This document shows positions 1-64,000 of a stretch of 64,000 bases of DNA, in pieces. Position numbers and translations under genes: made by a program. Source of the stretch: a virus; the IMG/VR virus record IMGVR_UViG_3300047472_000134, positions 17,517 through 81,516 of that record. The stretch is one strand, 5' to 3'. The notes under the pieces were generated by a model that saw only the letters and a program-made list of their open reading frames with translations, made no database searches and was not told the origin of the DNA. Numbering within the stretch: position 1 is the stretch's first letter; each line of letters opens with the position of its first letter.

Positions 1-101
1 TCGCTGACGATCTCGTAGTCGTCAGGGTCAAAAATCGCCGGCCTCGGTCGGCGGTTCCCCTCATAAAAAGGGGTTCCAGACGTCGATTTTGGAGAATTTT
101 T

Positions 102-124
102 AGGGCGCTTTAGGCGCCCTTTTC
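102..124 (+). terminator. Bidirectional hairpin terminator at left edge
   Basis: A 7-bp stem (AGGGCGC / GCGCCCT) with a 5-nt loop is followed rightwards by TTTTC, so it would stop rightward transcription entering from outside the window. The stop codon of the leftward membrane gene lies in the loop, so the hairpin may also end that transcript, although the leftward U-tract is poor. Confidence 0.6.
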
Positions 125-679
125 TGTATATTTGAGCATGCGTTTCGTCCGGAAAGCCTGCTTTTCCGCTTCCGTCAAGGTTGGCTGGTTGAACAGCAGA
201 TTCGAAACTTCAATGGTCCATTTGTCCCGCTTCAGGTTCTTGGCGATGTTATCGAGTCCGCGGATTATGATGTAGATACCAGTCAGGAGCGGAAGGGCTT
301 CCGGAACAGCTTCGGGGATCTTGTCCGCGGCATAGAAAATGGCCAATAGGCCAACAGCGATCTCGATTCCACCGTAGATCTTGGGGAAATAACCACGGAT
401 CGCGAAAAAGAGCAGTGCGGCTATAACCACATACAATTTCAAGATGAAGGGCGCAGGGACTGCGGCCAACTCCCTTACTGTCGTCTCGACTTTGTGTCTG
501 AACCCCTCGTTTTTGAGAATGTGACCTGAAAGGTAGCCTGCCAGCACGCCAGCGAGGAGGGCCAAGACTAATGTGCCAATGGTGCCGATAGTTTTCCTAA
601 AAATGGATTTTACTTTTGAATTGACTTCCGGTGGGATGAACTTTTGAACTAGCATTTCAGGCCTTCTGAGATTGGACAT
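110..679 (-). CDS. Multi-pass membrane protein, unknown function
   Basis: This 189-residue protein has four likely membrane segments, at about residues 31-51, 80-95, 104-118 and 129-141. A basic N-terminus rich in Lys/Arg precedes them and a charged, soluble C-terminal tail of about 45 residues follows. I do not recognise the family. It is transcribed leftwards, opposite to the small-gene block that follows, and its start faces the start of the rightward gene at 715 across about 35 bp. It could be a late gene wrapped round from the structural arm or a stand-alone membrane or exclusion protein; nothing in the sequence decides. Confidence 0.7.
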   Translation of the reverse strand: MSNLRRPEMLVQKFIPPEVNSKVKSIFRKTIGTIGTLVLALLAGVLAGYLSGHILKNEGFRHKVETTVRELAAVPAPFILKLYVVIAALLFFAIRGYFPKIYGGIEIAVGLLAIFYAADKIPEAVPEALPLLTGIYIIIRGLDNIAKNLKRDKWTIEVSNLLFNQPTLTEAEKQAFRTKRMLKYTEKGA

Positions 680-714
680 ATATCGAGGGTTGTCCGGATC
701 TGAGTGCTCGTCAA

Positions 715-1134
715 GTGCCGAAAATCGTGTATCTTCTGTCTATGTTCATTCAGATCAACCGACACACCACAGGTGAGCACGAAACTGTCATAATCGGGCT
801 CGTGGAGCTAAATGACGATGATGTCGGTGAATTCTATATTCAGCTCGACAATGAACATCGTGAAGCGGCTCAGATTGTGATCACGATCGCCGGCTACGAG
901 GATGGGGAATCTTATGACGTGGGCTTTATTGCGGAGCTCGTGGATGGAATTCCGAGGCTGGATCAGGTTCAGGTTCTGAAATTCAAGGCCGAGGAGAAGC
1001 CTGTTGCGGTCGATTTTGACGACGATGCGGTGGTTCAAATGGCCAGACTTGTTGCTCGAGAGATCGCTGTTGAGAACCATATGAACCTGCATTATGCGGC
1101 TAAAATCGGCGTTAAGTCCTCGTATTTCCATTGA
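715..1134 (+). CDS. Unknown acidic protein
   Basis: This 139-residue acidic protein has several aspartate clusters (e.g. NDDDVGE, FDDDAVV) and no recognisable domain. The start is uncertain: GTG at 715 gives the full frame, ATG at 742 is the next choice, and neither has a convincing Shine-Dalgarno. It stands alone, divergent from the leftward membrane gene, and a strong hairpin terminator follows it, so it is probably a monocistronic unit. Confidence 0.55.
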   Translation: MPKIVYLLSMFIQINRHTTGEHETVIIGLVELNDDDVGEFYIQLDNEHREAAQIVITIAGYEDGESYDVGFIAELVDGIPRLDQVQVLKFKAEEKPVAVDFDDDAVVQMARLVAREIAVENHMNLHYAAKIGVKSSYFH

Positions 1135-1157
1135 AATTGCGGTTTTTGAGTTGTCAA

Positions 1158-1184
1158 CGGGCGTCCGAGAGGGCGCCCGATTTT
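1158..1184 (+). terminator. Rho-independent terminator
   Basis: A 6-bp stem CGGGCG/CGCCCG with a 10-nt loop is followed by ATTTTC. It lies 24 bp after the stop of the gene ending at 1134 and directly before the first copy of the GAGAGTA inverted repeat. Confidence 0.65.
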
Positions 1185-1190
1185 CGTTCA

Positions 1191-1208
1191 AGAGTATGCA
1201 TTACTCTC
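1191..1208. promoter_or_regulatory. GAGAGTA-N5-TACTCTC inverted repeat, copy 1
   Basis: AGAGTA-TGCAT-TACTCTC lies immediately downstream of a terminator and upstream of a gene-free stretch that leads to the gene at 1552. It is one of six copies or half-copies in the window (others at 3441, 3540, 16131, 26945, 34382) and is probably a binding site for a regulator. The stretch 1209-1490 holds no gene I can support. Confidence 0.6.
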
Positions 1209-1490
1209 GCGTTTCGCCTCTAGCGCCAGGTGCTGGTTCGGATTTAGAGGTTGGGCATCAGAGAGGTTCCCTAGACCCCTATGATAGCAGTCCGAAAAAC
1301 GAAAAATTTCCCGGAGTTTGTCTGACCCTATTAAGCGAAAAAAGCTGAATAAGATCAGATAATTAGGTGGTACCCTTCGTTCGCTTTCGGTGATGATAGG
1401 CATTAGATTGATAACAGTTGATCAAACGGGTCAACGAGGGGATGGCCTTGGCCAGCCCCTTGGCGGGAGACGTGCGTCTTCCTCCTCACT

Positions 1491-1533
1491 TCCCCCACGG
1501 GGGAACGGATCAAACACTCTCCCCCACGGGGGA
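1491..1533. repeat. Two identical 14-bp palindromes before a start
   Basis: TCCCCCACGGGGGA occurs twice, at 1491-1504 and 1520-1533, with copies spaced 29 bp start to start. Each copy is a 6-bp inverted repeat around AC. The second ends 18 bp before the ATG at 1552. Tandem identical palindromes here suggest an operator or a leader-RNA binding site controlling the gene at 1552. An imperfect hairpin with the arms AGACG and CGTCT (1469-1480) lies just before them. Confidence 0.6.
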
Positions 1534-1551
1534 AACGAAAGGGACACGGAC

Positions 1552-2307
1552 ATGAGCACGACGACGGCGGTTAAGGAACAGACTAACATCCCAACGGGCT
1601 ACACGGTAGCGTCGGTTATCTCTCGGATCATGGCGCTAGACGTCGATGCTTCGGGCAATGCCGAAAAGGCAGCATGGAAGCGTTACATGAGCCTTTGCCT
1701 CCTGTCGCTGGCCAAGGGTTGGGACCTGAAGAAGGTTGCGGAACAGGTCTTTGGCGCCAATGCCAAGCCTTCCAAGACATTCCAGAACATGGCAAGCCTT
1801 GCCCGCAAGGTCCGCCACAATCCGGAATTGCTTGGCAATCATCAATGGGCCGACGTCAAGGTCATGGCCATTGAAGAGGCGCAGGACGCCACGATCGCCA
1901 TGATCAATCGCCACATGGCGGTGCTCGATGTCTCGTCCAAAAACGAGTACGAAAAGTTCTGCGAATTCTCCGCTGTTGAGGCAGGGGAGAAGAGGCAGCA
2001 GGACGCGGACGAAAAGGCTGCTGCAGCCAAGGCGAAAGCCGAAGCCGATTTGGCCGAAAAGGTCGAAACGGACAAGAAGGAGACGGACGCCAAAGCCAAG
2101 GCGGACGCCACTCCGGAGCGCACGCCAGCCGAGGCCGCGATTGCAGCCCTAGCGGATGCATCCTCCTCTGACTTGGTTCAAGTCGCCTTCCATTGCCTCA
2201 AGGGCAAGATTGATCTCTCGGATGCAATCGCCATCCGCGACTGGTTGGACAATGCCATCGCCATGGCCGCGACCCAGATCGAAGGCCCCGCTGCAGCCGC
2301 AGCGTAA
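1552..2307 (+). CDS. Unknown protein with Ala/Lys/Glu coiled-coil
   Basis: This 251-residue protein has a globular N-terminal part of about 145 residues. A highly charged repetitive segment rich in Ala, Lys, Asp and Glu follows at about 145-200 and is very likely coiled coil. A short helical C-terminal part ends in an alanine run. I chose ATG 1552 because AAAGGGAC lies just upstream and the frame-open upstream extension is low-complexity. It is first after the leftmost control region with two identical palindromes, so it is probably expressed early and strongly. I do not recognise a family. Confidence 0.75.
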   Translation: MSTTTAVKEQTNIPTGYTVASVISRIMALDVDASGNAEKAAWKRYMSLCLLSLAKGWDLKKVAEQVFGANAKPSKTFQNMASLARKVRHNPELLGNHQWADVKVMAIEEAQDATIAMINRHMAVLDVSSKNEYEKFCEFSAVEAGEKRQQDADEKAAAAKAKAEADLAEKVETDKKETDAKAKADATPERTPAEAAIAALADASSSDLVQVAFHCLKGKIDLSDAIAIRDWLDNAIAMAATQIEGPAAAAA

Positions 2308-2428
2308 GGCCCCCACTCCCCACCCACGAAGCAACACCCAAGGCACAACCGTGCCTTGGTCCACAACCCTGCGTCGCATCACATGACGCGAGAGACCAAC
2401 TTAAAAGCGCGAAGGAAGGCGTTTGGAA

Positions 2429-2839
2429 ATGATCCGCGAAACGACAAATCCGAAATACCAGCAGCCAGCTCAACATTCCGGAAAGGTCCGCATCCTCGCG
2501 AACCGCAACACCGAGTTCTACGAAGGCGACTTCGTATCGGCTAGCTCGCGGGACATGTCCAAAGGCATTCCACCACAGCCGAACTTCGTGGATCGTAAGC
2601 CTCATGAGGCTCCGAGCCGCGAACCCGAGCCGAGAGACAGGCCGCTCGGGTCGAGCATGTGGATCTTGGATCAAGATTCAAGCGCCCCGCTCTGGTTCAT
2701 CAAGGACCGGACCACGCATCACATCTTCGCTCAGGTTCGCGGCTCACTGCCGTGGATCGTGGACCAGATGAAACTGCTCGCCGACCAGCTCGGAGGGCAG
2801 GTCAATGAACTGTATTATCAGAGGGCTAGGGACAACTGA
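2429..2839 (+). CDS. Unknown phage protein
   Basis: This 136-residue protein has a polar, proline-rich N-terminal half and a compact C-terminal half around SMWILDQDSSAPLWFIKD. ATG 2429 has AAGGAAGG at a good distance; TTG 2423 is an alternative. Its TGA overlaps the ATG of the next gene, so the two are translationally coupled. The family is not recognised. Confidence 0.7.
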   Translation: MIRETTNPKYQQPAQHSGKVRILANRNTEFYEGDFVSASSRDMSKGIPPQPNFVDRKPHEAPSREPEPRDRPLGSSMWILDQDSSAPLWFIKDRTTHHIFAQVRGSLPWIVDQMKLLADQLGGQVNELYYQRARDN

Positions 2840-3057
2840 TGTTTACGAACACATACCAACACGGATGGGATGATGCCATCCACAAGCGGCCGAAACCAGT
2901 CGGCATGTCAAGCGAGTATCGCGACGGCTACATGGCCGGCGAGCGCTACTGCATCAAGGAACGGACTGTGGAGCTGATTGCGGTCGGCGCCCTGGCCTTT
3001 ACCATGGGTGGCGTGTTCCTTGCATGGGTCGCCCAGAGCGTGGTGCTGGCCGTATGA
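2839..3057 (+). CDS. Small single-pass membrane protein
   Basis: This 72-residue protein has a soluble N-terminal half with an HGWDDA...YRDGY pattern seen in small phage proteins. A single hydrophobic segment follows at about residues 45-70 (VELIAVGALAFTMGGVFLAW). It overlaps its neighbours at both ends (ATGA at 2836-2839 and 3054-3057), so it belongs to a coupled mini-operon running 2429-3254. Function is unknown. Confidence 0.7.
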   Translation: MFTNTYQHGWDDAIHKRPKPVGMSSEYRDGYMAGERYCIKERTVELIAVGALAFTMGGVFLAWVAQSVVLAV

Positions 3058-3254
3058 CGGAATTCTGGTACCTCGATTTATCGGGCCGGGTTCTCGGCTC
3101 GGTTCAGGCATTCTCGTTTCGAGATGCTCATGCATGGCTGACCATGCAGGGTGTCTCGTACCACACGGTCACCAAATTTCGGCCTCGCCAGCGCAAGTCT
3201 CGCGAGCGTCGGATCGAGAAGCGTACTCGCCGGTACGGGGAGTTGGCGTTGTGA
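3054..3254 (+). CDS. Small basic protein
   Basis: This 66-residue protein has a tail rich in Arg and Lys (RPRQRKSRERRIEKRTRR), which suggests nucleic-acid contact. ATG 3054 overlaps the previous stop. It is the last gene of the 2429-3254 operon. No family is recognised. Confidence 0.65.
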   Translation: MTEFWYLDLSGRVLGSVQAFSFRDAHAWLTMQGVSYHTVTKFRPRQRKSRERRIEKRTRRYGELAL

Positions 3255-3440
3255 CGGCTATGATTGTCCCGGCTGGTCTATGTACCGGCCGGGATCTTGG
3301 ACGTGAACCAGAACCGCGACCCTTGTGTGGGTTGGGATTTTAAGAGTCGGGATTTGTGCTTTTCGGGTTTTCGGGTCGAGGTTCTGGTTCAGTTCTGGTT
3401 CAGTTCAGGCCAGTGGAGTGTTTCGACGCCGCTCGAGGAC

Positions 3441-3554
3441 GAGAGTATTACTTACTCAAAAAATTTTCCCAGCAAACTAGGTAACCCCTTTTCTATTATC
3501 TCTCTTTCTCTCTCTCTATTCTCTAGGGAGAAAAAAGAAAGTAAGTAATACTCT
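3441..3554. repeat. 15-bp perfect inverted repeat bracketing a pyrimidine tract
   Basis: AGAGTATTACTTACT (3442-3456) and its exact complement AGTAAGTAATACTCT (3540-3554) lie 83 bp apart. Each is itself a copy of the GAGAGTA-N5-TACTC motif with spacer TTACT. Between them lies a CT-rich run around 3495-3525. The gap 3255-3738 also holds a tandem TTCTGGTTCAG repeat (about 3381-3404), a short possible ORF at 3610 and a CTCGCC/GGCGAG hairpin near 3680. The arrangement could allow DNA looping by a bound regulator. Confidence 0.65.
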
Positions 3555-3609
3555 TGAAAGAGAAGGGTCATCAACTGCCCCCGAAAATGGGAATTTCCAT
3601 CCCACCAGA

Positions 3610-3699
3610 ATGGCCATAGACGAGCGTAAGCGCTGGCATGGTGCATTCCCTTCGACCACCCCTCCAATCGTGCTGGTGACTCGCCTCGTGGCGAGCTGA
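3610..3699 (+). CDS. Possible 29-residue peptide
   Basis: An ATG-to-TGA frame of 30 codons (beginning MAIDERKRW) sits alone between the inverted repeat and the gene at 3739. There is no clear Shine-Dalgarno. It is listed only because it is the sole plausible frame in a 480-bp gap. Confidence 0.2.
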   Translation: MAIDERKRWHGAFPSTTPPIVLVTRLVAS

Positions 3700-3738
3700 G
3701 CCTGTTTGGACCTGATCCAGATCCGAGATCCACGATCC

Positions 3739-3900
3739 ATGAACATTGAACGCATCAAACAGCTCGCGGAGCAGCATGGGCTCATCACAGCCCAGCGTAT
3801 CGTCGTCCGCGAAAAAGTCCGCGCAGCGATCCACCGAGCCCAAACCGTCGACGAGATCAAGGCGATCCTCCTCGACATGTATCCGGAGGTAAAACCGTGA
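3739..3900 (+). CDS. Small helical protein
   Basis: This 53-residue, predicted all-helical protein (MNIERIKQLAEQHG...) has alternating charged and hydrophobic residues. ATG 3739 is preferred over an upstream in-frame start because the upstream extension is not protein-like. Function is unknown. Confidence 0.55.
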   Translation: MNIERIKQLAEQHGLITAQRIVVREKVRAAIHRAQTVDEIKAILLDMYPEVKP

Positions 3901-3981
3901 CAAGGCGCCACTTCCCCATCCACCAACCCATCACACGCCAGAGCCCGACAGATCGGAGCCTCTGGATCATCAAGGTGAACC

Positions 3982-4227
3982 ATGACCAAGATTAAGCCCC
4001 TCGAATGGGACGCCCGCAATGAGGGCTTCGGCCACGGCCGGATCCACTATGGGTTCGGTGTCTTCAGGCACTGGTACGGCGTGAGGCGCATCAAGACAGG
4101 CTCTTGGGAATGCTTCTACCACCTCGGCGGGACCACGGTCCGACTGCCGCTCCAATCGAGCCTCGAGATCGCCAAGGCTGAAGCCCAGGCGGACTACGAA
4201 AAGCACATGCTGGGCGCCATAGCCTAA
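3982..4227 (+). CDS. Unknown small phage protein
   Basis: This 81-residue protein opens with MTKIKPLEWD, a start I recognise from many small phage proteins of unknown role, and carries aromatic residues in a GFGVFRHWYGV segment. It begins the dense block of coupled small genes that includes the DUF6197-like paralogues. Confidence 0.65.
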   Translation: MTKIKPLEWDARNEGFGHGRIHYGFGVFRHWYGVRRIKTGSWECFYHLGGTTVRLPLQSSLEIAKAEAQADYEKHMLGAIA

Positions 4228-4260
4228 TCCCACCACCCTCAATCTGAATCAGGATGAACC

Positions 4261-4593
4261 ATGTCGGTACTCGACTTGCTTACCCGTGCCCAAAATCTGA
4301 TCCGCGATCCAGCCAACTGGACGCAGGACTTCATCGCTCGCGACAAGATAGGCAGACCTGTCAACGTCACAGATCCGGACGCAGTTTGCTTCTGCAGTCT
4401 CGGCGCTCTGGCACGAGCTGAACCTGATCCAGAAGCACGAGCCAAGGCCAAGATTTACCTCCATGACGCTGTCGACCACCTGACGGGTGGCTGGGGCATC
4501 GCGACGTTCAACGACCGCGAAGGCCGCACCCACGCCGAGGTCATGGCCATGTGGGACAAGGCACGGGAGCTCGCCATTGCAAACGCCGCTTGA
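4261..4593 (+). CDS. DUF6197-like protein, paralogue 1
   Basis: This 110-residue protein has the pattern LIRDPANWTQ, then ARD, then FCSLGALARA, then a C-terminal FNDREGRTHAEVMAMWDKARELA. The conserved CSLGA core and the ND..THAEV ending resemble DUF6197, whose function is unknown. Three further copies follow at 4577, 4896 and 6496. Its last codons overlap the TTG start of paralogue 2, so the array is translationally coupled. Confidence 0.75.
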   Translation: MSVLDLLTRAQNLIRDPANWTQDFIARDKIGRPVNVTDPDAVCFCSLGALARAEPDPEARAKAKIYLHDAVDHLTGGWGIATFNDREGRTHAEVMAMWDKARELAIANAA

Positions 4594-4915
4594 GACCCTG
4601 ACCCTCGCCCAGGATCTGATCCGCGATCCTCGCAAGTGGACCAAGGGCTACTTCGCTCGCAATGAGCGGGGAGCCATGGTCGAGGCCAACTCGCTGAACG
4701 CCAAGTGCTGGTGCGCCGTTGGTGCGGTGCTGAAGGTCTCGAACTACAGCCCCTATCTGGGGCTCAGCAACAACAGGGTGATCCGGCTGCTGAGCCAGGC
4801 CAGCAATGACGTGATCGTCCCTCATTTCAACGACAATCCCGACGTCACCCATGACGACATCATGGCGATGTTCAACCGTGCGAAAGGCCTGGCCCGTGAG
4901 CAACAAGCTGCTTGA
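4577..4915 (+). CDS. DUF6197-like protein, paralogue 2
   Basis: This 112-residue protein has the same layout as its neighbours: LIRDPRKWTKGYFAR, then CWCAVGAV, then FNDNPDVTHDDIMAMFNRAKGLA. I chose TTG 4577 because GGGAG lies about 8 bp upstream and no ATG or GTG fits the conserved N-terminus. It overlaps paralogue 1 by 17 bp. The core SLGA of paralogue 1 is AVGA here, so the copies have diverged considerably. Confidence 0.7.
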   Translation: MQTPLETLTLAQDLIRDPRKWTKGYFARNERGAMVEANSLNAKCWCAVGAVLKVSNYSPYLGLSNNRVIRLLSQASNDVIVPHFNDNPDVTHDDIMAMFNRAKGLAREQQAA

Positions 4916-5222
4916 ACTGATAACCGCCGGTCAGGAGCTGATCCGTGATCCTGCCCACTGGACCCAGGGCATCTATGCCCGCAACTCGGCCGGCGAAGCT
5001 GTCGGCATGCTGTCTGATCGCGCTTTTTGCTTCTGCAGCATCGGTGCTCTGCACCGTGCTCAACATAATCTCGATCTTGAATACGAACTGATCGACCAAG
5101 CGCACGAGATTCTGGACAAGGCCACCGGCGAGATCGAGAGCGTGGTCAAGGCGAACGACAGCAACTCGCACGACTATGTCATGGGCATGTGGGACAGGGC
5201 GAAGGAGCTGGCCAGTGCCTGA
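4896..5222 (+). CDS. DUF6197-like protein, paralogue 3
   Basis: This 108-residue protein has ELIRDPAHWTQGIYARN, then FCFCSIGALHRA, then a shortened ending NDSNSHDYVMGMWDRAKELA. The GTG 4896 start overlaps paralogue 2 by 20 bp. The neighbour at 5215 again begins with GTG inside its last codons. Confidence 0.7.
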   Translation: MSNKLLELITAGQELIRDPAHWTQGIYARNSAGEAVGMLSDRAFCFCSIGALHRAQHNLDLEYELIDQAHEILDKATGEIESVVKANDSNSHDYVMGMWDRAKELASA

Positions 5223-5472
5223 CATCGAAATCTCCATCGACGTCGACATCACCGCCGGGATCGCATTCTGGGTCGATCCAGAACACTGGCTCGAGCTCGA
5301 TGAAGCAGGGAAGCGAGCCCACATCGCTGGCGTGATCGACGCCATCGCAGGGGACATGGCGAACGACGTGATCCGCTTCCGGGCCGGCAACCTGTCGGCC
5401 TCCATCACCGGACCAATCCAAGACACGATCTCCCTCGACGAGGTGCAGATCTATGATCCGAGGGAAACATGA
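5215..5472 (+). CDS. Unknown small acidic protein
   Basis: This 85-residue protein is rich in Asp and Ile (PDIEISIDVDITAG at its N-terminus). GTG 5215 overlaps the stop of the upstream paralogue. It is not part of the DUF6197-like family. Function is unknown. Confidence 0.65.
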   Translation: MPDIEISIDVDITAGIAFWVDPEHWLELDEAGKRAHIAGVIDAIAGDMANDVIRFRAGNLSASITGPIQDTISLDEVQIYDPRET

Positions 5473-5726
5473 ACCAGAGAATGACCTTCAACACTGGCCG
5501 GCTCTACACAGCGCTCGGCCAGGTGATCACGTTCGAGAAGCACGACGATCACGTCCTGTTCAAGGACCACAGCCGCCTGATCTGCGGCCGGATCGACGAT
5601 GTCCCTCCCCTGGGTGTCGAGATCCCGAAGTGGGTGATGAGCCACTACGACAAGAACAACTATCGCATGTCGACCGAGGCCATCGGCCTCGACCAGTCGG
5701 ACACGATCCACAACGTGAGGCTCTAG
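5469..5726 (+). CDS. Unknown small protein
   Basis: This 85-residue protein begins MNQRMTFNTGRLYTALGQVI and has alternating beta-like segments. Its ATG overlaps the stop of the preceding gene (ATGA) and its own stop meets the stop of a leftward gene tail to tail. Confidence 0.65.
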   Translation: MNQRMTFNTGRLYTALGQVITFEKHDDHVLFKDHSRLICGRIDDVPPLGVEIPKWVMSHYDKNNYRMSTEAIGLDQSDTIHNVRL

Positions 5727-5983
5727 CGGGGCAACTGACCCAAGATCCACTTGTTGCCTAGTTTGTTGTTGCAGGATCTGCAGCGCAATCGAGACGTGAG
5801 CGATCCAAGGTAGGCACCCTTGCCATACCTCCGAGCCAGATCCCAGCGATCGAGCCACGCTTCACGCTCACACTTGGGGCAGCTGACCCCAATCGCCTGA
5901 TACTCCGGGACATCGTCGAATGTGACGTGAATGGGCTCCTTGATTGGACCCAGATACGTGATGTCGCCTGACCGCTGTCTCAT
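5723..5983 (-). CDS. Zinc-finger protein on the opposite strand
   Basis: This 86-residue protein is encoded leftwards inside a rightward block. It has CPKC and CRSC pairs (about residues 43-46 and 69-72) that should bind one zinc, with a WLDRWDLARRYG segment between them. I recall similar small proteins from rhizobial genomes. I chose ATG 5983 because the upstream part of the open frame is antisense to the gene at 6020 and is not protein-like. DNA or RNA binding is plausible but unproven. Confidence 0.65.
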   Translation of the reverse strand: MRQRSGDITYLGPIKEPIHVTFDDVPEYQAIGVSCPKCEREAWLDRWDLARRYGKGAYLGSLTSRLRCRSCNNKLGNKWILGQLPR

Positions 5984-6019
5984 CGTTCTTATTTCGTTCA
6001 CGCAATCGAAAGAGTCAAT

Positions 6020-6415
6020 ATGACCGATTTCGTCAAAAGCTCGGGGTGCATCTTCACCGATCTCGAACTGACGCCGCCTCTTACCCTGTCCTACAAGAAC
6101 TGGAAGGGTGAAGTGGCCGACCGCATGATCATGCCGACAACCGTTTGGTTCGGGACGACCGAATGGCACCCCAACCCACAATGGTTCCTCAAAGGCACGG
6201 ACCTGGAGAAGCGTGAGGAGCGAGATTTCGCGATCGCTGACTTCGGGGCGAGCAAGGACCAGCTCATCGAACAGATGGCCGGCGCCCTCAACTTCATCCT
6301 GGCCTTCTACGAACCGGGCCAGAGCTACCTGGACACCAACGCATGGACCAGAGCCGAGGCCGGTGGCCGCAAAGCTTTGGCGGACGCGAAAGCTGCGGGG
6401 TACTTCCGTGCCTGA
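6020..6415 (+). CDS. Unknown phage protein
   Basis: This 131-residue protein has a beta-rich N-terminal half with WFGTTEWHPNPQWFL, a pattern I recognise from tailed-phage hypotheticals. A helical C-terminal half follows, with LNFILAFYEPG. Its start faces the leftward zinc-finger gene across 36 bp, so two divergent promoters or read-through are needed. Function is unknown. Confidence 0.7.
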   Translation: MTDFVKSSGCIFTDLELTPPLTLSYKNWKGEVADRMIMPTTVWFGTTEWHPNPQWFLKGTDLEKREERDFAIADFGASKDQLIEQMAGALNFILAFYEPGQSYLDTNAWTRAEAGGRKALADAKAAGYFRA

Positions 6416-6515
6416 CGACGACTTCCCCTACCCCTACGACCTCAACGAGTTCGACGATGATGAAGACATCGACGAGCTGATCAGGAGCCTGAACCGTGAC
6501 CATGACCCCGCTTGA
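6408..6515 (+). CDS. Very small acidic peptide
   Basis: A 35-residue frame opens with GTG 6408 inside the last codons of the upstream gene and ends 20 bp inside the next gene. About a third of its residues are Asp or Glu (MPDDDFPYPYD, then DDDEDIDE). The overlaps on both sides support translation. A DNA-mimic role would be speculation. Confidence 0.5.
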   Translation: MPDDDFPYPYDLNEFDDDEDIDELIRSLNRDHDPA

Positions 6516-6831
6516 AGTTCTCGTCGCCGGCCGTGACTTGCTGTCGGACCCTGACCGGTGGACGCAGCGTGCCCTTGCCCGAGACAAGAAGGGCGAAGCC
6601 ACGGACAATCCCTGGGACGCGAAGGCCACTTGCTTCTGCTCATTAGGCGCGGTCCACAAGGTGCTGGGCTCTGGTGAACTCGAGCTCAAGTTCGAGGTGA
6701 AGCAATACCTGTCACAGGCGGCTCCAACCCACAGTATCGTCCCCTACAACGACAACCACACTCACGCCGAGGTGCTTGCCGTCTGGGACGAGGCAATTAA
6801 GGCCGCGACCGCCGATGCACGTCACATCTGA
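6496..6831 (+). CDS. DUF6197-like protein, paralogue 4
   Basis: This 111-residue protein has DLLSDPDRWTQRALARDKKG, then CFCSLGAVHK, then VPYNDNHTHAEVLAVWDEAIKAA. It is the dispersed member of the four-copy family, separated from the tandem array by about 1.3 kb. GTG 6496 overlaps the preceding small frame. Family function is unknown. Confidence 0.72.
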   Translation: MTMTPLEVLVAGRDLLSDPDRWTQRALARDKKGEATDNPWDAKATCFCSLGAVHKVLGSGELELKFEVKQYLSQAAPTHSIVPYNDNHTHAEVLAVWDEAIKAATADARHI

Positions 6832-7138
6832 CGGGACAGCGTTCGGCCAGGTCGATCCCGGTCTCCTAGCCGAAACCCGCCAGCAGCAGAGCCTCTTCAA
6901 CACGGAGATGCTCAAGTACCGGGTCCGCGACGGACAGAAGCAACTGTCCATCGCCTTTCACACCAAGACCAGCATGCCGGCCATCTTCCTCGCCGCCGGC
7001 ACGTATCCGGGCCTCGCATCGATCGAGGTCCATTCGAAGAGCTTCGTCACTGTCCACACACCTTACCGGACACCTGAAGACGTGAAGCTGATGCGGAGCC
7101 ACTTCCGCGATCTCTGGCAAATGACCAACACCCTCTAA
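6815..7138 (+). CDS. Unknown protein
   Basis: This 107-residue protein starts at ATG 6815, inside the end of DUF6197-like paralogue 4. Its middle is beta-rich (KQLSIAFHTKTSMPAIFLAAG) and its end helical. No family is recognised. Confidence 0.65.
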   Translation: MHVTSDGTAFGQVDPGLLAETRQQQSLFNTEMLKYRVRDGQKQLSIAFHTKTSMPAIFLAAGTYPGLASIEVHSKSFVTVHTPYRTPEDVKLMRSHFRDLWQMTNTL

Positions 7139-7151
7139 GAGAGCGATCCCC

Positions 7152-8687
7152 ATGACTGCGAAACCTGCTGTGCAGACAGCGGGCAGCTTTGTGCTGCCTG
7201 CAGATATTGAACGCTATGACGACAAGGTCACCGTGACCCTGCCTCATGGCTCGCTGATGTTCGACACGGAATTCTCCAAGGGCTGGGGCTACCGCTCGAT
7301 CACTGTCCTTTCCAACGACGGTGACATCACGGTCGACGGCCAGTCAGTAACTGGGCTCGCAGAAATCTCGCGGCTCTATGGCTCATATGCCAAGGCGATC
7401 CACGTCCATCGCTCGGCAACCAACATGGCCACCGAGCTGCACCACAACGAGGTGCTGCCCTCACATGACAATAACCCTTGGCTGCGCCACCAGTGGTACC
7501 GCGACAACTTCCTTCGCTGGGTTGAGCTTATGCCGCGGCCGAGTGCAACGGTGCCTGGCGCCGTTGCCTACTACCAGAACCTGGACAAGCGCACCCGCAA
7601 CATCCTGACGCCGATCAAGCCTGGACGCTTCCTGAAGAAATTCTTCGGGGACATCCTTTCCGAAGAACAGATCCATAGCGCTGCCATGGAATGGGCATCT
7701 CGGAACGAGGGCATTCAGGTCCGCGTCACCCAGGACGCGGACGAGATCCAGACCATCTACCAGGCACACCACTTCGGCTCGTGCATGTGGTTCCCAAGTG
7801 GTGGGTACGAGGGTCACGTCCACCCTGCCCGCGTCTATGCTGGGCCGGATCTGGGCATCGCGTACATCGGAACGGTGGATGATCCGATCGCTCGCTGCGT
7901 CGTCTATCCTCAGAAAAAGCTCTACGTCTCGATCTACGGTGACGAGACCCGCATGGAGCCCCTCCTCCGCGAGATGGGCTACCGAAATGGCCATGGCCAC
8001 GAGTGGCATGGTGCTCGCATCCAGCGCATCGAGTATGGGAACGACAGGTTCATCCTGCCTTATCTCGACATGACCAGCGGTGTCGATGACCTCGGTGATT
8101 ACCTGCGGCTGGGTGGCTCGATCGAGTACGACAGCGACAGCGGAGTCACTCATCGCGACGACCGCACGGCGTGTGATGAGTGCAACGGTCGCTATGACAG
8201 GGAAGATATCACCTACATCGCGCACCTACAGCTCGATGTCTGCGATGACTGCTGCCACTCGAACTTCTTCTACTGCCATGGTGACCAAGAGTACCATCGT
8301 GACAGTGATCAAGCCACCACTCCTGGCGCCGGCTATTCCTACTCTGAGCACTTCGTCGAGAAGAGCAACGACTGGTTCAAGTGCGAGGGTCGTGAGGAAT
8401 GGTTCCAGAAGGACCGCGTCACCTACATCACCTGTGCAAGTGATATGACGTATTGCCTGAGCTACGCTCAGGACAACGGCTACTACTGTGAGTATTCACA
8501 GAAGTGGTTCGTGGATGAAGGCTGGAATGCGAGAGTAGAACTCGCGAACGGCAAAGAGGTCAATATAAACGAGTTCGGCTCCAAGGAGGAGTTCGAAACC
8601 TTCGTTGAGACCGAAGGCACCACGATGGTGTGCCTCCCCTCCGACAATCAGCTCGAACTCGAGCTCCCCCTTCAGGAAGCAGCATAA
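7152..8687 (+). CDS. Large Cys/His-rich protein, unknown function
   Basis: This 511-residue protein has a beta-rich N-terminal third (GSLMFDTEFSKGWGYRSITV), a middle domain with YHRDNFLRW-type aromatic segments, and a C-terminal third with at least three zinc-ribbon-like pairs (CDECNG, CDDCC, and single Cys in FYCHGD, FKCEG, YYCEYSQKWF). The alternation of short Cys pairs with acidic and aromatic residues suggests several treble-clef or ribbon folds. I do not recognise its role. Its stop overlaps the start of the M20-like peptidase (TAATG), so the two are co-translated and may act together. Confidence 0.75.
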   Translation: MTAKPAVQTAGSFVLPADIERYDDKVTVTLPHGSLMFDTEFSKGWGYRSITVLSNDGDITVDGQSVTGLAEISRLYGSYAKAIHVHRSATNMATELHHNEVLPSHDNNPWLRHQWYRDNFLRWVELMPRPSATVPGAVAYYQNLDKRTRNILTPIKPGRFLKKFFGDILSEEQIHSAAMEWASRNEGIQVRVTQDADEIQTIYQAHHFGSCMWFPSGGYEGHVHPARVYAGPDLGIAYIGTVDDPIARCVVYPQKKLYVSIYGDETRMEPLLREMGYRNGHGHEWHGARIQRIEYGNDRFILPYLDMTSGVDDLGDYLRLGGSIEYDSDSGVTHRDDRTACDECNGRYDREDITYIAHLQLDVCDDCCHSNFFYCHGDQEYHRDSDQATTPGAGYSYSEHFVEKSNDWFKCEGREEWFQKDRVTYITCASDMTYCLSYAQDNGYYCEYSQKWFVDEGWNARVELANGKEVNINEFGSKEEFETFVETEGTTMVCLPSDNQLELELPLQEAA

Positions 8688-9580
8688 TGATCGACACTCT
8701 GCTCGACATGTTCTCCTATCAGCGCCCCTGTGGGGGAGCGACGGAGAAACTTTTCATCGCCAAGTACCTCTCGGCCTTCCAGCCGGATGAATACGAGAAC
8801 CTGGTCCTGACCGTGGGCAGCAACCCGCGGATCCTCTTCTCGAGCCACATGGACACAGTCCATCGCTTCGATGGGATCAACAACACCCTCAAGTTCGACG
8901 GCCAGTTCCTGTCACAGACCGGCTCGAACTGCCTTGGCGCCGACGACACAGCTGGCGTCTTCCTGATGCTGGAGATGATCAAGGCCGAGATCCCCGGCGT
9001 CTACGTGATCCACTTCGGTGAGGAATGTGGTGGCATCGGGTCGAAGAGCCTGGCGAAAGGTAATCCGGACTTCTTCCGGGATATCGACATCGCGATCGCC
9101 TTCGACCGCATGGGTTATGAGGACATCATCACCCACCAATGCTTTCAGCAGACAGCCTCTGACGCCTTCGCTCTATCCTTTGCGGCCGAGCTGGGCGGCA
9201 GCTTCAAGCCGAGCGACGACGGCGTCTACACGGACACGGCCGAGTATGCCCACCTCGTTCCGGAATGCACCAACATCTCGGTCGGCTACTTCAACCAGCA
9301 CAACAAGGGCGAAACGCAGGACGTCCGCTTCCTGCTGGCGCTACGCGAAGCGCTGCTCCAGGTCCGATGGGAGAACCTCGTCGTCGAGCGCGATCCGAGC
9401 GAGGTGGTGAAGAAGAAGTCGAGCTACTCCTACAAGTTCGAGAGGCGGCTTGAGGAGCGCAGCATGCGGGATCTCGTCTGGGACTACCCGGATATCGCGG
9501 CTGACGTCATCCGCGCCATGGGCATTACGGTCGAGGATTTCGTGATCGCGATCGAGGAGCAGTACGGTGTCGCAGCCTAA
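8687..9580 (+). CDS. M20-like zinc peptidase/deacetylase
   Basis: This 297-residue protein resembles M20-type metallohydrolases, which use two metal ions to remove residues or acyl groups from small peptides and amino acids. Visible metal-site motifs are SSHMDTVH (His54, Asp56), GADDTAG (about Asp86) and HFGEECGGIGS (Glu pair near 113). The family's dimerisation domain is much reduced compared with the usual 370-400 residues. Start ATG 8687 overlaps the previous stop. A free-standing cytoplasmic M20 enzyme is unusual for a phage; the substrate cannot be told from sequence. Confidence 0.75.
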   Translation: MIDTLLDMFSYQRPCGGATEKLFIAKYLSAFQPDEYENLVLTVGSNPRILFSSHMDTVHRFDGINNTLKFDGQFLSQTGSNCLGADDTAGVFLMLEMIKAEIPGVYVIHFGEECGGIGSKSLAKGNPDFFRDIDIAIAFDRMGYEDIITHQCFQQTASDAFALSFAAELGGSFKPSDDGVYTDTAEYAHLVPECTNISVGYFNQHNKGETQDVRFLLALREALLQVRWENLVVERDPSEVVKKKSSYSYKFERRLEERSMRDLVWDYPDIAADVIRAMGITVEDFVIAIEEQYGVAA

Positions 9581-9815
9581 CTTCACCGTCAGCAAGACTG
9601 GTTCATGCTGGCTCGAGGGCGTGGGGCACTGCTCCTCACGCGACCTCCCTGCCCTCCTCTCAGTCCGATATGACGCAGTCGTCGAGCTCCAATGGGAGTT
9701 CATCGACACCTGCATCATCTGGCTGACCTTCGAAAAGATCCACGTCCTCAAAAACGGGGTGCAGAACTCTGCTCCTTGGTACAACACGGATATACTTAGG
9801 AGTTACTGTCAGTGA
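9567..9815 (+). CDS. Unknown small protein
   Basis: This 82-residue frame opens with GTG 9567 inside the end of the peptidase gene and closes 4 bp into the next. It has a central aromatic-hydrophobic strand pair (VVELQWEFIDTCIIWLTF). No family is recognised. Confidence 0.55.
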   Translation: MSQPNFTVSKTGSCWLEGVGHCSSRDLPALLSVRYDAVVELQWEFIDTCIIWLTFEKIHVLKNGVQNSAPWYNTDILRSYCQ

Positions 9816-10213
9816 ATAAATCGAACCTGACGATACTTGCCGACTACCTCGACACCCTCCCCTCCCCTCAATTCGACATGACCTACTTCGCCCGCGACGA
9901 ACACGACGAGGTGCTCACCAGACCGGTGACCCACGAATGTGCGACCGTCGCATGCGCCGTAGGTTGGGGACCAGCTGCGGGAATCCCGGTCAACGACGCC
10001 TCCTGCTGGACACAGTACAGCCGTGACGCGTTCGGCCTCGAGCCCAATCTCGACGCCTGGAACTGGTGCTTCGCTGGAGCCTGGTCTCACATCGACAACT
10101 CACCGGCCGGCGCCGCCAAGCGGATCCGCCACCTCATAGAGGTCGGTCTTCCGTGGGACGCGGAGAGGCAGCGCCATGGACTGACACCGTACATTTTTGG
10201 AGTGAAGCATTGA
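9812..10213 (+). CDS. Unknown protein, possible distant DUF6197 relative
   Basis: This 133-residue protein has DMTYFARDEHDE followed by CATVACAVGWGP, the same order (ARD, then C-x-x-GA-like) as the four DUF6197-like paralogues, but lacks their ND..THAEV ending. GTG at 9812 overlaps the upstream stop and its own stop overlaps the TTG start of the glutaredoxin gene. The relationship to the paralogues is inferred from a short pattern only. Confidence 0.65.
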   Translation: MNKSNLTILADYLDTLPSPQFDMTYFARDEHDEVLTRPVTHECATVACAVGWGPAAGIPVNDASCWTQYSRDAFGLEPNLDAWNWCFAGAWSHIDNSPAGAAKRIRHLIEVGLPWDAERQRHGLTPYIFGVKH

Positions 10214-10410
10214 AATACATCATCCTCGCCCGCGACGGCTGCAGCTACTGCGACATGGCCAAGGCCATGCTGCCGGATGCGATCGTCTTGAACGACTACA
10301 CGGCTCACCTGATCGTCAAGGAAGGCGGCTTCGGTACCTTCCCGCAGATCTTCCACAACGGCAAGCACATCGGAGGCTACACTGAGCTCCTCTCCTACCG
10401 ACCAGACTGA
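10210..10410 (+). CDS. Glutaredoxin
   Basis: This 66-residue minimal glutaredoxin has the active-site pair CSYC at residues 11-14, the cis-proline segment TFPQIFHNG and the GG of HIGGY that contacts glutathione. TTG 10210 follows GGAGTGA at a good distance and the frame begins directly with the first beta strand, so the start is well supported. It most likely re-reduces the phage ribonucleotide reductase at 41.8 kb, although it is encoded 31 kb away. Length is short but within the range of phage glutaredoxins. Confidence 0.85.
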   Translation: MKYIILARDGCSYCDMAKAMLPDAIVLNDYTAHLIVKEGGFGTFPQIFHNGKHIGGYTELLSYRPD

Positions 10411-10618
10411 GTACCGGCTCGGATCGAGCGCAGCTATCTATGCGCCGGGGATCGTGAACTGGGCAATTCACGGCTACTGGAACAGGCCCGACCGCCCTCA
10501 CCTCGAGAACACGATCGCCAACGGCTGGAAGATTCCCGTCGAGGCTGTCCGCGCCCTTCTGTCGAAGAAGGTGCCGTACACGATCGAGGGCGAGACGGTG
10601 GTGTTCACCCATGGCTAG
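10382..10618 (+). CDS. Unknown protein with a CTG start
   Basis: This 78-residue frame runs between the glutaredoxin and the gene at 10611. It has no ATG, GTG or TTG at a suitable place. CTG 10382 lies 5 bp after a perfect GGAGG and gives a protein with good composition (AIYAPGIVNWAIHGYWNRPD, then WKIPVEAVRALLSKK), ending inside the next gene's first codons. It would be missed by standard start rules. No family is recognised. Confidence 0.6.
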   Translation: MSSSPTDQTEYRLGSSAAIYAPGIVNWAIHGYWNRPDRPHLENTIANGWKIPVEAVRALLSKKVPYTIEGETVVFTHG

Positions 10619-10853
10619 ACAGTATGTGATCACCGAGCCTGAATACCAGTCGCTCCTCGACAGGCTCGACTTGGTCAACCTGCGAATGTCGAATGTCTGC
10701 GACCCCTACCGCCACCTCGACGACGCTTGGCGCAACCTGACCGACAAGGAGAAGGAGAACTGCAAGGCAGCGATCGACAACATCCACCGTGGGTTCCACT
10801 TCGTCGTCGTGCGTTGGGCTCAGGAGATGGGCTTCGACGGGAGGCGCAAATGA
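10611..10853 (+). CDS. Unknown helical protein
   Basis: This 80-residue, mostly helical protein (SLLDRLDLVNLRMSNVCDPY) overlaps both neighbours by a few bases. No family is recognised. Confidence 0.65.
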   Translation: MARQYVITEPEYQSLLDRLDLVNLRMSNVCDPYRHLDDAWRNLTDKEKENCKAAIDNIHRGFHFVVVRWAQEMGFDGRRK

Positions 10854-11065
10854 AGATCGAGAGAACCTCACGCGGATTCGCGATCGTCAAGTTCACCGAT
10901 CGCTATGGCGTCGATTGCAGTCTGCAGAAAAGCAGCCTCGCATTCGAGGACGCCATCTGGCTGGGCACGTCGGATCGCATGCACCTGACCCAGGACATGG
11001 TCCGCGATTTGCTGCCCCTCCTCACTCGCTTTGCTGAGACCGGCGAGATCCATGAGGACACCTGA
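10850..11065 (+). CDS. Unknown small protein
   Basis: This 71-residue protein begins MKIERTSRGFAIVKFTDRYG, a beta-hairpin pattern common in small phage proteins, followed by a helical end. ATG 10850 overlaps the preceding TGA and GGGAGG lies upstream. Confidence 0.65.
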   Translation: MKIERTSRGFAIVKFTDRYGVDCSLQKSSLAFEDAIWLGTSDRMHLTQDMVRDLLPLLTRFAETGEIHEDT

Positions 11066-11300
11066 CAGTGTCCGCTACAGCTTAGGCTACGATGATTGGG
11101 GCAACCACCCTGCCCTTCTCCACCCGAATGACAAACTCGCCATTGACGGCGAGATCGACAACGGGCGCTACGGCAAGACCGGCGTGCCTCGAGCTGGTGG
11201 CGAGACGATCTGCAAGTGCGGCTTCTCGTTCTACCTTCACCCGCCGGTCCAAGGCGCTCTCTACTTCACCCGAACATGCGAAGGCATCGTCAAACTATAA
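11052..11300 (+). CDS. Unknown small protein
   Basis: This 82-residue protein begins MRTPDSVRYSLGYDDWGNHP and has a single CKCGF motif plus one later Cys. ATG 11052 lies inside the end of the upstream gene. It is the last gene before the partition-site repeats. Confidence 0.6.
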   Translation: MRTPDSVRYSLGYDDWGNHPALLHPNDKLAIDGEIDNGRYGKTGVPRAGGETICKCGFSFYLHPPVQGALYFTRTCEGIVKL

Positions 11301-11302
11301 AC

Positions 11303-11334
11303 TGCGTTGACGCACGTTAACGCACATCAACGCA
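11303..11334. repeat. Partition-site-like palindrome array 1
   Basis: An inverted repeat with outer arms TGCGTTGA (11303-11310) and TCAACGCA (11327-11334) surrounds a GTTAAC centre (CGCACGTTAACGCAC). Related palindromes lie at 11558, 11597 and 13512, all around the parA operon. Clusters of such sites are typical of centromeres bound by a ParA partner protein. Confidence 0.65.
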
Positions 11335-11343
11335 GGAACATTA

Positions 11344-11559
11344 ATGAGCAGAAAGATTACCTCGGTCATCGGACCAGAACCGATGCGAACAGGCGAAGAT
11401 CCCGATTTCTACTCGGTCGGGCGTAACGACGTCACCAAGATCGATGAGTGGGAGCAGAATCTCGGCTCCTACGCCATCATCTGGTTTGAGGTCTACACCT
11501 CAAAAGGCCTGCTGGCGAAGATGAACGCGATGCATGTCGCCGCTGTGCGTTATGACTGA
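11344..11559 (+). CDS. Unknown protein between partition-site repeats
   Basis: This 71-residue protein begins MSRKITSVIGPEPMRTGEDP. It lies between two blocks of GTTAAC palindromes and its stop overlaps the second block. No family is recognised; position suggests it could belong to the partition locus. Confidence 0.6.
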   Translation: MSRKITSVIGPEPMRTGEDPDFYSVGRNDVTKIDEWEQNLGSYAIIWFEVYTSKGLLAKMNAMHVAAVRYD

Positions 11560-11611
11560 CGCACGTTAACGCATGACGCATTGTGCAGCATTTTGAGGCA
11601 TGTTAACGTCC
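11545..11611. repeat. Partition-site-like palindrome array 2 and promoter region
   Basis: This block contains GACGCACGTTAACGCA (11558-11573), GCATGACGCATTGTGCAGC and GGCATGTTAACGTCC (11597-11611). A TTGACA hexamer follows at 11621-11626, 41 bp before the parA ATG, so a protein bound here would cover or flank the parA promoter. Autoregulation of a par operon from its own centromere sites is the expected arrangement. Confidence 0.65.
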
Positions 11612-11666
11612 TGTAAGGCATTGACATGCACTCTGCTGCTACAACAACAACGCTTAAAGGACGCAC

Positions 11667-12341
11667 ATGCCCGTAATTACGGTAGCGAACCCCAAGGGTG
11701 GGGCAGGGAAGTCGACCACGACTCTCGTCCTCGCCTCCACCCTGGCCTCCCGCGGCGCCAGTGTCATCATCCTGGACTGTGATCCGAACCAACCCATCAC
11801 TGGATGGAGGGGAGGGGACTCAAAGAGCAAGGTCATCGTCGATGGCGACGTCAACGAGAGCAACGTCACATCGAAGCTCGACCAATACCGGAAGGAATAC
11901 CAGTTCGTGTTCGTCGATCTCGAGGGCACAGCCAGCCGGTTGATGTCGCGGGCTCTGGCTCGAGCCAACTTGGCCGTCATTCCGATCCAAGCCAGCCCGA
12001 CAGATGCAGAGCTGGCTGCGAAAGCTATTCGCCTGATCCAGGAAGAGGAGCAGGCATTCGAGAAGACGATCCCGTATCGGATCCTCTTCACCCGCACGAG
12101 CCCAGTCATCGCGACCAAGCTAGAGAAAGCCATCCTCGCCCAATTGAAGGGAGGGGAGGTGCCAACCTTCAGCAACCACCTGAATGAGCGTGCGGCTTAC
12201 AAGTCGCTCTTCTATCACCAGCTGGATCTGGACGAACTGGACTCGAATGAAGTTAATGGCCTCCCGCAGGCTAGAGAAAATGCACTGCGCCTGGCTGAAG
12301 AGCTCATCGAGCTGGTCGTGCAGAAGAAAGAAGCAGCATGA
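11667..12341 (+). CDS. parA: ParA-type partition ATPase
   Basis: This 224-residue protein has the deviant Walker A motif KGGAGKST (residues 10-17), the switch segment LDCDPNQP (about 35-42) and FVDLEGTAS as Walker B. It belongs to the short ParA class (VirC1/ParF-like, no N-terminal HTH), which positions plasmid copies by ATP-driven gradients on the nucleoid. The partner gene overlaps its stop by 4 bp. Flanking palindromes complete a plasmid-type partition locus. The phage may therefore be kept as a low-copy plasmid during lysogeny; that is inference from family and context. Confidence 0.88.
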
Positions 12342-12625
12342 CCGGCAAGAACCTTGGCTTCGGCCGTCTCGCAGAAATCAAGCCAGAGGCCGATGAGCCG
12401 GCGCCGATCCCTGACCGGAAGGTCGACGAAGTGGCCGAGAAGCATGGTTTCGTCAGCCGCGAGCCGGTCCAGAAAATTGTCCGCCGGAAAGAAGCGGAGC
12501 CTAGTGGGAACCTGAACATCCGCCCGCCGCTCTCGACCTACAATCGGTTCGTCCAGTGGGCGATCGACAACAACCTCAGCTACCCGCAGGCTCTGAAGGA
12601 GCTGATGGATAGGGCCAAAATCTGA
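12338..12625 (+). CDS. Ribbon-helix-helix partition partner (ParG/Omega-like)
   Basis: This 95-residue protein has a flexible, charged N-terminal half and a C-terminal [21 protein letters not shown] segment, followed by a helix, that fits a ribbon-helix-helix DNA-binding fold. The N-terminal tail of such proteins stimulates the ParA ATPase. It overlaps parA by 4 bp (ATGA) and should bind the GTTAAC palindromes on either side of the operon. The assignment rests on fold pattern and position. Confidence 0.72.
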
Positions 12626-13506
12626 TGCCTCAAGAGTTTCAATCTCACATCACCTTCAGATGCCCCAAGTGTCGTGAAGTCTCGTCTGGTCCCGTGACCA
12701 TCCCAGAACCGGACTGGTCGGCCGCAGAGGAAATGTCAGACCTCAACTCCGAAGGCCAGATCTCTATCCAGTGCCAGTGGTGTGACACTGCTTACGATGC
12801 CTATGTCATAAACAACGCCGGTTCAGTATCAATTACGTTGATCGATTTTGAAGAGGTCGTGGTCGACGCGGACCATGCCTTTTACTCTTTCGATGAGGAC
12901 TGGCCTGAACCTGAACTACCAACTGACCCTGCGGATATTTTCGAGGACCTTCAGTCGGAAGTTACTCATTGGCTGAAGCAGCATGGCAATGGCGACGGAG
13001 GTGCTTTGATCAACCGAATGCTCTTTGCCTCGCTATTCAGTGGCCTCGAGTCATTCCTCAGCGATACTTTGATCAAAGCCGTCACAGAGCGTCCCGAGGC
13101 TCTCGCCAATCTGCTTGAGCACGACAAAGACATCCTGACCGAGAAATTCACACTCCTTGAGATATCTAAACACCCCAACCTAGTGGTTGACACAGTAACA
13201 ACCCATTTGCGGGAAATTCTCTACCACAATCTACCCAAGGTGAACGCTCTCTACCGCATTGCACTAGGCATTGACTTCTTCAAAATGCTTGACAAGGAGG
13301 AGGTCAAAACGCTCAACAACGCGGTCCAGCTTCGCCATCACTGCGTTCACCGCAATGGCAAAGACATCGACGGAAATCGCCTTGATGTTTTCACGCCAGA
13401 ATATGTCTCATCGATCCTCGATCTCACAACTTGGCTGGTCAGAAAACTAGATGCTGCAGTGAGCGGGAAGCGACTCATTATAGACGATGACGACCTCCCC
13501 TTTTGA
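12625..13506 (+). CDS. Zinc-ribbon + HEPN-like protein
   Basis: This 293-residue protein has an N-terminal zinc ribbon (CPKC at about 13-16 and CQWC at about 50-53). An acidic linker follows, then a helical C-terminal domain with R237-HHCV-H242 followed by RNGKD. R-x4-H is the catalytic signature of HEPN ribonucleases, which act in toxin-antitoxin, abortive infection and CRISPR effectors. Its start shares one base with the stop of the partition partner, so it is translated with ParA. Codon use looks less GC-biased than its neighbours. It could be an RNase guarding the phage-plasmid, an inactive HEPN binding protein, or a superinfection-exclusion factor. Confidence 0.68.
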   Translation: MPQEFQSHITFRCPKCREVSSGPVTIPEPDWSAAEEMSDLNSEGQISIQCQWCDTAYDAYVINNAGSVSITLIDFEEVVVDADHAFYSFDEDWPEPELPTDPADIFEDLQSEVTHWLKQHGNGDGGALINRMLFASLFSGLESFLSDTLIKAVTERPEALANLLEHDKDILTEKFTLLEISKHPNLVVDTVTTHLREILYHNLPKVNALYRIALGIDFFKMLDKEEVKTLNNAVQLRHHCVHRNGKDIDGNRLDVFTPEYVSSILDLTTWLVRKLDAAVSGKRLIIDDDDLPF

Positions 13507-13530
13507 CGCATCTGCGTTAACGCACGTCAT
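13505..13530. repeat. Partition-site-like palindrome 3
   Basis: The exact 12-bp palindrome TGCGTTAACGCA (13512-13523) is framed by GACG and CGTC arms. It begins on the stop codon of the HEPN gene and closes the parA-rhh-hepn block, matching the sites at 11.3 and 11.56 kb. Confidence 0.65.
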
Positions 13531-13537
13531 TCAATCA

Positions 13538-13568
13538 AAGCCTCGGCCCCGCCGGGGCTTTTTCTTTT
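13538..13568 (+). terminator. Terminator of the partition operon
   Basis: A GC-rich hairpin (AAGCC...GGCTT with an inner GCCCC/GGGGC) is followed by TTTTTCTTTT. It lies after the HEPN gene and separates the partition locus from the genes to the right. Confidence 0.75.
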
Positions 13569-13578
13569 GGAGAACACA

Positions 13579-14010
13579 ATGCTGCTCAGCCATAGCCAAG
13601 CCCGAGCAATCGCGGAAGCGACCTGGGGGAGGGGAGGGACGCACTCCTACGGCACCAACACAGCCGGCGCGTTCTACTTCTCCTGCTCCGGACATGGTGG
13701 CTTCGTCATCAGCCTCGACTCCTTGACCAATGAGGAGCTCGTCGAGATCAGCCCCTATATCAATATCGAGGAGGGAACGCTGTATCGATGGGGCCGGCGA
13801 ACCCGCTTCATGCATCCTTACCGAACGTCGGGCTTCAAGATCTCGTTCGACGCGACGATCGACAAGGTCAAGTTCTTCCTGCTCGAGGAGGACTGCGACT
13901 GGGCGCTGGCCTACGTCTTCACCGGAATCCGACACAAGACCGACCCGGTCACACCGATCCGGGCGCAAGAATCATTCGAGAGGTACCATGTCAAAGAACA
14001 ACGAGCCTAG
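13579..14010 (+). CDS. Unknown protein
   Basis: This 143-residue protein has a helical N-terminus (LLSHSQARAIAEATWG) and beta segments (AFYFSCSGHGGFVISLDSL). ATG 13579 follows GGAGA from the preceding terminator; TTG 13567 would extend it by four residues. It shares 23 bp with the next frame. No family is recognised. Confidence 0.7.
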   Translation: MLLSHSQARAIAEATWGRGGTHSYGTNTAGAFYFSCSGHGGFVISLDSLTNEELVEISPYINIEEGTLYRWGRRTRFMHPYRTSGFKISFDATIDKVKFFLLEEDCDWALAYVFTGIRHKTDPVTPIRAQESFERYHVKEQRA

Positions 14011-14551
14011 CGCCTGGCTGCACCCAGAAGCAGGGTGGGCGCACGCCAACTACGACGAGATCCGCAAGCATTGCCTGAACGACGGCCCTCTTCCAATTCC
14101 GCTCTATACCCACCCATCGCCCACTCATAATGTGAGCGGGCTGAGCGAAATATTAGCGCTTAACGACGCACTGATCTGGCTTCTCTGGATTTACCAAAAG
14201 AATGAGTTTGCGACCAGGCGGGAAATAGTAGAGGTCGCCTCCGGTCCTCAGGCTGGTTTGTCTGAGTTCGCCGCTGAACTCGTAGGCGACGTCGATGACG
14301 ACGTCGTCTCCACCGCCATGGCGAGATTTAAGTACCTCTGCTTGCGCCTCTGCCCAGAGTTGGGCTCTTTTCGAATAGCGGAATCCGTCGAGGATCAAGA
14401 GACCGATGATCCCCATCACAATGAGCCAGTGGACACCCCAGATCACCTCGCTACTCATTTGTCCATTGTGACATGCCTTCTTGGGGTGAGCAATCGCCCG
14501 CCCGTTGCCGCTCGGGCCCACCCCGCGCCCGTAACGAGGGAGGCCGAATGA
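13988..14551 (+). CDS. Unknown protein, C-terminal part antisense to another gene
   Basis: The first 45 residues or so (MSKNNEPSAWLHPEAGWAH, then PLPIPLYTHPS) look like a typical small phage protein. The remainder of the 187-residue frame is antisense to the leftward gene 14153-14458 and reads like antisense translation. The original gene probably ended near 14130 and lost its stop when the leftward gene arrived. Translation to 14551 is possible but unlikely to be functional. Confidence 0.45.
   Translation: MSKNNEPSAWLHPEAGWAHANYDEIRKHCLNDGPLPIPLYTHPSPTHNVSGLSEILALNDALIWLLWIYQKNEFATRREIVEVASGPQAGLSEFAAELVGDVDDDVVSTAMARFKYLCLRLCPELGSFRIAESVEDQETDDPHHNEPVDTPDHLATHLSIVTCLLGVSNRPPVAARAHPAPVTREAE
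14153..14458 (-). CDS. Membrane-anchored DUF3592-like protein
   Basis: This 101-residue leftward protein has an N-terminal membrane segment (residues 5-22, WGVHWLIVMGIIGLLILDGF). A beta-rich domain follows with DVVIDVAYEFSGELRQTS and LYYFPPGRKLILLVNPE, the pattern of DUF3592-type single-pass proteins. I chose ATG 14458 because upstream residues are not protein-like. It lies alone against the gene direction and opposite the end of the rightward frame at 13988, which points to a recent insertion. Function is unknown. Confidence 0.65.
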   Translation of the reverse strand: MSSEVIWGVHWLIVMGIIGLLILDGFRYSKRAQLWAEAQAEVLKSRHGGGDDVVIDVAYEFSGELRQTSLRTGGDLYYFPPGRKLILLVNPEKPDQCVVKR

Positions 14552-14901
14552 CCAACGTCTACTCAATCGACGTCAAAGTCTGGGCGACCGCCTACATCAA
14601 AGCCGAAACGCCAGAAGCTGCGGCCGAGATCGTTCGCAAGCTGCGGCGCGAGTGCCTGCAGATGCCGGAAGACAACTATGATGTTGGCGACGACCGCGTT
14701 CCCGTCTGCGAGATGCGGTTCGATCATTCGGACTTTCCGGAACTGAGCCTAGCCACCAACATGACCGTCGACGCGACGTTCATCGACAATATCAAGGCCA
14801 ATGAGCTAGAATTGGTCCACGAATCTGTTTTGAGGGCCGAAGCAGACGCACCGAGCTGCCAGCAGGTGCATCGGGAGGATGGTTCTCCCGACCAGGCGTA
14901 G
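14548..14901 (+). CDS. Unknown protein
   Basis: This 117-residue protein begins MTNVYSIDVKVWATAYIKAE with helix-forming AETPEAAAEIVRKL. ATG 14548 follows CGAGGGAGG, a strong Shine-Dalgarno. The stop lies in a 6-bp CCAGGC/GCCTGG hairpin at 14892-14906 and the candidate structured RNA begins directly after. Confidence 0.7.
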   Translation: MTNVYSIDVKVWATAYIKAETPEAAAEIVRKLRRECLQMPEDNYDVGDDRVPVCEMRFDHSDFPELSLATNMTVDATFIDNIKANELELVHESVLRAEADAPSCQQVHREDGSPDQA

Positions 14902-14914
14902 CCTGGCCCTCGAA

Positions 14915-15057
14915 CTGGAGTCGACGCTATGTGGTTCTTTCCACTCAGCATCACTCTTACGATACGAAAAACCCGCACAGGCTGGCAGGCTAGTGTGCGG
15001 GTCATCTTCGTAACATAAGAGCGGGGGGCAGGATTTCGGTCCTGTCCCTTGCTCCAG
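14915..15057 (+). ncRNA. Candidate multi-helix structured RNA
   Basis: In a 187-bp gap between genes, paired segments nest into one multibranch fold. The closing helix is CTGGAG (14915-14920) with CTCCAG (15052-15057). A second helix joins GTGG (14931) and CCAC (14941) with GCT/AGC outside it. TTACGA (14957-14962) pairs with TCGTAA (15008-15013), enclosing the perfect 9-bp helix ACCCGCACA/TGTGCGGGT (14971-14979, 14994-15002). A 9-bp hairpin at 15025-15048 has loop TTTCGG. It does not fit a tRNA cloverleaf. It could be a free RNA or a leader of the gene at 15089. Confidence 0.5.
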
Positions 15058-15088
15058 CAATATATCCCCCAAATCACCGAGATACAAG

Positions 15089-15325
15089 ATGACCCTGATC
15101 GAACGCTTGAAAAAGCGAGCGGCGGAAGACGCTGTCTGCGCCGCAAACAACGAGGCAGTCGCCTCGGCTCTTGATGGCCAGATGGCTTTATTCGAAGCCG
15201 GCAAGGGCGAGCACAACATCTACGCCGTCCGAATGGCCGTTGACCACCGCAATTGTGCAAAGCGCGATCGGCAATGGAGTGCCGATCTGCTCGAGGCTAT
15301 CGAGATGCTGGGGGCGAAGGCATGA
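15089..15325 (+). CDS. Unknown helical protein
   Basis: This 78-residue Ala-rich helical protein (MTLIERLKKRAAEDAVCAAN) lies 31 bp after the candidate structured RNA, which may control it. Its stop overlaps the next start (ATGA). Confidence 0.65.
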   Translation: MTLIERLKKRAAEDAVCAANNEAVASALDGQMALFEAGKGEHNIYAVRMAVDHRNCAKRDRQWSADLLEAIEMLGAKA

Positions 15326-15519
15326 CAGTCTGCCCACGCTGCGACGACACAGGCCAGGCTGACAGCGGCGGTTCGACGCCTTGGGGTGAGTGGATCACAA
15401 TCCCCTGCGACTGCAAATCACAGCCCGAATGCTTCGACTGCATCGGAATGCTGTTCCCGACAGGGCTTTGCTACTGCGATGCCCAAGGCGTACCGAGGGG
15501 AGGACCAGACAATGGGTGA
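15322..15519 (+). CDS. Small zinc-binding protein
   Basis: This 65-residue protein has four Cys-containing motifs (CPRCDDTG, CDC, CFDC, CYC), similar to the zinc-binding region of DnaJ-type cysteine-rich domains and common as stand-alone phage proteins. ATG 15322 overlaps the preceding stop. Its role is unknown. Confidence 0.65.
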   Translation: MTVCPRCDDTGQADSGGSTPWGEWITIPCDCKSQPECFDCIGMLFPTGLCYCDAQGVPRGGPDNG

Positions 15520-15772
15520 ATATGCCGACGCGATGATCGACCGCATGATCTTCGGCGTGGCTCACGACCACCGCCGCAGCCGTCGCCGGCCGACCTACCA
15601 GTCAGGGACCGGCGACTTCATGTGGCGATCGGGTGAGGGCCTGATCAACATGTACGACATGACGCCTGAGCATCGCGAGAACGCGATGGAAGTCTGCCGA
15701 CGCAAGGGCAATTCCGGAAAACTCAAACAGCTGCAGCAGGTGCAGGCAGAAATGGCGAAGGTGAAACGATGA
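15512..15772 (+). CDS. Unknown basic protein
   Basis: This 86-residue protein has an Arg/His-rich centre (AHDHRRSRRRPTYQSGTGDF) and a helical basic C-terminus. It is coupled to both neighbours by short overlaps. Confidence 0.6.
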   Translation: MGEYADAMIDRMIFGVAHDHRRSRRRPTYQSGTGDFMWRSGEGLINMYDMTPEHRENAMEVCRRKGNSGKLKQLQQVQAEMAKVKR

Positions 15773-16014
15773 CCAACTACCTCTCGCCCACAGGGGCAGA
15801 AATCATCGGTACGGCTGAAAGCGTTCCAGCTGTCGCCGTCATCTCCTCCATTGGTGCTGATGGAACCCCAGTCTATGAGGGGCGAACAGATCTCTTTTGG
15901 GACGCTCAGGTCACACACCGCCGCGACGGCAAGATCCTCTTCCTCGACTACGAGGGTGAGATGTGGACCTTCGACCAGCTCGTGCCCGAGGAACAATCGG
16001 ACGCATCCGAGTAG
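15769..16014 (+). CDS. Unknown small protein
   Basis: This 81-residue beta-rich protein (VAVISSIGADGTPVYEGRTD) is last in the 15089-16014 operon. A terminator follows at 16103. Confidence 0.6.
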   Translation: MTNYLSPTGAEIIGTAESVPAVAVISSIGADGTPVYEGRTDLFWDAQVTHRRDGKILFLDYEGEMWTFDQLVPEEQSDASE

Positions 16015-16102
16015 ATCCTTGCTATTATAGAGGGTTAGCCACGCTGACCAGGAAGGAGGTGGTTCAACTGACCGTCCTCGACACCGAAGTAGACTTGTAG
16101 CC

Positions 16103-16126
16103 AGGCCCGCGAAAGCGGGCCTTTTT
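16103..16126 (+). terminator. Strong terminator
   Basis: The 8-bp stem AGGCCCGC/GCGGGCCT has a GAAA loop and is followed by TTTTT. It ends the operon at 15089-16014 and stands 4 bp before an inverted-repeat regulatory copy. Confidence 0.85.
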
Positions 16127-16130
16127 CGTT

Positions 16131-16149
16131 GAGAGTACGACTTACTCTC
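16131..16149. promoter_or_regulatory. GAGAGTA-N5-TACTCTC inverted repeat, copy at 16.1 kb
   Basis: GAGAGTACGACTTACTCTC is a perfect 7-bp inverted repeat with a 5-bp spacer, between a terminator and the exported solute-binding protein gene (ATG 69 bp downstream). It is probably the operator or promoter element of that unit. Confidence 0.65.
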
Positions 16150-16217
16150 GCCTTTCACCAATTCTCGCCGCCGCCGAGCCGAGATACCAAAATCCCGCAA
16201 CCTGATCAGGAGATCAC

Positions 16218-17078
16218 ATGAAGAAATTCTTCCTCGCAGCCGCTTTTGCGCTGCTCGCAATTCCCGCCAATGCCGCCGCAATTCGCCTCTGCACTGGCGC
16301 CGCCGACCAGCCCTACGCCGCGGCTGGCGAACTCATCAAGGACGAAGCCAAGGGAAACGGCCTGGATGTCGAAGTCGTCAAGGATACTGGTGGTAGCTGG
16401 GGAAACGTCCAGCTCTCTCTCCAGGGTAAGTGCGATGCGATTATCGGCCAGCCTGACGCTCTCGCTTACCTCAAGCGCACCGAGCCGGCGAACGCCGCCA
16501 AGTTCCTGCCGATCGCAGACCTTCACCGTGAATATGCCGCCGCAGTCTGCGGAAAGAATTCGGGCGTTACTGACATCGGGGATCTCGAAAACGACCCGGC
16601 CAAGTATTCCATCGCTCTTGGCGAGCGTGGCTCGGGCGCCTGGTTGATCTGGCAGAACTTCATCTCTGAAGACTCCGACTATTCAGGCGTCCGAACGACA
16701 GCCGAAAGCGGCGATGATGCTCTGTCGGCGGTGGCCAACGACCAGACGACGTGTGCCTTGGTACCAGCCGCTCTCGTCAACTCTGTGATGCGCTCGGCCG
16801 ACGAGCTGTACAGCGACAACCTGATCCTCGTGGGCGTCAACGACAAGGACTTCGACGACGCTCCTGATGCCCAGGGCAAGCCACTCTACACCTACAGCAA
16901 GATCCCCTCGGGCACTTACCCGAAGCTGCAGGGCTGGTTCAGCGGCAAGGCGACAATCAGCTGGCTCGCCAAGGTCTACGTCAACAAGGACACGCTGACC
17001 GACCAGAACGTCCGAAAGGCTTTGATCCGCTCGGTCATGAAGGCCCGCCAGAACGTCGTCTCCAACTTCGGCTCCTAA
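16218..17078 (+). CDS. Exported TAXI-type solute-binding protein
   Basis: This 286-residue protein has a clean signal peptide (MKKFFLAAAFALLAIPANAA). The mature part resembles the TAXI branch of periplasmic solute-binding proteins that feed TRAP transporters: IRLCTGAADQPYAAAGELI at the N-terminus, CDAIIGQPDAL, then LGERGSGAWLIWQNF. Family members bind small organic acids such as glutamate. No transporter membrane genes are present, so it would have to use host partners or act as a soluble binder. It is a single-gene unit with a terminator on each side and a GAGAGTA inverted repeat in front, which marks it as cargo expressed independently. Such a gene is rare in phages. Confidence 0.8.
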   Translation: MKKFFLAAAFALLAIPANAAAIRLCTGAADQPYAAAGELIKDEAKGNGLDVEVVKDTGGSWGNVQLSLQGKCDAIIGQPDALAYLKRTEPANAAKFLPIADLHREYAAAVCGKNSGVTDIGDLENDPAKYSIALGERGSGAWLIWQNFISEDSDYSGVRTTAESGDDALSAVANDQTTCALVPAALVNSVMRSADELYSDNLILVGVNDKDFDDAPDAQGKPLYTYSKIPSGTYPKLQGWFSGKATISWLAKVYVNKDTLTDQNVRKALIRSVMKARQNVVSNFGS

Positions 17079-17093
17079 CAACCGTCTCTGCGA

Positions 17094-17116
17094 AGGCTCC
17101 CCTGCGGGGGAGCTTT
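17094..17116 (+). terminator. Terminator of the solute-binding protein gene
   Basis: GCTCCCC/GGGGAGC forms a stem with a short CG-containing loop, followed by TTT, 15 bp after the stop codon. The U-tract is short. Confidence 0.7.
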
Positions 17117-17156
17117 CATAGAGCCTGTTGGCTCACATCATGAAAGGGCAAGCGCG

Positions 17157-17276
17157 ATGATGATCGCCGTATTCAATAACCTCCCCGAGTTGATCCTCGG
17201 GGTCACCTGGTCCGGTGTCGTCTTCGCCGCCGGCCGTCGTTTCGAGCGCTGGAAAGCCAGCCGGAACGCAATCTAA
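17157..17276 (+). CDS. Very small membrane-associated peptide
   Basis: A 39-residue frame (MMIAVFNNLPELILGVTWSG...) has a hydrophobic centre and a basic end (RRFERWKASR), fitting a small inner-membrane peptide. AAAGGG precedes ATG 17157. It stands between the solute-binding protein and the TerB-like gene. Confidence 0.5.
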   Translation: MMIAVFNNLPELILGVTWSGVVFAAGRRFERWKASRNAI

Positions 17277-17311
17277 CTCACCCCCTCACAAACATCATCA
17301 AGGAGATAAGC

Positions 17312-17767
17312 ATGTTTGGTCTGACTAAGAAAATCATCGGCGCTGCAGCAACCGAAATCAAGGGTGCGAACGGCGAGAACAGCGATGCACTCGAGGCAGC
17401 TTGCGCCGCAGCAGCACTCGCAGCGGCCGGCGACGGTGACATTGGATCCTCGGAGCGCTCCAAGGCTCTCTCGCTTATCAAAAACAACAAGCGTATCGGC
17501 GGCGTCTACAAGGAGTCGGACATCGAGCGTCTGCTGGACCTCTACTTCAAGAAGGCTGAAGACGGTTCTGGCCGCAATGAGCTGGCCCGCGAGCTGGGCG
17601 ACCTGAAGTCCCATCCGAACGCCAAGGTGATGCAGGAAGACTGCTACCTGATTGCCAAGGATGTCTGCACCGACCCGAAGACGGGCGAGATCGACCCGAA
17701 GGAACAGGTGATGCTCGACAAGATCGCCAAGGTTCTCGGCGTCAACCCCGACGACTTCCTGTTCTGA
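17312..17767 (+). CDS. TerB-like tellurite-resistance domain protein
   Basis: This 151-residue protein consists of one TerB-like domain: an Ala-rich first helix, GDGDIGSSERSKALSLIKN, then KKAEDGSGRNELARELGDL and a closing acidic part CTDPKTGEIDPKEQVMLDKIAKVLG. TerB domains are helical acidic metal-binding modules linked to stress and phage resistance. Other ter genes are absent. AAGGAGA precedes ATG 17312 and a strong terminator follows, so it forms its own unit. Confidence 0.75.
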   Translation: MFGLTKKIIGAAATEIKGANGENSDALEAACAAAALAAAGDGDIGSSERSKALSLIKNNKRIGGVYKESDIERLLDLYFKKAEDGSGRNELARELGDLKSHPNAKVMQEDCYLIAKDVCTDPKTGEIDPKEQVMLDKIAKVLGVNPDDFLF

Positions 17768-17792
17768 TCCTCCCAATCAGATGACTGCAGCA

Positions 17793-17819
17793 GAGGCCAC
17801 CCGATTGGGTGGCCTCTTT
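17793..17819 (+). terminator. Strong terminator
   Basis: A perfect 10-bp stem GAGGCCACCC/GGGTGGCCTC with a GATT loop is followed by TTTC, 25 bp after the TerB-like gene. Confidence 0.88.
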
Positions 17820-17874
17820 CATTTCGAAGCATCGGTGAGAAGTACGACCTGACACCCGCAAACTAGGAGTCACC

Positions 17875-18228
17875 ATGACCCAAAAATTCCGAAAGGGTGA
17901 CATCGTCACCGTCCGCGCCGTCGTAACGACCGTTTACGATCATCACGAGGATACAGTTCTCGCGGACCAAATTAAGATCGAGATCGACGGCACCCACCAG
18001 GGTATCTTCTTGAAGCCGAGCCAGCTCACGATGGAGATCCCATTCTTCGCTCCAGGCGAGCGCGTCCGGACGAAGAGCAGCGTCAAGAACCCGGTCGATG
18101 GCACCGTCATGGCTAACGACGAGGGCCAGGTCTGGGTCAAGTTCGACCACGGCAAGCATGGCACGGTTTCAGCGCTCGAGCTCGAGCCTATCCCTGCGAA
18201 AGTGAGGCCACATGTGGTTGCGGCTTGA
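17875..18228 (+). CDS. Unknown beta-rich protein
   Basis: This 117-residue protein contains two repeats of a small beta-barrel-like pattern: FRKGDIVTVRAVVTTVYD and PGERVRTKSSVKNPVDGTV. Both resemble SH3/KOW-type modules that start with a G-D/E-x-V strand. Nucleic-acid or protein binding is possible. It begins the operon that carries rtcB. Confidence 0.65.
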   Translation: MTQKFRKGDIVTVRAVVTTVYDHHEDTVLADQIKIEIDGTHQGIFLKPSQLTMEIPFFAPGERVRTKSSVKNPVDGTVMANDEGQVWVKFDHGKHGTVSALELEPIPAKVRPHVVAA

Positions 18229-18589
18229 AACCCTCGAGCTTGAACAGATCGTCACGTCGTTGAGGGTTTCCCTCAACGACAACCAGGACGAGGACAATCG
18301 CAGAGCGATCTACAACTTGATCGAAAAGATCAACGAGACGCCAGATCCCGACACCCACAGCTTCGCCAGCGCGGTCGAGACCAACGATAACTTAGAGGTC
18401 GACGGTGATGTCGTGATCTCTCGTGGCGACGAAGGCGCTTTCGTCATGTCTTGGTCCTGGGTCTCTAACGAGGCAGCAGGCATCGAACCTGAAGCCGACG
18501 CCCAGTGTGAAAACTGCGGCTCCACGGACAACGACGGCTCTGATATCTGCACCGACTGCGGCGGCAAAATTACCAGCGAGGAAGAATGA
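18212..18589 (+). CDS. Unknown protein with C-terminal zinc ribbon
   Basis: This 125-residue protein has a helical N-terminal half and a zinc ribbon at the end (CENCGS near residue 98 and CTDCGG near 116). GTG or ATG initiation at 18212 overlaps the previous gene, and its stop overlaps the rtcB start. It may bind RNA or act with RtcB, but only the gene order suggests this. Confidence 0.65.
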   Translation: MWLRLETLELEQIVTSLRVSLNDNQDEDNRRAIYNLIEKINETPDPDTHSFASAVETNDNLEVDGDVVISRGDEGAFVMSWSWVSNEAAGIEPEADAQCENCGSTDNDGSDICTDCGGKITSEEE

Positions 18590-19977
18590 TTACCGGACAC
18601 ACGCTACTCGAATGGGGCTTCCCGAAAGGCCCCGCTTTCAGTGAGGCTCTGGCCTCGGCGCAGTTTATGGAACGGCAGGGCAGGGGGCTTGAGGATATCA
18701 AGTTCATCATCATGACGCAGGCACCAAAAGTACCCGACGTCATCGAGCTCCGCACCAACTCGATACCGTTCGCTCGCTTCCTGGAAGCCGAGACCGACGA
18801 TGAGATGCTGAACAAGATCTCGGTCGTGACCCACATGGACGCTCTGCTGCGGACGCCCACGATTGAGCGTGCCGCGATCATGCCCGACGCCTGCCCAGCA
18901 GGAAGTGTCATGGGGACCATCCCTGTCGGTGGTGTCGTCGCCACGAAGGACGCAATCCACCCTGGCTTCCACTCGGCCGACATCTGCTGCTCGATGGCCA
19001 TCTCGGTCTTCAGACGCAACGATGACGTGAGTAAGGTGCTGGATGCGGCCATGAAGGTCACTCACTTCGGACCTGGTGGCCGGCCGATCATGATTTGGCA
19101 CGATCGACAGCTCAATCAGCTGATCGATAAGTTCGCCGCGAACCCGTTCCTTGCTGGTCTGGAGCGCTATGCCACCGAGCACTTCGGCACGTCTGGCGAT
19201 GGGAATCATTTCCTATACGTTGGCGAAATCGAAAGCACTGGTGAGATGGCGGTCGTCACCCACCATGGCTCTCGCGGCCTCGGCGCTCAGCTCTACAAGC
19301 GAGGCAAGGCAGCTGCAGAACGCCACACCAAAATCCACGCTCCTCGGGTTCCGGCTCACAACGCCTGGATCAAGGCCGAGAGCAAGATGGGTGAGGACTA
19401 CTGGGCGGCGCTCCAGATCATCCGCCAGTGGACGAAGCTGAGCCATGCTGCGATCCATCGCGAGCTTGGCCTGGAGATCGGTAACGCGATCAAGGACCAG
19501 TTCTGGAACGAGCACAACTTTGTCTTCCAACGTACCGATGGTCTCTTCTACCACGCCAAGGGCGCCACGCCGAGTTTCAAGGGCTACGCCGCCGACGACG
19601 AGGGGATGACACTCATCCCCCTCAACATGTCCCAGCCGATCCTGATGACCCGCCACGCGAACAACGAGCAGGCTTTGGGCTTCGCACCACATGGCGCCGG
19701 CCGGAACCTCTCACGGACCAACCACATCAAGCGTCTGAGAGCAGAGTTTGGTGAACTCGGTCCTGGAGAGATCGCTGAAATCATGGAACGCGAAACCAAG
19801 GGGCTCGACGTCCGCTTCTACACCGGCAAGCCGGATGTCTCGGAGCTACCATCTGCCTACAAGGACGCGGACCAGGTTCGTGCTCAGATCGAGAAGAACA
19901 ACTTGGCTGAGATCGTCGACGTGATCCACCCGCGGGGCTCAATCATGGCCGGCAATACCGCTTGGAAGAGAAGATAG
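18586..19977 (+). CDS. rtcB: RtcB-type RNA ligase
   Basis: This 463-residue protein is of normal length for RtcB, which joins 2',3'-cyclic phosphate or 3'-phosphate ends to 5'-OH ends using GTP and manganese. Visible motifs are D132-x-x-C135 (metal), GDGNHF with His208, HHGSRGLG (226-233), the guanylylated histidine in YHAKGATP (His323) and PHGAGR with His369. Phage RtcB is thought to repair RNAs, notably tRNAs, cut by host defence nucleases. It overlaps the preceding gene by 4 bp. No archease partner is seen. Confidence 0.9.
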   Translation: MITGHTLLEWGFPKGPAFSEALASAQFMERQGRGLEDIKFIIMTQAPKVPDVIELRTNSIPFARFLEAETDDEMLNKISVVTHMDALLRTPTIERAAIMPDACPAGSVMGTIPVGGVVATKDAIHPGFHSADICCSMAISVFRRNDDVSKVLDAAMKVTHFGPGGRPIMIWHDRQLNQLIDKFAANPFLAGLERYATEHFGTSGDGNHFLYVGEIESTGEMAVVTHHGSRGLGAQLYKRGKAAAERHTKIHAPRVPAHNAWIKAESKMGEDYWAALQIIRQWTKLSHAAIHRELGLEIGNAIKDQFWNEHNFVFQRTDGLFYHAKGATPSFKGYAADDEGMTLIPLNMSQPILMTRHANNEQALGFAPHGAGRNLSRTNHIKRLRAEFGELGPGEIAEIMERETKGLDVRFYTGKPDVSELPSAYKDADQVRAQIEKNNLAEIVDVIHPRGSIMAGNTAWKRR

Positions 19978-19979
19978 CG

Positions 19980-20234
19980 ATGGCCGAGACAAACGTTGAA
20001 ATCCAACAACGAACGATTGTCGTCGAGACTACCAAGACAGTCTCGGTGTTGAGCGTGAGATATGACCCGGCAGAAGTCGACAAGATCCTTCTGAATTACG
20101 CTCTCGCAAACGAGCTACCTAGACTCGGGTTGGAATCTCACGAGCAGCTGGAAACCAAAGTCGAGGCCCACGTCGACTACTACAATGAAGAACACGAGGG
20201 CTTCACCGTCGAGATCGTCTTCGAAGGTCAATGA
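19980..20234 (+). CDS. Unknown small protein
   Basis: This 84-residue protein begins MAETNVEIQQRTIVVETTKT, with beta strands then an acidic helix and strand. ATG 19980 follows GGAAGAG from the end of rtcB. No family is recognised. Confidence 0.6.
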   Translation: MAETNVEIQQRTIVVETTKTVSVLSVRYDPAEVDKILLNYALANELPRLGLESHEQLETKVEAHVDYYNEEHEGFTVEIVFEGQ

Positions 20235-20539
20235 CCGTTCTAGCCAACGGCTTCACCTTCTCGCAGGAGGTGGAGCTCTGCGAACTCTACTGGCCTGGCC
20301 AGCTGGCGCGTAGGCGCACCGGCAAGTCCCGCCGCAATCTCCGAAAAGCAGCCGCCCACAAGTGCCTGACAGATTTCAATCTGCTTCGGGGGCTCACCTG
20401 TGGGAACTGCGTCCACCGCCGGGGCAACATCTGCGAACTGACCTCGGACTTCTACGGCAACACCACCATCAAGAAGGAAGACACATGTCTAGGCCACTCT
20501 CCGAGAGAATTGCCGACAAACTCAACACCATCCAGTTGA
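20231..20539 (+). CDS. Unknown protein with Cys pairs
   Basis: This 102-residue protein has CGNCVHRRGNICEL near residues 57-70, a probable zinc knuckle, preceded by a basic helix (RRRTGKSRRNLRKAA). It is coupled to its neighbours by overlaps. The C-terminal 18 residues overlap the next gene and may be poorly conserved. Confidence 0.6.
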   Translation: MTVLANGFTFSQEVELCELYWPGQLARRRTGKSRRNLRKAAAHKCLTDFNLLRGLTCGNCVHRRGNICELTSDFYGNTTIKKEDTCLGHSPRELPTNSTPSS

Positions 20540-20706
20540 GACGGTTACGACCGGAGCCGCCAGAAGCGCGGCTGCTCGATCCTATCCACGCCATTCAGTT
20601 CGCTATCCAGGCCGACGAGGGGATCGAGTTCCTCCGTAGCTGGAACCAAGGCGACTGGCAGACCTGTGCCCTTTACTGGCCCGAATGGCTGACCTTCAAT
20701 CCCTGA
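20485..20706 (+). CDS. Unknown small protein
   Basis: This 73-residue protein begins MSRPLSERIADKLNTIQLRR and ends with an aromatic motif (CALYWPEWLTFNP). ATG 20485 is preceded by AAGGAAG. Confidence 0.6.
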   Translation: MSRPLSERIADKLNTIQLRRLRPEPPEARLLDPIHAIQFAIQADEGIEFLRSWNQGDWQTCALYWPEWLTFNP

Positions 20707-20717
20707 GAGGAAATCCC

Positions 20718-20972
20718 ATGAGAATTTCGATCGTCGCCACTCTGGCGACTGGCATGCTCGCGAGCTGCTGCACCCTTCCGTACTCGACCATCCAGAAGGG
20801 TGAGCATCAGATCCCAGGCCATCCTTACAAGACGGCCGATAACTGCGAGCGCCGAGCGCCGATCGGCAAGTTCGACGCCAAGTGTGACATCCCGCTTGTC
20901 GGTTTCCGCAACTTCGCTGAGCCGTCGATCTCGACCGGCGCCGGAAGTGTCGGGGGCTCGTTCAACTTCTGA
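20718..20972 (+). CDS. Small lipoprotein
   Basis: This 84-residue protein has a lipoprotein signal: MRISIVATLATGMLAS then Cys, with the lipobox L-A-S-C at residues 14-17. GAGAGGAAA lies before ATG 20718. The mature part is about 68 residues with three further Cys. Small phage lipoproteins often block receptors to exclude superinfecting phage; that role is only inferred. A structural role in the envelope cannot be excluded. Confidence 0.7.
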   Translation: MRISIVATLATGMLASCCTLPYSTIQKGEHQIPGHPYKTADNCERRAPIGKFDAKCDIPLVGFRNFAEPSISTGAGSVGGSFNF

Positions 20973-21370
20973 TGAGACGCAAATCAAAGCTCTCCATCGA
21001 CGAGCTGGAGGCCGACGAGATCAAGCTCAAGGTTCGGCTCGCTCGGATCAAGGATGAGTTGGAGGTGACGCAGGGTCTGCTTCACCTCCACTACCGAGAC
21101 CTCACCAAGCTGGTCGGGCGCACTGCCCGATCGGATCGCGTTCCAGGCGGGATCATCATCCAAGATGTGACCTTCAAGACCTGGGATCGCCGCACTCCAC
21201 AGTCCGTGAGCGGTTACCGCCTAGACGGCGGCACCTCATGGACGACCATCCCCGTCACATCATCAGGGTACCAGGTCCATGACACTCACCCAACGAGCCA
21301 TGCTCCATTCCCGCCAGGGTTTCTTGGCCGAGCTGCGCCAAGCATCAGCAGCCCGTTACCTGCACGGTGA
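20972..21370 (+). CDS. Unknown coiled-coil protein
   Basis: This 132-residue protein has an N-terminal coiled coil (LSIDELEADEIKLKVRLARI) and a beta-rich centre. The last 30 residues overlap the gene at 21279 and are Pro/Ser-rich, so the natural end may be shorter in relatives. The start overlaps the lipoprotein stop. Confidence 0.6.
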   Translation: MRRKSKLSIDELEADEIKLKVRLARIKDELEVTQGLLHLHYRDLTKLVGRTARSDRVPGGIIIQDVTFKTWDRRTPQSVSGYRLDGGTSWTTIPVTSSGYQVHDTHPTSHAPFPPGFLGRAAPSISSPLPAR

Positions 21371-21485
21371 CCGCCAAGGTCAGCAGCAGATTGGTCAAAC
21401 CATCATCGGCTTAGAAGCCGGCCAGGAGATCGAGAATGATTGGACCCTGGCAATCGCGAAAAGGTTTCTGCATGGCGTATCCTAA
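21279..21485 (+). CDS. Unknown small helical protein
   Basis: This 68-residue, Gln/Ala-rich helical protein overlaps the upstream frame by 92 bp, an unusually long overlap here, so one of the two may be wrong. Composition (SRQGFLAELRQASAARYL) looks protein-like. Confidence 0.45.
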   Translation: MTLTQRAMLHSRQGFLAELRQASAARYLHGDRQGQQQIGQTIIGLEAGQEIENDWTLAIAKRFLHGVS

Positions 21486-21771
21486 GCACATGTCGATTGT
21501 TGAACAGACGATCGTTTCAAAAATCATACTCTTGGCGCTCGAGAAAGCCTACACGGTCTCTGTCTTTGATGGCATGGCCTGGGCTCTCAAACGGTCAACC
21601 GACTTCGAAGCGATCACCGCTGAAGTCAACGCCACAGATCTGACGGAACTCATCTTCCACTCGGCTGCTGACCAGTCACGGATCGGGGGCGTGACGCTCA
21701 TCCATGGCAACGACGAAGACGTCATTCACGACTACTCCGACAATCCCAGGACCACAGAGCTTTGTTCATGA
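21472..21771 (+). CDS. Unknown protein
   Basis: This 99-residue protein begins MAYPKHMSIVEQTIVSKIIL, with helices then beta strands. ATG 21472 is preceded by AAAAGG. It overlaps both neighbours by short stretches. Confidence 0.6.
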   Translation: MAYPKHMSIVEQTIVSKIILLALEKAYTVSVFDGMAWALKRSTDFEAITAEVNATDLTELIFHSAADQSRIGGVTLIHGNDEDVIHDYSDNPRTTELCS

Positions 21772-21947
21772 TTTTCGTGATCGCTCCAGGTACTGGCGAA
21801 CTTGTCCCAAAACGGGACGTAACTCAGATGCGCCTCCCCCTTCGAACAGGGTGGGACGGCTGGGCGGTCAAGGATAAGTCAACCGGCCAGCTCCACAAAT
21901 TCCGCACTTACAGACGGCTGAAAGCCTTCCTGAAAGAGCACGTTTAA
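21768..21947 (+). CDS. Unknown small protein
   Basis: This 59-residue protein (MIFVIAPGTGELVPKRDVTQ) has a basic C-terminal end. It is the last gene before a strong terminator. TTG 21762 is an alternative start. Confidence 0.55.
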   Translation: MIFVIAPGTGELVPKRDVTQMRLPLRTGWDGWAVKDKSTGQLHKFRTYRRLKAFLKEHV

Positions 21948-21969
21948 CACGACCAAATCTCGTCAATTC

Positions 21970-21995
21970 AACCCGCCCCTGAGGCGGGTTTTTTT
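21970..21995 (+). terminator. Strong terminator
   Basis: The 8-bp stem AACCCGCC/GGCGGGTT with a 5-nt loop ends in seven T, which closes the long unit containing rtcB. Confidence 0.9.
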
Positions 21996-22012
21996 ATGTC
22001 GATAGGATCTCG

Positions 22013-22750
22013 ATGAACTTCAGCCTGACGAAAATCAGCAGAAATCAAAAGCTTGGCCCTATGCCGGCCGCAACCTCAGCTCGATCAACCTGCCCGACCT
22101 CTTGCCCACTTAAAGGGGCAGGCGGCTGCTACGCCGAGCATGGCCCAATGGCCATATTCTGGGGCAAGGTTGATCGTGGTGAGGCTGGCACTAACTTTGA
22201 CGTCTTTGTTAAGGAAGTCGAGCAGCTGCCACGTCGCCAAATGTGGCGCTACGGTCAGGCTGGAGACCTTCCTGGCGAAGGAGATTTGATCGACCGCGAG
22301 CAGATGTTAAGACTCGCAAAAGCAAACCGTGGTAGACCTGTCATAGCTTTCACGCATAAGCCTATAACAGACGAAAACCTTGAGACACTGCAGCTCGCCC
22401 AGAGGTTAGGTTTCAGTGTCAACTTGTCGGCGAATAACGTTGATCACGCCGATGAACTGGCTGTCCACGGACTGAATGTTGTGGTTGTTTTGCCTAGTGA
22501 GTACGAAAAGCTTTCATCGGAAACGATGACAGAGTATCGGGCTAGATTGAACCAATTACCGAAACGAACACCAGCAGGGCAGAGGATCGCTGTCTGCCCC
22601 GCTACTTACACGGAGACCACATGCCATCAGTGCGGCGTCTGCGCGAGTACCGAGAAGAGGTCAGCTGTCATCGGGTTTCCAGCACACGGGACCAAGAAGC
22701 GACAGGTCTCGACTATGGCCCGAAGGTTAGAACCTGTGCCGGCTGGATAA
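22013..22750 (+). CDS. Cys-rich phage protein (DUF7227/GP88-like)
   Basis: This 245-residue protein has TCPTSCPLKGAGGCYAE near residues 27-43, then MWRYGQAGDLPGEGD, FTHKPIT, NLSANNVDHADELA and VVVLPSEY. A C-terminal CPATY...TCHQCGVC pair and IGFPAHGT follow. I recognise the order from phage proteins of the GP88/DUF7227 group, which are probably metal or iron-sulfur binding; their reaction is unknown. It starts a new unit right after a terminator. Confidence 0.7.
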   Translation: MNFSLTKISRNQKLGPMPAATSARSTCPTSCPLKGAGGCYAEHGPMAIFWGKVDRGEAGTNFDVFVKEVEQLPRRQMWRYGQAGDLPGEGDLIDREQMLRLAKANRGRPVIAFTHKPITDENLETLQLAQRLGFSVNLSANNVDHADELAVHGLNVVVVLPSEYEKLSSETMTEYRARLNQLPKRTPAGQRIAVCPATYTETTCHQCGVCASTEKRSAVIGFPAHGTKKRQVSTMARRLEPVPAG

Positions 22751-22766
22751 GAAGGAGATTAGGGGA

Positions 22767-22997
22767 ATGTTACACATGAGTGTCTTCATTCAGCCAGAGG
22801 TGGCCGCGGCCATACTGGACGTCATAGATGAGCTCTCGTCCGAGATCGACCTCTATTACGAAGACGACAACCTCGCAGCTGCAACACCCGCCTTCACCAA
22901 AATGGAGAAGCTGGTGAAGATGCTGGAGTCCGCCGGCTACACCGCACCGGACAGCTACCATCACATCATAGGCCGATATCGAAAGTTTGTGAACTAG
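22767..22997 (+). CDS. Unknown small helical protein
   Basis: This 76-residue acidic helical protein (VAAAILDVIDELSSEIDLYY) starts at ATG 22767, 8 bp after GAAGGAG. It is co-transcribed with the Cys-rich protein. Confidence 0.65.
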   Translation: MLHMSVFIQPEVAAAILDVIDELSSEIDLYYEDDNLAAATPAFTKMEKLVKMLESAGYTAPDSYHHIIGRYRKFVN

Positions 22998-23069
22998 GAA
23001 TTTATTCCTTGCTCGCTGCCCGCCTCCCATGTAGAACAAATCGTGTCCAACAGACAGGGGGTGGAAAAA

Positions 23070-23153
23070 ATGTCGTCTAAGAAAAACCCACTATTGCATG
23101 ATTTTCAAATCGCCGTTATAGAGCCGTTCGCCCCCAAGGTTACGAAATGTTAA
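23070..23153 (+). CDS. Possible 27-residue leader peptide
   Basis: A small frame (MSSKKNPLLHDFQIAVIEPF...) follows CAGGGGGTGG and overlaps the start of the 43-residue frame at 23147. It could be a real micro-protein or a leader that couples translation of the next gene. Confidence 0.4.
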   Translation: MSSKKNPLLHDFQIAVIEPFAPKVTKC

Positions 23154-23278
23154 TCACTTCGGGACCGCTCATATCGGACTTCGTGATCGCTGCAATGACT
23201 AAAAACATCGAAGAATATCAACGTCGTAGCGTCGAACGTCTTGACCGACTTTTGTCGGAGGAGGCAAAGGGCATCTAA
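23147..23278 (+). CDS. Small helical protein
   Basis: This 43-residue frame (MLITSGPLISDFVIAAMTKN...) ends with a charged helix YQRRSVERLDRLLSEEAKG. The ATG overlaps the stop of the preceding mini-frame (ATGTTAA). It lies between the Cys-rich protein and two regulators. Confidence 0.45.
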   Translation: MLITSGPLISDFVIAAMTKNIEEYQRRSVERLDRLLSEEAKGI

Positions 23279-23298
23279 GAGCCCCCATTAGTTGGCCC

Positions 23299-23748
23299 TT
23301 GGCTAACGGCATTGATGAATGTGCTCGCTCTGCGGGTGATCAGGCCGTGAAGAAGGGAAAACGATTGGATTATAAACAACTCGAGCGACTGAACCTGGCG
23401 GTGGCACGGTTCCGGGAATTGTACCCGGACGCCCCATTACTCACGTTCCAAGTCTTTCTCGATGTCGCGTTACATCCAGGGACATCGTCCGTGGATTTGA
23501 TACGCAGAACAGGCGCGTCTCAATCCGCCATCAGTAGACATTTGGTCTTGCTTTCGACCTGGACTTGGCAGGGCACACGGCCGAGTCTTGAACTAATCGA
23601 AATGCGACCGAACACATCCGCGAGGAAGGTTCCTTTTCTGACGCAGAAAGGGGTCGGCTTGGCGTGTGCTTTGATGAAGACAGTAGAGCCTGAACTGACG
23701 ATAACAGCAGCCGATTTCGCAACCCACTTAGCGAAGGCCGACCACTGA
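23299..23748 (+). CDS. MarR-like winged-helix regulator
   Basis: This 149-residue protein has a basic N-terminal helix and then a winged helix-turn-helix: LTFQVFLDVALHPGTSSVDL, recognition region RRTGASQSAISRHLVLL, and wing RPNTSARKVPFLTQKG. This is the MarR-type order. The start is uncertain (TTG 23299 or GTG 23347). It is a candidate for the protein that binds the recurring GAGAGTA inverted repeat, since MarR proteins bind dyad sites of that size. A second HTH gene follows. Confidence 0.72.
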   Translation: MANGIDECARSAGDQAVKKGKRLDYKQLERLNLAVARFRELYPDAPLLTFQVFLDVALHPGTSSVDLIRRTGASQSAISRHLVLLSTWTWQGTRPSLELIEMRPNTSARKVPFLTQKGVGLACALMKTVEPELTITAADFATHLAKADH

Positions 23749-23873
23749 GGAGGAGTTGAATGAAGCATTGATACCAATGAATTCAGACTGAGTTGAATCA
23801 GTCGAGGGGTGAAAAATCAATCATTCGTCGCCATCTCCAGGGTCAGGAACCGGATGGCTTACAAGGAACGTTT

Positions 23874-24311
23874 ATGACGACCAATACCGCATGGCATGCC
23901 GCCGCCCTCTATGATATCGAGAACACCAGCCTAACGGTGGCCGAGATCGCAACGAAATATGGGCGGTCCAGCAGTACGATCGATAAGCTCATCTTCACGA
24001 GCGGTGTCGTTCGCAAGTACCCAAATACCCGCCGCGGTCCAAAGCGCCGAGAGAATGGTCTCCCGCTCTCGCGTGAACACGTAGCGCTTGGCATTCGCCT
24101 TGGCATGGCTCGAGGGGTCGAGAAGCCACAGGTGTATGCTGATCGTCTAGGTGTCAGCCCGATCGTCTTGGCCAACATGGAAGCTGGCCTCCACGATTTT
24201 CAACTCAGCCAGATCCTCAAGATCTCGGCAATGATCGGCCAGCCGATTGGCGAGCTGATCCAATCCTTCGACAAGAACCTGTATCAAGGGAGAACGAATG
24301 CCCGTAATTAA
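23874..24311 (+). CDS. HTH DNA-binding protein
   Basis: This 145-residue protein seems to hold two helix-turn-helix units. The first is in LTVAEIATKYGRSSSTIDKL (residues 20-40). The second is Xre-like: REHVALGIRLGMARGVEKPQ, then YADRLGVSPIVLANMEAGLH. ATG 23874 follows AAGGAAC. It is probably a phage repressor or activator and the second candidate partner of the GAGAGTA sites. Confidence 0.72.
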   Translation: MTTNTAWHAAALYDIENTSLTVAEIATKYGRSSSTIDKLIFTSGVVRKYPNTRRGPKRRENGLPLSREHVALGIRLGMARGVEKPQVYADRLGVSPIVLANMEAGLHDFQLSQILKISAMIGQPIGELIQSFDKNLYQGRTNARN

Positions 24312-24513
24312 AAGTCACGAGGAATACTTCCAGATTGTGCGGGAGTTCAATTTAGCTCCCCAGTGGCGCCAGGAACTCCTGATCACGGGGTTTCTGCTGA
24401 CTAAGTGCAAAGACATGCAGCCGATGAATGTTCGGCTTCGACTTCAGCGATTTTGGGACAGACAGGCACATCGACTCGGCGTGAGCGTCGGGGAGTTGAA
24501 GACCTGGAGCTGA
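24298..24513 (+). CDS. Unknown small protein
   Basis: This 71-residue helical protein (SHEEYFQIVREFNLAPQWRQ) is coupled to the HTH gene by a 14-bp overlap. No family is recognised. Confidence 0.6.
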   Translation: MPVIKSHEEYFQIVREFNLAPQWRQELLITGFLLTKCKDMQPMNVRLRLQRFWDRQAHRLGVSVGELKTWS

Positions 24514-24531
24514 GCTCCCATATCTACCACT

Positions 24532-24726
24532 ATGCAAACGAAAACACAATTTATACAACGCCGCGACGAGCTTCTAGCAGAGGCGAACCGCGACGGCGTT
24601 TGGGATTCCAAACGCTATGATGAGATCCAGGATCTCATGAAGAGGATCGACTTAGTCCCTGACGACCCGATCCCAGATCAGCAAGAGTTGGACCTCCCAG
24701 AGGTCAAGCCAAAGAAGGCCCGATAG
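24532..24726 (+). CDS. Unknown small charged protein
   Basis: This 64-residue protein begins MQTKTQFIQRRDELLAEANR, helical with a Pro/Asp-rich tail. Its last codons form the ascending arm of the terminator that follows. Confidence 0.6.
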   Translation: MQTKTQFIQRRDELLAEANRDGVWDSKRYDEIQDLMKRIDLVPDDPIPDQQELDLPEVKPKKAR

Positions 24727-24746
24727 AAGTTCTATCGGGCCTTTTC
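24717..24746 (+). terminator. Strong terminator overlapping a gene end
   Basis: A perfect 11-bp stem GGCCCGATAGA/TCTATCGGGCC with a 3-nt loop is followed by TTTTCTTTT. It overlaps the last codons of the gene ending at 24726. Confidence 0.9.
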
Positions 24747-24871
24747 TTTTGCCCAGCGGACGGTGGCACATAACATCCGCAACTAGGGTCGGGGTTTCGG
24801 ACCTTTCTCCTGATGACCTGGTCGTCTAGCTCGGACGTGAAACGAGCTTTCTCTCTCTAAAGGATATGAAA

Positions 24872-25189
24872 ATGAGAATACTCTTTGAGGTTCTCGAGCG
24901 CGATCGCTTTGAGATCTACGATCCTTGCATCCCCGCAGCAGCCGAAACGGCGAAGATCATTGCCGAGAGTGCGACATATGACACTCTGCGGATCCTGAAA
25001 TTCTGCCCTGCCACACTGGCGATCATAGATATGACCGCCGAGATGTACGAGGAGTACCGTGGCGACCACAGTGAGGACGCGCCACTGTGGGTTAAGTTGC
25101 AGTCCGATTTTGATATCCGGGCTGCAGAAGAGGCCAAAGACGCACGCGACTGGCAGCGTCATGTGAAGAGCCTTAGTCGTGCAGCTTAG
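24872..25189 (+). CDS. Unknown acidic protein
   Basis: This 105-residue protein begins MRILFEVLERDRFEIYDPCI. ATG 24872 is chosen because AAAGGA lies 8 bp upstream; ATG 24866 is too close. It overlaps the end of the leftward gene 25173-25502 tail to tail. No family is recognised. Confidence 0.65.
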   Translation: MRILFEVLERDRFEIYDPCIPAAAETAKIIAESATYDTLRILKFCPATLAIIDMTAEMYEEYRGDHSEDAPLWVKLQSDFDIRAAEEAKDARDWQRHVKSLSRAA

Positions 25190-25502
25190 CGGCCTTGGAC
25201 TTCAACTCGGAGACGGGCATCGTCCGACCTTTCGAGAGGTTGCCCCTCTTTTTGATGAACCGGCGAGGGTTCAATTTTCCCTCTTCGTCGGTGAGCGCAT
25301 CAGCCAATCTAGTTGGCAAGAACCCAAGCGTGTTCAGTTTAAAAACGTCTTCGACAAGCCGATCGAAGATCTCAAGCGCTTCATTCCGTTCTATCACAAT
25401 CTGCTCCTGAATAGCGGCCTGCTCGAGCTCAGCTCTCTGCTGCTGAAGCACTGCGATCTTCTGATCGAGATCTACCAGCTTAGACAAACTGTCTGGCTTC
25501 AT
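25173..25502 (-). CDS. Leftward coiled-coil, basic-tailed protein
   Basis: This 109-residue leftward protein has an N-terminal coiled coil (SLSKLVDLDQKIAVLQQQRA). A middle acidic helix and a basic C-terminal part follow (NPRRFIKKRGNLSKGRT). The layout, an oligomerisation coil followed by a basic end, resembles small nucleoid-type DNA-binding proteins, but no family motif is clear. AGGAG precedes its ATG. Its start abuts the helicase start head to head, so its promoter lies within the helicase coding region. Confidence 0.65.
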   Translation of the reverse strand: MKPDSLSKLVDLDQKIAVLQQQRAELEQAAIQEQIVIERNEALEIFDRLVEDVFKLNTLGFLPTRLADALTDEEGKLNPRRFIKKRGNLSKGRTMPVSELKSKAAKLHD

Positions 25503-25518
25503 TATGGAAACTCCTATG

Positions 25519-26946
25519 ACTGATGCAACTTTACGAACCGACCAGGTGGCCGATCTTGCGTTTTACATGGCAAACCCAAAGTGCCTAAATTTATCGCACG
25601 CCGGGACTGGAAAAACACCGTCAGTCTGCGTCATGCAATACTTCATGTGGACGCAGAATGGTGTTGGGACTGTATGGGCACAACCTAAATCCCTACTCAA
25701 GAAAAACAAGCGTGAACTGCTGCGTTTTACCGACTTTACTGACGCCGATGTGGCAATTGTAGACGGCACTCCGAAGCAGGTTGAGAAGGCCCTCAACTCA
25801 GGCGCGAAGGTTTTTCTAATGGGCTTCCGCCGGCTTACTCTCTGCTGGCGGCAGCTACCTAGCTATGTGAAAGCCGTCCACGTCGACGAATTTCACATGG
25901 GCTACAAGAGCGCAGACTCCCAGAACTCACTGGCGCTCTTCAAAATGTTTGACAGCGGGCGGATGACGCACTTCATCCCAATGACCGGAACACTTATCGA
26001 CGGCAAACTGACGTCAGCTTATCCGGCCATTCGCGTCGTCGAACCGCGATACTATATGTCCCATGAGAACTTTCTACTATACCATGGGATTAAAGACTTA
26101 GACGGAAAGGTGGTCGCTTGGAAGAACCACGAGAAGCTGTCCAAGATCTTCGGCCGACACGCAATCCTTCGAACCTTTGCCAGTGTCCATGGTGAACAGG
26201 AGGTCGTCCATATTCCAGAGATGGTGGATATGGAGGACAAGCAGAGGTTTTACTACGACAAATTTCACGACGACGCTGTACTGGAACTCGAGAACTTCTA
26301 CCTGGACGGGACACTGCCAGGCGTAGCGTTTACCCGAGCCCGCCAGCTCATGGAACACCCGATCGAGTTCCCAGACCTGGCCAACCCTGGCCAGTTCATC
26401 GACATCCTGAAGGGCGAACCGACTGGCAAGGAAGAGCGGCTCAAGGTTCACTTCGAAGAGCACTATCTCAACGAGAAGCCGCTCATCATCTTCACGCCTC
26501 TGATTCCGCAGCAGAACCGCGTAGCAAAGCTGCTTGAGCAAGCTGGCATCAGCTACGTGGTCATCAACGGCTCGATCACTCAGAAACAGCGTGACGCCAA
26601 CAGCGATGCCTTCGAAGAGGGCAGGGTGCAGGCGGTCCTCGGAACGCCGATGACAGCGTCGTTCGGCTACAACTGGCAATTCAGCGGGAAGAAGGAGGTG
26701 GAGCACATGATCTTCACCTCGCTCGACTTCAGCGATGCCACTTTCGTCCAGGCTCGACAGCGAGCCATTCGTGGCAAGCGGTCCTCGCCGCTGCGGCTCA
26801 CGACGCTGGAGTACATCAGCTCTCTCGACCAGCACATCTGCAGCATCATCTACCGGAAGAGCAAGGATGCCAACAAGGTCGATCCTTCTCGACCTGTTCT
26901 CCAACTGTCTGGCTTCGAAGAGAAGAAAGAAAAACTCGCTGCTTGA
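25519..26946 (+). CDS. SF2 DNA helicase (SNF2/DExH-type)
   Basis: This 475-residue helicase has Walker A HAGTGKT (27-33), DEFH box (123-126), a SAT-like motif MTGT, and a second RecA-like domain with IFTPLIPQQNRVAKLLEQ and arginine-finger motif QARQRAIRGKR. Phage enzymes of this type act in replication and recombination, often in place of a DnaB-type helicase. ATG 25519 has a modest Shine-Dalgarno (GGAA); ATG 25504 would add five residues. It opens the replication block. Confidence 0.88.
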   Translation, partial: TDATLRTDQVADLAFYMANPKCLNLSHAGTGKTPSVCVMQYFMWTQNGVGTVWAQPKSLLKKNKRELLRFTDFTDADVAIVDGTPKQVEKALNSGAKVFLMGFRRLTLCWRQLPSYVKAVHVDEFHMGYKSADSQNSLALFKMFDSGRMTHFIPMTGTLIDGKLTSAYPAIRVVEPRYYMSHENFLLYHGIKDLDGKVVAWKNHEKLSKIFGRHAILRTFASVHGEQEVVHIPEMVDMEDKQRFYYDKFHDDAVLELENFYLDGTLPGVAFTRARQLMEHPIEFPDLANPGQFIDILKGEPTGKEERLKVHFEEHYLNEKPLIIFTPLIPQQNRVAKLLEQAGISYVVINGSITQKQRDANSDAFEEGRVQAVLGTPMTASFGYNWQFSGKKEVEHMIFTSLDFSDATFVQARQRAIRGKRSSPLRLTTLEYISSLDQHICSIIYRKSKDANKVDPSRPVLQLSGFEEKKEKLAA

Positions 26947-26961
26947 GTATTACTTACTCTC
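26945..26961. promoter_or_regulatory. GAGAGTA-N5-TACTCTC inverted repeat before the SSB-like gene
   Basis: GAGTATTACTTACTCTC has 5-bp arms and the same TTACT spacer as the copies at 3.4-3.55 kb. It starts on the helicase stop codon and lies 105 bp before the next ATG. Two CTTAGACA hexamer-like repeats follow at 26984 and 27031. Confidence 0.6.
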
Positions 26962-27065
26962 GCACGAGAGGGCTAAAATTCCGGACTTAGACATGCCAAA
27001 TAACCATCACCCACTGCGGTGGTGTGAGTGAAACTTAGACAGAAACAGAGACAGGAACTTAAAGA

Positions 27066-27776
27066 ATGAGCAATCAGTCAATCGCAGAAGCAATGGCAGC
27101 AGCACAGGCAGCAGCAGCGAACTACACCCCGCCGGCCAACGTTCCGGCCCAGGCGTCTGGTTCGACGGCTGTTGGCGCACCGGTCGCATCCGGCGCTCCT
27201 CTCGGCCTGGATGACATGCTGGGTGGCGGCGTATCCGTCGACGGCTGGATCAAGCTGACCGCGGACGGCATCAAGGTTGGTGACAAGACCAAGCCCCTCG
27301 ACACCATCGTCGTCTACCTCGACATGGCCTCGATCGCGTACAACTTCTCGATCAAGTACAATCTGAATGGCCAGGCCATTTACCACAAGACGTACGATCG
27401 CGTGACGGACGCACAGGGTGGCCCGTGGATCTCCACGATCCAGAAGTCACAGTCTATCGACCCGAAGGCCTACGAGTACCGCTCCGCTGAGATCCCGCTC
27501 GTCGTTGCAGAAGCGATCCCGTCCAAGACGGCTGGCGAGAATGCCGCCGAACCGGGTGACAAGCTGGGCCTCGCGCTGTCCACCACGGGCTGGGCGAAGT
27601 TCCAGGACTTCATCCGCAACCTCGGTCGCCAGCAGATCGATGCCAAGATCGGCGTCGTGAAGTTCACCCTCGGCTACGAGACAAAGAAGAAGGCTGGCGT
27701 GAACGACTGGGGCGTGCCGACCTTCCTCAATATCGAGGAAGTCGACGTGATCCCGGAACTGGGAACGGTTCACTAA
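27066..27776 (+). CDS. Candidate single-strand DNA-binding protein
   Basis: This 236-residue protein has an Ala/Pro-rich low-complexity N-terminus (residues 1-45), then a beta-rich core and an acidic end. I do not recognise a family motif. Position between helicase and exonuclease/polymerase, its own promoter region, and a strong terminator all suggest an abundant ssDNA-binding or replication protein. The acidic C-terminal tip typical of bacterial SSB (DDDIPF) is absent. Confidence 0.6.
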   Translation: MSNQSIAEAMAAAQAAAANYTPPANVPAQASGSTAVGAPVASGAPLGLDDMLGGGVSVDGWIKLTADGIKVGDKTKPLDTIVVYLDMASIAYNFSIKYNLNGQAIYHKTYDRVTDAQGGPWISTIQKSQSIDPKAYEYRSAEIPLVVAEAIPSKTAGENAAEPGDKLGLALSTTGWAKFQDFIRNLGRQQIDAKIGVVKFTLGYETKKKAGVNDWGVPTFLNIEEVDVIPELGTVH

Positions 27777-27790
27777 GGACCAATCCAGAG

Positions 27791-27816
27791 AGGGCGGCGA
27801 GAGCCGCCCTTTTCTT
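27791..27816 (+). terminator. Strong terminator
   Basis: The 7-bp stem GGGCGGC/GCCGCCC with a GAGA loop is followed by TTTTCTTT, 15 bp after the SSB-like gene. It allows separate, stronger expression of that gene. Confidence 0.88.
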
Positions 27817-27831
27817 TGAGGAGATTTCCCA

Positions 27832-28572
27832 ATGCTGACCATCATTGATGGCAACAACTTCTTCCGCCGGCTGATCGAATTCGACGGCAAAGACGCCCGC
27901 TCGGTCCTGAACGATTTCCTCACCCCCCGCAAAGAGACGATCGTCGTCTGGGATGGTGCCAAGGGGTCGCAGCGCCGACGAGCTGTCTACCCTCAATACA
28001 AGACGAACCGAGGGCCGCTCGACAAGGACATCAGCGTCCAGTTCAACATGATCGTCGCGATCCTCGCCTACTGCGACGTCATCCAGATCTTCCATCCGGA
28101 ATACGAGGGTGACGATGTCGTAGCCATGCTGGCCCGAGACTACGCCAGCAAGGGACGCGAGGTTTACATCGACAGCACCGACCAGGACTTCCTGCAGATC
28201 GTCGGGGAGTATCCAAAGCTGGTCACAGCACGGGCCAACCCGAAGGTCGAGCCTCGGCTCACGAAGCTCTACAAAATCTGGATCGGTGACCAGTCGGACA
28301 AGATCTCAGGCATCCCTGGCTTTGGCCAGAAGACCTGGGACGAAACCGATATCTCGGAGCTTGAGCGGATGACCCGCAAGGCGATCGAGACTGGCGAGAT
28401 TGATGACATCGGCCTGCCAGGCCGCTGCAAACCCACTGCGGAGCTGCTCCGTACCCTCGACGAAATCATCTCGTTCTACCCCGTCCCGTTGGACGAGGTC
28501 ATGCAGAACGTCGTGATCGGCAAGCCTGATTACCAGCGGGCCGACGCGTACCTGAAGGAATTCCTCCTGTGA
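27832..28572 (+). CDS. 5'-3' exonuclease / flap endonuclease
   Basis: This 246-residue protein of the PolA N-terminal exonuclease/FEN family has IIDGNNFF near the N-terminus, VVWDGAKGSQRRRAVYPQYK, the EYEGDDVVAMLAR metal site and STDQDFLQI. IGDQSDKISGIPGFGQKT is the helix-hairpin-helix region. It removes 5' flaps and primers. AGGAGA precedes ATG 27832 and the stop overlaps the polymerase start, a split version of DNA polymerase I. Confidence 0.9.
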   Translation: MLTIIDGNNFFRRLIEFDGKDARSVLNDFLTPRKETIVVWDGAKGSQRRRAVYPQYKTNRGPLDKDISVQFNMIVAILAYCDVIQIFHPEYEGDDVVAMLARDYASKGREVYIDSTDQDFLQIVGEYPKLVTARANPKVEPRLTKLYKIWIGDQSDKISGIPGFGQKTWDETDISELERMTRKAIETGEIDDIGLPGRCKPTAELLRTLDEIISFYPVPLDEVMQNVVIGKPDYQRADAYLKEFLL

Positions 28573-31316
28573 GCGAACTGCCTATCAAAACCATTCTGAT
28601 CGATGCCACCAACTTCGATCAGCACGCCTTCACTGTGATGCAGGCGATCAAGAACACGTCGTTCATTGGCATCGACGTGGAAACACAAGACAGCAACCGC
28701 CACGCCGGCCTGACGGCCCTGTGTGGCTACAAGGAGGACGGCACGAAGTCGAAGACAGCCAAGCTGGTCTTCGACATGAAGCGCACGGTCATGACTGGCT
28801 TCTCGCTTTACCCCGAGGGCCATGACGCTGCCTACTACATCAACCTGAACCACGCCGACGTCGAGAACAGGCTCCCCTGGGAGCAGGCTCGCAAGCTGAT
28901 CGACGTCAAGCCAGCTGGCTCGCACTGGATCGCTCACAACGCGCCCTACGAGTTGACCAGCTACAAGAACTGCTACGATCTGACGCTCTCGGAAATCATC
29001 TGCACGATGCAGATGGCAGTCTCGGCCTTCGGCCCCGACGAATACGATCTCAGCAAGTTCATGGCAGCGGGGCAGGGTGGTATCGCCGCCCTCAAGAACC
29101 AGCTTCTGCAGGAATGCATGAAGTGGGATCCGAGCAAGAAGGGCATGCCCCCGGCGCTCGAGGAAGTCGTCGGCAAGATCATCGCCAAGGAGAGCAAGGC
29201 CGAGCATTCTTACATCGGCTTCGTCAAGAACGTCGCCTATGGCTACGGTCTGAAGGGCTTGGTGAAGAACTTCTTCGACTACCAGATGACCACCTTCGAC
29301 CAGGTGCTGAACGGCAAGGCTCACATGGGCCAGCTGACCGGCGCCGAGACGGCCTCATATGGTGCGGAGGACGCCTACTGGGCGGTTCGCCTGTTCCGCC
29401 ACCTGATGGATTACATGGCCAAGACCAACCCGGCCGTGATGGGCACGTTTTTCGATCAGGAAAACCCAATGATCCATGTGTTCTCGAACATCTGGGACGA
29501 GGGCATGAAGGTCAACACTGAAGCAGTCTTCGACCGTCGTGACAACGAGCGGGTGAACATGGCTCAGATCCTGCTTCGGCTGAAGGCCGAGGTGAAGAAG
29601 AAGCTGCCATTCAACGACGAACCACACGCCGGCCTGATGAAGGGAGAGAAGTGGTACCAGACCGGCTACAAGAAGTACCGAGCCCAGATCGAGCAGTGGG
29701 CAAACAGCGCCGACTGGGTCGAGAAGACCGAGGCTGACGAGGAGACTGGCGACTTCCCGCCACAGTCTGACGCTGCCACGTTCGCCCAGTGCCACCAGGC
29801 ACGCGGTCCTGTGTCCAACGCTTGGTCAATCGAGACGGACAAGGCTGAACCAACTGGTCCCAACCTGTCGCACTACATGCCGATCCGCGTGATCATGTAC
29901 GATCTACTCGGTGAGGAACTGATCCGGTCGCAGGGCAAGGTTCAGAGCGACGGCGAGGCCCGCGGCAAGATGCTGGATCGGCTCGAGGACGACGTCTCTA
30001 AGGCGATCATCCAGGGGCTGAACGAGATCTCAGGCGTCGAGCAGCGCATGAAGCTCTACCTCACGCCGTACACCCAGCTGATGGACCCGGAAACGGGATG
30101 CCTCTACCCGCTGGTGTCGTCGATGCTCGCCACCCGCCGCATGGGTGCCTCGGTTCCGAATCCGATGCAGCTCGCCAAGCGTGGTGCCTCGACTTACGTC
30201 CGTGGCTTCTTCGAAGCCGACCATGATGACCATGTCATCGTGTCTTGCGACTGGTCGGGCGTCGAGCTCGTCGAGATCGGTGAATTCTCAGGCGACCCGG
30301 AGTTCATCAAGGCGTTTGGCCAGATCCCGCATGAGGATCTGCATGGGGGTGCTGCTGCTGACATTCTGTCCGTAGACGTGCCTGGCCTGACGGAAAAGGC
30401 CTTCAAGGCTCTGAAGGACTTCAAGACGGCCGACGACTACCGTGACCACTTCGGGCAGGAGATGACGAACTACAATCGTCTCTTCACCAACCTGAAGGGC
30501 CAGGAGCTGAAGGTCGGTGACGCCTACAAATACTGGCGTACCGAAGTCGGGAAGGGTGCCAACTTCAACTATTGGTACTCGGGCTTCCTGGGCACGATCG
30601 GTGACCGCATGGGCTGGCACGTCGACAAGACGGGTGATGCTACGAAGCGGTACCGTGAACGCTTCTCGGTAGCCGAGCAGTGGCGCGTCAATCTGATCGA
30701 GCAGGGCAAGCGTCTCGGCTATGTCGAGTTGCCTGATCATCACCGTCGCGTCCGCTTCGAAGCCACGCCCATGTGGGCCGAATACTTCGGCTCCAAGTTC
30801 AAGCTGCCCACCGATGGCGCTGATGAGCTGGTCCACCGCTACAACGCGGTCTGGGACTATATCATCCGCAAGATCCAGGGCCGTGCGAACAACCAGCTGG
30901 TCAACGCCTTCATTCAAGGCAGCTGCGCCACGCTGGCCAAGCGGTCGATCATCAAGATCAATCGCCTTGCCCGCGAGCGTGGTTGGACCAGCCGTGAGTT
31001 CCGCTTCATGATGCCGATCCACGACGAACTTCTGTTCTCGGTCCATCGGTCCATCGTCGTCGAAGCGATCAAGCTCATTCGCGACACCATGATCGACCAT
31101 CCGGACATGTTCAAGCTCACGAAGCTCGATGCATCTCCATCGGTCGGCCTCACCTTCGAACCCTACAGCGCCAAGAAGGGCGTGCTCCTCGGACAGGTCG
31201 AACTGTTCGAGCTGCCTGAAGCTGTGGGGGTTGGCAACGTAAACGGACGCGCCACGGACGATCAGACCCGTGGTGTTGTCGACTACCTCTTCGAACAACG
31301 GAAGCTTGCAGCATGA
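28569..31316 (+). CDS. DNA polymerase I family (family A) with 3'-5' exonuclease
   Basis: This 915-residue family A polymerase begins with GTG. Proofreading motif GIDVETQD (Asp36, Glu38) shows an active 3'-5' exonuclease. Polymerase motif A is SCDWSGVELVE (Asp561), motif B lies in VGKGANFNYWYSGFLGTIG and motif C is PIHDELLF (His818-Asp819-Glu820). The segment between exonuclease and polymerase is longer than in bacterial Pol I. It is translated with the 5' exonuclease by a 4-bp overlap and is the replicative polymerase of the phage. Confidence 0.93.
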   Translation: MSELPIKTILIDATNFDQHAFTVMQAIKNTSFIGIDVETQDSNRHAGLTALCGYKEDGTKSKTAKLVFDMKRTVMTGFSLYPEGHDAAYYINLNHADVENRLPWEQARKLIDVKPAGSHWIAHNAPYELTSYKNCYDLTLSEIICTMQMAVSAFGPDEYDLSKFMAAGQGGIAALKNQLLQECMKWDPSKKGMPPALEEVVGKIIAKESKAEHSYIGFVKNVAYGYGLKGLVKNFFDYQMTTFDQVLNGKAHMGQLTGAETASYGAEDAYWAVRLFRHLMDYMAKTNPAVMGTFFDQENPMIHVFSNIWDEGMKVNTEAVFDRRDNERVNMAQILLRLKAEVKKKLPFNDEPHAGLMKGEKWYQTGYKKYRAQIEQWANSADWVEKTEADEETGDFPPQSDAATFAQCHQARGPVSNAWSIETDKAEPTGPNLSHYMPIRVIMYDLLGEELIRSQGKVQSDGEARGKMLDRLEDDVSKAIIQGLNEISGVEQRMKLYLTPYTQLMDPETGCLYPLVSSMLATRRMGASVPNPMQLAKRGASTYVRGFFEADHDDHVIVSCDWSGVELVEIGEFSGDPEFIKAFGQIPHEDLHGGAAADILSVDVPGLTEKAFKALKDFKTADDYRDHFGQEMTNYNRLFTNLKGQELKVGDAYKYWRTEVGKGANFNYWYSGFLGTIGDRMGWHVDKTGDATKRYRERFSVAEQWRVNLIEQGKRLGYVELPDHHRRVRFEATPMWAEYFGSKFKLPTDGADELVHRYNAVWDYIIRKIQGRANNQLVNAFIQGSCATLAKRSIIKINRLARERGWTSREFRFMMPIHDELLFSVHRSIVVEAIKLIRDTMIDHPDMFKLTKLDASPSVGLTFEPYSAKKGVLLGQVELFELPEAVGVGNVNGRATDDQTRGVVDYLFEQRKLAA

Positions 31317-31837
31317 CGAACTTTGCACTGATGACAGACCGAGGTCTTATTGGCCTCGCTTTCCACACTGGACCTCGCGACCGCACTGAGATCCAGACGC
31401 TCTACCTCGGCACCAGCTCCTGCCACCAGTGGCAGAAGCTCGACGACTTCAACGTCGTCTTTATCACGGCCGACAAGGCTTACGCGTTGGACTACGCCGG
31501 CCTTGAGAGCGTGATCATCTACCTGGCCGAGTATGATCTGGAGAGCCACCTGCGGCAGTATCTGATCCGGCTCCAGGGTGCGATCAAGATCAAGCCGAAG
31601 CCGGAACCCGAGGTCGCAGCGGCCAAGCCACTGCCCACTGAGATGCTTGCTCCAGCGGCTCCGGTCGAAGACCGCAAGCGGTGGTCGGCTCGGGTCCGGA
31701 CCAAGATGTGGAGCGGATACCTGGATGAGAAGGAGTACCTGATCGAAGAGGTCTCTGAGCTGCAGGACATCATCGAGAAGGGGGCGTCCTTCCCCGACAT
31801 CCGGAACATCAAGATCAAGCTGGAGTACCGCCTCTGA
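31313..31837 (+). CDS. Unknown replication-block protein
   Basis: This 174-residue protein has a beta-rich N-terminal domain, a Pro/Ala linker at about 95-115 and a C-terminal helical part. It overlaps the polymerase stop by 4 bp. Position suggests a polymerase accessory role; no motif confirms it. Confidence 0.65.
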   Translation: MTNFALMTDRGLIGLAFHTGPRDRTEIQTLYLGTSSCHQWQKLDDFNVVFITADKAYALDYAGLESVIIYLAEYDLESHLRQYLIRLQGAIKIKPKPEPEVAAAKPLPTEMLAPAAPVEDRKRWSARVRTKMWSGYLDEKEYLIEEVSELQDIIEKGASFPDIRNIKIKLEYRL

Positions 31838-32076
31838 GCACAAAGATCACGCAGGACACCCGCAAAATCTACCGGAGGGCTCTCGAGCCCTTCGGAATAT
31901 CGATCTTCGATTTCGTGTGGCGCGGCAAGCATCCCGCCCTCGTCTTCGAACTGAACGGGAAGGAGCACCGGATCGTGATGGCCGGGAGCCCGAGCGATCA
32001 TCGCGCCCGAATGAACAACATCACCTTTCTCAAACGCTACATCAGGGGCATCAATGACCAGCAAACTCTCCACTGA
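31834..32076 (+). CDS. Unknown protein with a CTG start
   Basis: This 80-residue frame between the previous gene and the ligase lacks ATG, GTG or TTG near its 5' end. CTG 31834 overlaps the preceding TGA (CTGA) and has GGAG 8 bp upstream. The protein (KITQDTRKIYRRALEPFG, then HPALVFELNGKEHRIVMAGS, then PSDHRARMNN) has the PSDHRA..N pattern I recall from small rhizobial and phage proteins. It is the second CTG-start candidate in the window. Confidence 0.62.
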   Translation: MSTKITQDTRKIYRRALEPFGISIFDFVWRGKHPALVFELNGKEHRIVMAGSPSDHRARMNNITFLKRYIRGINDQQTLH

Positions 32077-33169
32077 AATCTACAAGCGCGACTCCAAGGG
32101 TAAGATCCGGACCTGGCAGTATGAAGTCCAAGGCGACAGCTGGCGCACGATCGCCGGCCTGCAGGATGGCAACAAGGTCGAAAGCGCCTGGACGGTCTGC
32201 GTACCGGCGAGCCAGCCCACGGCCGAGGCCCAGGCTCAGTTCGAAGCCGACGCTGAGCGGACCAAGAAGCTGAAGCGTGACTACCATCTGACGATCGAAG
32301 GCACGGCGGTCGCCAAGTATTTCGCGCCTATGCTGGCCGAGAAGTACGACCGCGAATTGGTCGGTGAAGGTGACTTCGCCCAGCCCAAGCTGGATGGCAT
32401 TCGGTGCATCGCCACGAAGGACACCCTGAAGACCCGCAAGGGTGAGCTGATCACCAGCTGCCCGCACATCCTCGAGCAGCTGCAGCCGGTCTTCGCTCGC
32501 CACCCTGACATCGTCCTCGACGGTGAACTCTACAACCACGAATTCAAGGACAACTTCAATGAGCTCGCTTCGATCATCCGTAAAAAAACTCCTGACGCAG
32601 ACCAACTTGCCAGGGCTGGTCGTGATGTCGAGTTTCATGTTTACGATCTGGTTGACCCTCGCCAACCACACGCCACCACCCTTGACCGTATCGCTGCACT
32701 GACGACGCGCCTCTACGACGCCGGCCTGTCGATCCAGATCGTACCGTCGCATGTCGTCGACGACCATGACGAGGTGCGGGCTCTGTTCCTCAAGTACGTC
32801 GCTCTTGGCTACGAGGGCCTCATGATCCGCCGCGGCACTGCTCCCTACGAGCACAAGCGGACGGACGCTCTCATGAAGTACAAGGAGTTCGTGACCGAGG
32901 AGTACGTAATCTCCGAAGTGCTCGAGGGTGTCGGGAACTGGGCCGGCTACGCGAAGGCGGTCGAGTTCATCATCCCCGGCGACGTCCGCACCGAGCAGGG
33001 TGATCGGCCGAAGGCAGGCATCAAGGGCAACCAGGCCTTCACCAGGGCTCTCCTCGCTCGCAAGGACCAGCTGGTTGGCAAGACGGTCACTGTCCAGTTC
33101 TTTGAACTGACACCGGCCGGCATCCCACGCTTCCCGATCGCGATCGACTTCGACCGCCCCGACGCCTGA
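32054..33169 (+). CDS. ATP-dependent DNA ligase
   Basis: This 371-residue ligase seals nicks during replication. The adenylated lysine lies in PKLDGIR (Lys112). Motif III is FHVYDLV and motif IV YEGLMIRRG; motif V is LMKYKEF. An N-terminal extension of about 95 residues precedes the catalytic domain. The OB-fold domain is at the C-terminus. It overlaps the CTG-start gene by 23 bp. Confidence 0.9.
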   Translation: MTSKLSTEIYKRDSKGKIRTWQYEVQGDSWRTIAGLQDGNKVESAWTVCVPASQPTAEAQAQFEADAERTKKLKRDYHLTIEGTAVAKYFAPMLAEKYDRELVGEGDFAQPKLDGIRCIATKDTLKTRKGELITSCPHILEQLQPVFARHPDIVLDGELYNHEFKDNFNELASIIRKKTPDADQLARAGRDVEFHVYDLVDPRQPHATTLDRIAALTTRLYDAGLSIQIVPSHVVDDHDEVRALFLKYVALGYEGLMIRRGTAPYEHKRTDALMKYKEFVTEEYVISEVLEGVGNWAGYAKAVEFIIPGDVRTEQGDRPKAGIKGNQAFTRALLARKDQLVGKTVTVQFFELTPAGIPRFPIAIDFDRPDA

Positions 33170-33423
33170 TGGCTTTCGGAGCACGCCAGGAGGCAGATGG
33201 CCGTTGGGTTCTCTGCCTCCGCAAGGGCCGCACAGTGGACGGATGGTCCCACACCGATGGCTCGCGGACCACTTTCGAGTTCGCATCGCAGCGCCGAGCT
33301 AAGGCGTGCGCCGACGAACTGAACGAAACCTTCTGGGACCAATACCGAAAATACAAGCTGGGGGACGAACCCCCAGCCTTCGCCAACGACATGACTGATT
33401 GCATAAGGAAACACTGGAAATGA
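33169..33423 (+). CDS. Unknown small protein
   Basis: This 84-residue protein (GARQEADGRWVLCLRKGRTV) shares single-base and 4-bp overlaps with the ligase and thyX. No family is recognised. Confidence 0.65.
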   Translation: MAFGARQEADGRWVLCLRKGRTVDGWSHTDGSRTTFEFASQRRAKACADELNETFWDQYRKYKLGDEPPAFANDMTDCIRKHWK

Positions 33424-34352
33424 CAATCACTGCCAAGATCATCGCGGACTCCATTAGCACCACTGGAGTGCGGCTGACCACTCTGCAGCTCCGCTACCCT
33501 CGCTTCATCCACGCCGAGGAGCTAACGCACCGTGTGCTCTCGAGCACGACCGAGGGTGTCCTCTACGAGATCATCCACGATGGTTTGATGTACGACGAGA
33601 ACCTGAGCCGCAACGCTGGCAGCTCGCGAGCAACTCCGGTCCAGAAGCTGATCCAGGATATCATCGACGATACGGCTATGCCAATGCACTGGGGCAAGAA
33701 CCAGCCTGGGATGCAGGCTCGCGAAGAGCACGCCGCTCTGATCAACATCCACGATCGCGAAGGCGACGTTCTCGCTGAAGACCTGACCGCCAAGCAAGCA
33801 TGGATCTTCGCCCGGGACCAGGCGATCGCAGTGGCTCAGTCGTTCGACGAGGCCGGCTATCACAAGCAGATCGTGAACCGGCTGCTCGAGCCCTACGCCC
33901 ACATCAACGTCATCGTCACCGCGACTGAATGGGACAACTTCTTTACGCTCCGTGATCATCCGGACGCCCAGCCTGAGATCCAGGTTCTGGCTCAGCAGAT
34001 CAAGGCAGCGATGGCCGACTCCAAGCCGAACAAGCTCTGGGAAGGCCAGTGGCATCTGCCCTACGTGGCGGACAACGACGAGGAAGTCTGGAACTACGCG
34101 ATGGAGAACGACCTGGGCCTGGTCGACGTCGCCCGCAAGGTCTCGGTCGCCCGCTGCGCCCGTGTCAGCTACCTCGGCTTTGACGGGAAGAAGACCAAGG
34201 TTGCGGCCGACGTCTCGCTCCACGACAAGCTGGTGGTGGCTGAACCGCTCCACGCTTCGCCGGCTGAGCACCAGGCTACGCCGACGCCGGGGGAGAATGG
34301 TCGCAACTTCCGCGGCTGGACGCAGTACCGACAGGTGCTTGAAGGCTACTGA
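33420..34352 (+). CDS. thyX: Flavin-dependent thymidylate synthase (ThyX-like)
   Basis: This 310-residue protein is of the phage ThyX-like type, making dTMP from dUMP with FAD and methylenetetrahydrofolate. Supporting segments are the N-terminal RYPRFIHAEELTHRVLSS, NLSRNAGSSRATP and the late VARCARVSYLGFDGK. The textbook RHRxxS signature is not seen verbatim, so it is a diverged ThyX. ATG 33420 overlaps the preceding stop. It works with RNR and the nucleotide hydrolases downstream. Confidence 0.8.
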   Translation: MTITAKIIADSISTTGVRLTTLQLRYPRFIHAEELTHRVLSSTTEGVLYEIIHDGLMYDENLSRNAGSSRATPVQKLIQDIIDDTAMPMHWGKNQPGMQAREEHAALINIHDREGDVLAEDLTAKQAWIFARDQAIAVAQSFDEAGYHKQIVNRLLEPYAHINVIVTATEWDNFFTLRDHPDAQPEIQVLAQQIKAAMADSKPNKLWEGQWHLPYVADNDEEVWNYAMENDLGLVDVARKVSVARCARVSYLGFDGKKTKVAADVSLHDKLVVAEPLHASPAEHQATPTPGENGRNFRGWTQYRQVLEGY

Positions 34353-34374
34353 TTTTAAGACTTAGACATTGATT

Positions 34375-34410
34375 AAAGGGCGAGAGTACACATTACTCTC
34401 GCCCTTTCTT
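34375..34410. terminator. Terminator built from the GAGAGTA inverted repeat
   Basis: The GAGAGTA-CACAT-TACTCTC repeat (34382-34400) is extended by AAAGGGC/GCCCTTT into a perfect 14-bp stem (34375-34388 and 34394-34407), followed by CTTTATT. It should end thyX transcription while keeping the regulatory site in front of the nuclease gene at 34450. Confidence 0.75.
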
Positions 34411-34449
34411 TATTGAGATTAGACAGCGTTCAAATCATGTAGCTAGTGC

Positions 34450-34884
34450 ATGAAAAAGAACTCTGGAAAACCATCTGAAAGCCTTTTCGAAGGCGTCTGG
34501 CTTAGGCTCGGGAAACGGGCCTATTGCTATCGCATCGCTGATGCGGCCGAAGTTCGTGGCCGCACCGGCAAGATTGGCGTCACACGCGCCACACCTTCCG
34601 ACTACATCGTCAGCTTTGACGGCGAAACAATCTACGCCGAAGTCAAGTCGACCCAGGAGAAAACCTCCTTCCCATTCTCGCTCCTGAAGAAGGGGCAAAA
34701 TGCAGCCGCCCCTCAAGTTGTGAGCGCGGGCGGCAGCTACATCGTCTTCGTGCATCACCTCATCACCGGCACTTGGTACGCACTCCCCTGGCAAGTCATC
34801 CAGGCAGTGAAGGATCTCGGCCGCGCCTCAATCCCTTGGACAGAACTGGATAATTTCAAATGGACGCACCAACCCACTTTCTAG
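34450..34884 (+). CDS. PD-(D/E)XK nuclease (RecU/VRR-NUC-like)
   Basis: This 144-residue protein has SLFEGVWLRLGKRAYCYRIA at the N-terminus, then PSDYIVSF as the metal-binding Asp and YAEVKSTQ as the E-x-K motif. FPFSLLKKGQNAA is typical of RecU-like or Holliday-junction-type nucleases. It could cut junctions or branched replication intermediates. It is the first gene of a new unit after the terminator. Confidence 0.75.
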   Translation: MKKNSGKPSESLFEGVWLRLGKRAYCYRIADAAEVRGRTGKIGVTRATPSDYIVSFDGETIYAEVKSTQEKTSFPFSLLKKGQNAAAPQVVSAGGSYIVFVHHLITGTWYALPWQVIQAVKDLGRASIPWTELDNFKWTHQPTF

Positions 34885-35426
34885 ACATCATGGTCGACAT
34901 CGAGACCACCGGAACCGTTGCAGACAGCAACAGCATGATCCAGCTCTCGGCTGTCAAATTCGACCTCGCCACCCAGTCGGTCCAACCATTCCCGGAGTTC
35001 TTCGATCGCTGCCTTCTGCAGCCAAAGAACCGCTTCTTCGAAGAAGAGTGCCGCACCAAGTTCTGGGGCAAGCGTCCTCAGATCTACAATCAGATCCAGG
35101 CTCGTGCTGAAGACCCGGCGACCGTCATGCGGGACTTCGCTCAGTGGGTTGGTTTCAACAACCCGAAGCCGGTTCGCTTCTGGTCCAAGCCGACGACTTT
35201 CGACTGGTCCTTCGTCGCCTCGTATTTCCGCCAGTACGACGTCCAGAACCCGTTCCACTACCGCTGGGCGATCGACATGAACTCGTACATCAGGGGCCTG
35301 GCTCAGGATCCGACTGTCGAGAGCAACTACATCCCGTTCCAGGGTGAGGCGCACAACGCGATCTTCGACGTCCTCAATCAGATCAACCAAGTTTTCGATG
35401 CGGTGAACAAATATGGAAATCGTTGA
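34860..35426 (+). CDS. DnaQ-like 3'-5' exonuclease
   Basis: This 188-residue protein of the DEDD exonuclease fold has the first motif MVDIETTG, a middle SKPTTFDWSFV and a final EAHNAIFDVLNQI with His and Asp. It resembles the small phage Rv2179c-like exonucleases. It may act on RNA or DNA ends. It overlaps the nuclease by 25 bp. Confidence 0.78.
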   Translation: MDAPTHFLDIMVDIETTGTVADSNSMIQLSAVKFDLATQSVQPFPEFFDRCLLQPKNRFFEEECRTKFWGKRPQIYNQIQARAEDPATVMRDFAQWVGFNNPKPVRFWSKPTTFDWSFVASYFRQYDVQNPFHYRWAIDMNSYIRGLAQDPTVESNYIPFQGEAHNAIFDVLNQINQVFDAVNKYGNR

Positions 35427-36351
35427 GAATGGAAAGCGTCTTGTTCTTCTTGGAGACCCTCACCTGGGGCGGACTTTTCATAACGGGGTGCCTCTCCACC
35501 GCCGAGGGATGCGAGAGAAGCTTGTATGGCAGGATTTTCAAGCGTCTCTGCATCGTCCAGCTGGTGATTTTGACTATCACGTTTGCCTGGGCGACCTGTT
35601 CGACAAGTGGCTCGTGTCATACGACCTCATCCTGGATGTGGCTGAGCTATATCGGGGAGCAGCTGCGGCTCATCCTGGTGCTCATTTCCTCATCCTGAAG
35701 GGCAACCACGACTGGACCCGCGATCTCCAGCGTAAGTCGGCCTTCGACGTCCTCACCATTCTGGTGCGGGACATTCCGAACCTGACCATTGTTTCGGACG
35801 TCGTCACCATGGACGGCTTTGTGTTCTACCCCTGGCATCCCCTTTGGGATGCCAGTGAGAAGCTGACCGGTGTCGAGGGCCACATCCTCTTCGGTCACTT
35901 CGACATCGAGTTCGGTGACCACAACATGGTCCCGACCACGCTGCACTTCGAAAAGATCTACACTGGCCACGATCACAAAGCCCGCACGCTGAAGCGTCAC
36001 GGGACCGAGGTCATCGTCGTCGGTTCGATGCAGCCTTTCGCCCACGGCGAAGAACCGGACGACAGTCTCTATATCACCGTCCGCGCCGAGGACATCACCG
36101 ATCCTTCGATCTTCAAGGACAAGTGCCTCCGGATCATCGGCCGCTATGACGGCGATATCGACTGCCTCCAGATCACCTACAAGCAGGACAAAACCGATGG
36201 CGACGACAGCCCAATCGAGGCCGTCACCATGGGTGACTTCGATATGGAAAAGCTCTTTGCGGAGTCTTTCGCTGAAGCCGGCGTCTCTGCTGGCCTCACT
36301 GCTCAGGTTCTGGACCAGTATCACACAAAGCGGAACGCAAATGGCTCTTAA
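35413..36351 (+). CDS. SbcD/Mre11-like phosphoesterase
   Basis: This 312-residue metallophosphoesterase has GDPH, CLGDLFDKW, KGNHDW, FGHFDIEFG and the final TGHDHK, all five metal-binding motifs. With the SbcC-like ATPase 0.25 kb downstream it should form an Mre11-Rad50 type complex that opens and trims DNA ends for recombination, as gp46/47 do in T4. Confidence 0.88.
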   Translation: MEIVENGKRLVLLGDPHLGRTFHNGVPLHRRGMREKLVWQDFQASLHRPAGDFDYHVCLGDLFDKWLVSYDLILDVAELYRGAAAAHPGAHFLILKGNHDWTRDLQRKSAFDVLTILVRDIPNLTIVSDVVTMDGFVFYPWHPLWDASEKLTGVEGHILFGHFDIEFGDHNMVPTTLHFEKIYTGHDHKARTLKRHGTEVIVVGSMQPFAHGEEPDDSLYITVRAEDITDPSIFKDKCLRIIGRYDGDIDCLQITYKQDKTDGDDSPIEAVTMGDFDMEKLFAESFAEAGVSAGLTAQVLDQYHTKRNANGS

Positions 36352-36613
36352 AGACCTCGACCGATCGCCCGCCGAATATCTCTGGGTCATGGACACATGG
36401 CTCGGAGTACCGGGCCTGTCGGCGCCCGAAGTGGCGATGATTCAGACGTTCAAAACCAGTGTTGAAAAAGGCCTCGCAGACTTCGACCAGCTGCGTCGCA
36501 TCGCCTCCCAACCAGCTTTCAAGCCAGTGCTTCGCTCAGCCATGTTCAAGGCGGCGATGGCCGGCGTCCTCTTCAATTGGAGTGAATACCCCTACCATGA
36601 TCAAGCAGCTTAA
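36341..36613 (+). CDS. Small protein between SbcD- and SbcC-like genes
   Basis: This 90-residue helical protein (MALKDLDRSPAEYLWVMDTW) overlaps both partners. ATG 36341 lies within the SbcD-like end. It could stabilise or regulate the nuclease complex; only position supports this. Confidence 0.62.
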   Translation: MALKDLDRSPAEYLWVMDTWLGVPGLSAPEVAMIQTFKTSVEKGLADFDQLRRIASQPAFKPVLRSAMFKAAMAGVLFNWSEYPYHDQAA

Positions 36614-38675
36614 TTATTCGGTCACGTTCCCGTCGACCGGCCGCACCCTGTCCGAAGCCGTCCTGTTCCAGGGCGGCTTTGGTGCTATTGTAGGTCCGAA
36701 CGAATCCGGCAAGACCATGATCGTTGAGATGGTCCGCTTCTGCCTCTTCGGCTCGGCAGCTCTCCGAGGCAAGGCCGAGGACTACAAGAACCTGAAAGCC
36801 TCGCTCGACTTCGTGATCCGGAACCAGGATTACACCGTCGATCGCACCGGGACCAAGGCTCAGCTCAAGGAAAATGGTGAAGTCGTCGCGGTCGGCATCA
36901 CCCCGGTCAATGTTAAGATCGCCCAGATCCTGGGCTTCGGCCTGACCGTGTTCGACATGGCCTGCGTGGCGAACCAGAACCAGCTCCTGGCGCTGGGTGA
37001 GATGAAGCCGGCCGAGCGCCGCCGCGCCGTCGATAGCGTGATCGGTGTTTCCGTCCTCGACGACCTCGCGAAGTCGGCCGGCGTCGAAGCTCTGGCCCAG
37101 AAGCGGGCAGGGGACGATCTCGCCTCGAACAACCGCCTGCCTATCGAGCCGGTGCTGCACGACGGCTACCGCGAAAGCTCGGAACTGTCCGAGGAGAAGG
37201 CTCAGCTGGACAGCATCCGCTCGCAGGCGGACCAGCTCCGCGGCTGGCTCGCGAACGAGAAGAAGAAGCCTGTGGCGCCGGTTGCGCCACACGGTCTCGG
37301 CTCAGCCGTCGTCCAGACGATGCTCGATGCTCAGAACGAGCGCAAGATTCAGCGTCAGGTTCTGGAAGGCGAGCTCGCTCGCATTCCGGCTGCATCCGGC
37401 ATCACCATGGACGAACTTGCGGCCGATCGCGAGAACCACAAGCTGGCTCAGGCTCATCGCGCCCGCCGGCAGTTCCTGGCCTTCAACAAGTTCCCGGATT
37501 TGGATCAGGACCAGATCAAAAGTATCCGCCGCGCCTGGGACGCTCACCACGACTGGCAGAAGGTTCAGCATCTGAAGAAGCAGAAGGCCGACCTGCTTTC
37601 CAAGGGCGAGCACACTTGCCCCAGCTGCACCCATCAGTGGCCAGTTGCGGGTGACGCGATCGAAAGCGTGGACCGGGAACTCGAGGTCTATTCCAAGTCC
37701 GTCCTGCTTCCGGAGAGGCCCTCGACTACGGAAGCAGAACTCGATCGTCATCAGCGCGAGCTCAACAACTGGCTCTCGGTCAAGGATGAGTGGAACGACG
37801 TCCACAGCAAGGCTCCGGAGACACCGCCGTCCGTCCGCTGGACGCTGGACCAGATCGCCAGCCTTGAGCACGGTATCCAGCTGCAGGACCGCCGCGCCGA
37901 GCTCGTCGCAGAGATCGAGAAGCTGAAGCCGGCCGACAAGGAACCGGACTACGCTACGATGCTGCGCCAGGCCCAGCAGCACGAGGCCCAGGTTGCGGCT
38001 TGGTCTACCCAGATGGATGAGTTCCGCGCCTGGGAGGCCGAGAAGAGCCAGAAGATGGTTCAGCTCGCGATGCTCGAGGTGGATCTGCAGGGCTACGACC
38101 AGCTGGTTGCTGAACTGAACCAGGCTCTCGCTTACGAGCAGGCCTACAAGGTCTGGTTCCGCGAGTTCCAGATCTACAACGAGCGGCTCGACAAATGCAC
38201 GACCTACTGGCTCGAAGCCGACGACTGGAACAAGGTCAAGGACGCTCTCCAGATCCTCCGTTCGAAGATTAAACAATATCTGGTTCCCTCACTTAATCGT
38301 GTCGCAAGCAGCTTGATTAGTCACATGACCGGAGGCGAACGACAGGCAATCAACGTGGACGAGGAATTCAATATTCTCGTCGACGGACAAACGATCGATA
38401 CCCTTTCCGGATCTGGCAAGGCAGTCGCTAACTTGGCGCTGCGTATTGGTCTGGGTCAGGTGCTGACGAACAATATCTTTTCTCTGTTCATGGGCGATGA
38501 AATCGACGAGTCCATGGATAAGAATAGAGCAGATAAAACCGCCGGAGTAATGCATACTCTGAAAGGTCGTATCTCGCAGCTTTTGCTCGTCTCACATAAA
38601 TCTCCATCAGCGGATTACTTCATCGCTGTAGGAGAAAATAGTGAATACCAACTCAGCAACGACCAGCCTGATTAA
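36597..38675 (+). CDS. SbcC/Rad50-like ATPase
   Basis: This 692-residue protein has Walker A VGPNESGKT near residue 33, long coiled coils, a central zinc hook CPSC, the signature LSGSGKAVANLALRIGLG and a Walker B FMGDEIDESMD that deviates from the usual LDEP. It is shorter than bacterial SbcC, as is usual in phages. It pairs with the SbcD-like nuclease. Confidence 0.88.
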   Translation: MIKQLNYSVTFPSTGRTLSEAVLFQGGFGAIVGPNESGKTMIVEMVRFCLFGSAALRGKAEDYKNLKASLDFVIRNQDYTVDRTGTKAQLKENGEVVAVGITPVNVKIAQILGFGLTVFDMACVANQNQLLALGEMKPAERRRAVDSVIGVSVLDDLAKSAGVEALAQKRAGDDLASNNRLPIEPVLHDGYRESSELSEEKAQLDSIRSQADQLRGWLANEKKKPVAPVAPHGLGSAVVQTMLDAQNERKIQRQVLEGELARIPAASGITMDELAADRENHKLAQAHRARRQFLAFNKFPDLDQDQIKSIRRAWDAHHDWQKVQHLKKQKADLLSKGEHTCPSCTHQWPVAGDAIESVDRELEVYSKSVLLPERPSTTEAELDRHQRELNNWLSVKDEWNDVHSKAPETPPSVRWTLDQIASLEHGIQLQDRRAELVAEIEKLKPADKEPDYATMLRQAQQHEAQVAAWSTQMDEFRAWEAEKSQKMVQLAMLEVDLQGYDQLVAELNQALAYEQAYKVWFREFQIYNERLDKCTTYWLEADDWNKVKDALQILRSKIKQYLVPSLNRVASSLISHMTGGERQAINVDEEFNILVDGQTIDTLSGSGKAVANLALRIGLGQVLTNNIFSLFMGDEIDESMDKNRADKTAGVMHTLKGRISQLLLVSHKSPSADYFIAVGENSEYQLSNDQPD

Positions 38676-39057
38676 GGAAGAGATCAAGCGCACGGGCGGC
38701 AACCTTTCCAAGGTCGCCCGTGCCCTCGGACTCGACTATTACGCCTTGCTCGACCAGCGCAAGCGCGAGATGTCCACCCGTCGGGTCGGCATCACTCCGG
38801 TCTCCGGACCAATCCCGGACGATTTCCGGACCCTCGGCCGCGAAGGCCACCAGCACAACGTCATCGCTGTAAAGCGCCAGGGCGAGGGCTGGCCAGAACG
38901 TTTCACCGCAGCCATTGCGGAAGCTCGCGAAAAGTATGACGCGGGCACACATGAAATGTGCCAGACGACGGAATTCGGTTGGGTAGTCCAATACCTGATC
39001 CCGCGCCTGAAGCCGGCTCCGCGCCGGAAGTTCTTCTCCGAAATGGTGGTCATGTAA
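38641..39057 (+). CDS. Unknown protein with N-terminal Fis-type helix
   Basis: This 138-residue protein begins at GTG inside the SbcC-like end. The TGGNLSKVARALGLDYYALL segment fits a Fis-type helix-turn-helix. The rest carries no known motif. Confidence 0.62.
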   Translation: MNTNSATTSLIKEEIKRTGGNLSKVARALGLDYYALLDQRKREMSTRRVGITPVSGPIPDDFRTLGREGHQHNVIAVKRQGEGWPERFTAAIAEAREKYDAGTHEMCQTTEFGWVVQYLIPRLKPAPRRKFFSEMVVM

Positions 39058-39058
39058 A

Positions 39059-39571
39059 ATGACCAGTATCCTTCTCTCTTCGGGTCGCCGCGTCGATCCT
39101 TTCAATCTCGATGGCGTCAAGCTCACGCTCGACGAACTCATCCCACCGCTCGCCAAGCTGTGCCGTTACACCGGCCACACCTCTGGCCATTACTCGGTCG
39201 CTGAACACACGGTCCACCTGATCAACAAGGTGCCTGTGGGTCTGAAGCGTGCCGCAGCTTTGCACGACCTGAACGAGGGTCTGACCAATGATCTGCCGCA
39301 TCCCTTCAAAGCCGCGCTGCCCGACTACGGACAGTTCGAGAAGGGCGTCCAGCAACACATCTTTCGTCAGTTCGATGAGCCATGGGAAAACATGGAACTC
39401 GTCACTCACTACGATCGCCGGATTTGCGCGGATGAAATGGAAGAGCTGTTTAGCCCTCCGTACATCATCCCCGGTCTCGCCCCCTTGGGCGGCATCAAGT
39501 TCGAGTGCTGGGAGTGGCGCGAAGCCGAACAGAAACTCCGTCAATCCTTCAAATTCCTGGGACTGCTCTGA
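39059..39571 (+). CDS. HD-domain nucleotidase (YfbR-like)
   Basis: This 170-residue HD hydrolase has GRRVDPFNLD, HTSGHYSVAEHTVHL, ALHDLNEGLTNDLPHPFK and a late Asp, the YfbR-type metal site. YfbR converts deoxynucleoside monophosphates to nucleosides; the related DatZ of 2-aminoadenine phages dephosphorylates dATP. No purZ is present in the window, so a DatZ role is unproven. The stop overlaps the next start. Confidence 0.8.
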   Translation: MTSILLSSGRRVDPFNLDGVKLTLDELIPPLAKLCRYTGHTSGHYSVAEHTVHLINKVPVGLKRAAALHDLNEGLTNDLPHPFKAALPDYGQFEKGVQQHIFRQFDEPWENMELVTHYDRRICADEMEELFSPPYIIPGLAPLGGIKFECWEWREAEQKLRQSFKFLGLL

Positions 39572-40197
39572 TGACCATGCTCCGTTACAACGAGGGCAAG
39601 AACCCTCTTTCGCTCATCCCATCCAGCTTCATCGAAGCGATCTTCAGCAACGCGATGGAGTGCCACTCCGTCGTTCCGACGAAGCTGATCTGGCTGACCG
39701 GCCAGGTGCTCGATTTCGGCGCCAAGAAATACAGCGCCCACAACTGGCGCAAGGGTGGCAGCTGGTCGTCTGTGATGAACAGCGCCCTTCGTCATCTGCT
39801 GAAGATGATCGATGGCCAGAAGATCGATCCGGAGAGCAATCTTTCGGAGGCTGGCCACCTCGGCTGCAACATCGCGTTCCTGCTCGAGTTCGCCAGCCAG
39901 AGTGTTGGTGATGACGATCGCTACGTCTCGCTGGCTGCTCCGGAGGGCATCGACGCAGAACCACAGCCGAGTCTGATCTGGGTTCTGAACGAGCTGCTCG
40001 CCTGGCGCGATGGTGGCCCGCTGCATCACCTGCAGATCGCCGCCTGGGAGCTGGCCCGCTGGGTCGAGTGGGACAGCCACGACCCACAGCCGGTTCCGGA
40101 CAACGTCATCAAGTTCCCGGCCGCTCCCCGAATCCCGACCTCCGTCCTCCCTTTCGGCTTCCCTGCCTTCGACGGCTCCAACGTCGTCTTCCATTAA
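39571..40197 (+). CDS. dATP/dGTP diphosphohydrolase-like protein (DUF5664)
   Basis: This 208-residue protein has RYNEGKNPLSLIPSSFIEAI, FGAKKYSAHNWRKGGSW, SALRHLLKMIDGQ and EAGHLGCNIAFLLEF. This helical layout belongs to the phage DUF5664 group related to MazG-type hydrolases. It probably cleaves deoxynucleotides to tune dNTP pools. Confidence 0.78.
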   Translation: MTMLRYNEGKNPLSLIPSSFIEAIFSNAMECHSVVPTKLIWLTGQVLDFGAKKYSAHNWRKGGSWSSVMNSALRHLLKMIDGQKIDPESNLSEAGHLGCNIAFLLEFASQSVGDDDRYVSLAAPEGIDAEPQPSLIWVLNELLAWRDGGPLHHLQIAAWELARWVEWDSHDPQPVPDNVIKFPAAPRIPTSVLPFGFPAFDGSNVVFH

Positions 40198-40209
40198 GGA
40201 TCATTGAAC

Positions 40210-40752
40210 ATGCAAGCTTCTGAATACCAGGCCAAGTTCGGCCGCACCCGCGCTCCTGTCTTCTTCCCGCATAACGTCCATCCGGCCTTCGTCGGCCAGC
40301 TGATGGACGCCCGCAAGAAGTCGGCTGACCTGATCGACGCCGTGAAGCGGGCGCTGATCTATGGCAATACTGAGCGCCTGAAGAACACCGACTACGCCAA
40401 GGTGGCCGAGAACCCGCTCGATCTCCCGTTCTTCATGGACGTCGATGAGCTGCATGCCATCCTCGGAATGGAAGGGGAGGTCGGTGAGATCTCCGAAGCC
40501 GTTCTGTCCGAGGAACCCCGCGATGTGATCCGCGCCCGTATCGTCGATGAGGCCGGTGACTTCCTCTGGTACCTGGCTCTGCTTTGCGACAAGTTCGACA
40601 TCAAGTTCGAGGAGCTGTTCGCCGGCAACATCGCCAAGCTGGCCAAGCGCTATCCGGACAAGTTCACCACTGAGTTGGCGGTCAACCGTGATCTCGAGGC
40701 GGAAGCTGAAGTGTTCCAGCCAGGCCACCTCGAGGCGAAGACTCTGCACTGA
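40210..40752 (+). CDS. MazG-like nucleotide pyrophosphohydrolase
   Basis: This 180-residue protein has GMEGEVGEISEAV, DEAGDFLWYLALLCD and KLAKRYPDKFT, the MazG metal-binding helices. It hydrolyses NTPs or dNTPs to monophosphates, or lowers ppGpp. ATG 40210 is 9 bp after AAGGA. A GC-rich hairpin follows. Confidence 0.85.
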   Translation: MQASEYQAKFGRTRAPVFFPHNVHPAFVGQLMDARKKSADLIDAVKRALIYGNTERLKNTDYAKVAENPLDLPFFMDVDELHAILGMEGEVGEISEAVLSEEPRDVIRARIVDEAGDFLWYLALLCDKFDIKFEELFAGNIAKLAKRYPDKFTTELAVNRDLEAEAEVFQPGHLEAKTLH

Positions 40753-40776
40753 TCCAGCACGGTTCACAGTGCTTCA

Positions 40777-40808
40777 GCCCCGCCATGGCAACGGCCGGCG
40801 GGGCTTAT
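40777..40808 (+). terminator. Hairpin between mazG-like and RNR genes
   Basis: The perfect 8-bp stem GCCCCGCC/GGCGGGGC with a 12-nt loop is followed only by TTATTA. It is probably a weak terminator or attenuator. Confidence 0.55.
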
Positions 40809-40839
40809 TACCTGAGACATCCAACAAGGAAATCCCCCC

Positions 40840-41814
40840 ATGCTTTTCAACGAGCAAGTTGCGCGTAAGCCCAACCTGTACCCGTGGACCGACGACTATA
40901 TCCACGCCATTACCTCGTCCCCTTGGACGGTCAACGAATTCAATTTCCAGAGCGACTTCGACCAGTTCAAGACTGAGCTGTCCGACCAAGAGCGCCAGGT
41001 TGTTGTCCGCACGCTCTCCGCGATCGGCCAGATCGAGATCGCCGTGAAGGACTTCTGGGCGAACCTGGGCCGGAACCTGCGCCACCCAGCGATCAAGGAT
41101 CTCGGCTACGTCATGGCGTACACCGAAGTGATCCACAATCAGGCCTACGAGCGTCTGCTCGAGGTGCTCGGTCTCGAGGACGTCTTCGCTGAGAACCTGA
41201 AGGAAGATGTTGTCCGCAACCGCGTCAACTATCTCCGCAAGCATGCCCAGCGTGTCTACGAAGATGATCGCAAGCAGTACATCTATTCGATCATCCTGTT
41301 CACGCTTTTCGTCGAGAACGTCAGCCTCTTCAGCCAGTTCTATACCATCCTGTGGTTCAACCGCTGGCGCGAGGGTGTCCGTGTCCTGAAGGATACGGCT
41401 CAGCAGGTGCAGTACACCAAGAATGAAGAGACGCTTCATGCCCAGGTCGGCATGAAGATCATCAACACGCTGCGCCAGGAATATCCGGAGCTCTTCGACG
41501 CCGAGCTGATCACCCGCATCCAGGAAGAGTGCCTCGAGGCGTACAAGGCCGAGAGCAAGCTCATCGACTGGATGATTGGGGACTTCTCTGGTCAGAACAT
41601 CTCGGCCGACATCCTCAAGACCTTCATCGCCAACCGGCTGCAGGACAGCCTCGAGGCGATTGGCATCTCCTCCCCACTCAACATGCCTCGCATCCCGGAG
41701 ACAACCTGGATGGATGAGGAGGTCTTCGGCACCAACAAGACCGATCACTTCCACAAGAACTCTGTGGACTACTCCGAAAACGACCGCGCATTCGACGCCA
41801 AGGAACTCTTCTGA
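40840..41814 (+). CDS. nrdB: Ribonucleotide reductase class I small subunit
   Basis: This 324-residue NrdB-like protein begins MLFNEQVARKPNLYPWTDDY. Its iron ligands fall in EIAVKDFWANLG, EVIHNQAYERLLE, FVENVSLFSQFYTILW and KNEETLHAQVGM. It makes the radical needed to reduce ribonucleotides to deoxyribonucleotides. AAGGAAAT precedes ATG 40840; its stop overlaps nrdA. Confidence 0.92.
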   Translation: MLFNEQVARKPNLYPWTDDYIHAITSSPWTVNEFNFQSDFDQFKTELSDQERQVVVRTLSAIGQIEIAVKDFWANLGRNLRHPAIKDLGYVMAYTEVIHNQAYERLLEVLGLEDVFAENLKEDVVRNRVNYLRKHAQRVYEDDRKQYIYSIILFTLFVENVSLFSQFYTILWFNRWREGVRVLKDTAQQVQYTKNEETLHAQVGMKIINTLRQEYPELFDAELITRIQEECLEAYKAESKLIDWMIGDFSGQNISADILKTFIANRLQDSLEAIGISSPLNMPRIPETTWMDEEVFGTNKTDHFHKNSVDYSENDRAFDAKELF

Positions 41815-43454
41815 TGACCAACTGGATTACCGACGACACCCGCAAATTCCTCGCAACTGACTACCTGAAGCCAGGTGTGTCGGTGGAAGGCCGCATCCGC
41901 CAAGTGGCTCAGCGTGCCGGCTTCATCATGGACAAGCCCAAGCTGGCCAAGGATCTCGAGGAGTTTCTGCTCGCGGGCGATATGAGCCTTTCGTCTCCAA
42001 TCTGGTCCAACTTCGGTGAAGAGCATGGCCTGCCGATCAGCTGCAACAACGTGGTGATCGACGACAACATGGACAGCATTCTCATGAAGCTGGCCGAGGT
42101 TGGCAAGCAGACGCAGCTCGGCGCTGGTACCAGTGGTTACTTCGGCAAGGTGCGCCATCGTGGTGCCAGCATCTCTGGTGGTGGCAAGTCCTTCGGCGCC
42201 GTTCATTTCATGCAGCTGTACGACACGGCGACGTCCGTAGTGAGCCAGCGGAGTGTCCGCCGTGGCGCGTTCGCCAGCTATCTGCCGGCCGATCACGCGG
42301 ACATCGACGAGCATCTCACCATCCGTCAGAAGAATAGCCCGCTGCAGAACATCCACCCTGGTGTTTGCGTGACGGACAAGTTCCTTGAAGACGCTGAGAA
42401 CGGTAGCGAGCGTAACCAGCAGATCTGGGCTAGGATCATGGAGCGCCGCTCGAACAACGGTCGTCCATATATCTTCTTCCACGACAACGCCAACCGCTTC
42501 GCGGCCGACGTCTATCGTGATCAGAAGCGGACGATCTGGTCTTCGAACCTCTGCACCGAGATCATGTTGCCGTCGAGCCAGTACGAGTCGTTCGTGTGCA
42601 ATCTGCTGTCGCTCAACGCTTTGACCTATGACCGCTGGAAGGACACCAACATCGTTGAGTGCGCCATGTTCCTGCTCGACGCGGTGATGTCCGAGTACAT
42701 CGAGAAGACCAAGGACATGCCGCTGATGAAGGCGTCCTACAACTTCGCCATTCGTCATCGCGCTCTTGGCCTGGGTGTTCTCGGCCTGCACTCACTGTTC
42801 CAGTCCAAGATGATCGCCTTCGAAAGCCCCGAAGCGGCCATCCTCGAGCTGCGGATGTTCCAGCAGATCCAGGCCCAGAGCCTTGAAGCTTCGCAGAAGC
42901 TGGGCAAGGAATATGGCGTCCCGGAGATGCTCCTGAACTACAAGCGCCGCAACACCACCACCATGGCTGTGGCGCCGACGAAGTCCTCGGCCTTTATCCT
43001 CGGCCAGGTGTCGGAATCGATCCAGCCGGAAGAGAGCAACTACTTCGTCAAGGATCTGCAGAAGGGCAAGTTCTCGCACCGTAATCCGTACCTGCAGAAG
43101 CTGCTGGCGAGCAAGGGCCAGGATAACGAGACTGTCTGGCGCTCGATCCTCATGAAGGGCGGCTCAGTTCAGCACCTCGACATCCTGTCGGGCCAGGAGA
43201 AGGACGTGTTCCGCACGTTCAGCGAGACGTCCATGGACGTCGTCATCGAACGTGCAGCCGCCCGCGGACGCTTCATCGATCAGGGCCAGAGCCTGAACCT
43301 GAAGATCAATCCGTCCGCGACTCCTCGCGAGATCTCGACGCTTCATCGCAAGGCGCACCGTCTCGGCCTGAAGTCGCTGTACTATCAGGAGTCGACGAAC
43401 CCGAGCCAGGCTCTGGCTCGCGAGAACGCAGACTGCGCCGCATGTGAAGCGTAA
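41814..43454 (+). CDS. nrdA: Ribonucleotide reductase class I large subunit, short form
   Basis: This 546-residue catalytic subunit has the redox pair C77 (ISCNN) and C262 (FVCN), and active site N245-L-C247-T-E249. Near the C-terminus come LKSLYYQES with radical-path tyrosines and a CAAC pair that takes electrons from glutaredoxin. Bacterial NrdA is about 750 residues; here the N-terminal ATP-cone regulatory domain is missing, so the dATP brake should be absent. The phage glutaredoxin at 10.2 kb is a likely reductant. Confidence 0.92.
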   Translation: MTNWITDDTRKFLATDYLKPGVSVEGRIRQVAQRAGFIMDKPKLAKDLEEFLLAGDMSLSSPIWSNFGEEHGLPISCNNVVIDDNMDSILMKLAEVGKQTQLGAGTSGYFGKVRHRGASISGGGKSFGAVHFMQLYDTATSVVSQRSVRRGAFASYLPADHADIDEHLTIRQKNSPLQNIHPGVCVTDKFLEDAENGSERNQQIWARIMERRSNNGRPYIFFHDNANRFAADVYRDQKRTIWSSNLCTEIMLPSSQYESFVCNLLSLNALTYDRWKDTNIVECAMFLLDAVMSEYIEKTKDMPLMKASYNFAIRHRALGLGVLGLHSLFQSKMIAFESPEAAILELRMFQQIQAQSLEASQKLGKEYGVPEMLLNYKRRNTTTMAVAPTKSSAFILGQVSESIQPEESNYFVKDLQKGKFSHRNPYLQKLLASKGQDNETVWRSILMKGGSVQHLDILSGQEKDVFRTFSETSMDVVIERAAARGRFIDQGQSLNLKINPSATPREISTLHRKAHRLGLKSLYYQESTNPSQALARENADCAACEA

Positions 43455-43459
43455 GATCA

Positions 43460-43484
43460 GGCCCCTCACGGGGCCTTTTCTTTT
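43460..43484 (+). terminator. Strong terminator ending the replication block
   Basis: The 6-bp stem GGCCCC/GGGGCC with a TCAC loop is followed by TTTTCTTTT, 6 bp after nrdA. The leftward gene below also ends here, so the stop signals of both arms meet. Confidence 0.85.
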
Positions 43485-43651
43485 GCCTTGTAGTCCAACG
43501 CGATCGACCCAGCACTCAAAATGAGACGCTCAGGGTCTTTGACTATGATGAAGGCGTAGGTGAGAGGAACGAGAAGAAGGCTAAGGCCCAGAACGAGACT
43601 TGACACCTTCAACTTAGAACCTCGAACCCCGCCGGAACGCATATGCTCCAC
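43466..43651 (-). CDS. Small single-pass membrane protein
   Basis: This 61-residue leftward protein has one hydrophobic segment (residues 16-35, VSSLVLGLSLLLVPLTYAFI). GTG 43651 follows GGAGA at 6 bp. It is the most distal late gene, next to the lysis cassette, so it could be a holin or antiholin, but a single segment does not decide. Confidence 0.55.
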   Translation of the reverse strand: MEHMRSGGVRGSKLKVSSLVLGLSLLLVPLTYAFIIVKDPERLILSAGSIALDYKAKEKAP

Positions 43652-43933
43652 GGGTATTCTCCATTCAGAGTTAAAGGCGTTGTCTCGTTTCGACTGCTCT
43701 GGAAGAGTCCTCTACCGGTGGTCCCTAGCCAGTGCTGCCTATTGAAACGGCCAACACCAAATTCATGCACTGCAGCTCACCAAGGGTCCGGAGCCCCTGT
43801 AGGTGGTAAAGCTAACCAAACCTTCTCTAGTCTCGGTTAGCGGCCAACTCGAACAGCCCCCTCACGGGGCGATCGACATGCTTAATAACTCATGAATTGT
43901 GGAGTTGGTCAAGAAGAAGGCCCCGATCGGAGC
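43652..43933. other. Gene-free stretch with hairpins
   Basis: I see no supported gene here. A 7-bp stem GCTAACC/GGTTAGC (43811-43817, 43835-43841) and GCCCC-CTCA-CGGGGC-type hairpin (about 43855-43870) may be processing or termination signals of the leftward late transcript. Confidence 0.5.
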
Positions 43934-44212
43934 CTAATTTTTTCCTGCTCTCCAGAGATCTTCGCGGGCGATGAGCCGCCGGCCGCACGAAGACTTCTTG
44001 TCGTCGAGCACGATGAACTCACCGAACTTGTCGTAGACCTGGCCCTTGGACAAGCGCTTGCCTTTCACTGGAGGTGAGACGAGCTCGTCGAAGCAGATCC
44101 TGAGATCAGCGGGCAGGGGAGGCGGCAGGCTTCGGCCAGACAGAGAGCAGCTGGTCAACATCATCAGGCTCAAAGCAAGTGTCGTCAGGGCGGGTGATTT
44201 TCGAACGGGCAT
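43934..44212 (-). CDS. Outer-membrane spanin lipoprotein (Rz1-like)
   Basis: This 92-residue protein has a signal peptide and lipobox (LALSLMMLTSC, Cys at about 22), then a Pro-rich stretch SLPPPLPAD. The start lies inside the i-spanin gene in another frame, as in Rz/Rz1 pairs. It should span to the inner-membrane partner and fuse the membranes at lysis. Confidence 0.78.
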   Translation of the reverse strand: MPVRKSPALTTLALSLMMLTSCSLSGRSLPPPLPADLRICFDELVSPPVKGKRLSKGQVYDKFGEFIVLDDKKSSCGRRLIAREDLWRAGKN

Positions 44213-44450
44213 CAGCCAGCTCCTTCTTCAATGCATCAATTCGCTGGTACTGCTCGACCAGCTTGGATTGGTCGGCCGCTGTAATGGCGATACCTAGATT
44301 CAGATCCCGAACCTGCTGGACGAGAGCGGCCTGGGCGTGCTTCTCGTTCGCGACGTGTTGTCCGTAGAGATAGGCCACATAGAGCAGAGCCGCAGCTGCG
44401 GCTCCGATCATCAACCACTTCTTGAGTGGCGCGAGGAGGAGGGCGATCAA
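44106..44450 (-). CDS. Inner-membrane spanin (Rz-like)
   Basis: This 114-residue protein has one N-terminal membrane segment (KWLMIGAAAAALLYVAYLYG) and a periplasmic coiled coil (NEKHAQAALVQQVRDLNLGI, then EQYQRIDALKKELADA). TTG 44450 is chosen because it overlaps the endolysin stop (TTGA) and GAGGGG lies upstream. Confidence 0.78.
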   Translation of the reverse strand: MIALLLAPLKKWLMIGAAAAALLYVAYLYGQHVANEKHAQAALVQQVRDLNLGIAITAADQSKLVEQYQRIDALKKELADARSKITRPDDTCFEPDDVDQLLSVWPKPAASPAR

Positions 44451-44938
44451 ACCGCGCCCCTCATGCACATCGTCCGCTCGATCGCCCGACGCTTGGCAAG
44501 TCCAGGCAAGATCACCTTCTTGCCCTTCACGGTACCTTTGTTCCAAGGCAGCATTGCGTTGCAGGCGGCGACGATGTTGCCGGTCCTCAAGTACCGAGCG
44601 GCGCTCGAGCCACAGAAGCCCCCAATTCCGATGTTGTAGGTGAAGCTGTCGAAGGCTCCCTTTGTCTCGGCGGGGAGGGCTTCCCAGTTCTGGACGCATG
44701 ACGCATTACCCTGATCGTAGTGGGCCATGCGCTTAACCAGGAGAGTGTGACACTCTTCCCTGGAAAATTGCCGGCCCTGCATGGACTTCGCATTCTCGGT
44801 TTCTCCCATGCAGTAGGTCAGCACGCCGACCGCGTCCTTGTAGACGTAGCCGACGTAACCCTCTGCCGGTTCAGCAATGGAAACGGCGATCGCAATAGCA
44901 GCGCTGGCGATCGTCGTGGTGATCGTCTTCTTAGCCAT
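44447..44938 (-). CDS. GH24 endolysin with signal-anchor
   Basis: This 163-residue muramidase has a catalytic triad Glu26, Asp35 and Thr41 with exactly the T4-lysozyme spacing (9 and 6). A hydrophobic N-terminal segment (residues 8-21) fits a signal-arrest-release anchor, so export may not need a classical holin. It cleaves the glycan strands of peptidoglycan. AGGAG precedes ATG 44938. Confidence 0.9.
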   Translation of the reverse strand: MAKKTITTTIASAAIAIAVSIAEPAEGYVGYVYKDAVGVLTYCMGETENAKSMQGRQFSREECHTLLVKRMAHYDQGNASCVQNWEALPAETKGAFDSFTYNIGIGGFCGSSAARYLRTGNIVAACNAMLPWNKGTVKGKKVILPGLAKRRAIERTMCMRGAV

Positions 44939-45170
44939 TCTTGGCTCCTGAGATTTTCTTTTGGGGAATGAGGCGTCCGTAGATCGCGCCAAAACCAACC
45001 AGGCCGTCGAGGACGGAGAAGGCGAGCCGGAGCTTAGGTGGGCTCTGGTCCATCATGGACAGGATGGTGTTGCAGATCGGTTCGAAGACGACGAGGAACA
45101 GGAAGAAGTAGACGCACCACAGCGACCAGGAATGACGGAGGATGGTTTTCCAGTCTTGGTGCAGCCGCAT
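44931..45170 (-). CDS. Putative holin
   Basis: This 79-residue protein has two hydrophobic segments (about residues 16-38 and 55-68) and lies directly upstream of the endolysin with an 8-bp overlap. The size, topology and place fit a class II holin or pinholin. Confidence 0.65.
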   Translation of the reverse strand: MRLHQDWKTILRHSWSLWCVYFFLFLVVFEPICNTILSMMDQSPPKLRLAFSVLDGLVGFGAIYGRLIPQKKISGAKNG

Positions 45171-45499
45171 CAGAGCCCCGCGAACTTCTTGAGGAGCATC
45201 GGAGCGACCGTGGTGATGACGGCTGTGGACACAGAGCAGAGCGTGACAAGTCGCAGAACCTTTTCGTTGAGCGCCGTGTACTTGGCGGACAACTCGGACT
45301 GCTCCTTCTTCACCTCACCGATGGCTTCCTTGAACCCATCTTTCACTTCCCGCACCTGGCTGGCGACGAAGCTATTACGCTCCTCGAGCACGACCAGGCG
45401 CTCCATGAAATCAGCCAGCGCGACAACGCGATCGGACATCAGGCGGACAGCAGTTTCCAGGCTGTCGAGCCGGGTGTGAAGTGCGTCGTTCATAGGCAT
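45170..45499 (-). CDS. Coiled-coil protein with C-terminal membrane anchor (XhlA-like)
   Basis: This 109-residue protein has a long coiled coil (about 10-80) and a C-terminal hydrophobic segment (LVTLCSVSTAVITTVAPMLL). This resembles XhlA-type lysis-associated proteins. ATG 45499 follows GGAG at 7 bp; its stop overlaps the putative holin start. Confidence 0.65.
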   Translation of the reverse strand: MPMNDALHTRLDSLETAVRLMSDRVVALADFMERLVVLEERNSFVASQVREVKDGFKEAIGEVKKEQSELSAKYTALNEKVLRLVTLCSVSTAVITTVAPMLLKKFAGL

Positions 45500-45602
45500 A
45501 CGGAAACTCCAATTGGTTCCCGTAGATATGGTGATTCAGCCCTTGCGGTGCGCCCTGCGGTTGGTGCAGAGTGGTTCAGTTTGAATAACTTAGGGGTGTG
45601 TG

Positions 45603-45914
45603 ATGAGGGGCATGCTTGCTGTTGTTTTGGGCCTGGCGATCGCCACGCCAGCGTCGGCCAGTTTCATGAATGGAAACGACCTAATGAAAGTTTGCTCGTC
45701 AGACGACAGGCTCGATAAGGGACAGTGCCTTGGCTACATCAAGGGTGTAGTAGATGTTGCTCCGAGGAAAGACACCTGCGTGCCCGCGGAGGCAACAGTG
45801 GGGCAAATAAGAGATATTTTCCTCAAATCTATGAAAGAAAACCCAGAGGACCGAGACCTATTGGCATCAGCGCTGCTTGCCGTTGCTTTACACGAAGCGT
45901 TCTGTGGCCGATGA
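45603..45914 (+). CDS. Exported Rap1a/Tai-like protein on the opposite strand
   Basis: This 103-residue rightward protein in a leftward cluster has a signal peptide (MRGMLAVVLGLAIATPASAS). The mature part fits the Rap1a/Tai family: FMNGNDLMKVCSSDDRLDKG, then CLGYIKGVVD, CVPAEATVGQI and ALHEAFCGR, with four conserved Cys. Rap1a/Tai proteins neutralise peptidoglycan amidases delivered by rival bacteria. Here it might protect the host wall or exclude other phages. AGGGG precedes ATG 45603. Confidence 0.75.
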   Translation: MRGMLAVVLGLAIATPASASFMNGNDLMKVCSSDDRLDKGQCLGYIKGVVDVAPRKDTCVPAEATVGQIRDIFLKSMKENPEDRDLLASALLAVALHEAFCGR

Positions 45915-45928
45915 TCGGATAATGTATT

Positions 45929-46099
45929 TTATGGAACTAACGCATTGATATCATTGCCGAATAGCTGATCAAACCTATCCCGGATCATCTTCACGATCAA
46001 CTCAGATCCAGACAGTCCGTAGGTGTCAGCCAGGACCGCGAGTTTCTTGCGATCCTCCTCAGTGCCATAGGCGATTATGCCGGCGTTGCGTTTCTTCAT
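45929..46099 (-). CDS. Small ribbon-helix-helix-like protein
   Basis: This 56-residue leftward frame (MKKRNAGIIAYGTEEDRKKL, then LADTYGLSGSELIVKMIRDR) fits a short CopG/Arc-type fold with strand and two helices. The ATG overlaps the stop of the tail-assembly gene (ATGA). Possible late-gene regulator. Confidence 0.55.
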   Translation of the reverse strand: MKKRNAGIIAYGTEEDRKKLAVLADTYGLSGSELIVKMIRDRFDQLFGNDINALVP

Positions 46100-46479
46100 G
46101 GCCAGGCTACCTGCACAGCAGCCTCGATCTCGGCCGGCGTGCTCGCACCACGGACAAGAGCCTTGGCCTGGCGCTCAGACCGCTCGATAGCCGGTGCGAC
46201 AACGCGCCAGTGTTGGGCCATAGTGAGGATGACGACCGCAGCGTCGAACACGGTCTCGTCCGTGCCTTCAGCTTCCTCGACGATCAACGGAATCTGGGCT
46301 AGATCCACATTCGGGTTCGCCATGACCAGTTCGGCCTGGCGTTCCTTCTCCATGTAGACCATGGCCTTGCCAGAGCCCAGCGTGATGTAGGCGCCGCGGC
46401 GTTGCTCGGCCGCTACGCTGATGTTGGCGATCGCCGCCTCACGAAGCGGCTCCAGGTTCTTGGTCAGTTTAAGCTGCAT
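46096..46479 (-). CDS. Tail-fibre assembly-like protein
   Basis: This 127-residue protein has LREAAIANISVAAEQRRGAY and GSGKAMVYMEKERQAE, a helical pattern typical of the C-terminal DUF4376-like domain of phage tail-fibre assembly proteins. ATG 46479 lies within the end of the upstream gene. Confidence 0.65.
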   Translation of the reverse strand: MQLKLTKNLEPLREAAIANISVAAEQRRGAYITLGSGKAMVYMEKERQAELVMANPNVDLAQIPLIVEEAEGTDETVFDAAVVILTMAQHWRVVAPAIERSERQAKALVRGASTPAEIEAAVQVAWP

Positions 46480-47029
46480 GGACTTCGACTCCGATTGCGC
46501 GAGGGAGATAGGGCCAGGACTCAATCACGAGCGTATAGCTCGCCGGCATATCTGCCTCGAGCTCGAGCGTGCCAGTAGTCAGCTCAAAGGTGTTCTCGTC
46601 GACGTGGACCGTGCAGCTATCAGGCAGGTTGGCAATGGTGAACGTCTCACCAGCCGTAAGCGAGATCAGGTCCGGAGTATCGAACGTTGGACGGTGTGTG
46701 ATCTGTCCGTCCAGAATGTAGTCGGTCATGATGTCCGCAGTCACATTCTCGGTGCGGCCAGTGATCATACGAGGTGTCGGAACATCGACGAGAACCTGGT
46801 TCCCCTCCCCGTCCAAAACAGGAGTGCCATTGTCTTCCGTCAAGGGCATTTTCAGGAAGTCAAATGCGGGATTACCGTCTTCGTCGAGCGCAGGGATGTC
46901 AGGCAGCGGGCGAGGTGGGAACTCAAGGAATGGGATACCCCTCACCTGTAAAACGTCGGTCAAACCCTCTGGTACTGGGTCGAAGATGATGTGCCGGATT
47001 TCGCCTTCGGAGCTGTGCTCGATGATCAT
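46469..47029 (-). CDS. Tail tip/fibre-associated protein
   Basis: This 186-residue protein has a Pro/Asp-rich centre (FLEFPPRPLPDIPALDEDGN) and a beta-rich end. It sits between the NRVxLG array and the assembly-like gene, so a receptor-binding or fibre role is likely. No firm family is seen. Confidence 0.6.
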   Translation of the reverse strand: MIIEHSSEGEIRHIIFDPVPEGLTDVLQVRGIPFLEFPPRPLPDIPALDEDGNPAFDFLKMPLTEDNGTPVLDGEGNQVLVDVPTPRMITGRTENVTADIMTDYILDGQITHRPTFDTPDLISLTAGETFTIANLPDSCTVHVDENTFELTTGTLELEADMPASYTLVIESWPYLPRAIGVEVHAA

Positions 47030-47403
47030 GTGTTATAGTCCCATACCGTATAGGCTGCTTGGATGGCAGAGCCCGTGCTGTTGTAATATTCGATCCTGTT
47101 CTCAAAACAGGTTGCCCAGCCTGATCCCCCCGCAGCCGCTTCAGGTCGCACAGCCGTAAAAAACCAGCTATCAAAACCTGCGACCTTAACTCCAATTCGA
47201 CACGTCGGCCGGGTGGCGAACGTCTTTGGGAAATAGACAACTTGGGTGGTGTTCGCCGGTACTGTGAGAGCCCCTGCTACAAGCATCCGCACACCCGAAA
47301 AGTCGGATGAGAAGTTTAGATCCCCCGGCAAAGCATCAACGACTTCCTTGCCAGGTGCTGACACTTTCAAACCCGACGATCCGAGCAGCACCCTGTTAGG
47401 CAA
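47026..47403 (-). CDS. NRVxLG-type tail protein, copy 3
   Basis: This 125-residue protein opens with (M)PNRVLLGSSGLKVSAPGKEV. TTG 47403 follows GGAG at 8 bp and overlaps the previous stop by 8 bp. It shares the N-terminal block (NRVxLG, PGK) with the two genes upstream but has a different C-terminal half, ending AAYTVWDYNT. Confidence 0.68.
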   Translation of the reverse strand: MPNRVLLGSSGLKVSAPGKEVVDALPGDLNFSSDFSGVRMLVAGALTVPANTTQVVYFPKTFATRPTCRIGVKVAGFDSWFFTAVRPEAAAGGSGWATCFENRIEYYNSTGSAIQAAYTVWDYNT

Positions 47404-47797
47404 CGATGGCGCTCCAAACTCGATAATAGATACCCCGGATAGAAGCCGCACCCGATGTGAGGGGGCCGAAAGGGTCGCCAGTTGCATCGGGCAGGTTCGG
47501 AGCCCTGATGAAGTCGAAGGTCGTTGCGCTGGTCCAGTGCAAACAGATTGCGTTCCAGCCGATCACGTCGAACTCAACGAGTGGACGCATATTGAGAGAG
47601 GGGATTGCGACTGTGCTCGGAATGAATGAGCCAGCTGTTTGTGGGATAAACCCATATTGGATTACCTGCAGAACCTTATCTGTGATCCGAAGCAGGAAGT
47701 CGTCTTCAGTCAGATTACTGAGAATTTCCTTCCCTGGCTTCGTCACCCACAAACCGGATTCGGTTCCCCTCTGACCCAGAAGCACACGATTGGTCAT
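47396..47797 (-). CDS. NRVxLG-type tail protein, copy 2
   Basis: This 133-residue protein begins MTNRVLLGQRGTESGLWVTK with PGKE after it. It shares the N-terminal block with its two neighbours and ends RGIYYRVWSAIVA. The ATG overlaps the upstream stop (ATGA). Confidence 0.68.
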   Translation of the reverse strand: MTNRVLLGQRGTESGLWVTKPGKEILSNLTEDDFLLRITDKVLQVIQYGFIPQTAGSFIPSTVAIPSLNMRPLVEFDVIGWNAICLHWTSATTFDFIRAPNLPDATGDPFGPLTSGAASIRGIYYRVWSAIVA

Positions 47798-48252
47798 CAG
47801 TTCTTCACCAGGTAATAGTCGAAGTAGCCCCAAGCCTTCTGGTTGCCGCCTACGCGACCTTCAGCTGGCCACCAAGTGCCGGTCTCGGCTGTTATGGAGA
47901 GAATCCCCGTCGATGGATTCCATCCGTTCGAGAAAGCACCTCCAACGAAAATCTGAGCTTTGTAGTCGGGGTAATGCGGGCGCACGGAACAGATGATCAA
48001 TGGAAAATTCCCTGCCACGTACAAAGATGGCGGGATGTAAATGTTCGCGTACCATTGCCATCCCACCATATCCACGTAAGCCATCGTGCCGCGGATTGTG
48101 CCCTGCTGAACAACCTTGAGCAGACTGTTCCAGCGGCTGTCGAACGACAGCTTCTCGGGAGCAAGAGCCGTGTCGAGAACGTTGTTCCCTGGCCTCGACA
48201 CCCTCAAAACGAAGGTGTTGTCGAAAGCGCCAAGAACCACTCTGTTTGCCAT
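47797..48252 (-). CDS. NRVxLG-type tail protein, copy 1
   Basis: This 151-residue protein begins MANRVVLGAFDNTFVLRVSR followed by PGNNV. It lies directly after the gpJ-like gene with a one-base overlap. The three copies share the first 40 residues or so and diverge after, as expected for receptor-facing parts. Confidence 0.7.
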   Translation of the reverse strand: MANRVVLGAFDNTFVLRVSRPGNNVLDTALAPEKLSFDSRWNSLLKVVQQGTIRGTMAYVDMVGWQWYANIYIPPSLYVAGNFPLIICSVRPHYPDYKAQIFVGGAFSNGWNPSTGILSITAETGTWWPAEGRVGGNQKAWGYFDYYLVKN

Positions 48253-51200
48253 TAGTCCGCGATCAAAATCCTAGAGTTGTCGAGCTCGATCCGCATCTTG
48301 TTGTTTGCTGAACGGGCCAGGCCAGCGACGACTTCCCCAAGGTTGGCAGAGAAGGCCGACAGCTGGGTAACAGATATGGAGTTCGCAGTGATGGCGCCAG
48401 CCGCCAGCTTCTCGGCAGTGATGCTTCCTGCATCAAGATGGTTCGTTTTGATTGCACCATCGGTGATCTCGGTCGCGCCCAGAGCCAGTGGGGTGCCGTT
48501 GGCGCTGTTGAGATTGAAGTTCGACCGGTTGCCATCCTTGTCCACGGCGCGGACCCAGACGTAATACTTCACACCGGCCGTCAGGCCAGGGATAACGCCC
48601 GACGTTCCAGACGAGACGCCGCCGTAGATTGCCGTCGTGCTATCGTCCGTGGTGCTGTAGAAGATCTCGATACGATCGAGGTCCGTGTCGGAGGGGTTGG
48701 TCCAGAACGCCGCAAGGAACTTGAATCCGGCCGTGACCGTGAGACCGGTTGGGGCTTCAGGCGGAATTGGATCGCCAGCGCCGCCACTCGGGAATGGGAT
48801 GTCCAGCGACATCTGATTGCCGAAGTTGAGGTTGCCGCCCTCCATCAAGTCATAAAAAGCTAGCTTGAAATACCACTTGGTGTTGGCCTCGAGCGGGATC
48901 GCGACGTTGTTGTTCGGACCCTTGTAGACTAGGTTGGCCGCGCTCGGAACGAAACTGTCCAAGGTGGAGGCGTGGATCACGACACCCTTGAAGTCGCGGA
49001 TCGCCGGGACGTCATAGTGAACGACAGCTGCATCGTAGAGCACCTCGACGCTCTGGGTCGCAGGAGCGGCCGGCGCGTCATTCTTCACCGACAGCACAAC
49101 GTAATCGGAGATGAATCCGAATTGATCCTTCGTCGCGACGGCGATCTTGAAGGCACGGCGAGGCGTGCCCTGCCCGTCGTTGACGTTGGCCGTGTACTCG
49201 TAGGTGTAGTAGGTCCGGTCCAGGCTCTCTTCGCGGATGACCGTATCCTGCAGATCGCGGACCTGGAGAACATACTCCTGGAAGTAGACGTCCTTGGATG
49301 CCGGCCACTGGAAGAGCGGCGAGCGGCTTTCGAAGTCCGTCTCGGTCGGCTCGTCGATCATGCGGAGGCTCTCGATGCCATCCACGACGCGGGTGTCACC
49401 GATCAGGCGGTGCTCGATGACTGAAGGCACCGATGCATAACCATTCACATCGACTGCAGAAATCTGGAAGAAGTATTCGCCAGATGGGATGTCGTCCCAC
49501 TCGAAAAGAGGGACCGGAGATTCGCCCAGCGTGGCCAGTGGTCCGTTGTCACGGGAGCCTTCGATCCGGTAGCGCGTCACGGTCTTCGTGGTGCTTGGAT
49601 CCCAGCCGAGGCTCAGGGTGGTGATCTGGCGGGCGCCGACCGTGCGGGTCGTTGCTCGGACGAGAACGTTGGTGACCGGCTCAGGTTTCTTCTTGGTGTC
49701 GAGGACATACTTGTCGAGCTCGTCGATCGAGCCGACATGACCGTCGATGAACAGCCACTTGGCTCGGTTCATCTGAATAGCCTGGATGTCGATGTTGTCC
49801 GGATCACCATCCGCTTCTGAGATCGACAGGACGCGGAATGCTACCGGAGCTGCATCGCCGTTCGCCTGCTCGATCGAGAAGACGGCATGCTCCGGAAGGT
49901 TGACCGGCAGATCGGTCAGCGTGTTCAGCTCGGTCAGGGCACCCGTGGCCGACGTCAGCTCACGGGTCTCGATCACGAAGTCCTCAGTGGCTTCGCTGAT
50001 AACCTGGAAGCTGATGCGGTAGCTGAAGCCAGGTTCGAGAAAGATCGGATCGCGGAGCTGGATCTTGCGGGGCGACGGGATGGACTGAACGCGGCCTGTG
50101 ACCCCGTTCTCCATATCCTCGTCGGCGCACAGGATCACATTGTAGGGCGACATGTAGAGGCCCATGCGATTGGTCTTGAAGTTGACCATCATGGTCTCGG
50201 TCGTGCCCGTGATCAGATCGTAGCGGGCGCGGCGGATCGCCTCTTCTTCATCCGTACAGCCAACCGCTTCGAAGTTGCTCGGGATGCGGCCATACTGATT
50301 GATGTGGTCCTGGTCGAAGACGCGACGACGGTCTGTCTGCCAGTTCAGATCTTCGTTGGTGAACGAGACGGTGATGTCGTTGTGGCGGGTGGAGATCTCC
50401 GTCCACGAGTAGGTGAAGAGACCATCGACGACGTTCTCAGGCGTGAAGATCGTGACCGGCGTGTCGTCGCGGTCGATCCGGATGACGCCTTCACCATTGC
50501 CGTCGTCGAAGAAGCGAGCGGCCATGATGCCGCACATGAAGTTGATGGCGTCACGACCGCCGCGGGCCTCAGTGATCAGGCCATTGAAGGTGAAGCGCGG
50601 CTTGCCTGAAGCGGTCGGCGTGTCGCACCAGACGCCAGCAGCGTAGACGTCCCACTTGTTCAGCGTGATCGGGTAGTAGGCATTCATGCCGTACCGATCG
50701 TTGAGCACCAGGTCGTTGACGATGTAGGCCAGGTTGTTGGTGTAGGCGAGCTTCCAGGCGCCATCCCAGAAACCAGTGTGGACACGAGTGGCTGGGTTGT
50801 AGTTCGATGGAACGCGGACGATGCGGCCGAGATAAACGCCCGAGAAATCCGGGACCGACGAGAACTGTTCGCTGGCGCGAGCCACGAGCTGCGTGACAGC
50901 CAGACCTGGGAACTTGTAGCCCTTGGCGGTGACCTCCTGGAACGACTCCCAGGTAATGCTGAAGAAGAGTTCGGTCGTGTCATTGGGCGACGTCTTGGTG
51001 ACGCGCCACATGTAGGGCTCGTCCACCCGGTCGACCGGGATGCGGAATTCCTTGGGGAAAGCAGAGGTGGTCTTGGCAGTGATCGCCACCTCGCCGTTCG
51101 TCAACGTGACGCTGCCGCCAGTGCCGTTCTCACCGAAGGTACCAGGACGCAGCGAGGAGCCGGCGATGATCCAGGCCGAGCCGTTGAAGAAGAACGCCCT

Positions 51201-52061
51201 GCCCTGTCCAGTGTGCAGCCAGTAGTCGCCCTGCTCGGGAACGAAGCCCACGATCTTCGGCCCGACGAAACCCTTCGTCTGCCTGTCCGCACCCTTGGAG
51301 GATCCCTCGGCCCAGGTCCAGACGTTGTTGGCGAACACCAGGCTGGCGGGGAAATACCAGCTGGAACCGTCGAAGATCTTTGGCTTATAGTTGTTCGAGG
51401 TGTCGAACCAGATGCCGGCCTTGGCGGTCGAGACCGGCTGACTTGCCGCCCAGTAGGTTGGCCGGTCGCCAGGCGAGGCGTTGATCTTGGCCGTCTGCGT
51501 CTCGTCGCCATAGAAGACGTCGAAGCTGTCGCCAGAGATCTGCGGCGGAAGCGGATTGACCTCCGGAGTCCTGACGGGCCTCCAGCTGCTGTCGCTGACC
51601 TTCTTGTACTCGATGCGCCAGCGACCAGTGTGGTTGAACGTGCCTTTGTCGTTCTGCTGCGCCAGCTGGTTGATGGTGAAGCGAAGATCGACGTAGTCGA
51701 CGTTGGTGTGCGTACCCTGGCGGACGATCGCTACGCCCGAGGCCATCTCGGTGTTGACGGTGGTCGAGGAGCCGAACCCGCCCATACGGGAGTAGATGTC
51801 CTCGCCCTGCTCGCTACCCTTGTAGTCAATGAGCTCGAAATTATCGAAGTTGTTGGAGCCGCTATCGTCCTGGAGGTTTGTGGTTCCGATGCGGTAGGAT
51901 TTGGCGCCGTTCTCCAGGCCGAAGATGGGGCCTTCTGAGACGCCGATGAGAGCTTCGACCACGTCGGTCGCGAAGAGACTGTCTCGAGTCTGGGTCGGTG
52001 ACTTTGCAGAACCTCCCTTCGAACCGCTGAGTTTTCGAAGGGATATATCATGTACTGTCAT
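48252..52061 (-). CDS. Tail tip host-specificity protein (lambda J-like)
   Basis: This 1269-residue protein begins MTVHDISLRKLSGSKGG and then ATDVVEALIGVSEGPIFGL, the usual J-type N-terminal pattern. Fibronectin-III-like segments appear in the C-terminal third (EPVTNVLVRATTRTVG, PEAPTGLTVTAGF). A terminal LDAGSITAEKLAAGAI repeat-like helix follows. It forms the central hub or fibre and probably determines receptor choice. Three short tail proteins follow. Confidence 0.88.
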   Translation of the reverse strand: MTVHDISLRKLSGSKGGSAKSPTQTRDSLFATDVVEALIGVSEGPIFGLENGAKSYRIGTTNLQDDSGSNNFDNFELIDYKGSEQGEDIYSRMGGFGSSTTVNTEMASGVAIVRQGTHTNVDYVDLRFTINQLAQQNDKGTFNHTGRWRIEYKKVSDSSWRPVRTPEVNPLPPQISGDSFDVFYGDETQTAKINASPGDRPTYWAASQPVSTAKAGIWFDTSNNYKPKIFDGSSWYFPASLVFANNVWTWAEGSSKGADRQTKGFVGPKIVGFVPEQGDYWLHTGQGRAFFFNGSAWIIAGSSLRPGTFGENGTGGSVTLTNGEVAITAKTTSAFPKEFRIPVDRVDEPYMWRVTKTSPNDTTELFFSITWESFQEVTAKGYKFPGLAVTQLVARASEQFSSVPDFSGVYLGRIVRVPSNYNPATRVHTGFWDGAWKLAYTNNLAYIVNDLVLNDRYGMNAYYPITLNKWDVYAAGVWCDTPTASGKPRFTFNGLITEARGGRDAINFMCGIMAARFFDDGNGEGVIRIDRDDTPVTIFTPENVVDGLFTYSWTEISTRHNDITVSFTNEDLNWQTDRRRVFDQDHINQYGRIPSNFEAVGCTDEEEAIRRARYDLITGTTETMMVNFKTNRMGLYMSPYNVILCADEDMENGVTGRVQSIPSPRKIQLRDPIFLEPGFSYRISFQVISEATEDFVIETRELTSATGALTELNTLTDLPVNLPEHAVFSIEQANGDAAPVAFRVLSISEADGDPDNIDIQAIQMNRAKWLFIDGHVGSIDELDKYVLDTKKKPEPVTNVLVRATTRTVGARQITTLSLGWDPSTTKTVTRYRIEGSRDNGPLATLGESPVPLFEWDDIPSGEYFFQISAVDVNGYASVPSVIEHRLIGDTRVVDGIESLRMIDEPTETDFESRSPLFQWPASKDVYFQEYVLQVRDLQDTVIREESLDRTYYTYEYTANVNDGQGTPRRAFKIAVATKDQFGFISDYVVLSVKNDAPAAPATQSVEVLYDAAVVHYDVPAIRDFKGVVIHASTLDSFVPSAANLVYKGPNNNVAIPLEANTKWYFKLAFYDLMEGGNLNFGNQMSLDIPFPSGGAGDPIPPEAPTGLTVTAGFKFLAAFWTNPSDTDLDRIEIFYSTTDDSTTAIYGGVSSGTSGVIPGLTAGVKYYVWVRAVDKDGNRSNFNLNSANGTPLALGATEITDGAIKTNHLDAGSITAEKLAAGAITANSISVTQLSAFSANLGEVVAGLARSANNKMRIELDNSRILIAD

Positions 52062-52102
52062 ATACTTATCCGGCGTTCTTCATGTACCGGATTAAGTGGG
52101 GA

Positions 52103-53161
52103 TTAGTGAGCGGTTTTTCCAGAGCGCCAGCGAGCCCGCATCCACTTCAGACGCTCGGCAGCTTCGAACGGATCGAACTCCAGGCGGATGAAATTGATCG
52201 GGGACGAAGCGTAAGGATCGATGAGTGCGACGGGCATGTTGTACATGTCCTTGGCGTCGAGGTTCAGCTCCTCCGCATAGCGGTCGATTTTCTTGTAGCT
52301 GGCGACCTGGACGGCGTGCCAGATCTTCCCCGATGAGGGACGCATGCCGTGTGCATAGCCAGAGGTATGGATGTGTCCGCCGACATAGATGTCGTGGTGT
52401 TCGCCATCCAGCTGAGCCTTCTTGGCAGCGCCATAGCTCTCCGACCACATCGACTTGCCCTGGAAGCCATGGACAGCGTAGATCTTCACCTCGCGCTGGC
52501 TGGGCAGGGTCAGCCGCAGGCGGGCCTTTGTCGATTTGTGGACCGCAGCACTGCCGGCGAGGATGCCCTTCAGGATGTCGCCGCCCTGCCCCCAGACATC
52601 GTGGTTGCCGTTCAGATAGAACAGCCAGTTCACGCGGGTCAGGATATCCTCGACGAGAGCGATGGACTCGGCCGAGCTGGTGGACTGCTCAGCGTAAAGA
52701 CGGGCAAGACGGCCAGCCCAGTTGTTGAAGACGTCACCGACGTTGCCAGCGAACATGCCTTCGACGCTTCCGTCGATCAGGCTGACGTGATCCAGAACCT
52801 GCTTCAGATCCGTGCCATCGTCGTCCAGGTGCCAGTCGCCGGCCAGTGCCAGGCCGATCGGGCCATCGACCTTGCAGCGAACATTGATCAGCTTCTCGCG
52901 CTCGTAGATCTCGGACTTCCGAGCGAACTGCTCGATGCGCCGCTCGATGAGCTTCGCGACGTCGATGCTCTCAGCCAGCTTGCCGCCAGGGAGATCGACT
53001 TCGAACTGAGATTCAGCATCCGGATCGCTCCAGCGCTTGTTCATGCCGCGGATGCCCGACTCGGAAATGTCGTAGCCGCGTTCGCGAAGGTAGCGAGCGG
53101 CTGGCCTGAAGCCCCCCATCTCGTTGATCGCGTTCTTGATGAGGTCTTCAGATGGACGCAT
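52103..53161 (-). CDS. Metallophosphoesterase in the tail module
   Basis: This 352-residue protein has an N-terminal HTH-like part (INEMGGFRPAARYLRERGYD). A calcineurin-type domain follows with GDWHLDDDG, GNVGDVFNNW, LNGNHDVWG, AVHGFQGKS and GGHIHTSGY. All metal ligands are present, so it should be active. It is unrelated in place to the SbcD-like enzyme and interrupts the I-J order of lambda. Its substrate is unknown. Confidence 0.82.
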   Translation of the reverse strand: MRPSEDLIKNAINEMGGFRPAARYLRERGYDISESGIRGMNKRWSDPDAESQFEVDLPGGKLAESIDVAKLIERRIEQFARKSEIYEREKLINVRCKVDGPIGLALAGDWHLDDDGTDLKQVLDHVSLIDGSVEGMFAGNVGDVFNNWAGRLARLYAEQSTSSAESIALVEDILTRVNWLFYLNGNHDVWGQGGDILKGILAGSAAVHKSTKARLRLTLPSQREVKIYAVHGFQGKSMWSESYGAAKKAQLDGEHHDIYVGGHIHTSGYAHGMRPSSGKIWHAVQVASYKKIDRYAEELNLDAKDMYNMPVALIDPYASSPINFIRLEFDPFEAAERLKWMRARWRSGKTAH

Positions 53162-53169
53162 GGATAATC

Positions 53170-53730
53170 CTATTTGGGGTTATATTCGATTGCGTTGATG
53201 TCGAACGACAGGAAGTGCCCGAAGCACAGGTGGCGTCCGTAGAGGATGGGGATGCGGGTACCGATGGTGACGGTGTTCTTCGGGGCGCCAAGGTAGCTGC
53301 TGCGCTGCTGCTGATCTCCGACGTCCGTCTGGGGCTTCGGAGCGAGCATAGCACTCAGGCCCCCCAGGATCGCCAGGGCGCCAACCTTCATCAGGATGGA
53401 GCCGAGAGCCGTGCCACCGAACATGAAGAAGCCCACGGCCACGAGCGCAACGCCGAGCAGGATCTGAAGCAGACCGCCAGACTTGCCGCCGGCCAGCTGT
53501 GGCACGATGTGGATGAACTCAAGCTCCTGGTCGAGCTGCTTGTAGAGCGACTCCTCCGTTTCGAAGCCGACAACCTTCGCCCGATGACGCCCGCGGATCG
53601 GGCACGGTGCAAAGCCGAGCAGCTGGCGCGTGACGCCCTCGACGGCCTCGGCTGCGGTATTGCAGTGGATCAGGATCGGGCCGTCGTGAAAGGCGGCGAA
53701 GTACCCGTGGAGGACGACTTTAATCAGCAA
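53170..53730 (-). CDS. Tail assembly protein I-like
   Basis: This 186-residue protein has HGYFAAFHDGPILIHCNTAA at the N-terminus and two hydrophobic segments in the centre (LLQILLGVALVAVGFFMFGG, LMKVGALAILGGLSAM). These features match the lambda gpI family, which is needed for tail-tip assembly. Confidence 0.85.
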   Translation of the reverse strand: MLIKVVLHGYFAAFHDGPILIHCNTAAEAVEGVTRQLLGFAPCPIRGRHRAKVVGFETEESLYKQLDQELEFIHIVPQLAGGKSGGLLQILLGVALVAVGFFMFGGTALGSILMKVGALAILGGLSAMLAPKPQTDVGDQQQRSSYLGAPKNTVTIGTRIPILYGRHLCFGHFLSFDINAIEYNPK

Positions 53731-54043
53731 TGAGAACGTCCCCCTTCTCGACGTAGTATTTGGTCACGCCGTCGTTTCCGACGATGTAATGCTCGAGGTC
53801 GGGCCAGCTGCGAAATGCATGATAGTCGTCGGCCGACAGCACGGAGTCCGCGCCAGGGTGGGTGTGCCAGGAGGCAGCAGCCTGCGGCGTCCACAGAACG
53901 AGATCCTCGCCTTTGAAGTCAAAGCCCTGCGTCGGTTCCGGGTGGACGTTTTCGCACTCGATCAGCTCGCCAGACTTCAGCAGGAAGCCGCAGCGCTCAG
54001 TCTCGCCCTCATACAGGGAGTTCATTTTCTCGGAGATATTCAT
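53720..54043 (-). CDS. JAB/MPN metallopeptidase (gpK N-terminal-like)
   Basis: This 107-residue protein has RCGFLLKSG and the JAMM site SWHTHPGADSVLSADDYHAF. In lambda K this domain is fused to NlpC/P60; here the two are separate genes overlapping by 35 bp. It is a tail-tip assembly or processing factor. Confidence 0.85.
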   Translation of the reverse strand: MNISEKMNSLYEGETERCGFLLKSGELIECENVHPEPTQGFDFKGEDLVLWTPQAAASWHTHPGADSVLSADDYHAFRSWPDLEHYIVGNDGVTKYYVEKGDVLIAD

Positions 54044-54500
54044 CGAGCTTCCTTCGGACGCGAGGGGGAACGAGGTCGAGCAATTCGGCGGTACCGGTCT
54101 CGCCTGTCAGCTTCACGTCCTTGTGTCGGATGACAGCCAGGGTGGTGTTGCGGCTTAGGCCAGCGTACGGTTCCGCGACCGAGAAGCGGCCCCAGAGATG
54201 GTGGAGGATCTTGCCGCTGTCGACGAGGACACCAACGTGGTTGGCGGTCTGCGAGTCGATGGCGCACAGCACAACGTCGCCGGCCTGGTACTCAGATGGA
54301 TGGCACTCAAGCAGCTCAAAACCGATCTTGCTGTAGCCGTCCATGTAGAGGTTCAGGCCATGCTTCCAGAAGAACTTCGGGCGGGCAAAGTTGGGCAGCG
54401 TGATGCCGAAGTTGTCGATATAGAAATTGCGGAGCAGCGTGTAGCAGTCCTGCTTTCCATAGACGAACGGCTTCATGGTGAGGTGTTCGTACTTGATCAT
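54009..54500 (-). CDS. NlpC/P60 peptidase (gpK C-terminal-like)
   Basis: This 163-residue protein has the catalytic Cys in GKQDCYTLLRNFY and His in NHVGVLVDSGKILHH. It probably cleaves peptidoglycan peptides at DNA entry. ATG 54500 overlaps the L-like stop (ATGA). Confidence 0.85.
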   Translation of the reverse strand: MIKYEHLTMKPFVYGKQDCYTLLRNFYIDNFGITLPNFARPKFFWKHGLNLYMDGYSKIGFELLECHPSEYQAGDVVLCAIDSQTANHVGVLVDSGKILHHLWGRFSVAEPYAGLSRNTTLAVIRHKDVKLTGETGTAELLDLVPPRVRRKLDEYLRENELPV

Positions 54501-54991
54501 CAGAAGCTCACCATCGGGAAGTCGGGCGGGATAAACATCCGGCATGGGATCTGGAAGTTGGCGCCTTCGGTCATGTTCCGGAGCTCGAGCGAGATGCTCT
54601 GGCCAGAGATGAGTTCTCGGATACGGCCGACGTACCACATGCGGCGAGTGGCAATGTTGATGTCGGCGTCCAGATTTCCACGCAAGACGCGGTATCGGAT
54701 GACGGTCGCCAGATCGAGCTGGCCCTTCTTCGCGGCCGAGTTGAAGATGCCGAAAGGGTTCATGACCTGGAGGAGTGGGCGGCTTTCTTCACCGTCTGCG
54801 GACTGGCTGTCGCCGGTCAGCTTGCAGGCCATTCCCTCGTACTTCTTGCCTTGCCATGTGATTGTGTCCTCGCCCTTGAAGCGGAATTCGACCGGCAGGT
54901 TCTTGAGCTTGACGTAGAACAGGTCGACCTCTGCATCAGCTTGAAGTTTTTGGGCCTCTTGCAGATGCTCGATCGGCGCATTCGTCGTCAT
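54500..54991 (-). CDS. Minor tail protein L-like
   Basis: This 163-residue protein has DADINIATRRMWYVGRIREL and SGQSISLELRNMTEG, a pattern of lambda gpL. One Cys lies near the C-terminus (QIPCRMF). It is part of the tail tip and its stop overlaps the peptidase start. Confidence 0.82.
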   Translation of the reverse strand: MTTNAPIEHLQEAQKLQADAEVDLFYVKLKNLPVEFRFKGEDTITWQGKKYEGMACKLTGDSQSADGEESRPLLQVMNPFGIFNSAAKKGQLDLATVIRYRVLRGNLDADINIATRRMWYVGRIRELISGQSISLELRNMTEGANFQIPCRMFIPPDFPMVSF

Positions 54992-55368
54992 GGCTGGGTC
55001 AGGATCTCCAGCTGGAATGGTTCAACTGTTCCTTTACCGTCCTCGGCAAGTGCGTAGTCGAGGGGTTTGGAAAAGCGGACGATCATTGTGCCATGACCAG
55101 GGAGGGGAAGCTTGAAACGCTTCCACAAGCGGTGGCGTTGATAGAACTTCTCAAGGCGATTGATATTGATCTCGGGCCTCACTGAGGGAATAACCCGCCC
55201 AGCTTCATCCGTGAAGAACACCATCGTTTTGAATTTCAGTGTATAGGTGACCTGATCAGGCCCTTTAGGTGCAGTGGTGAATTCCCAGCCCCTTCCAAAC
55301 TTCACGCCCGCAGACGATTCTGGGTATTTAACGGCCCAGGTGAAGTAGGGGAAATCAAACGTTTCCAT
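54988..55368 (-). CDS. Minor tail protein M-like
   Basis: This 126-residue protein has FDFPYFTWAVKYPESSAGVK and NINRLEKFYQRHRLWKRFKL, fitting the gpM family of tail tip proteins. Its first 22 codons overlap the leftward HTH gene upstream in another frame. Confidence 0.8.
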   Translation of the reverse strand: METFDFPYFTWAVKYPESSAGVKFGRGWEFTTAPKGPDQVTYTLKFKTMVFFTDEAGRVIPSVRPEININRLEKFYQRHRLWKRFKLPLPGHGTMIVRFSKPLDYALAEDGKGTVEPFQLEILTQP

Positions 55369-56027
55369 CCCGGCTGATATGGGTTTGATTCCAGCACGTT
55401 ACAAGGGTTTGCGGGCTGCTCCACTTCTAAGGATAAATCTTGTTTATTCGTGGTCGTGACATTTTTCGACCCACCCCTGCCCCAGATCCAGGCGAGCCAT
55501 TCCTTGCAGGTGATACGGACGACGTTGAGCTTGTTTCGATCGTAGGCCAAGCGCTCGCGGTGGACGTTGATCAGGCCCAGATCCTCAGCCTTCTTGCAGG
55601 TTTTCTGAACCATTGAGCGGCAGACACCAGCGATGCTCGCGATCATGTCGACCGGCAGGTTCATACGGCTCTTCTTCCGGACTTCATCCGCGATCACGCT
55701 CAGGACGGCCAGCTCACCAGTCGTGAATTGGGCGGCGACCGAGGGGCTGATTGGCGCGAAGGCTGCACGACGACGACGACGGGCGATCGACGCGGCACGG
55801 TCCTGGGATTTGATCGCCTTCCGACGACGGAAGAAGTCCCGGCGTTTCCAGTTTGGTGCCCTTCTCGCTTGGTCAATCGCGTCGAACCAAAGGGTGGCCA
55901 TCTCATCTGACAGGTTCCCGCCAGCCCATTGTGTGGTGATCATGCGGTATAAGTTGTCGAGCTGGTTAGGTTGTAGGCTTTTGAGATAAACGATTTCTGG
56001 TTGTATTAAATGTTGGAGTGCAACCAT
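55302..56027 (-). CDS. Winged-helix DNA-binding protein, cargo gene
   Basis: This 241-residue protein has an N-terminal MVALQHLIQPEIVYLKSLQP, a basic linker (WKRRDFFRRRKAIKSQDRAA) and a winged helix-turn-helix (residues 109-165: LAVLSVIADEVRKKS, then ASIAGVCRSMVQKTCKKA). I associate this layout with rhizobial mobile-element HTH or replication-like proteins. It sits between tape measure and M-like genes. TTG 56075 and ATG 56060 are alternative starts. Its end overlaps the M-like start by 67 bp. Confidence 0.68.
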   Translation of the reverse strand: MVALQHLIQPEIVYLKSLQPNQLDNLYRMITTQWAGGNLSDEMATLWFDAIDQARRAPNWKRRDFFRRRKAIKSQDRAASIARRRRRAAFAPISPSVAAQFTTGELAVLSVIADEVRKKSRMNLPVDMIASIAGVCRSMVQKTCKKAEDLGLINVHRERLAYDRNKLNVVRITCKEWLAWIWGRGGSKNVTTTNKQDLSLEVEQPANPCNVLESNPYQPGWKRLISPTSPGPLNTQNRLRA

Positions 56028-56104
56028 TCGGGTCGGTCCCTCTAAGACGCAGCTTGCCATTTCGAAAATCGCCAAATTTCCGATTGACTTCTGATTCGTT
56101 TTAT

Positions 56105-56187
56105 GAGAGCTTCAGACCTGTTGAAGGGCTTCTCTGAAGCTCGCTGGATATTCAAAAGCACTGAGGCGCCAACCTCGGTGCTTTTTC
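56105..56187 (+). ncRNA. Candidate small RNA with terminator
   Basis: A perfect 10-bp stem GAGCTTCAGA/TCTGAAGCTC (56107-56116, 56133-56142) is followed by a terminator AGCACTGAGG/CCTCGGTGCT (56157-56166, 56173-56182) ending TTTTT. There is no upstream rightward gene for it to terminate. This stem-loop plus terminator layout fits a short free RNA. Confidence 0.5.
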
Positions 56188-56274
56188 GTTTCTGCAGGAA
56201 TTGTTAACGCAAGAGTGATTCCTTTCGGCCAAATGATGTGGCATCTTGAACGAGTCGCTGAGTCGTGACAAGAA

Positions 56275-56295
56275 GGTACTCACCCCGTTAGTACC
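56275..56295. promoter_or_regulatory. Operator-like inverted repeat
   Basis: GGTACT-N9-AGTACC lies 13 bp before the ATG of the ribbon-helix-helix gene. Antitoxins of this fold bind such sites to repress themselves. Confidence 0.55.
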
Positions 56296-56308
56296 GCGGA
56301 GTTAGTTA

Positions 56309-56488
56309 ATGAAAGCCAAAGACGCTGTTTTGACGATCAAGATTGAGCAGGAGCTTCGCGAAGCTTTCGCAGCTGAAGCTGCAGCTCAGGATCGTCCAGT
56401 CTCAAGTGTTCTTCGGGAATTGATGCGCGACTATCTGAGCCGTCGTCGGCCGATGGCTGAGATGCGTCACGATCAGCAAAGCGCCTGA
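56309..56488 (+). CDS. Ribbon-helix-helix antitoxin-like protein
   Basis: This 59-residue rightward frame has AVLTIKIEQELREAFAAEAA followed by RPVSSVLRELMRDYLSRR, the strand and two helices of a RelB/CopG-type DNA-binding protein. No toxin gene is adjacent; the next gene is membrane-like. It may be an orphan antitoxin that blocks a host toxin, or a regulator. Confidence 0.65.
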   Translation: MKAKDAVLTIKIEQELREAFAAEAAAQDRPVSSVLRELMRDYLSRRRPMAEMRHDQQSA

Positions 56489-56517
56489 GCAACTTACCCC
56501 CGTATAAAGATTTCTCG

Positions 56518-56922
56518 ATGCCCAAAATATTGAGTGGAGACTACAAGGGAACTGCCATCTGGCAGACCACTTTTCCTTGGTTCGGCAAACAGGCGAAATA
56601 TTTCAAGGGCGTCATGATTGCTGACCCCACCAAAGGCAAGATCTACACGAAGGACGAGATCGTCCGCGTGAAGGAACTAGGCGCCGCCACAGACTTCAAC
56701 GCCAGTCAGGGTTTTGGCGCCGCTGTCGGCGGTGCGATGCTTGCTGGACCAGTTGGAGCCTTGGCTGCTCTGGGAGCTCGCAAGAAGTCGTTTACCTACG
56801 GGATTGAGTTCACGGATGGAATGAAGATCGTCGTTCGTGAAGAGAACCCGGATAGCTACAAGGACTTCGGAATTTTCAAGAACTATGTCGAGCAGAAAGG
56901 CCTGCTCGACATTCAGTTCTAG
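56518..56922 (+). CDS. Glycine-rich protein, cargo gene
   Basis: This 134-residue protein has a beta-rich start and a Gly/Ala segment GFGAAVGGAMLAGPVGALAA (residues 64-83) like glycine-zipper membrane-active proteins. It runs against the late genes and meets the tape-measure gene tail to tail (4-bp overlap). Function unknown; toxin or exclusion role possible. Confidence 0.62.
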   Translation: MPKILSGDYKGTAIWQTTFPWFGKQAKYFKGVMIADPTKGKIYTKDEIVRVKELGAATDFNASQGFGAAVGGAMLAGPVGALAALGARKKSFTYGIEFTDGMKIVVREENPDSYKDFGIFKNYVEQKGLLDIQF

Positions 56923-59900
56923 CCACCCATCTGAACCTGCTGGATCAGCTTCTTGAGCGTACCACGGCGCTGGATGTTGTCCGCTACGTGGGCAACGACA
57001 TCGTTCGGCCCCATCTGCGGCTGCTGATCCGGCGACACGATCCAGACGTTTACGACGCCTGAGCCCTGCTGCTGGTTGTCGTTGGCTACGCGGCCGGCCA
57101 GCTGTCCTTCCGAGATTTGACGGTTGCCCAGGTTGTTCATCTGGGTCAGCTTGTCTTCACCGATCATGGACACGGCCGACTGCCGCAGGACCATCTCGCC
57201 AGGCATCAGCTTGTAGTTTCCACCGTCACGGAACGGTGAAACCTTCGTGCCATTCGCAGCTCGGTTCATACCCCCGTTGGCCTTGCCTCCGACGACGCCA
57301 AGCAGCATCTTGCCGAAGTCACCGAAGATACCCGAGCTGCCGGTCTTGCTGTCACCGCCGCCAAACAGCGACATGATGATCTGGTTGGCGAGAGCCTTGG
57401 CAATGATCTGGATAAACATCTGCAGAATCGTCTGACCGAGCTGCTTGAAAGCCTCGCCGGCCGACATGGTGCCCGACGCGATGTTGGTGAAGAACTGCGA
57501 GAAGCCCGAGGACAGGCCGTCGAGCACTTCACCCCAGGTCGTCTCGAACTGCTTCGCCAGCGGGATCATCTGGTTGTTGGCGTCGATGATGCCGTTCTGC
57601 TGCGCCCAGGCGTTGGTGGCCGATTGGATGGCGCTGCTGACGGACGGACCCTGATTGGCCTTCGCGGCGTCGAGGAGGTTGTTGGTCTCCTTCAGCTCAT
57701 TGTTCTTTTTGAGGAGGTCGTTCTCCATGGTCTTGAGCTGGAGAATTTCCGTGTCACGGGAGCCGTCAGGGTTGTTCGCTTCAGCCTCTGCGGCCATCCG
57801 GCGAACTTCAGCGATCTCCTTTTCGATCAGCAGAACGCGGTTGGCTGCAGCCTCACGCTCGCGATCGACAACGTTCTGCTGCAGCTTTTGGATGTCGGCC
57901 TGCGTGTACTTGCTGGCCATGTCAGGCTGCTGAGCGATATCAAGAGCCGCCTTGGCGCGGTCGACTGGCTTGTTGAGTTCCTCGTCCGCTGCCTTGTAGT
58001 ATTCCTCCATTACCTTCTGGAGGTCGGAGTTCAGATTCTCACGCAGGCCGGCCTTCAGCTCCTTGAGCTTGTTGGCGTAGTCACCCGGATTTTCATCCTT
58101 GAGGGTGGCGTTCTCGGCGTCGAACTTCTTGATCTCCTGATCGAGCAGCTGGTCGTGGGCATCGTGAATCTGCTTCTGCAGATCGGTCAGGGACTTGGCG
58201 TCGTCCGTGAAGCGGACCTGGGTCTTCAGGTTGCCGATACGAGACTTGAGGTTGGTGATGGCAGCGTCGGCCTGTGCCTCGATACCCTTGTTGATGTTCT
58301 CCTTGACCTGTTTGTCGGTGTCGTCCGCGATCTTCTTGACCTCGACATCGCCCGCGGTGTCAGTGCCAGACAGGAATGCCTGAGCGCGGGACATACGCTT
58401 CCCGACATGGTTGACCGAAGGATCTTTGTTCGGGCGCTCGAACTGATCCATGAACGCCTTGGAAAGCGTCTGGGGATCTTCATCACCCGCCTTCAGGCGA
58501 GCAAACAGGTCTGGGTAGTCCCGCATAAGCTCCTTCAGTACGAAGTCGTACTGAGTGCCGATATCGTTCGAAGCCGTCCCGCGCTTGATAGCCTCCGACC
58601 GAAGCTCGTTCCAACGGGTGCCACGCCACTGAGCAACACCATGGGCAGAGCCGTGGTCACCAACAGCGTCAGGATTGAATTCAGATTCAACGGACAGGTT
58701 GGAAGCGATCGCCGCGGCGCCTGCCTTGGACAAACCCCGTTCCATGAAGTGCTTGATGGCCGACTGGGCGCTTCCAGCCATGGCCTTGCTGACGGGCTCG
58801 TTCAGATCGATGCCCTCGAGCTGAACGTCGATGTTGCCGATCTTATTGAGCTCGCCACCGAGCTGAGCAGTCAGCTCCTTGATCTTGGTGACGAGCGCGT
58901 TCATCGCGTCACTCGGCGGGGTCTTTTTCAGCTCGGCCGTCGCAGCTTCGATCTTCTCGCGAAGTGCCTTTGCCGAATCCTGAACCGCTTCCTTCTGGCG
59001 CTGGAGCGACTCCTTCTGCAGGTCGAGAGCCTTGGCATCGTTCGCACGCTGCTGCTCGGCGGTCTCGGCGGCTGCACGCTCGAGGAAGTCACTGCGTTCA
59101 TCCTGCAGCTTCTCGACAGCGTCAGTGTCCTTGTTCAGGTTCGCCAAGCGGATCAGCTCGTCATAGAAATCCACGATCTGCTTCGTGGTCGCGGCGCGGA
59201 GATCCTCGTAGCCCTTCTTCGCGGCCTCGAATGCTTCGTTGTTCCGAGCGCCTGAGATCTGGCGCTGCCAGCGGGCAAGCTCCTTATTCTGGTTCGTCTC
59301 GGCTTTTTTGACTTCCTTGGTGACGTACTTCGTCTGAGAGGTGATCGCCTTCTGGCTTGCCTCGTTCAACTTGAGCTGCAGTGCTGCGAGCGCCTGGTCG
59401 ATTCCAGACGATACAGCACTTCCGTCCAGGCCAGCCAGGTTCGGGTCGGAGGCGGACTCCTTTGCGAAGTCGTCCTTGAAGGCCTGGACCGACTTATCAC
59501 GTACCGTCTCGAGCCATTTGCGGACGGAGGCGTAGGCGGCAATCTTCTGCTCGTCGTTCATGCCGCCAGAGCTGATGCCGGCGATCCGATCGTTGAAGCC
59601 AGTCTGGATGTTCTGTGCCCGCTCTGTCAGGGCCGCATAGGACTTCGATCCCTGTACACCAGCGTTCGCCTCGTTACGCAGGATGACAGTGAGGTCGGCG
59701 GTAGCCGCCGCGGTCTTCGTCAGGTTGGCGACGATCGGATCGAGAGTCTCCTTCAGCGTCGTCAGGAAGCCGAGGTTGCCATCTGGATCGCCCTTGCGCT
59801 GAGCTACCGTGATCTGCTCATTCACGTATTTGCTGATCGACAGCGCCTGGCGGGCATCATGCACCTGGCTCAGATCACCCAACGAGATCCGCAGGGCACT

Positions 59901-62312
59901 TCCGATGTTCGTGCCGAATTTCTTGGAGATGGCATCGATCAGGTAGTTGTTCGAGGACGCTTCGACGGCGCCACCTACACCACCATTGGCCAGGTCCGCC
60001 TGCTCACGAAGATAGTTCGCCTGCGGTCCCTGGCGGTTGGTCAGCCTGTCGCGCTGTTCTTTCAGCTTGTCGATTTCAGCGCGGCGGGTCTCGGCAGCTT
60101 CTGCCAGTTCGGCCGCTCGGACACGAGAAGACGTCGAGCGGAGATCGTTCAACTCACGGATCAGGTCCGTGACCGACATGGTGTCGTCCTTGATCGACAG
60201 GCCGAGTTCGTTGAACTGAGTGCGGAGCTCGTCGATCTTTGCCTGACGGAGGAAGCCATCCTTGTTGAGCTCGTCGCGGCGATCGATCAGGCCTTGGATC
60301 GCAGTATCAAGGGAGCCGATCTTGCTTTCAGTCGCGTCCGCTGCGCCCTTGAGGTCGTTGACCTTGGACTCGAGGGCGTCGATGCTGGTCGTCAGCTCAT
60401 CCGCCCTGCCCTTCCAGGCGAAGAACGCACCAGTGGCAAGCACAACGCCGGCTACCAGCAGGCCGATCCAGTTCGAGGCCAGGACAGCCATAAGGCCAGC
60501 CAGTGCCCTGCTGAAGAAACCAAGCTCGACCGTGGCTCCAGCGACAACGGTGGAGGTCAGGGCGAACGCAGCGCTGAAGGTCGAGACCAGTGGGATCATC
60601 AGGCCGAGGCTCTTGATCAGGTTGCCGAACAGCGAAACTCCGAGCACCGTAGCGAGGACGCCAGCGACGGAACCAATACCCTGCAGGAGACCTGGAAACT
60701 GGTTAAGCCAAGAGACGATCTGTGTGGCGCCGACCATTACCTTCTGGAACACCGCCAGCAGAGGTTCAAAAGCCGTGAAGGTCGAAGCGCCCAAAGTGTT
60801 CTGAAGCGTCTGAGCCGTGTTGCTCAGCGAAGTCATCTGGATCGCGTTTGCTTCAACAGCAGCAGCCGAGAGCGTGAAGCTCCGCTGCATATCCTTGGCC
60901 AGTTCAGTGTTGTTCGCCAGAGCCAGGTAGGCTGCAGCCGAGCGGGTCTCGAGAGATTCGTAGGCTTCAGCCGCGCCGAAGCCCGCCTTCTTCAGGGTCT
61001 CGATGACAGGCAGGAAGCCCTTCGTCTTGACGTTGATATCGTCGACGGACAGGCCCGCCGCTCGCAGGGTTGCGGTCAGCTTCTTGGACGGGTCTTGCAG
61101 ATCGGTGAGCAGGGCACGGAAGCCAGTGCCCATCGTCGAGGCCTTCACACCCGACTGGGACAGAGCGCCCAGGATCGAGGTCGTCTCCTCGAGCGAGATA
61201 CCCATCGCTTCAGCAGTCGGGCCGATGTAGTTCAGCGACGTCTGGAGCTTGTCCACGGACAGCTTCGACAGGTTGAGCGCTGCGGTGAAGATGTTGGCGA
61301 CGTCGCCCGTGCGGCTCGTTTCGAGGTTGAAGGCAGTCAGGGTCGAGGTGACGACGTCAACCGCCTGGGTGAGGCTCGAGCCGGTCGCGGTTGCGAACTG
61401 AGCGATCGAGCCAAGCGACTCCGTCACCTGCTTGGTGGAGAGACCGGCCTGGGCCAGTTCAGTTGCTGCCTTGGCGATCTCGACCGTGCTGTAAGGAACG
61501 GCCTGGGCTACATTCAGCAGGTTCTGTTTGAAGGCCACCATCTCGGAGTTGGTCGCGGTCGAGATGGCCTGGAACTGATGCAGCTCCTTGTCCAGCTCGA
61601 CGATGCCAGAGCCGGCGCTCTTGATGGAGCTGAAGAGCCCACCGACTGCGGCGTAGTTCAGCATCACGCGACCCTGGATACCCATCAGGTCGGAGCCACC
61701 GTTGTAGTTCAGCTGCTCGAGGCGCTTGCGGCTAGCCAGTGCGGCCGAGCCATTCTCCCCTGCGTAGATTGTGTCGGCGCGGCGCTGGTCAGCCAGTCGG
61801 GATTTGGCCGAGAGTAAACGATCGCTGGAGTTGGCCACCTGCTGGGTGGCCGCATATTCTGCAGAGCGAATGCGGGCGTTGATCGCCTCTTCGGTCGTCT
61901 TCAGCAGGCTGACAGTCTGCTTGACGATCGCATCCTTGACGCTGGCCTTCACGGCCTCGGTCGAATTCCTGATGTCGCTGATCAGCGACTGGGCAACGGC
62001 GCGGTTGATATTGTTGGCGTCGGCCGAGCGACCGTTTACGCCCGAGGACTGGCCGACGCGACCGTAGAAGCCCCGCTCGATGGTGTCGGCCCGCGACTGA
62101 GCGCGGGCCTGCTGCGCGAGCGTTCCATCCTTGTAGAGATCGGTGATCTCCTTCAGGGCGGACTTCAGCTTCTTGACACCAGCCTCATTGACTTTGAGGG
62201 CCTGGTTGAAGTCGGCTGAGATACCGTTCAGTTGTTTACGAAGCGCCTCCAGCTCCTGTCGAGCTTCCTGAGTGTTCAGTTCGTAATCAACTTCAAAGGT
62301 ATTCTCAGCCAA
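56919..62312 (-). CDS. Tape measure protein with tail-lysozyme domain
   Basis: This 1797-residue protein sets tail length. It has long coiled coils and hydrophobic segments around residues 540-660. The N-terminal TMP core includes AQAVPYSTVEIAKAATELAQ and GISLEETTSILGALSQSGVK. A tail-lysozyme-like domain lies near residues 1195-1260 (ASNLSVESEFNPDAVGDHGS, then GVAQWRGTRW). The domain could open the cell wall for DNA entry. Confidence 0.92.
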   Translation of the reverse strand: MAENTFEVDYELNTQEARQELEALRKQLNGISADFNQALKVNEAGVKKLKSALKEITDLYKDGTLAQQARAQSRADTIERGFYGRVGQSSGVNGRSADANNINRAVAQSLISDIRNSTEAVKASVKDAIVKQTVSLLKTTEEAINARIRSAEYAATQQVANSSDRLLSAKSRLADQRRADTIYAGENGSAALASRKRLEQLNYNGGSDLMGIQGRVMLNYAAVGGLFSSIKSAGSGIVELDKELHQFQAISTATNSEMVAFKQNLLNVAQAVPYSTVEIAKAATELAQAGLSTKQVTESLGSIAQFATATGSSLTQAVDVVTSTLTAFNLETSRTGDVANIFTAALNLSKLSVDKLQTSLNYIGPTAEAMGISLEETTSILGALSQSGVKASTMGTGFRALLTDLQDPSKKLTATLRAAGLSVDDINVKTKGFLPVIETLKKAGFGAAEAYESLETRSAAAYLALANNTELAKDMQRSFTLSAAAVEANAIQMTSLSNTAQTLQNTLGASTFTAFEPLLAVFQKVMVGATQIVSWLNQFPGLLQGIGSVAGVLATVLGVSLFGNLIKSLGLMIPLVSTFSAAFALTSTVVAGATVELGFFSRALAGLMAVLASNWIGLLVAGVVLATGAFFAWKGRADELTTSIDALESKVNDLKGAADATESKIGSLDTAIQGLIDRRDELNKDGFLRQAKIDELRTQFNELGLSIKDDTMSVTDLIRELNDLRSTSSRVRAAELAEAAETRRAEIDKLKEQRDRLTNRQGPQANYLREQADLANGGVGGAVEASSNNYLIDAISKKFGTNIGSALRISLGDLSQVHDARQALSISKYVNEQITVAQRKGDPDGNLGFLTTLKETLDPIVANLTKTAAATADLTVILRNEANAGVQGSKSYAALTERAQNIQTGFNDRIAGISSGGMNDEQKIAAYASVRKWLETVRDKSVQAFKDDFAKESASDPNLAGLDGSAVSSGIDQALAALQLKLNEASQKAITSQTKYVTKEVKKAETNQNKELARWQRQISGARNNEAFEAAKKGYEDLRAATTKQIVDFYDELIRLANLNKDTDAVEKLQDERSDFLERAAAETAEQQRANDAKALDLQKESLQRQKEAVQDSAKALREKIEAATAELKKTPPSDAMNALVTKIKELTAQLGGELNKIGNIDVQLEGIDLNEPVSKAMAGSAQSAIKHFMERGLSKAGAAAIASNLSVESEFNPDAVGDHGSAHGVAQWRGTRWNELRSEAIKRGTASNDIGTQYDFVLKELMRDYPDLFARLKAGDEDPQTLSKAFMDQFERPNKDPSVNHVGKRMSRAQAFLSGTDTAGDVEVKKIADDTDKQVKENINKGIEAQADAAITNLKSRIGNLKTQVRFTDDAKSLTDLQKQIHDAHDQLLDQEIKKFDAENATLKDENPGDYANKLKELKAGLRENLNSDLQKVMEEYYKAADEELNKPVDRAKAALDIAQQPDMASKYTQADIQKLQQNVVDREREAAANRVLLIEKEIAEVRRMAAEAEANNPDGSRDTEILQLKTMENDLLKKNNELKETNNLLDAAKANQGPSVSSAIQSATNAWAQQNGIIDANNQMIPLAKQFETTWGEVLDGLSSGFSQFFTNIASGTMSAGEAFKQLGQTILQMFIQIIAKALANQIIMSLFGGGDSKTGSSGIFGDFGKMLLGVVGGKANGGMNRAANGTKVSPFRDGGNYKLMPGEMVLRQSAVSMIGEDKLTQMNNLGNRQISEGQLAGRVANDNQQQGSGVVNVWIVSPDQQPQMGPNDVVAHVADNIQRRGTLKKLIQQVQMGG

Positions 62313-62972
62313 GCGTGCCTCCTATTTCGGCAAATGCTTTGGCGAGCTCGTCGAAGGATTGAATCGCTTCGCTTTCGTTAGGTGCGGAGTTTCCTCCCCC
62401 TCCTCCAAGCGCTTCATCCACTACCAGGCGGAACGTCTCATATTCCTGGTAGTATCCGGCCATTCGCTCCTGGGATTTTAAGCTCACCAGGGTGGTCAGA
62501 TCCTCGAGGGAGTGTGACCAGTACACTTCCTCGAGTAGGCTGGGACGGACGCCCAGCGCCCAAATCAGGGAGTCGCGGAAGCTAAGTCCTTCAAGCCAGC
62601 CATGGAAGACTTGAGGCCCTCGAGCAGCTCCTTGTGGTTTTCGACGTGCTTGGCTGACTTTGCCAAGCGCCGCATGAAAAAACCCATCAGGTGAGCTCCC
62701 GCCCAATCAAGGATGCGCTCGATGTCGTCGATCGAGATGTCGATATCGTCGATGTCTTCGACGGGCTTCAGTACCTTGCCGGTCACCTTCCGCTCAGCAA
62801 GTACAGCGGCGAGAATCTCGGCACGGAGGCCGTCGTCCAGCGACATGGCCGGCACAACTTCAGGCGAGCCGACGAGCAGAGAAAGTGCGTTCAGGAGTCC
62901 ATAGGACATGAACAGTTCACGTTCATTTCCGTCCTGGGTAATCGAGAGTTTGTCGTTGGTTTTTTCGGTCAT
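62305..62972 (-). CDS. Tail assembly chaperone GT fusion by -1 frameshift
   Basis: The T part is an open frame (-1 relative to G) that ends at 62305, 8 bp inside the tape-measure start. It has no good start of its own. A -1 slip at GGGTTTTTTC (62685-62676) joins G residues up to MGFF to HAALGKVSQARRK and on to a Gly-rich end. This matches lambda G and G-T, which coat the tape measure during tail assembly. Confidence 0.82.
62565..62972 (-). CDS. Tail assembly chaperone G-like
   Basis: This 135-residue protein starts MTEKTNDKLSITQDGNEREL, has an acidic DIDDIDISIDDIERI segment and ends at 62565. ATG 62972 is chosen over 63011 because weak GGA lies upstream and the earlier start falls inside a hairpin. 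It is the normal product of the G/GT pair. Confidence 0.8.
   Translation of the reverse strand: MTEKTNDKLSITQDGNERELFMSYGLLNALSLLVGSPEVVPAMSLDDGLRAEILAAVLAERKVTGKVLKPVEDIDDIDISIDDIERILDWAGAHLMGFFMRRLAKSAKHVENHKELLEGLKSSMAGLKDLASATP
62676..62685 (-). promoter_or_regulatory. -1 ribosomal frameshift site
   Basis: In the coding sense GGGTTTTTTC, in frame ATG-GGT-TTT-TTC, contains two overlapping slippery heptamers (G-GGT-TTT and T-TTT-TTC). The -1 frame stays open from here to the end of T. Confidence 0.8.
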
Positions 62973-62999
62973 CAAAGATCCACTAAGTTCAAACAATTG

Positions 63000-63026
63000 C
63001 GCCCCAGTCATGTGGTGACTGGGGCG
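63000..63026 (-). promoter_or_regulatory. Intercistronic hairpin between tail tube and G
   Basis: A perfect 11-bp stem (GCCCCAGTCA/TGACTGGGGC plus a C-G pair) with a 5-nt loop lacks a U-tract. It probably attenuates or processes the late transcript so that tube protein exceeds G/GT. Confidence 0.7.
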
Positions 63027-63074
63027 GATATTTGCAAGCCTCTGCGGGGCCTTAGAGGATTGTCTTAACCCGGT

Positions 63075-63875
63075 TTAGCGGGGGAAGAGAATTGCCGCGG
63101 CCGTGGCGTAGTCGGCGTAGAACGGATCGGATTCGACACCCGAGTAAGGCGTGAATTCGAAAGGCAAGTTGCCGAAGTTGTCCGTCTGGAACGCGACACC
63201 CAGACCCTTCGTGACCTTGACCTTCGGGAGGTAGATCGTGAAGGGAGCGTTATCGGCCGGCAGGAGGCCGACGATCTTCGCAGCGAACTCAGGCTGAACG
63301 TCCGAGCCACCAACGTCGATACGCTTGACCTTGCCGATACGCGAGCCTACCGGGAAGACAGACTTCGTGGACGGCTCGTGGCCAGCGGCCAGGGTGATGG
63401 TGGACTTGCCAGTCGCGAAAACGGCCGTAGCGATCTTGGCGATGTGGACCTTGTCGTCCAGGCCGTTCTGGATGAAGACGTAGTCGCCGGCGTTCAGCTT
63501 GGAACTGACGTCCGCGGTGACTTCGATCGACTTGGTGGCAGTTGCGTACGCGGCCGAGGCCAGCCAGATGTCAGTGACCGTGTCGAACTCAACGCCCGAG
63601 GCGTCCAGGCCAGCGGCGTAGCCCATGTTGCGGAGCGTGTATTCGTAGACCTCCATGGAAGCCTTCAGGCCATCGCCGTTCTTGACGGACATGACAACCG
63701 AGTTCTTCACGCCCTGAGTAAGTTCGACGAAGGTCGGGTCGGCGGTGAGCTGGAAGTTCTTCACCAGTCCGATGGAGTGCTCCTCCGGATTCAGCTTGTG
63801 AAGGTCGGCAGGTGCGCCGATCATGACGGTCGCCGTGCTGAGCAGGAATTTCTTGGTCTTAGCGTTACCCGCCAT
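63075..63875 (-). CDS. Major tail tube protein
   Basis: This 266-residue protein begins MAGNAKTKKFLLSTATVMIG with the beta-rich pattern of siphophage tube proteins (FQLTADPTFVELTQGVKNS). An insertion near residues 120-165 (DVSSKLNAGDYVFIQNGLDD) may be an added surface domain. AGGAAA precedes the start. It lies at the expected place just before G/GT. The remaining 125 bp to the window end hold no gene. Confidence 0.87.
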   Translation of the reverse strand: MAGNAKTKKFLLSTATVMIGAPADLHKLNPEEHSIGLVKNFQLTADPTFVELTQGVKNSVVMSVKNGDGLKASMEVYEYTLRNMGYAAGLDASGVEFDTVTDIWLASAAYATATKSIEVTADVSSKLNAGDYVFIQNGLDDKVHIAKIATAVFATGKSTITLAAGHEPSTKSVFPVGSRIGKVKRIDVGGSDVQPEFAAKIVGLLPADNAPFTIYLPKVKVTKGLGVAFQTDNFGNLPFEFTPYSGVESDPFYADYATAAAILFPR

Positions 63876-64000
63876 GGGATTTCCTCACGTTTGGGACAAT
63901 GGTTATTCCCTTGTTAAATGAGGAGAAAACCCCATATATGCTACGTTCAAAAACATTCAAAACGGTGGGAAATGCGTCGCTTATCAACCAGTCTTCCAGA

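Follow-up and report, generated by a model that had tools for sequence, protein, structure and literature searches.

A HEPN-type gene as probable mobile cargo at the end of a phage partition operon

A gene for a HEPN-type protein of 293 amino acids (12625-13506, plus strand, ATG to TGA) stands at the end of a partition operon in the window, i.e., the 64,000-nucleotide stretch of viral DNA that was analysed, and comparison with related phages indicates that it has very probably been inserted behind the stop codon of the second partition gene, ahead of the palindromic element and terminator that close the operon. The reading that we favour, with moderate confidence, is that of a mobile single-gene HEPN ribonuclease that has become operon-end cargo and acts as a triggered anti-phage effector, in abortive infection (Abi) or superinfection exclusion. 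The gene has the look of commonplace defence cargo, not of a novel system linked to partition. The operon-end insertion itself is clean and well documented, and it is a single case.

The parA gene, which encodes a partition ATPase of the ParA family (11667-12341, plus strand; NF041546, 2.8e-33; phrog_164, 6.5e-33), is overlapped by the gene of a 95-amino-acid partition partner (12338-12625, plus strand), probably a centromere-binding protein, with the RHH type given tentatively because no family model of Pfam or NCBIfam matches it. Among related phages, parA is 60-86% identical and the partner, which adjoins parA there too, 41-76%. The end of the partner gene and the start of the HEPN reading frame have one base in common (TGATG, position 12625), and the TGA stop of the latter is at the same time the first triplet of a conserved palindromic element of 26 nt, TGACGCATCTGCGTTAACGCACGTCA (13504-13529), which may serve as an operator or a centromere-like site; shuffled sequence gave 0 matches to this element per 64 kb with six or fewer mismatches allowed. 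The preliminary description had thus placed the reading frame correctly behind parA and a small partner, with a one-base overlap and its end at a palindrome, whereas its wording that the protein is fused into the partition operon applies to the adjacency within the operon and not to a protein fusion, which is absent. Inverted and direct related copies of the element lie upstream (CTGCGTTGACGCACGTTAACGCACATCAACGCAG, 11302-11335; D1, D2, I3), and more copies are located directly 5' of parA (11553-11610; D1, I1). A terminator-like stem-loop with a T-run (13537-13561, plus strand) stands at the operon end. Conserved TGACGCA/GTTAACGCA repeats flank the operon on both sides at the three places given; they are common to about 12 related phages and are candidates for a set of centromere or operator sites.

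Related phages with the same parA-partner pair were located by ParA searches. At 11 such loci, the 26-nt element begins at the end of the partner gene, with a gap of -3 to +1 nt, and the stop codon TGA of the partner is often the first triplet of the element; a terminator-like sequence follows directly in L012, L013 and others, and in these two sister phages the sequence 3' of the partner gene is near-identical to the terminator described above. In the window, 878 nt that make up the HEPN gene separate the partner gene from the element, and the HEPN stop codon stands where that of the partner is found in the relatives. Because the same element and terminator follow 878 nt later and the flanks match those of L012 (92% over 73 nt on the right and 77% over 204 nt on the left), the site is empty in the sister phages and filled in this phage. 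Gain of the HEPN gene is also more parsimonious than repeated loss, since all relatives with a recognisable element are empty, out to about 60% ParA identity. The precise pair of empty and filled sites documents the gain of a HEPN gene by a phage partition operon. Past the par terminator, the cargo differs between relatives, by eye a PAPS-reductase-like gene in L012 (5030-5793) and, in L014 (5072-5754), a BrnT/BrnA-like toxin-antitoxin pair; thus this region is variable among the phages.

The composition of the gene also deviates from that of the phage, with a GC content of 0.505 and a GC3 of 0.584, where most genes of the phage have about 0.575 and 0.68-0.81, and a codon fit to the phage of -0.07, as compared with 0.08 to 0.33 for nine of the ten reference genes. 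The unusual codon use is real though not unique, because a reference gene (22013-22750) has an equally low fit. It had been suggested that codon use differs from that of the neighbours and hints at recent gain; all three measures bear out the difference, and the deviating composition and the empty site in related phages both speak for the gain. The reading frame is a genuine gene and not a chance one, because relatives with 56-65% identity exist and strong purifying selection is evident (pN 0.25-0.30, pS near saturation).

The protein is a probable member of the HEPN superfamily, on the basis of a motif and a profile. It consists of an N-terminal beta domain with two CxxC pairs (residues 1-72) and a C-terminal helical HEPN domain (about 102-280) with R237-x4-H242, and the motif R237-H-H-C-V-H242 is present in the translation as first described. 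The Pfam model RiboL-PSP-HEPN (PF18735) matches residues 108-249 with E=6.1e-5 and a score of 23.4 bits, which is below the curated cut-off of 28.4 bits, and the helical domain alone with E=1.7e-5; within the family it recognises 15 of 36 members, the best of them with E=1e-6. A near full-length match was obtained to phrog_29321 (E=3.3e-15), which has no assigned function. In a ten-member alignment of relatives that came from tblastn hits, R237, H238, V241, H242 and R243 are invariant. A larger set of 46 members, in which E142 and H201 are likewise invariant, had partly been selected by the R/H motif, and therefore conservation was retested by profile searches of sampled genomes; R-H-x-x-V/I-H-R was present in all of the distinct full-length, high-scoring relatives found in this way (14/14). 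The proposed conservation of the arginine and the histidine was thus confirmed.

AlphaFold (AF2) models the whole protein with a pLDDT of 94 and the helical domain alone with 95. Foldseek comparisons with the PDB, run for the full-length protein and for the HEPN domain by itself, gave nothing significant, the HEPN toxins 5yep and 7ae9 being low-ranked at E of about 2 (TM to target 0.40-0.48), and the BFVD yielded one unnamed phage protein (prob 1.00, TM 0.45). A PDB sequence search with the family profile returned weak, unrelated matches, and the 293-residue protein has no match in NCBIfam or among the models of PADLOC 2.0. The HEPN assignment of the preliminary description therefore draws its support from the motif and the sub-cut-off PF18735 match and not from the Foldseek comparison. 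A HEPN protein that is inactive or is no RNase, and that serves in regulation or nucleotide binding instead, would accord with this lack of a significant match to solved HEPN RNases and with the existence of inactive members in the superfamily (PMC3710099); however, the catalytic motif, i.e., R, H and the adjacent residues, comprises the most conserved positions of the family, and we regard this alternative as unlikely.

In the model, the N-terminal domain has five strands and bears both Cys pairs (C13-x2-C16 and C50-x2-C53), which supports the earlier view of a zinc-ribbon-like N-terminus. C16, C50 and C53 are retained in 29-30 of the 46 relatives. Because the Cys pairs are not universal and the N-terminus of some subfamilies is different, the HEPN part is the core of the family and the N-terminus its variable part. 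The RiboL-PSP-HEPN family, with an Rx4-6H motif, has been proposed to comprise RNases of biological conflict and defence (Anantharaman et al. 2013, PMC3710099). The protein shares with it this motif and probably, by profile, the helical domain, but it differs by its sub-cut-off score, the lack of an L-PSP fusion and the two-CxxC domain that it has instead at the N-terminus.

The more far-reaching proposal had been that the HEPN gene and DNA segregation are coupled in an undescribed system. The HEPN gene was found in 0 of 47 parA loci, some of which are duplicates, and in 0 of 13 related records, a profile search with no positive control inside the set, the same profile detecting the gene elsewhere. 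Conversely, the par pair occurs in 0 of 73 other loci of the HEPN family and in none of the further profile-found HEPN loci, which have short flanks; at one HEPN locus, on a Serratia plasmid, the opposite strand encodes a distant ParA-like ATPase. A recurrent linkage of parA and HEPN was rejected on the counts for the 47 and the 73 loci, and a partition-coupled system, which would have been a surprise, is unsupported. The general idea is also not undescribed, because a dyad of a ParA/Soj ATPase and the MAE_18760 HEPN, a recurrent pairing, was put forward as a predicted toxin-antitoxin in 2013 (PMC3710099). The locus resembles this dyad in that a HEPN gene adjoins the gene of a ParA-like ATPase, but the HEPN family is another one and the arrangement is one insertion behind a complete par pair. 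A literature search for HEPN proteins in partition operons of phage-plasmids found no papers.

The proposed ParA/Soj-HEPN dyad (PMC3710099), the tight operon and the one-base overlap would be in line with an addiction module, in which a HEPN toxin is neutralised by ParA or the 95-residue partner and kills cells that lose the phage-plasmid. However, parA and its partner occur without the HEPN gene in all related phages found, HEPN relatives occur without the two par genes, no further gene lies between the HEPN gene and the terminator, and the HEPN relatives have no recurrent partner. Because the par genes and the HEPN relatives each occur alone, neither par gene is a dedicated antitoxin, and an addiction module is thus quite improbable. 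A related option is confined to this lineage: our guess is that the par element autoregulates the operon including the HEPN gene, which would thereby have come under this control by its insertion and might act as a device for exclusion or addiction that senses partition. If the repressor bound to the repeats were lost, whether because the phage plasmid disappears, its copy number is out of balance or an incoming related phage that carries these repeats titrates the repressor, HEPN levels would then rise and RNA would be cleaved. We consider such a device very unlikely.

A gene for RtcB is encoded by the same phage (18586-19977; PF01139, 9e-30), as had been stated, and a role in the repair of RNA cut by the HEPN protein had been envisaged for it. 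Two sister phages without the HEPN gene in their records have a counterpart with 78% identity, over the part present there; RtcB thus belongs to the phage group and is no partner of HEPN, and a dedicated partnership was rejected on the basis of these sister records. The presence of RtcB in the same phage, and the fact that HEPN proteins are also known in RNA processing (PMC3710099), could suggest an RNase that serves the phage itself, by degradation of host RNA during lytic growth or by processing of phage RNA, in which case RtcB would reseal selected RNAs. Such a function is improbable, as the sisters keep RtcB while their available records are without HEPN, and plasmids and chromosomes house most of the HEPN relatives.

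The distribution of the family agrees with the reading as mobile defence cargo. The nearest relatives are found in Rhizobium rhizophilum and Hoeflea (62-65% identity) and in Agrobacterium plasmids of 50-69 kb and the record MT838835 (56-60%), many further relatives have 22-45% identity, and the family as a whole is found on plasmids, chromosomes and phages. Its occurrence is sporadic, with 9 of 299 Rhizobiaceae, truncated copies included, and 7 of 385 in the class. The GC content of the gene is 0.47-0.50 in five close relatives as compared with 0.55-0.65 for the locus, and 0.553 in a sixth, near the locus mean of 0.567. Among 89 neighbouring proteins of the family, no Pfam family is present more than three times and no neighbour is recurrent; they include defence-type families (LmuB, RmrA, SIR2, a pPIWI-associated nuclease and capP), many neighbours are ordinary, non-defence genes, and around the two nearest chromosomal relatives neither a defence nor a phage context is obvious. 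Because the spread is sporadic, the GC content low, the neighbours variable and the gene under purifying selection, its profile is that of mobile single-gene cargo. A single-sequence scan of viral contigs and a megablast against phages revealed no relatives.

In four Agrobacterium plasmids of 50-69 kb (L002-L005, about 4856-6846), a ligD-type DNA ligase gene is followed by the HEPN gene, and in L005 a TIR-domain gene has entered beside it. The record MT838835.1 (L006), which is labelled 'Bacteriophage sp.', has the order ligD-HEPN-DUF932-like, as in the Agrobacterium plasmids; it probably represents part of a plasmid and not a phage. The family is unnamed, widespread and zinc-ribbon-bearing, chiefly in Alphaproteobacteria, and merits a defence screen.

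According to the favoured reading, a mobile single-gene HEPN ribonuclease would have landed as cargo after the second par gene and before the par element and terminator. The gene probably rides on the par transcript, because the genes overlap, no promoter-like site was recognised in the HEPN gene region and the terminator follows the HEPN gene, so that synthesis of the protein would coincide with maintenance of the phage genome in the host, putatively as a plasmid-like prophage. No integrase (PF00589) was found in the 81.5-kb record, which is compatible with such a state and no proof of it. The HEPN domain would dimerise and cleave RNA via R237 and H242, and the zinc-ribbon-like domain may either silence the protein or respond to a trigger. 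The likeliest trigger would be a product of a second infecting phage, with abortive infection or superinfection exclusion as the outcome.

Solo HEPN proteins in mobile elements are already a known kind, of which the present gene is one more. Tha, an S. aureus prophage protein of 301 residues, has a C-terminal HEPN domain with RX4H and has been shown to be an RNase triggered by phage; its H270A mutation abolishes defence (PMC11087260). Both are single genes for about 300 residues, borne by a prophage, putatively so in the present case, with an RX4H-containing HEPN domain at the C-terminus and an N-terminus of other nature; however, the two-CxxC domain is absent from the Tha sequence, the gene location differs, and no sequence homology is detectable (hhalign probability 0.5%). 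Homology to Tha was thus rejected, and the comparison is a functional one only.

The same phage also carries a gene (16218-17078, plus strand) whose product begins in the manner of a signal peptide and contains an NMT1-like (TAXI-type) solute-binding domain (PF16868, 1.3e-9), and a periplasmic binding protein is unusual cargo for a phage.
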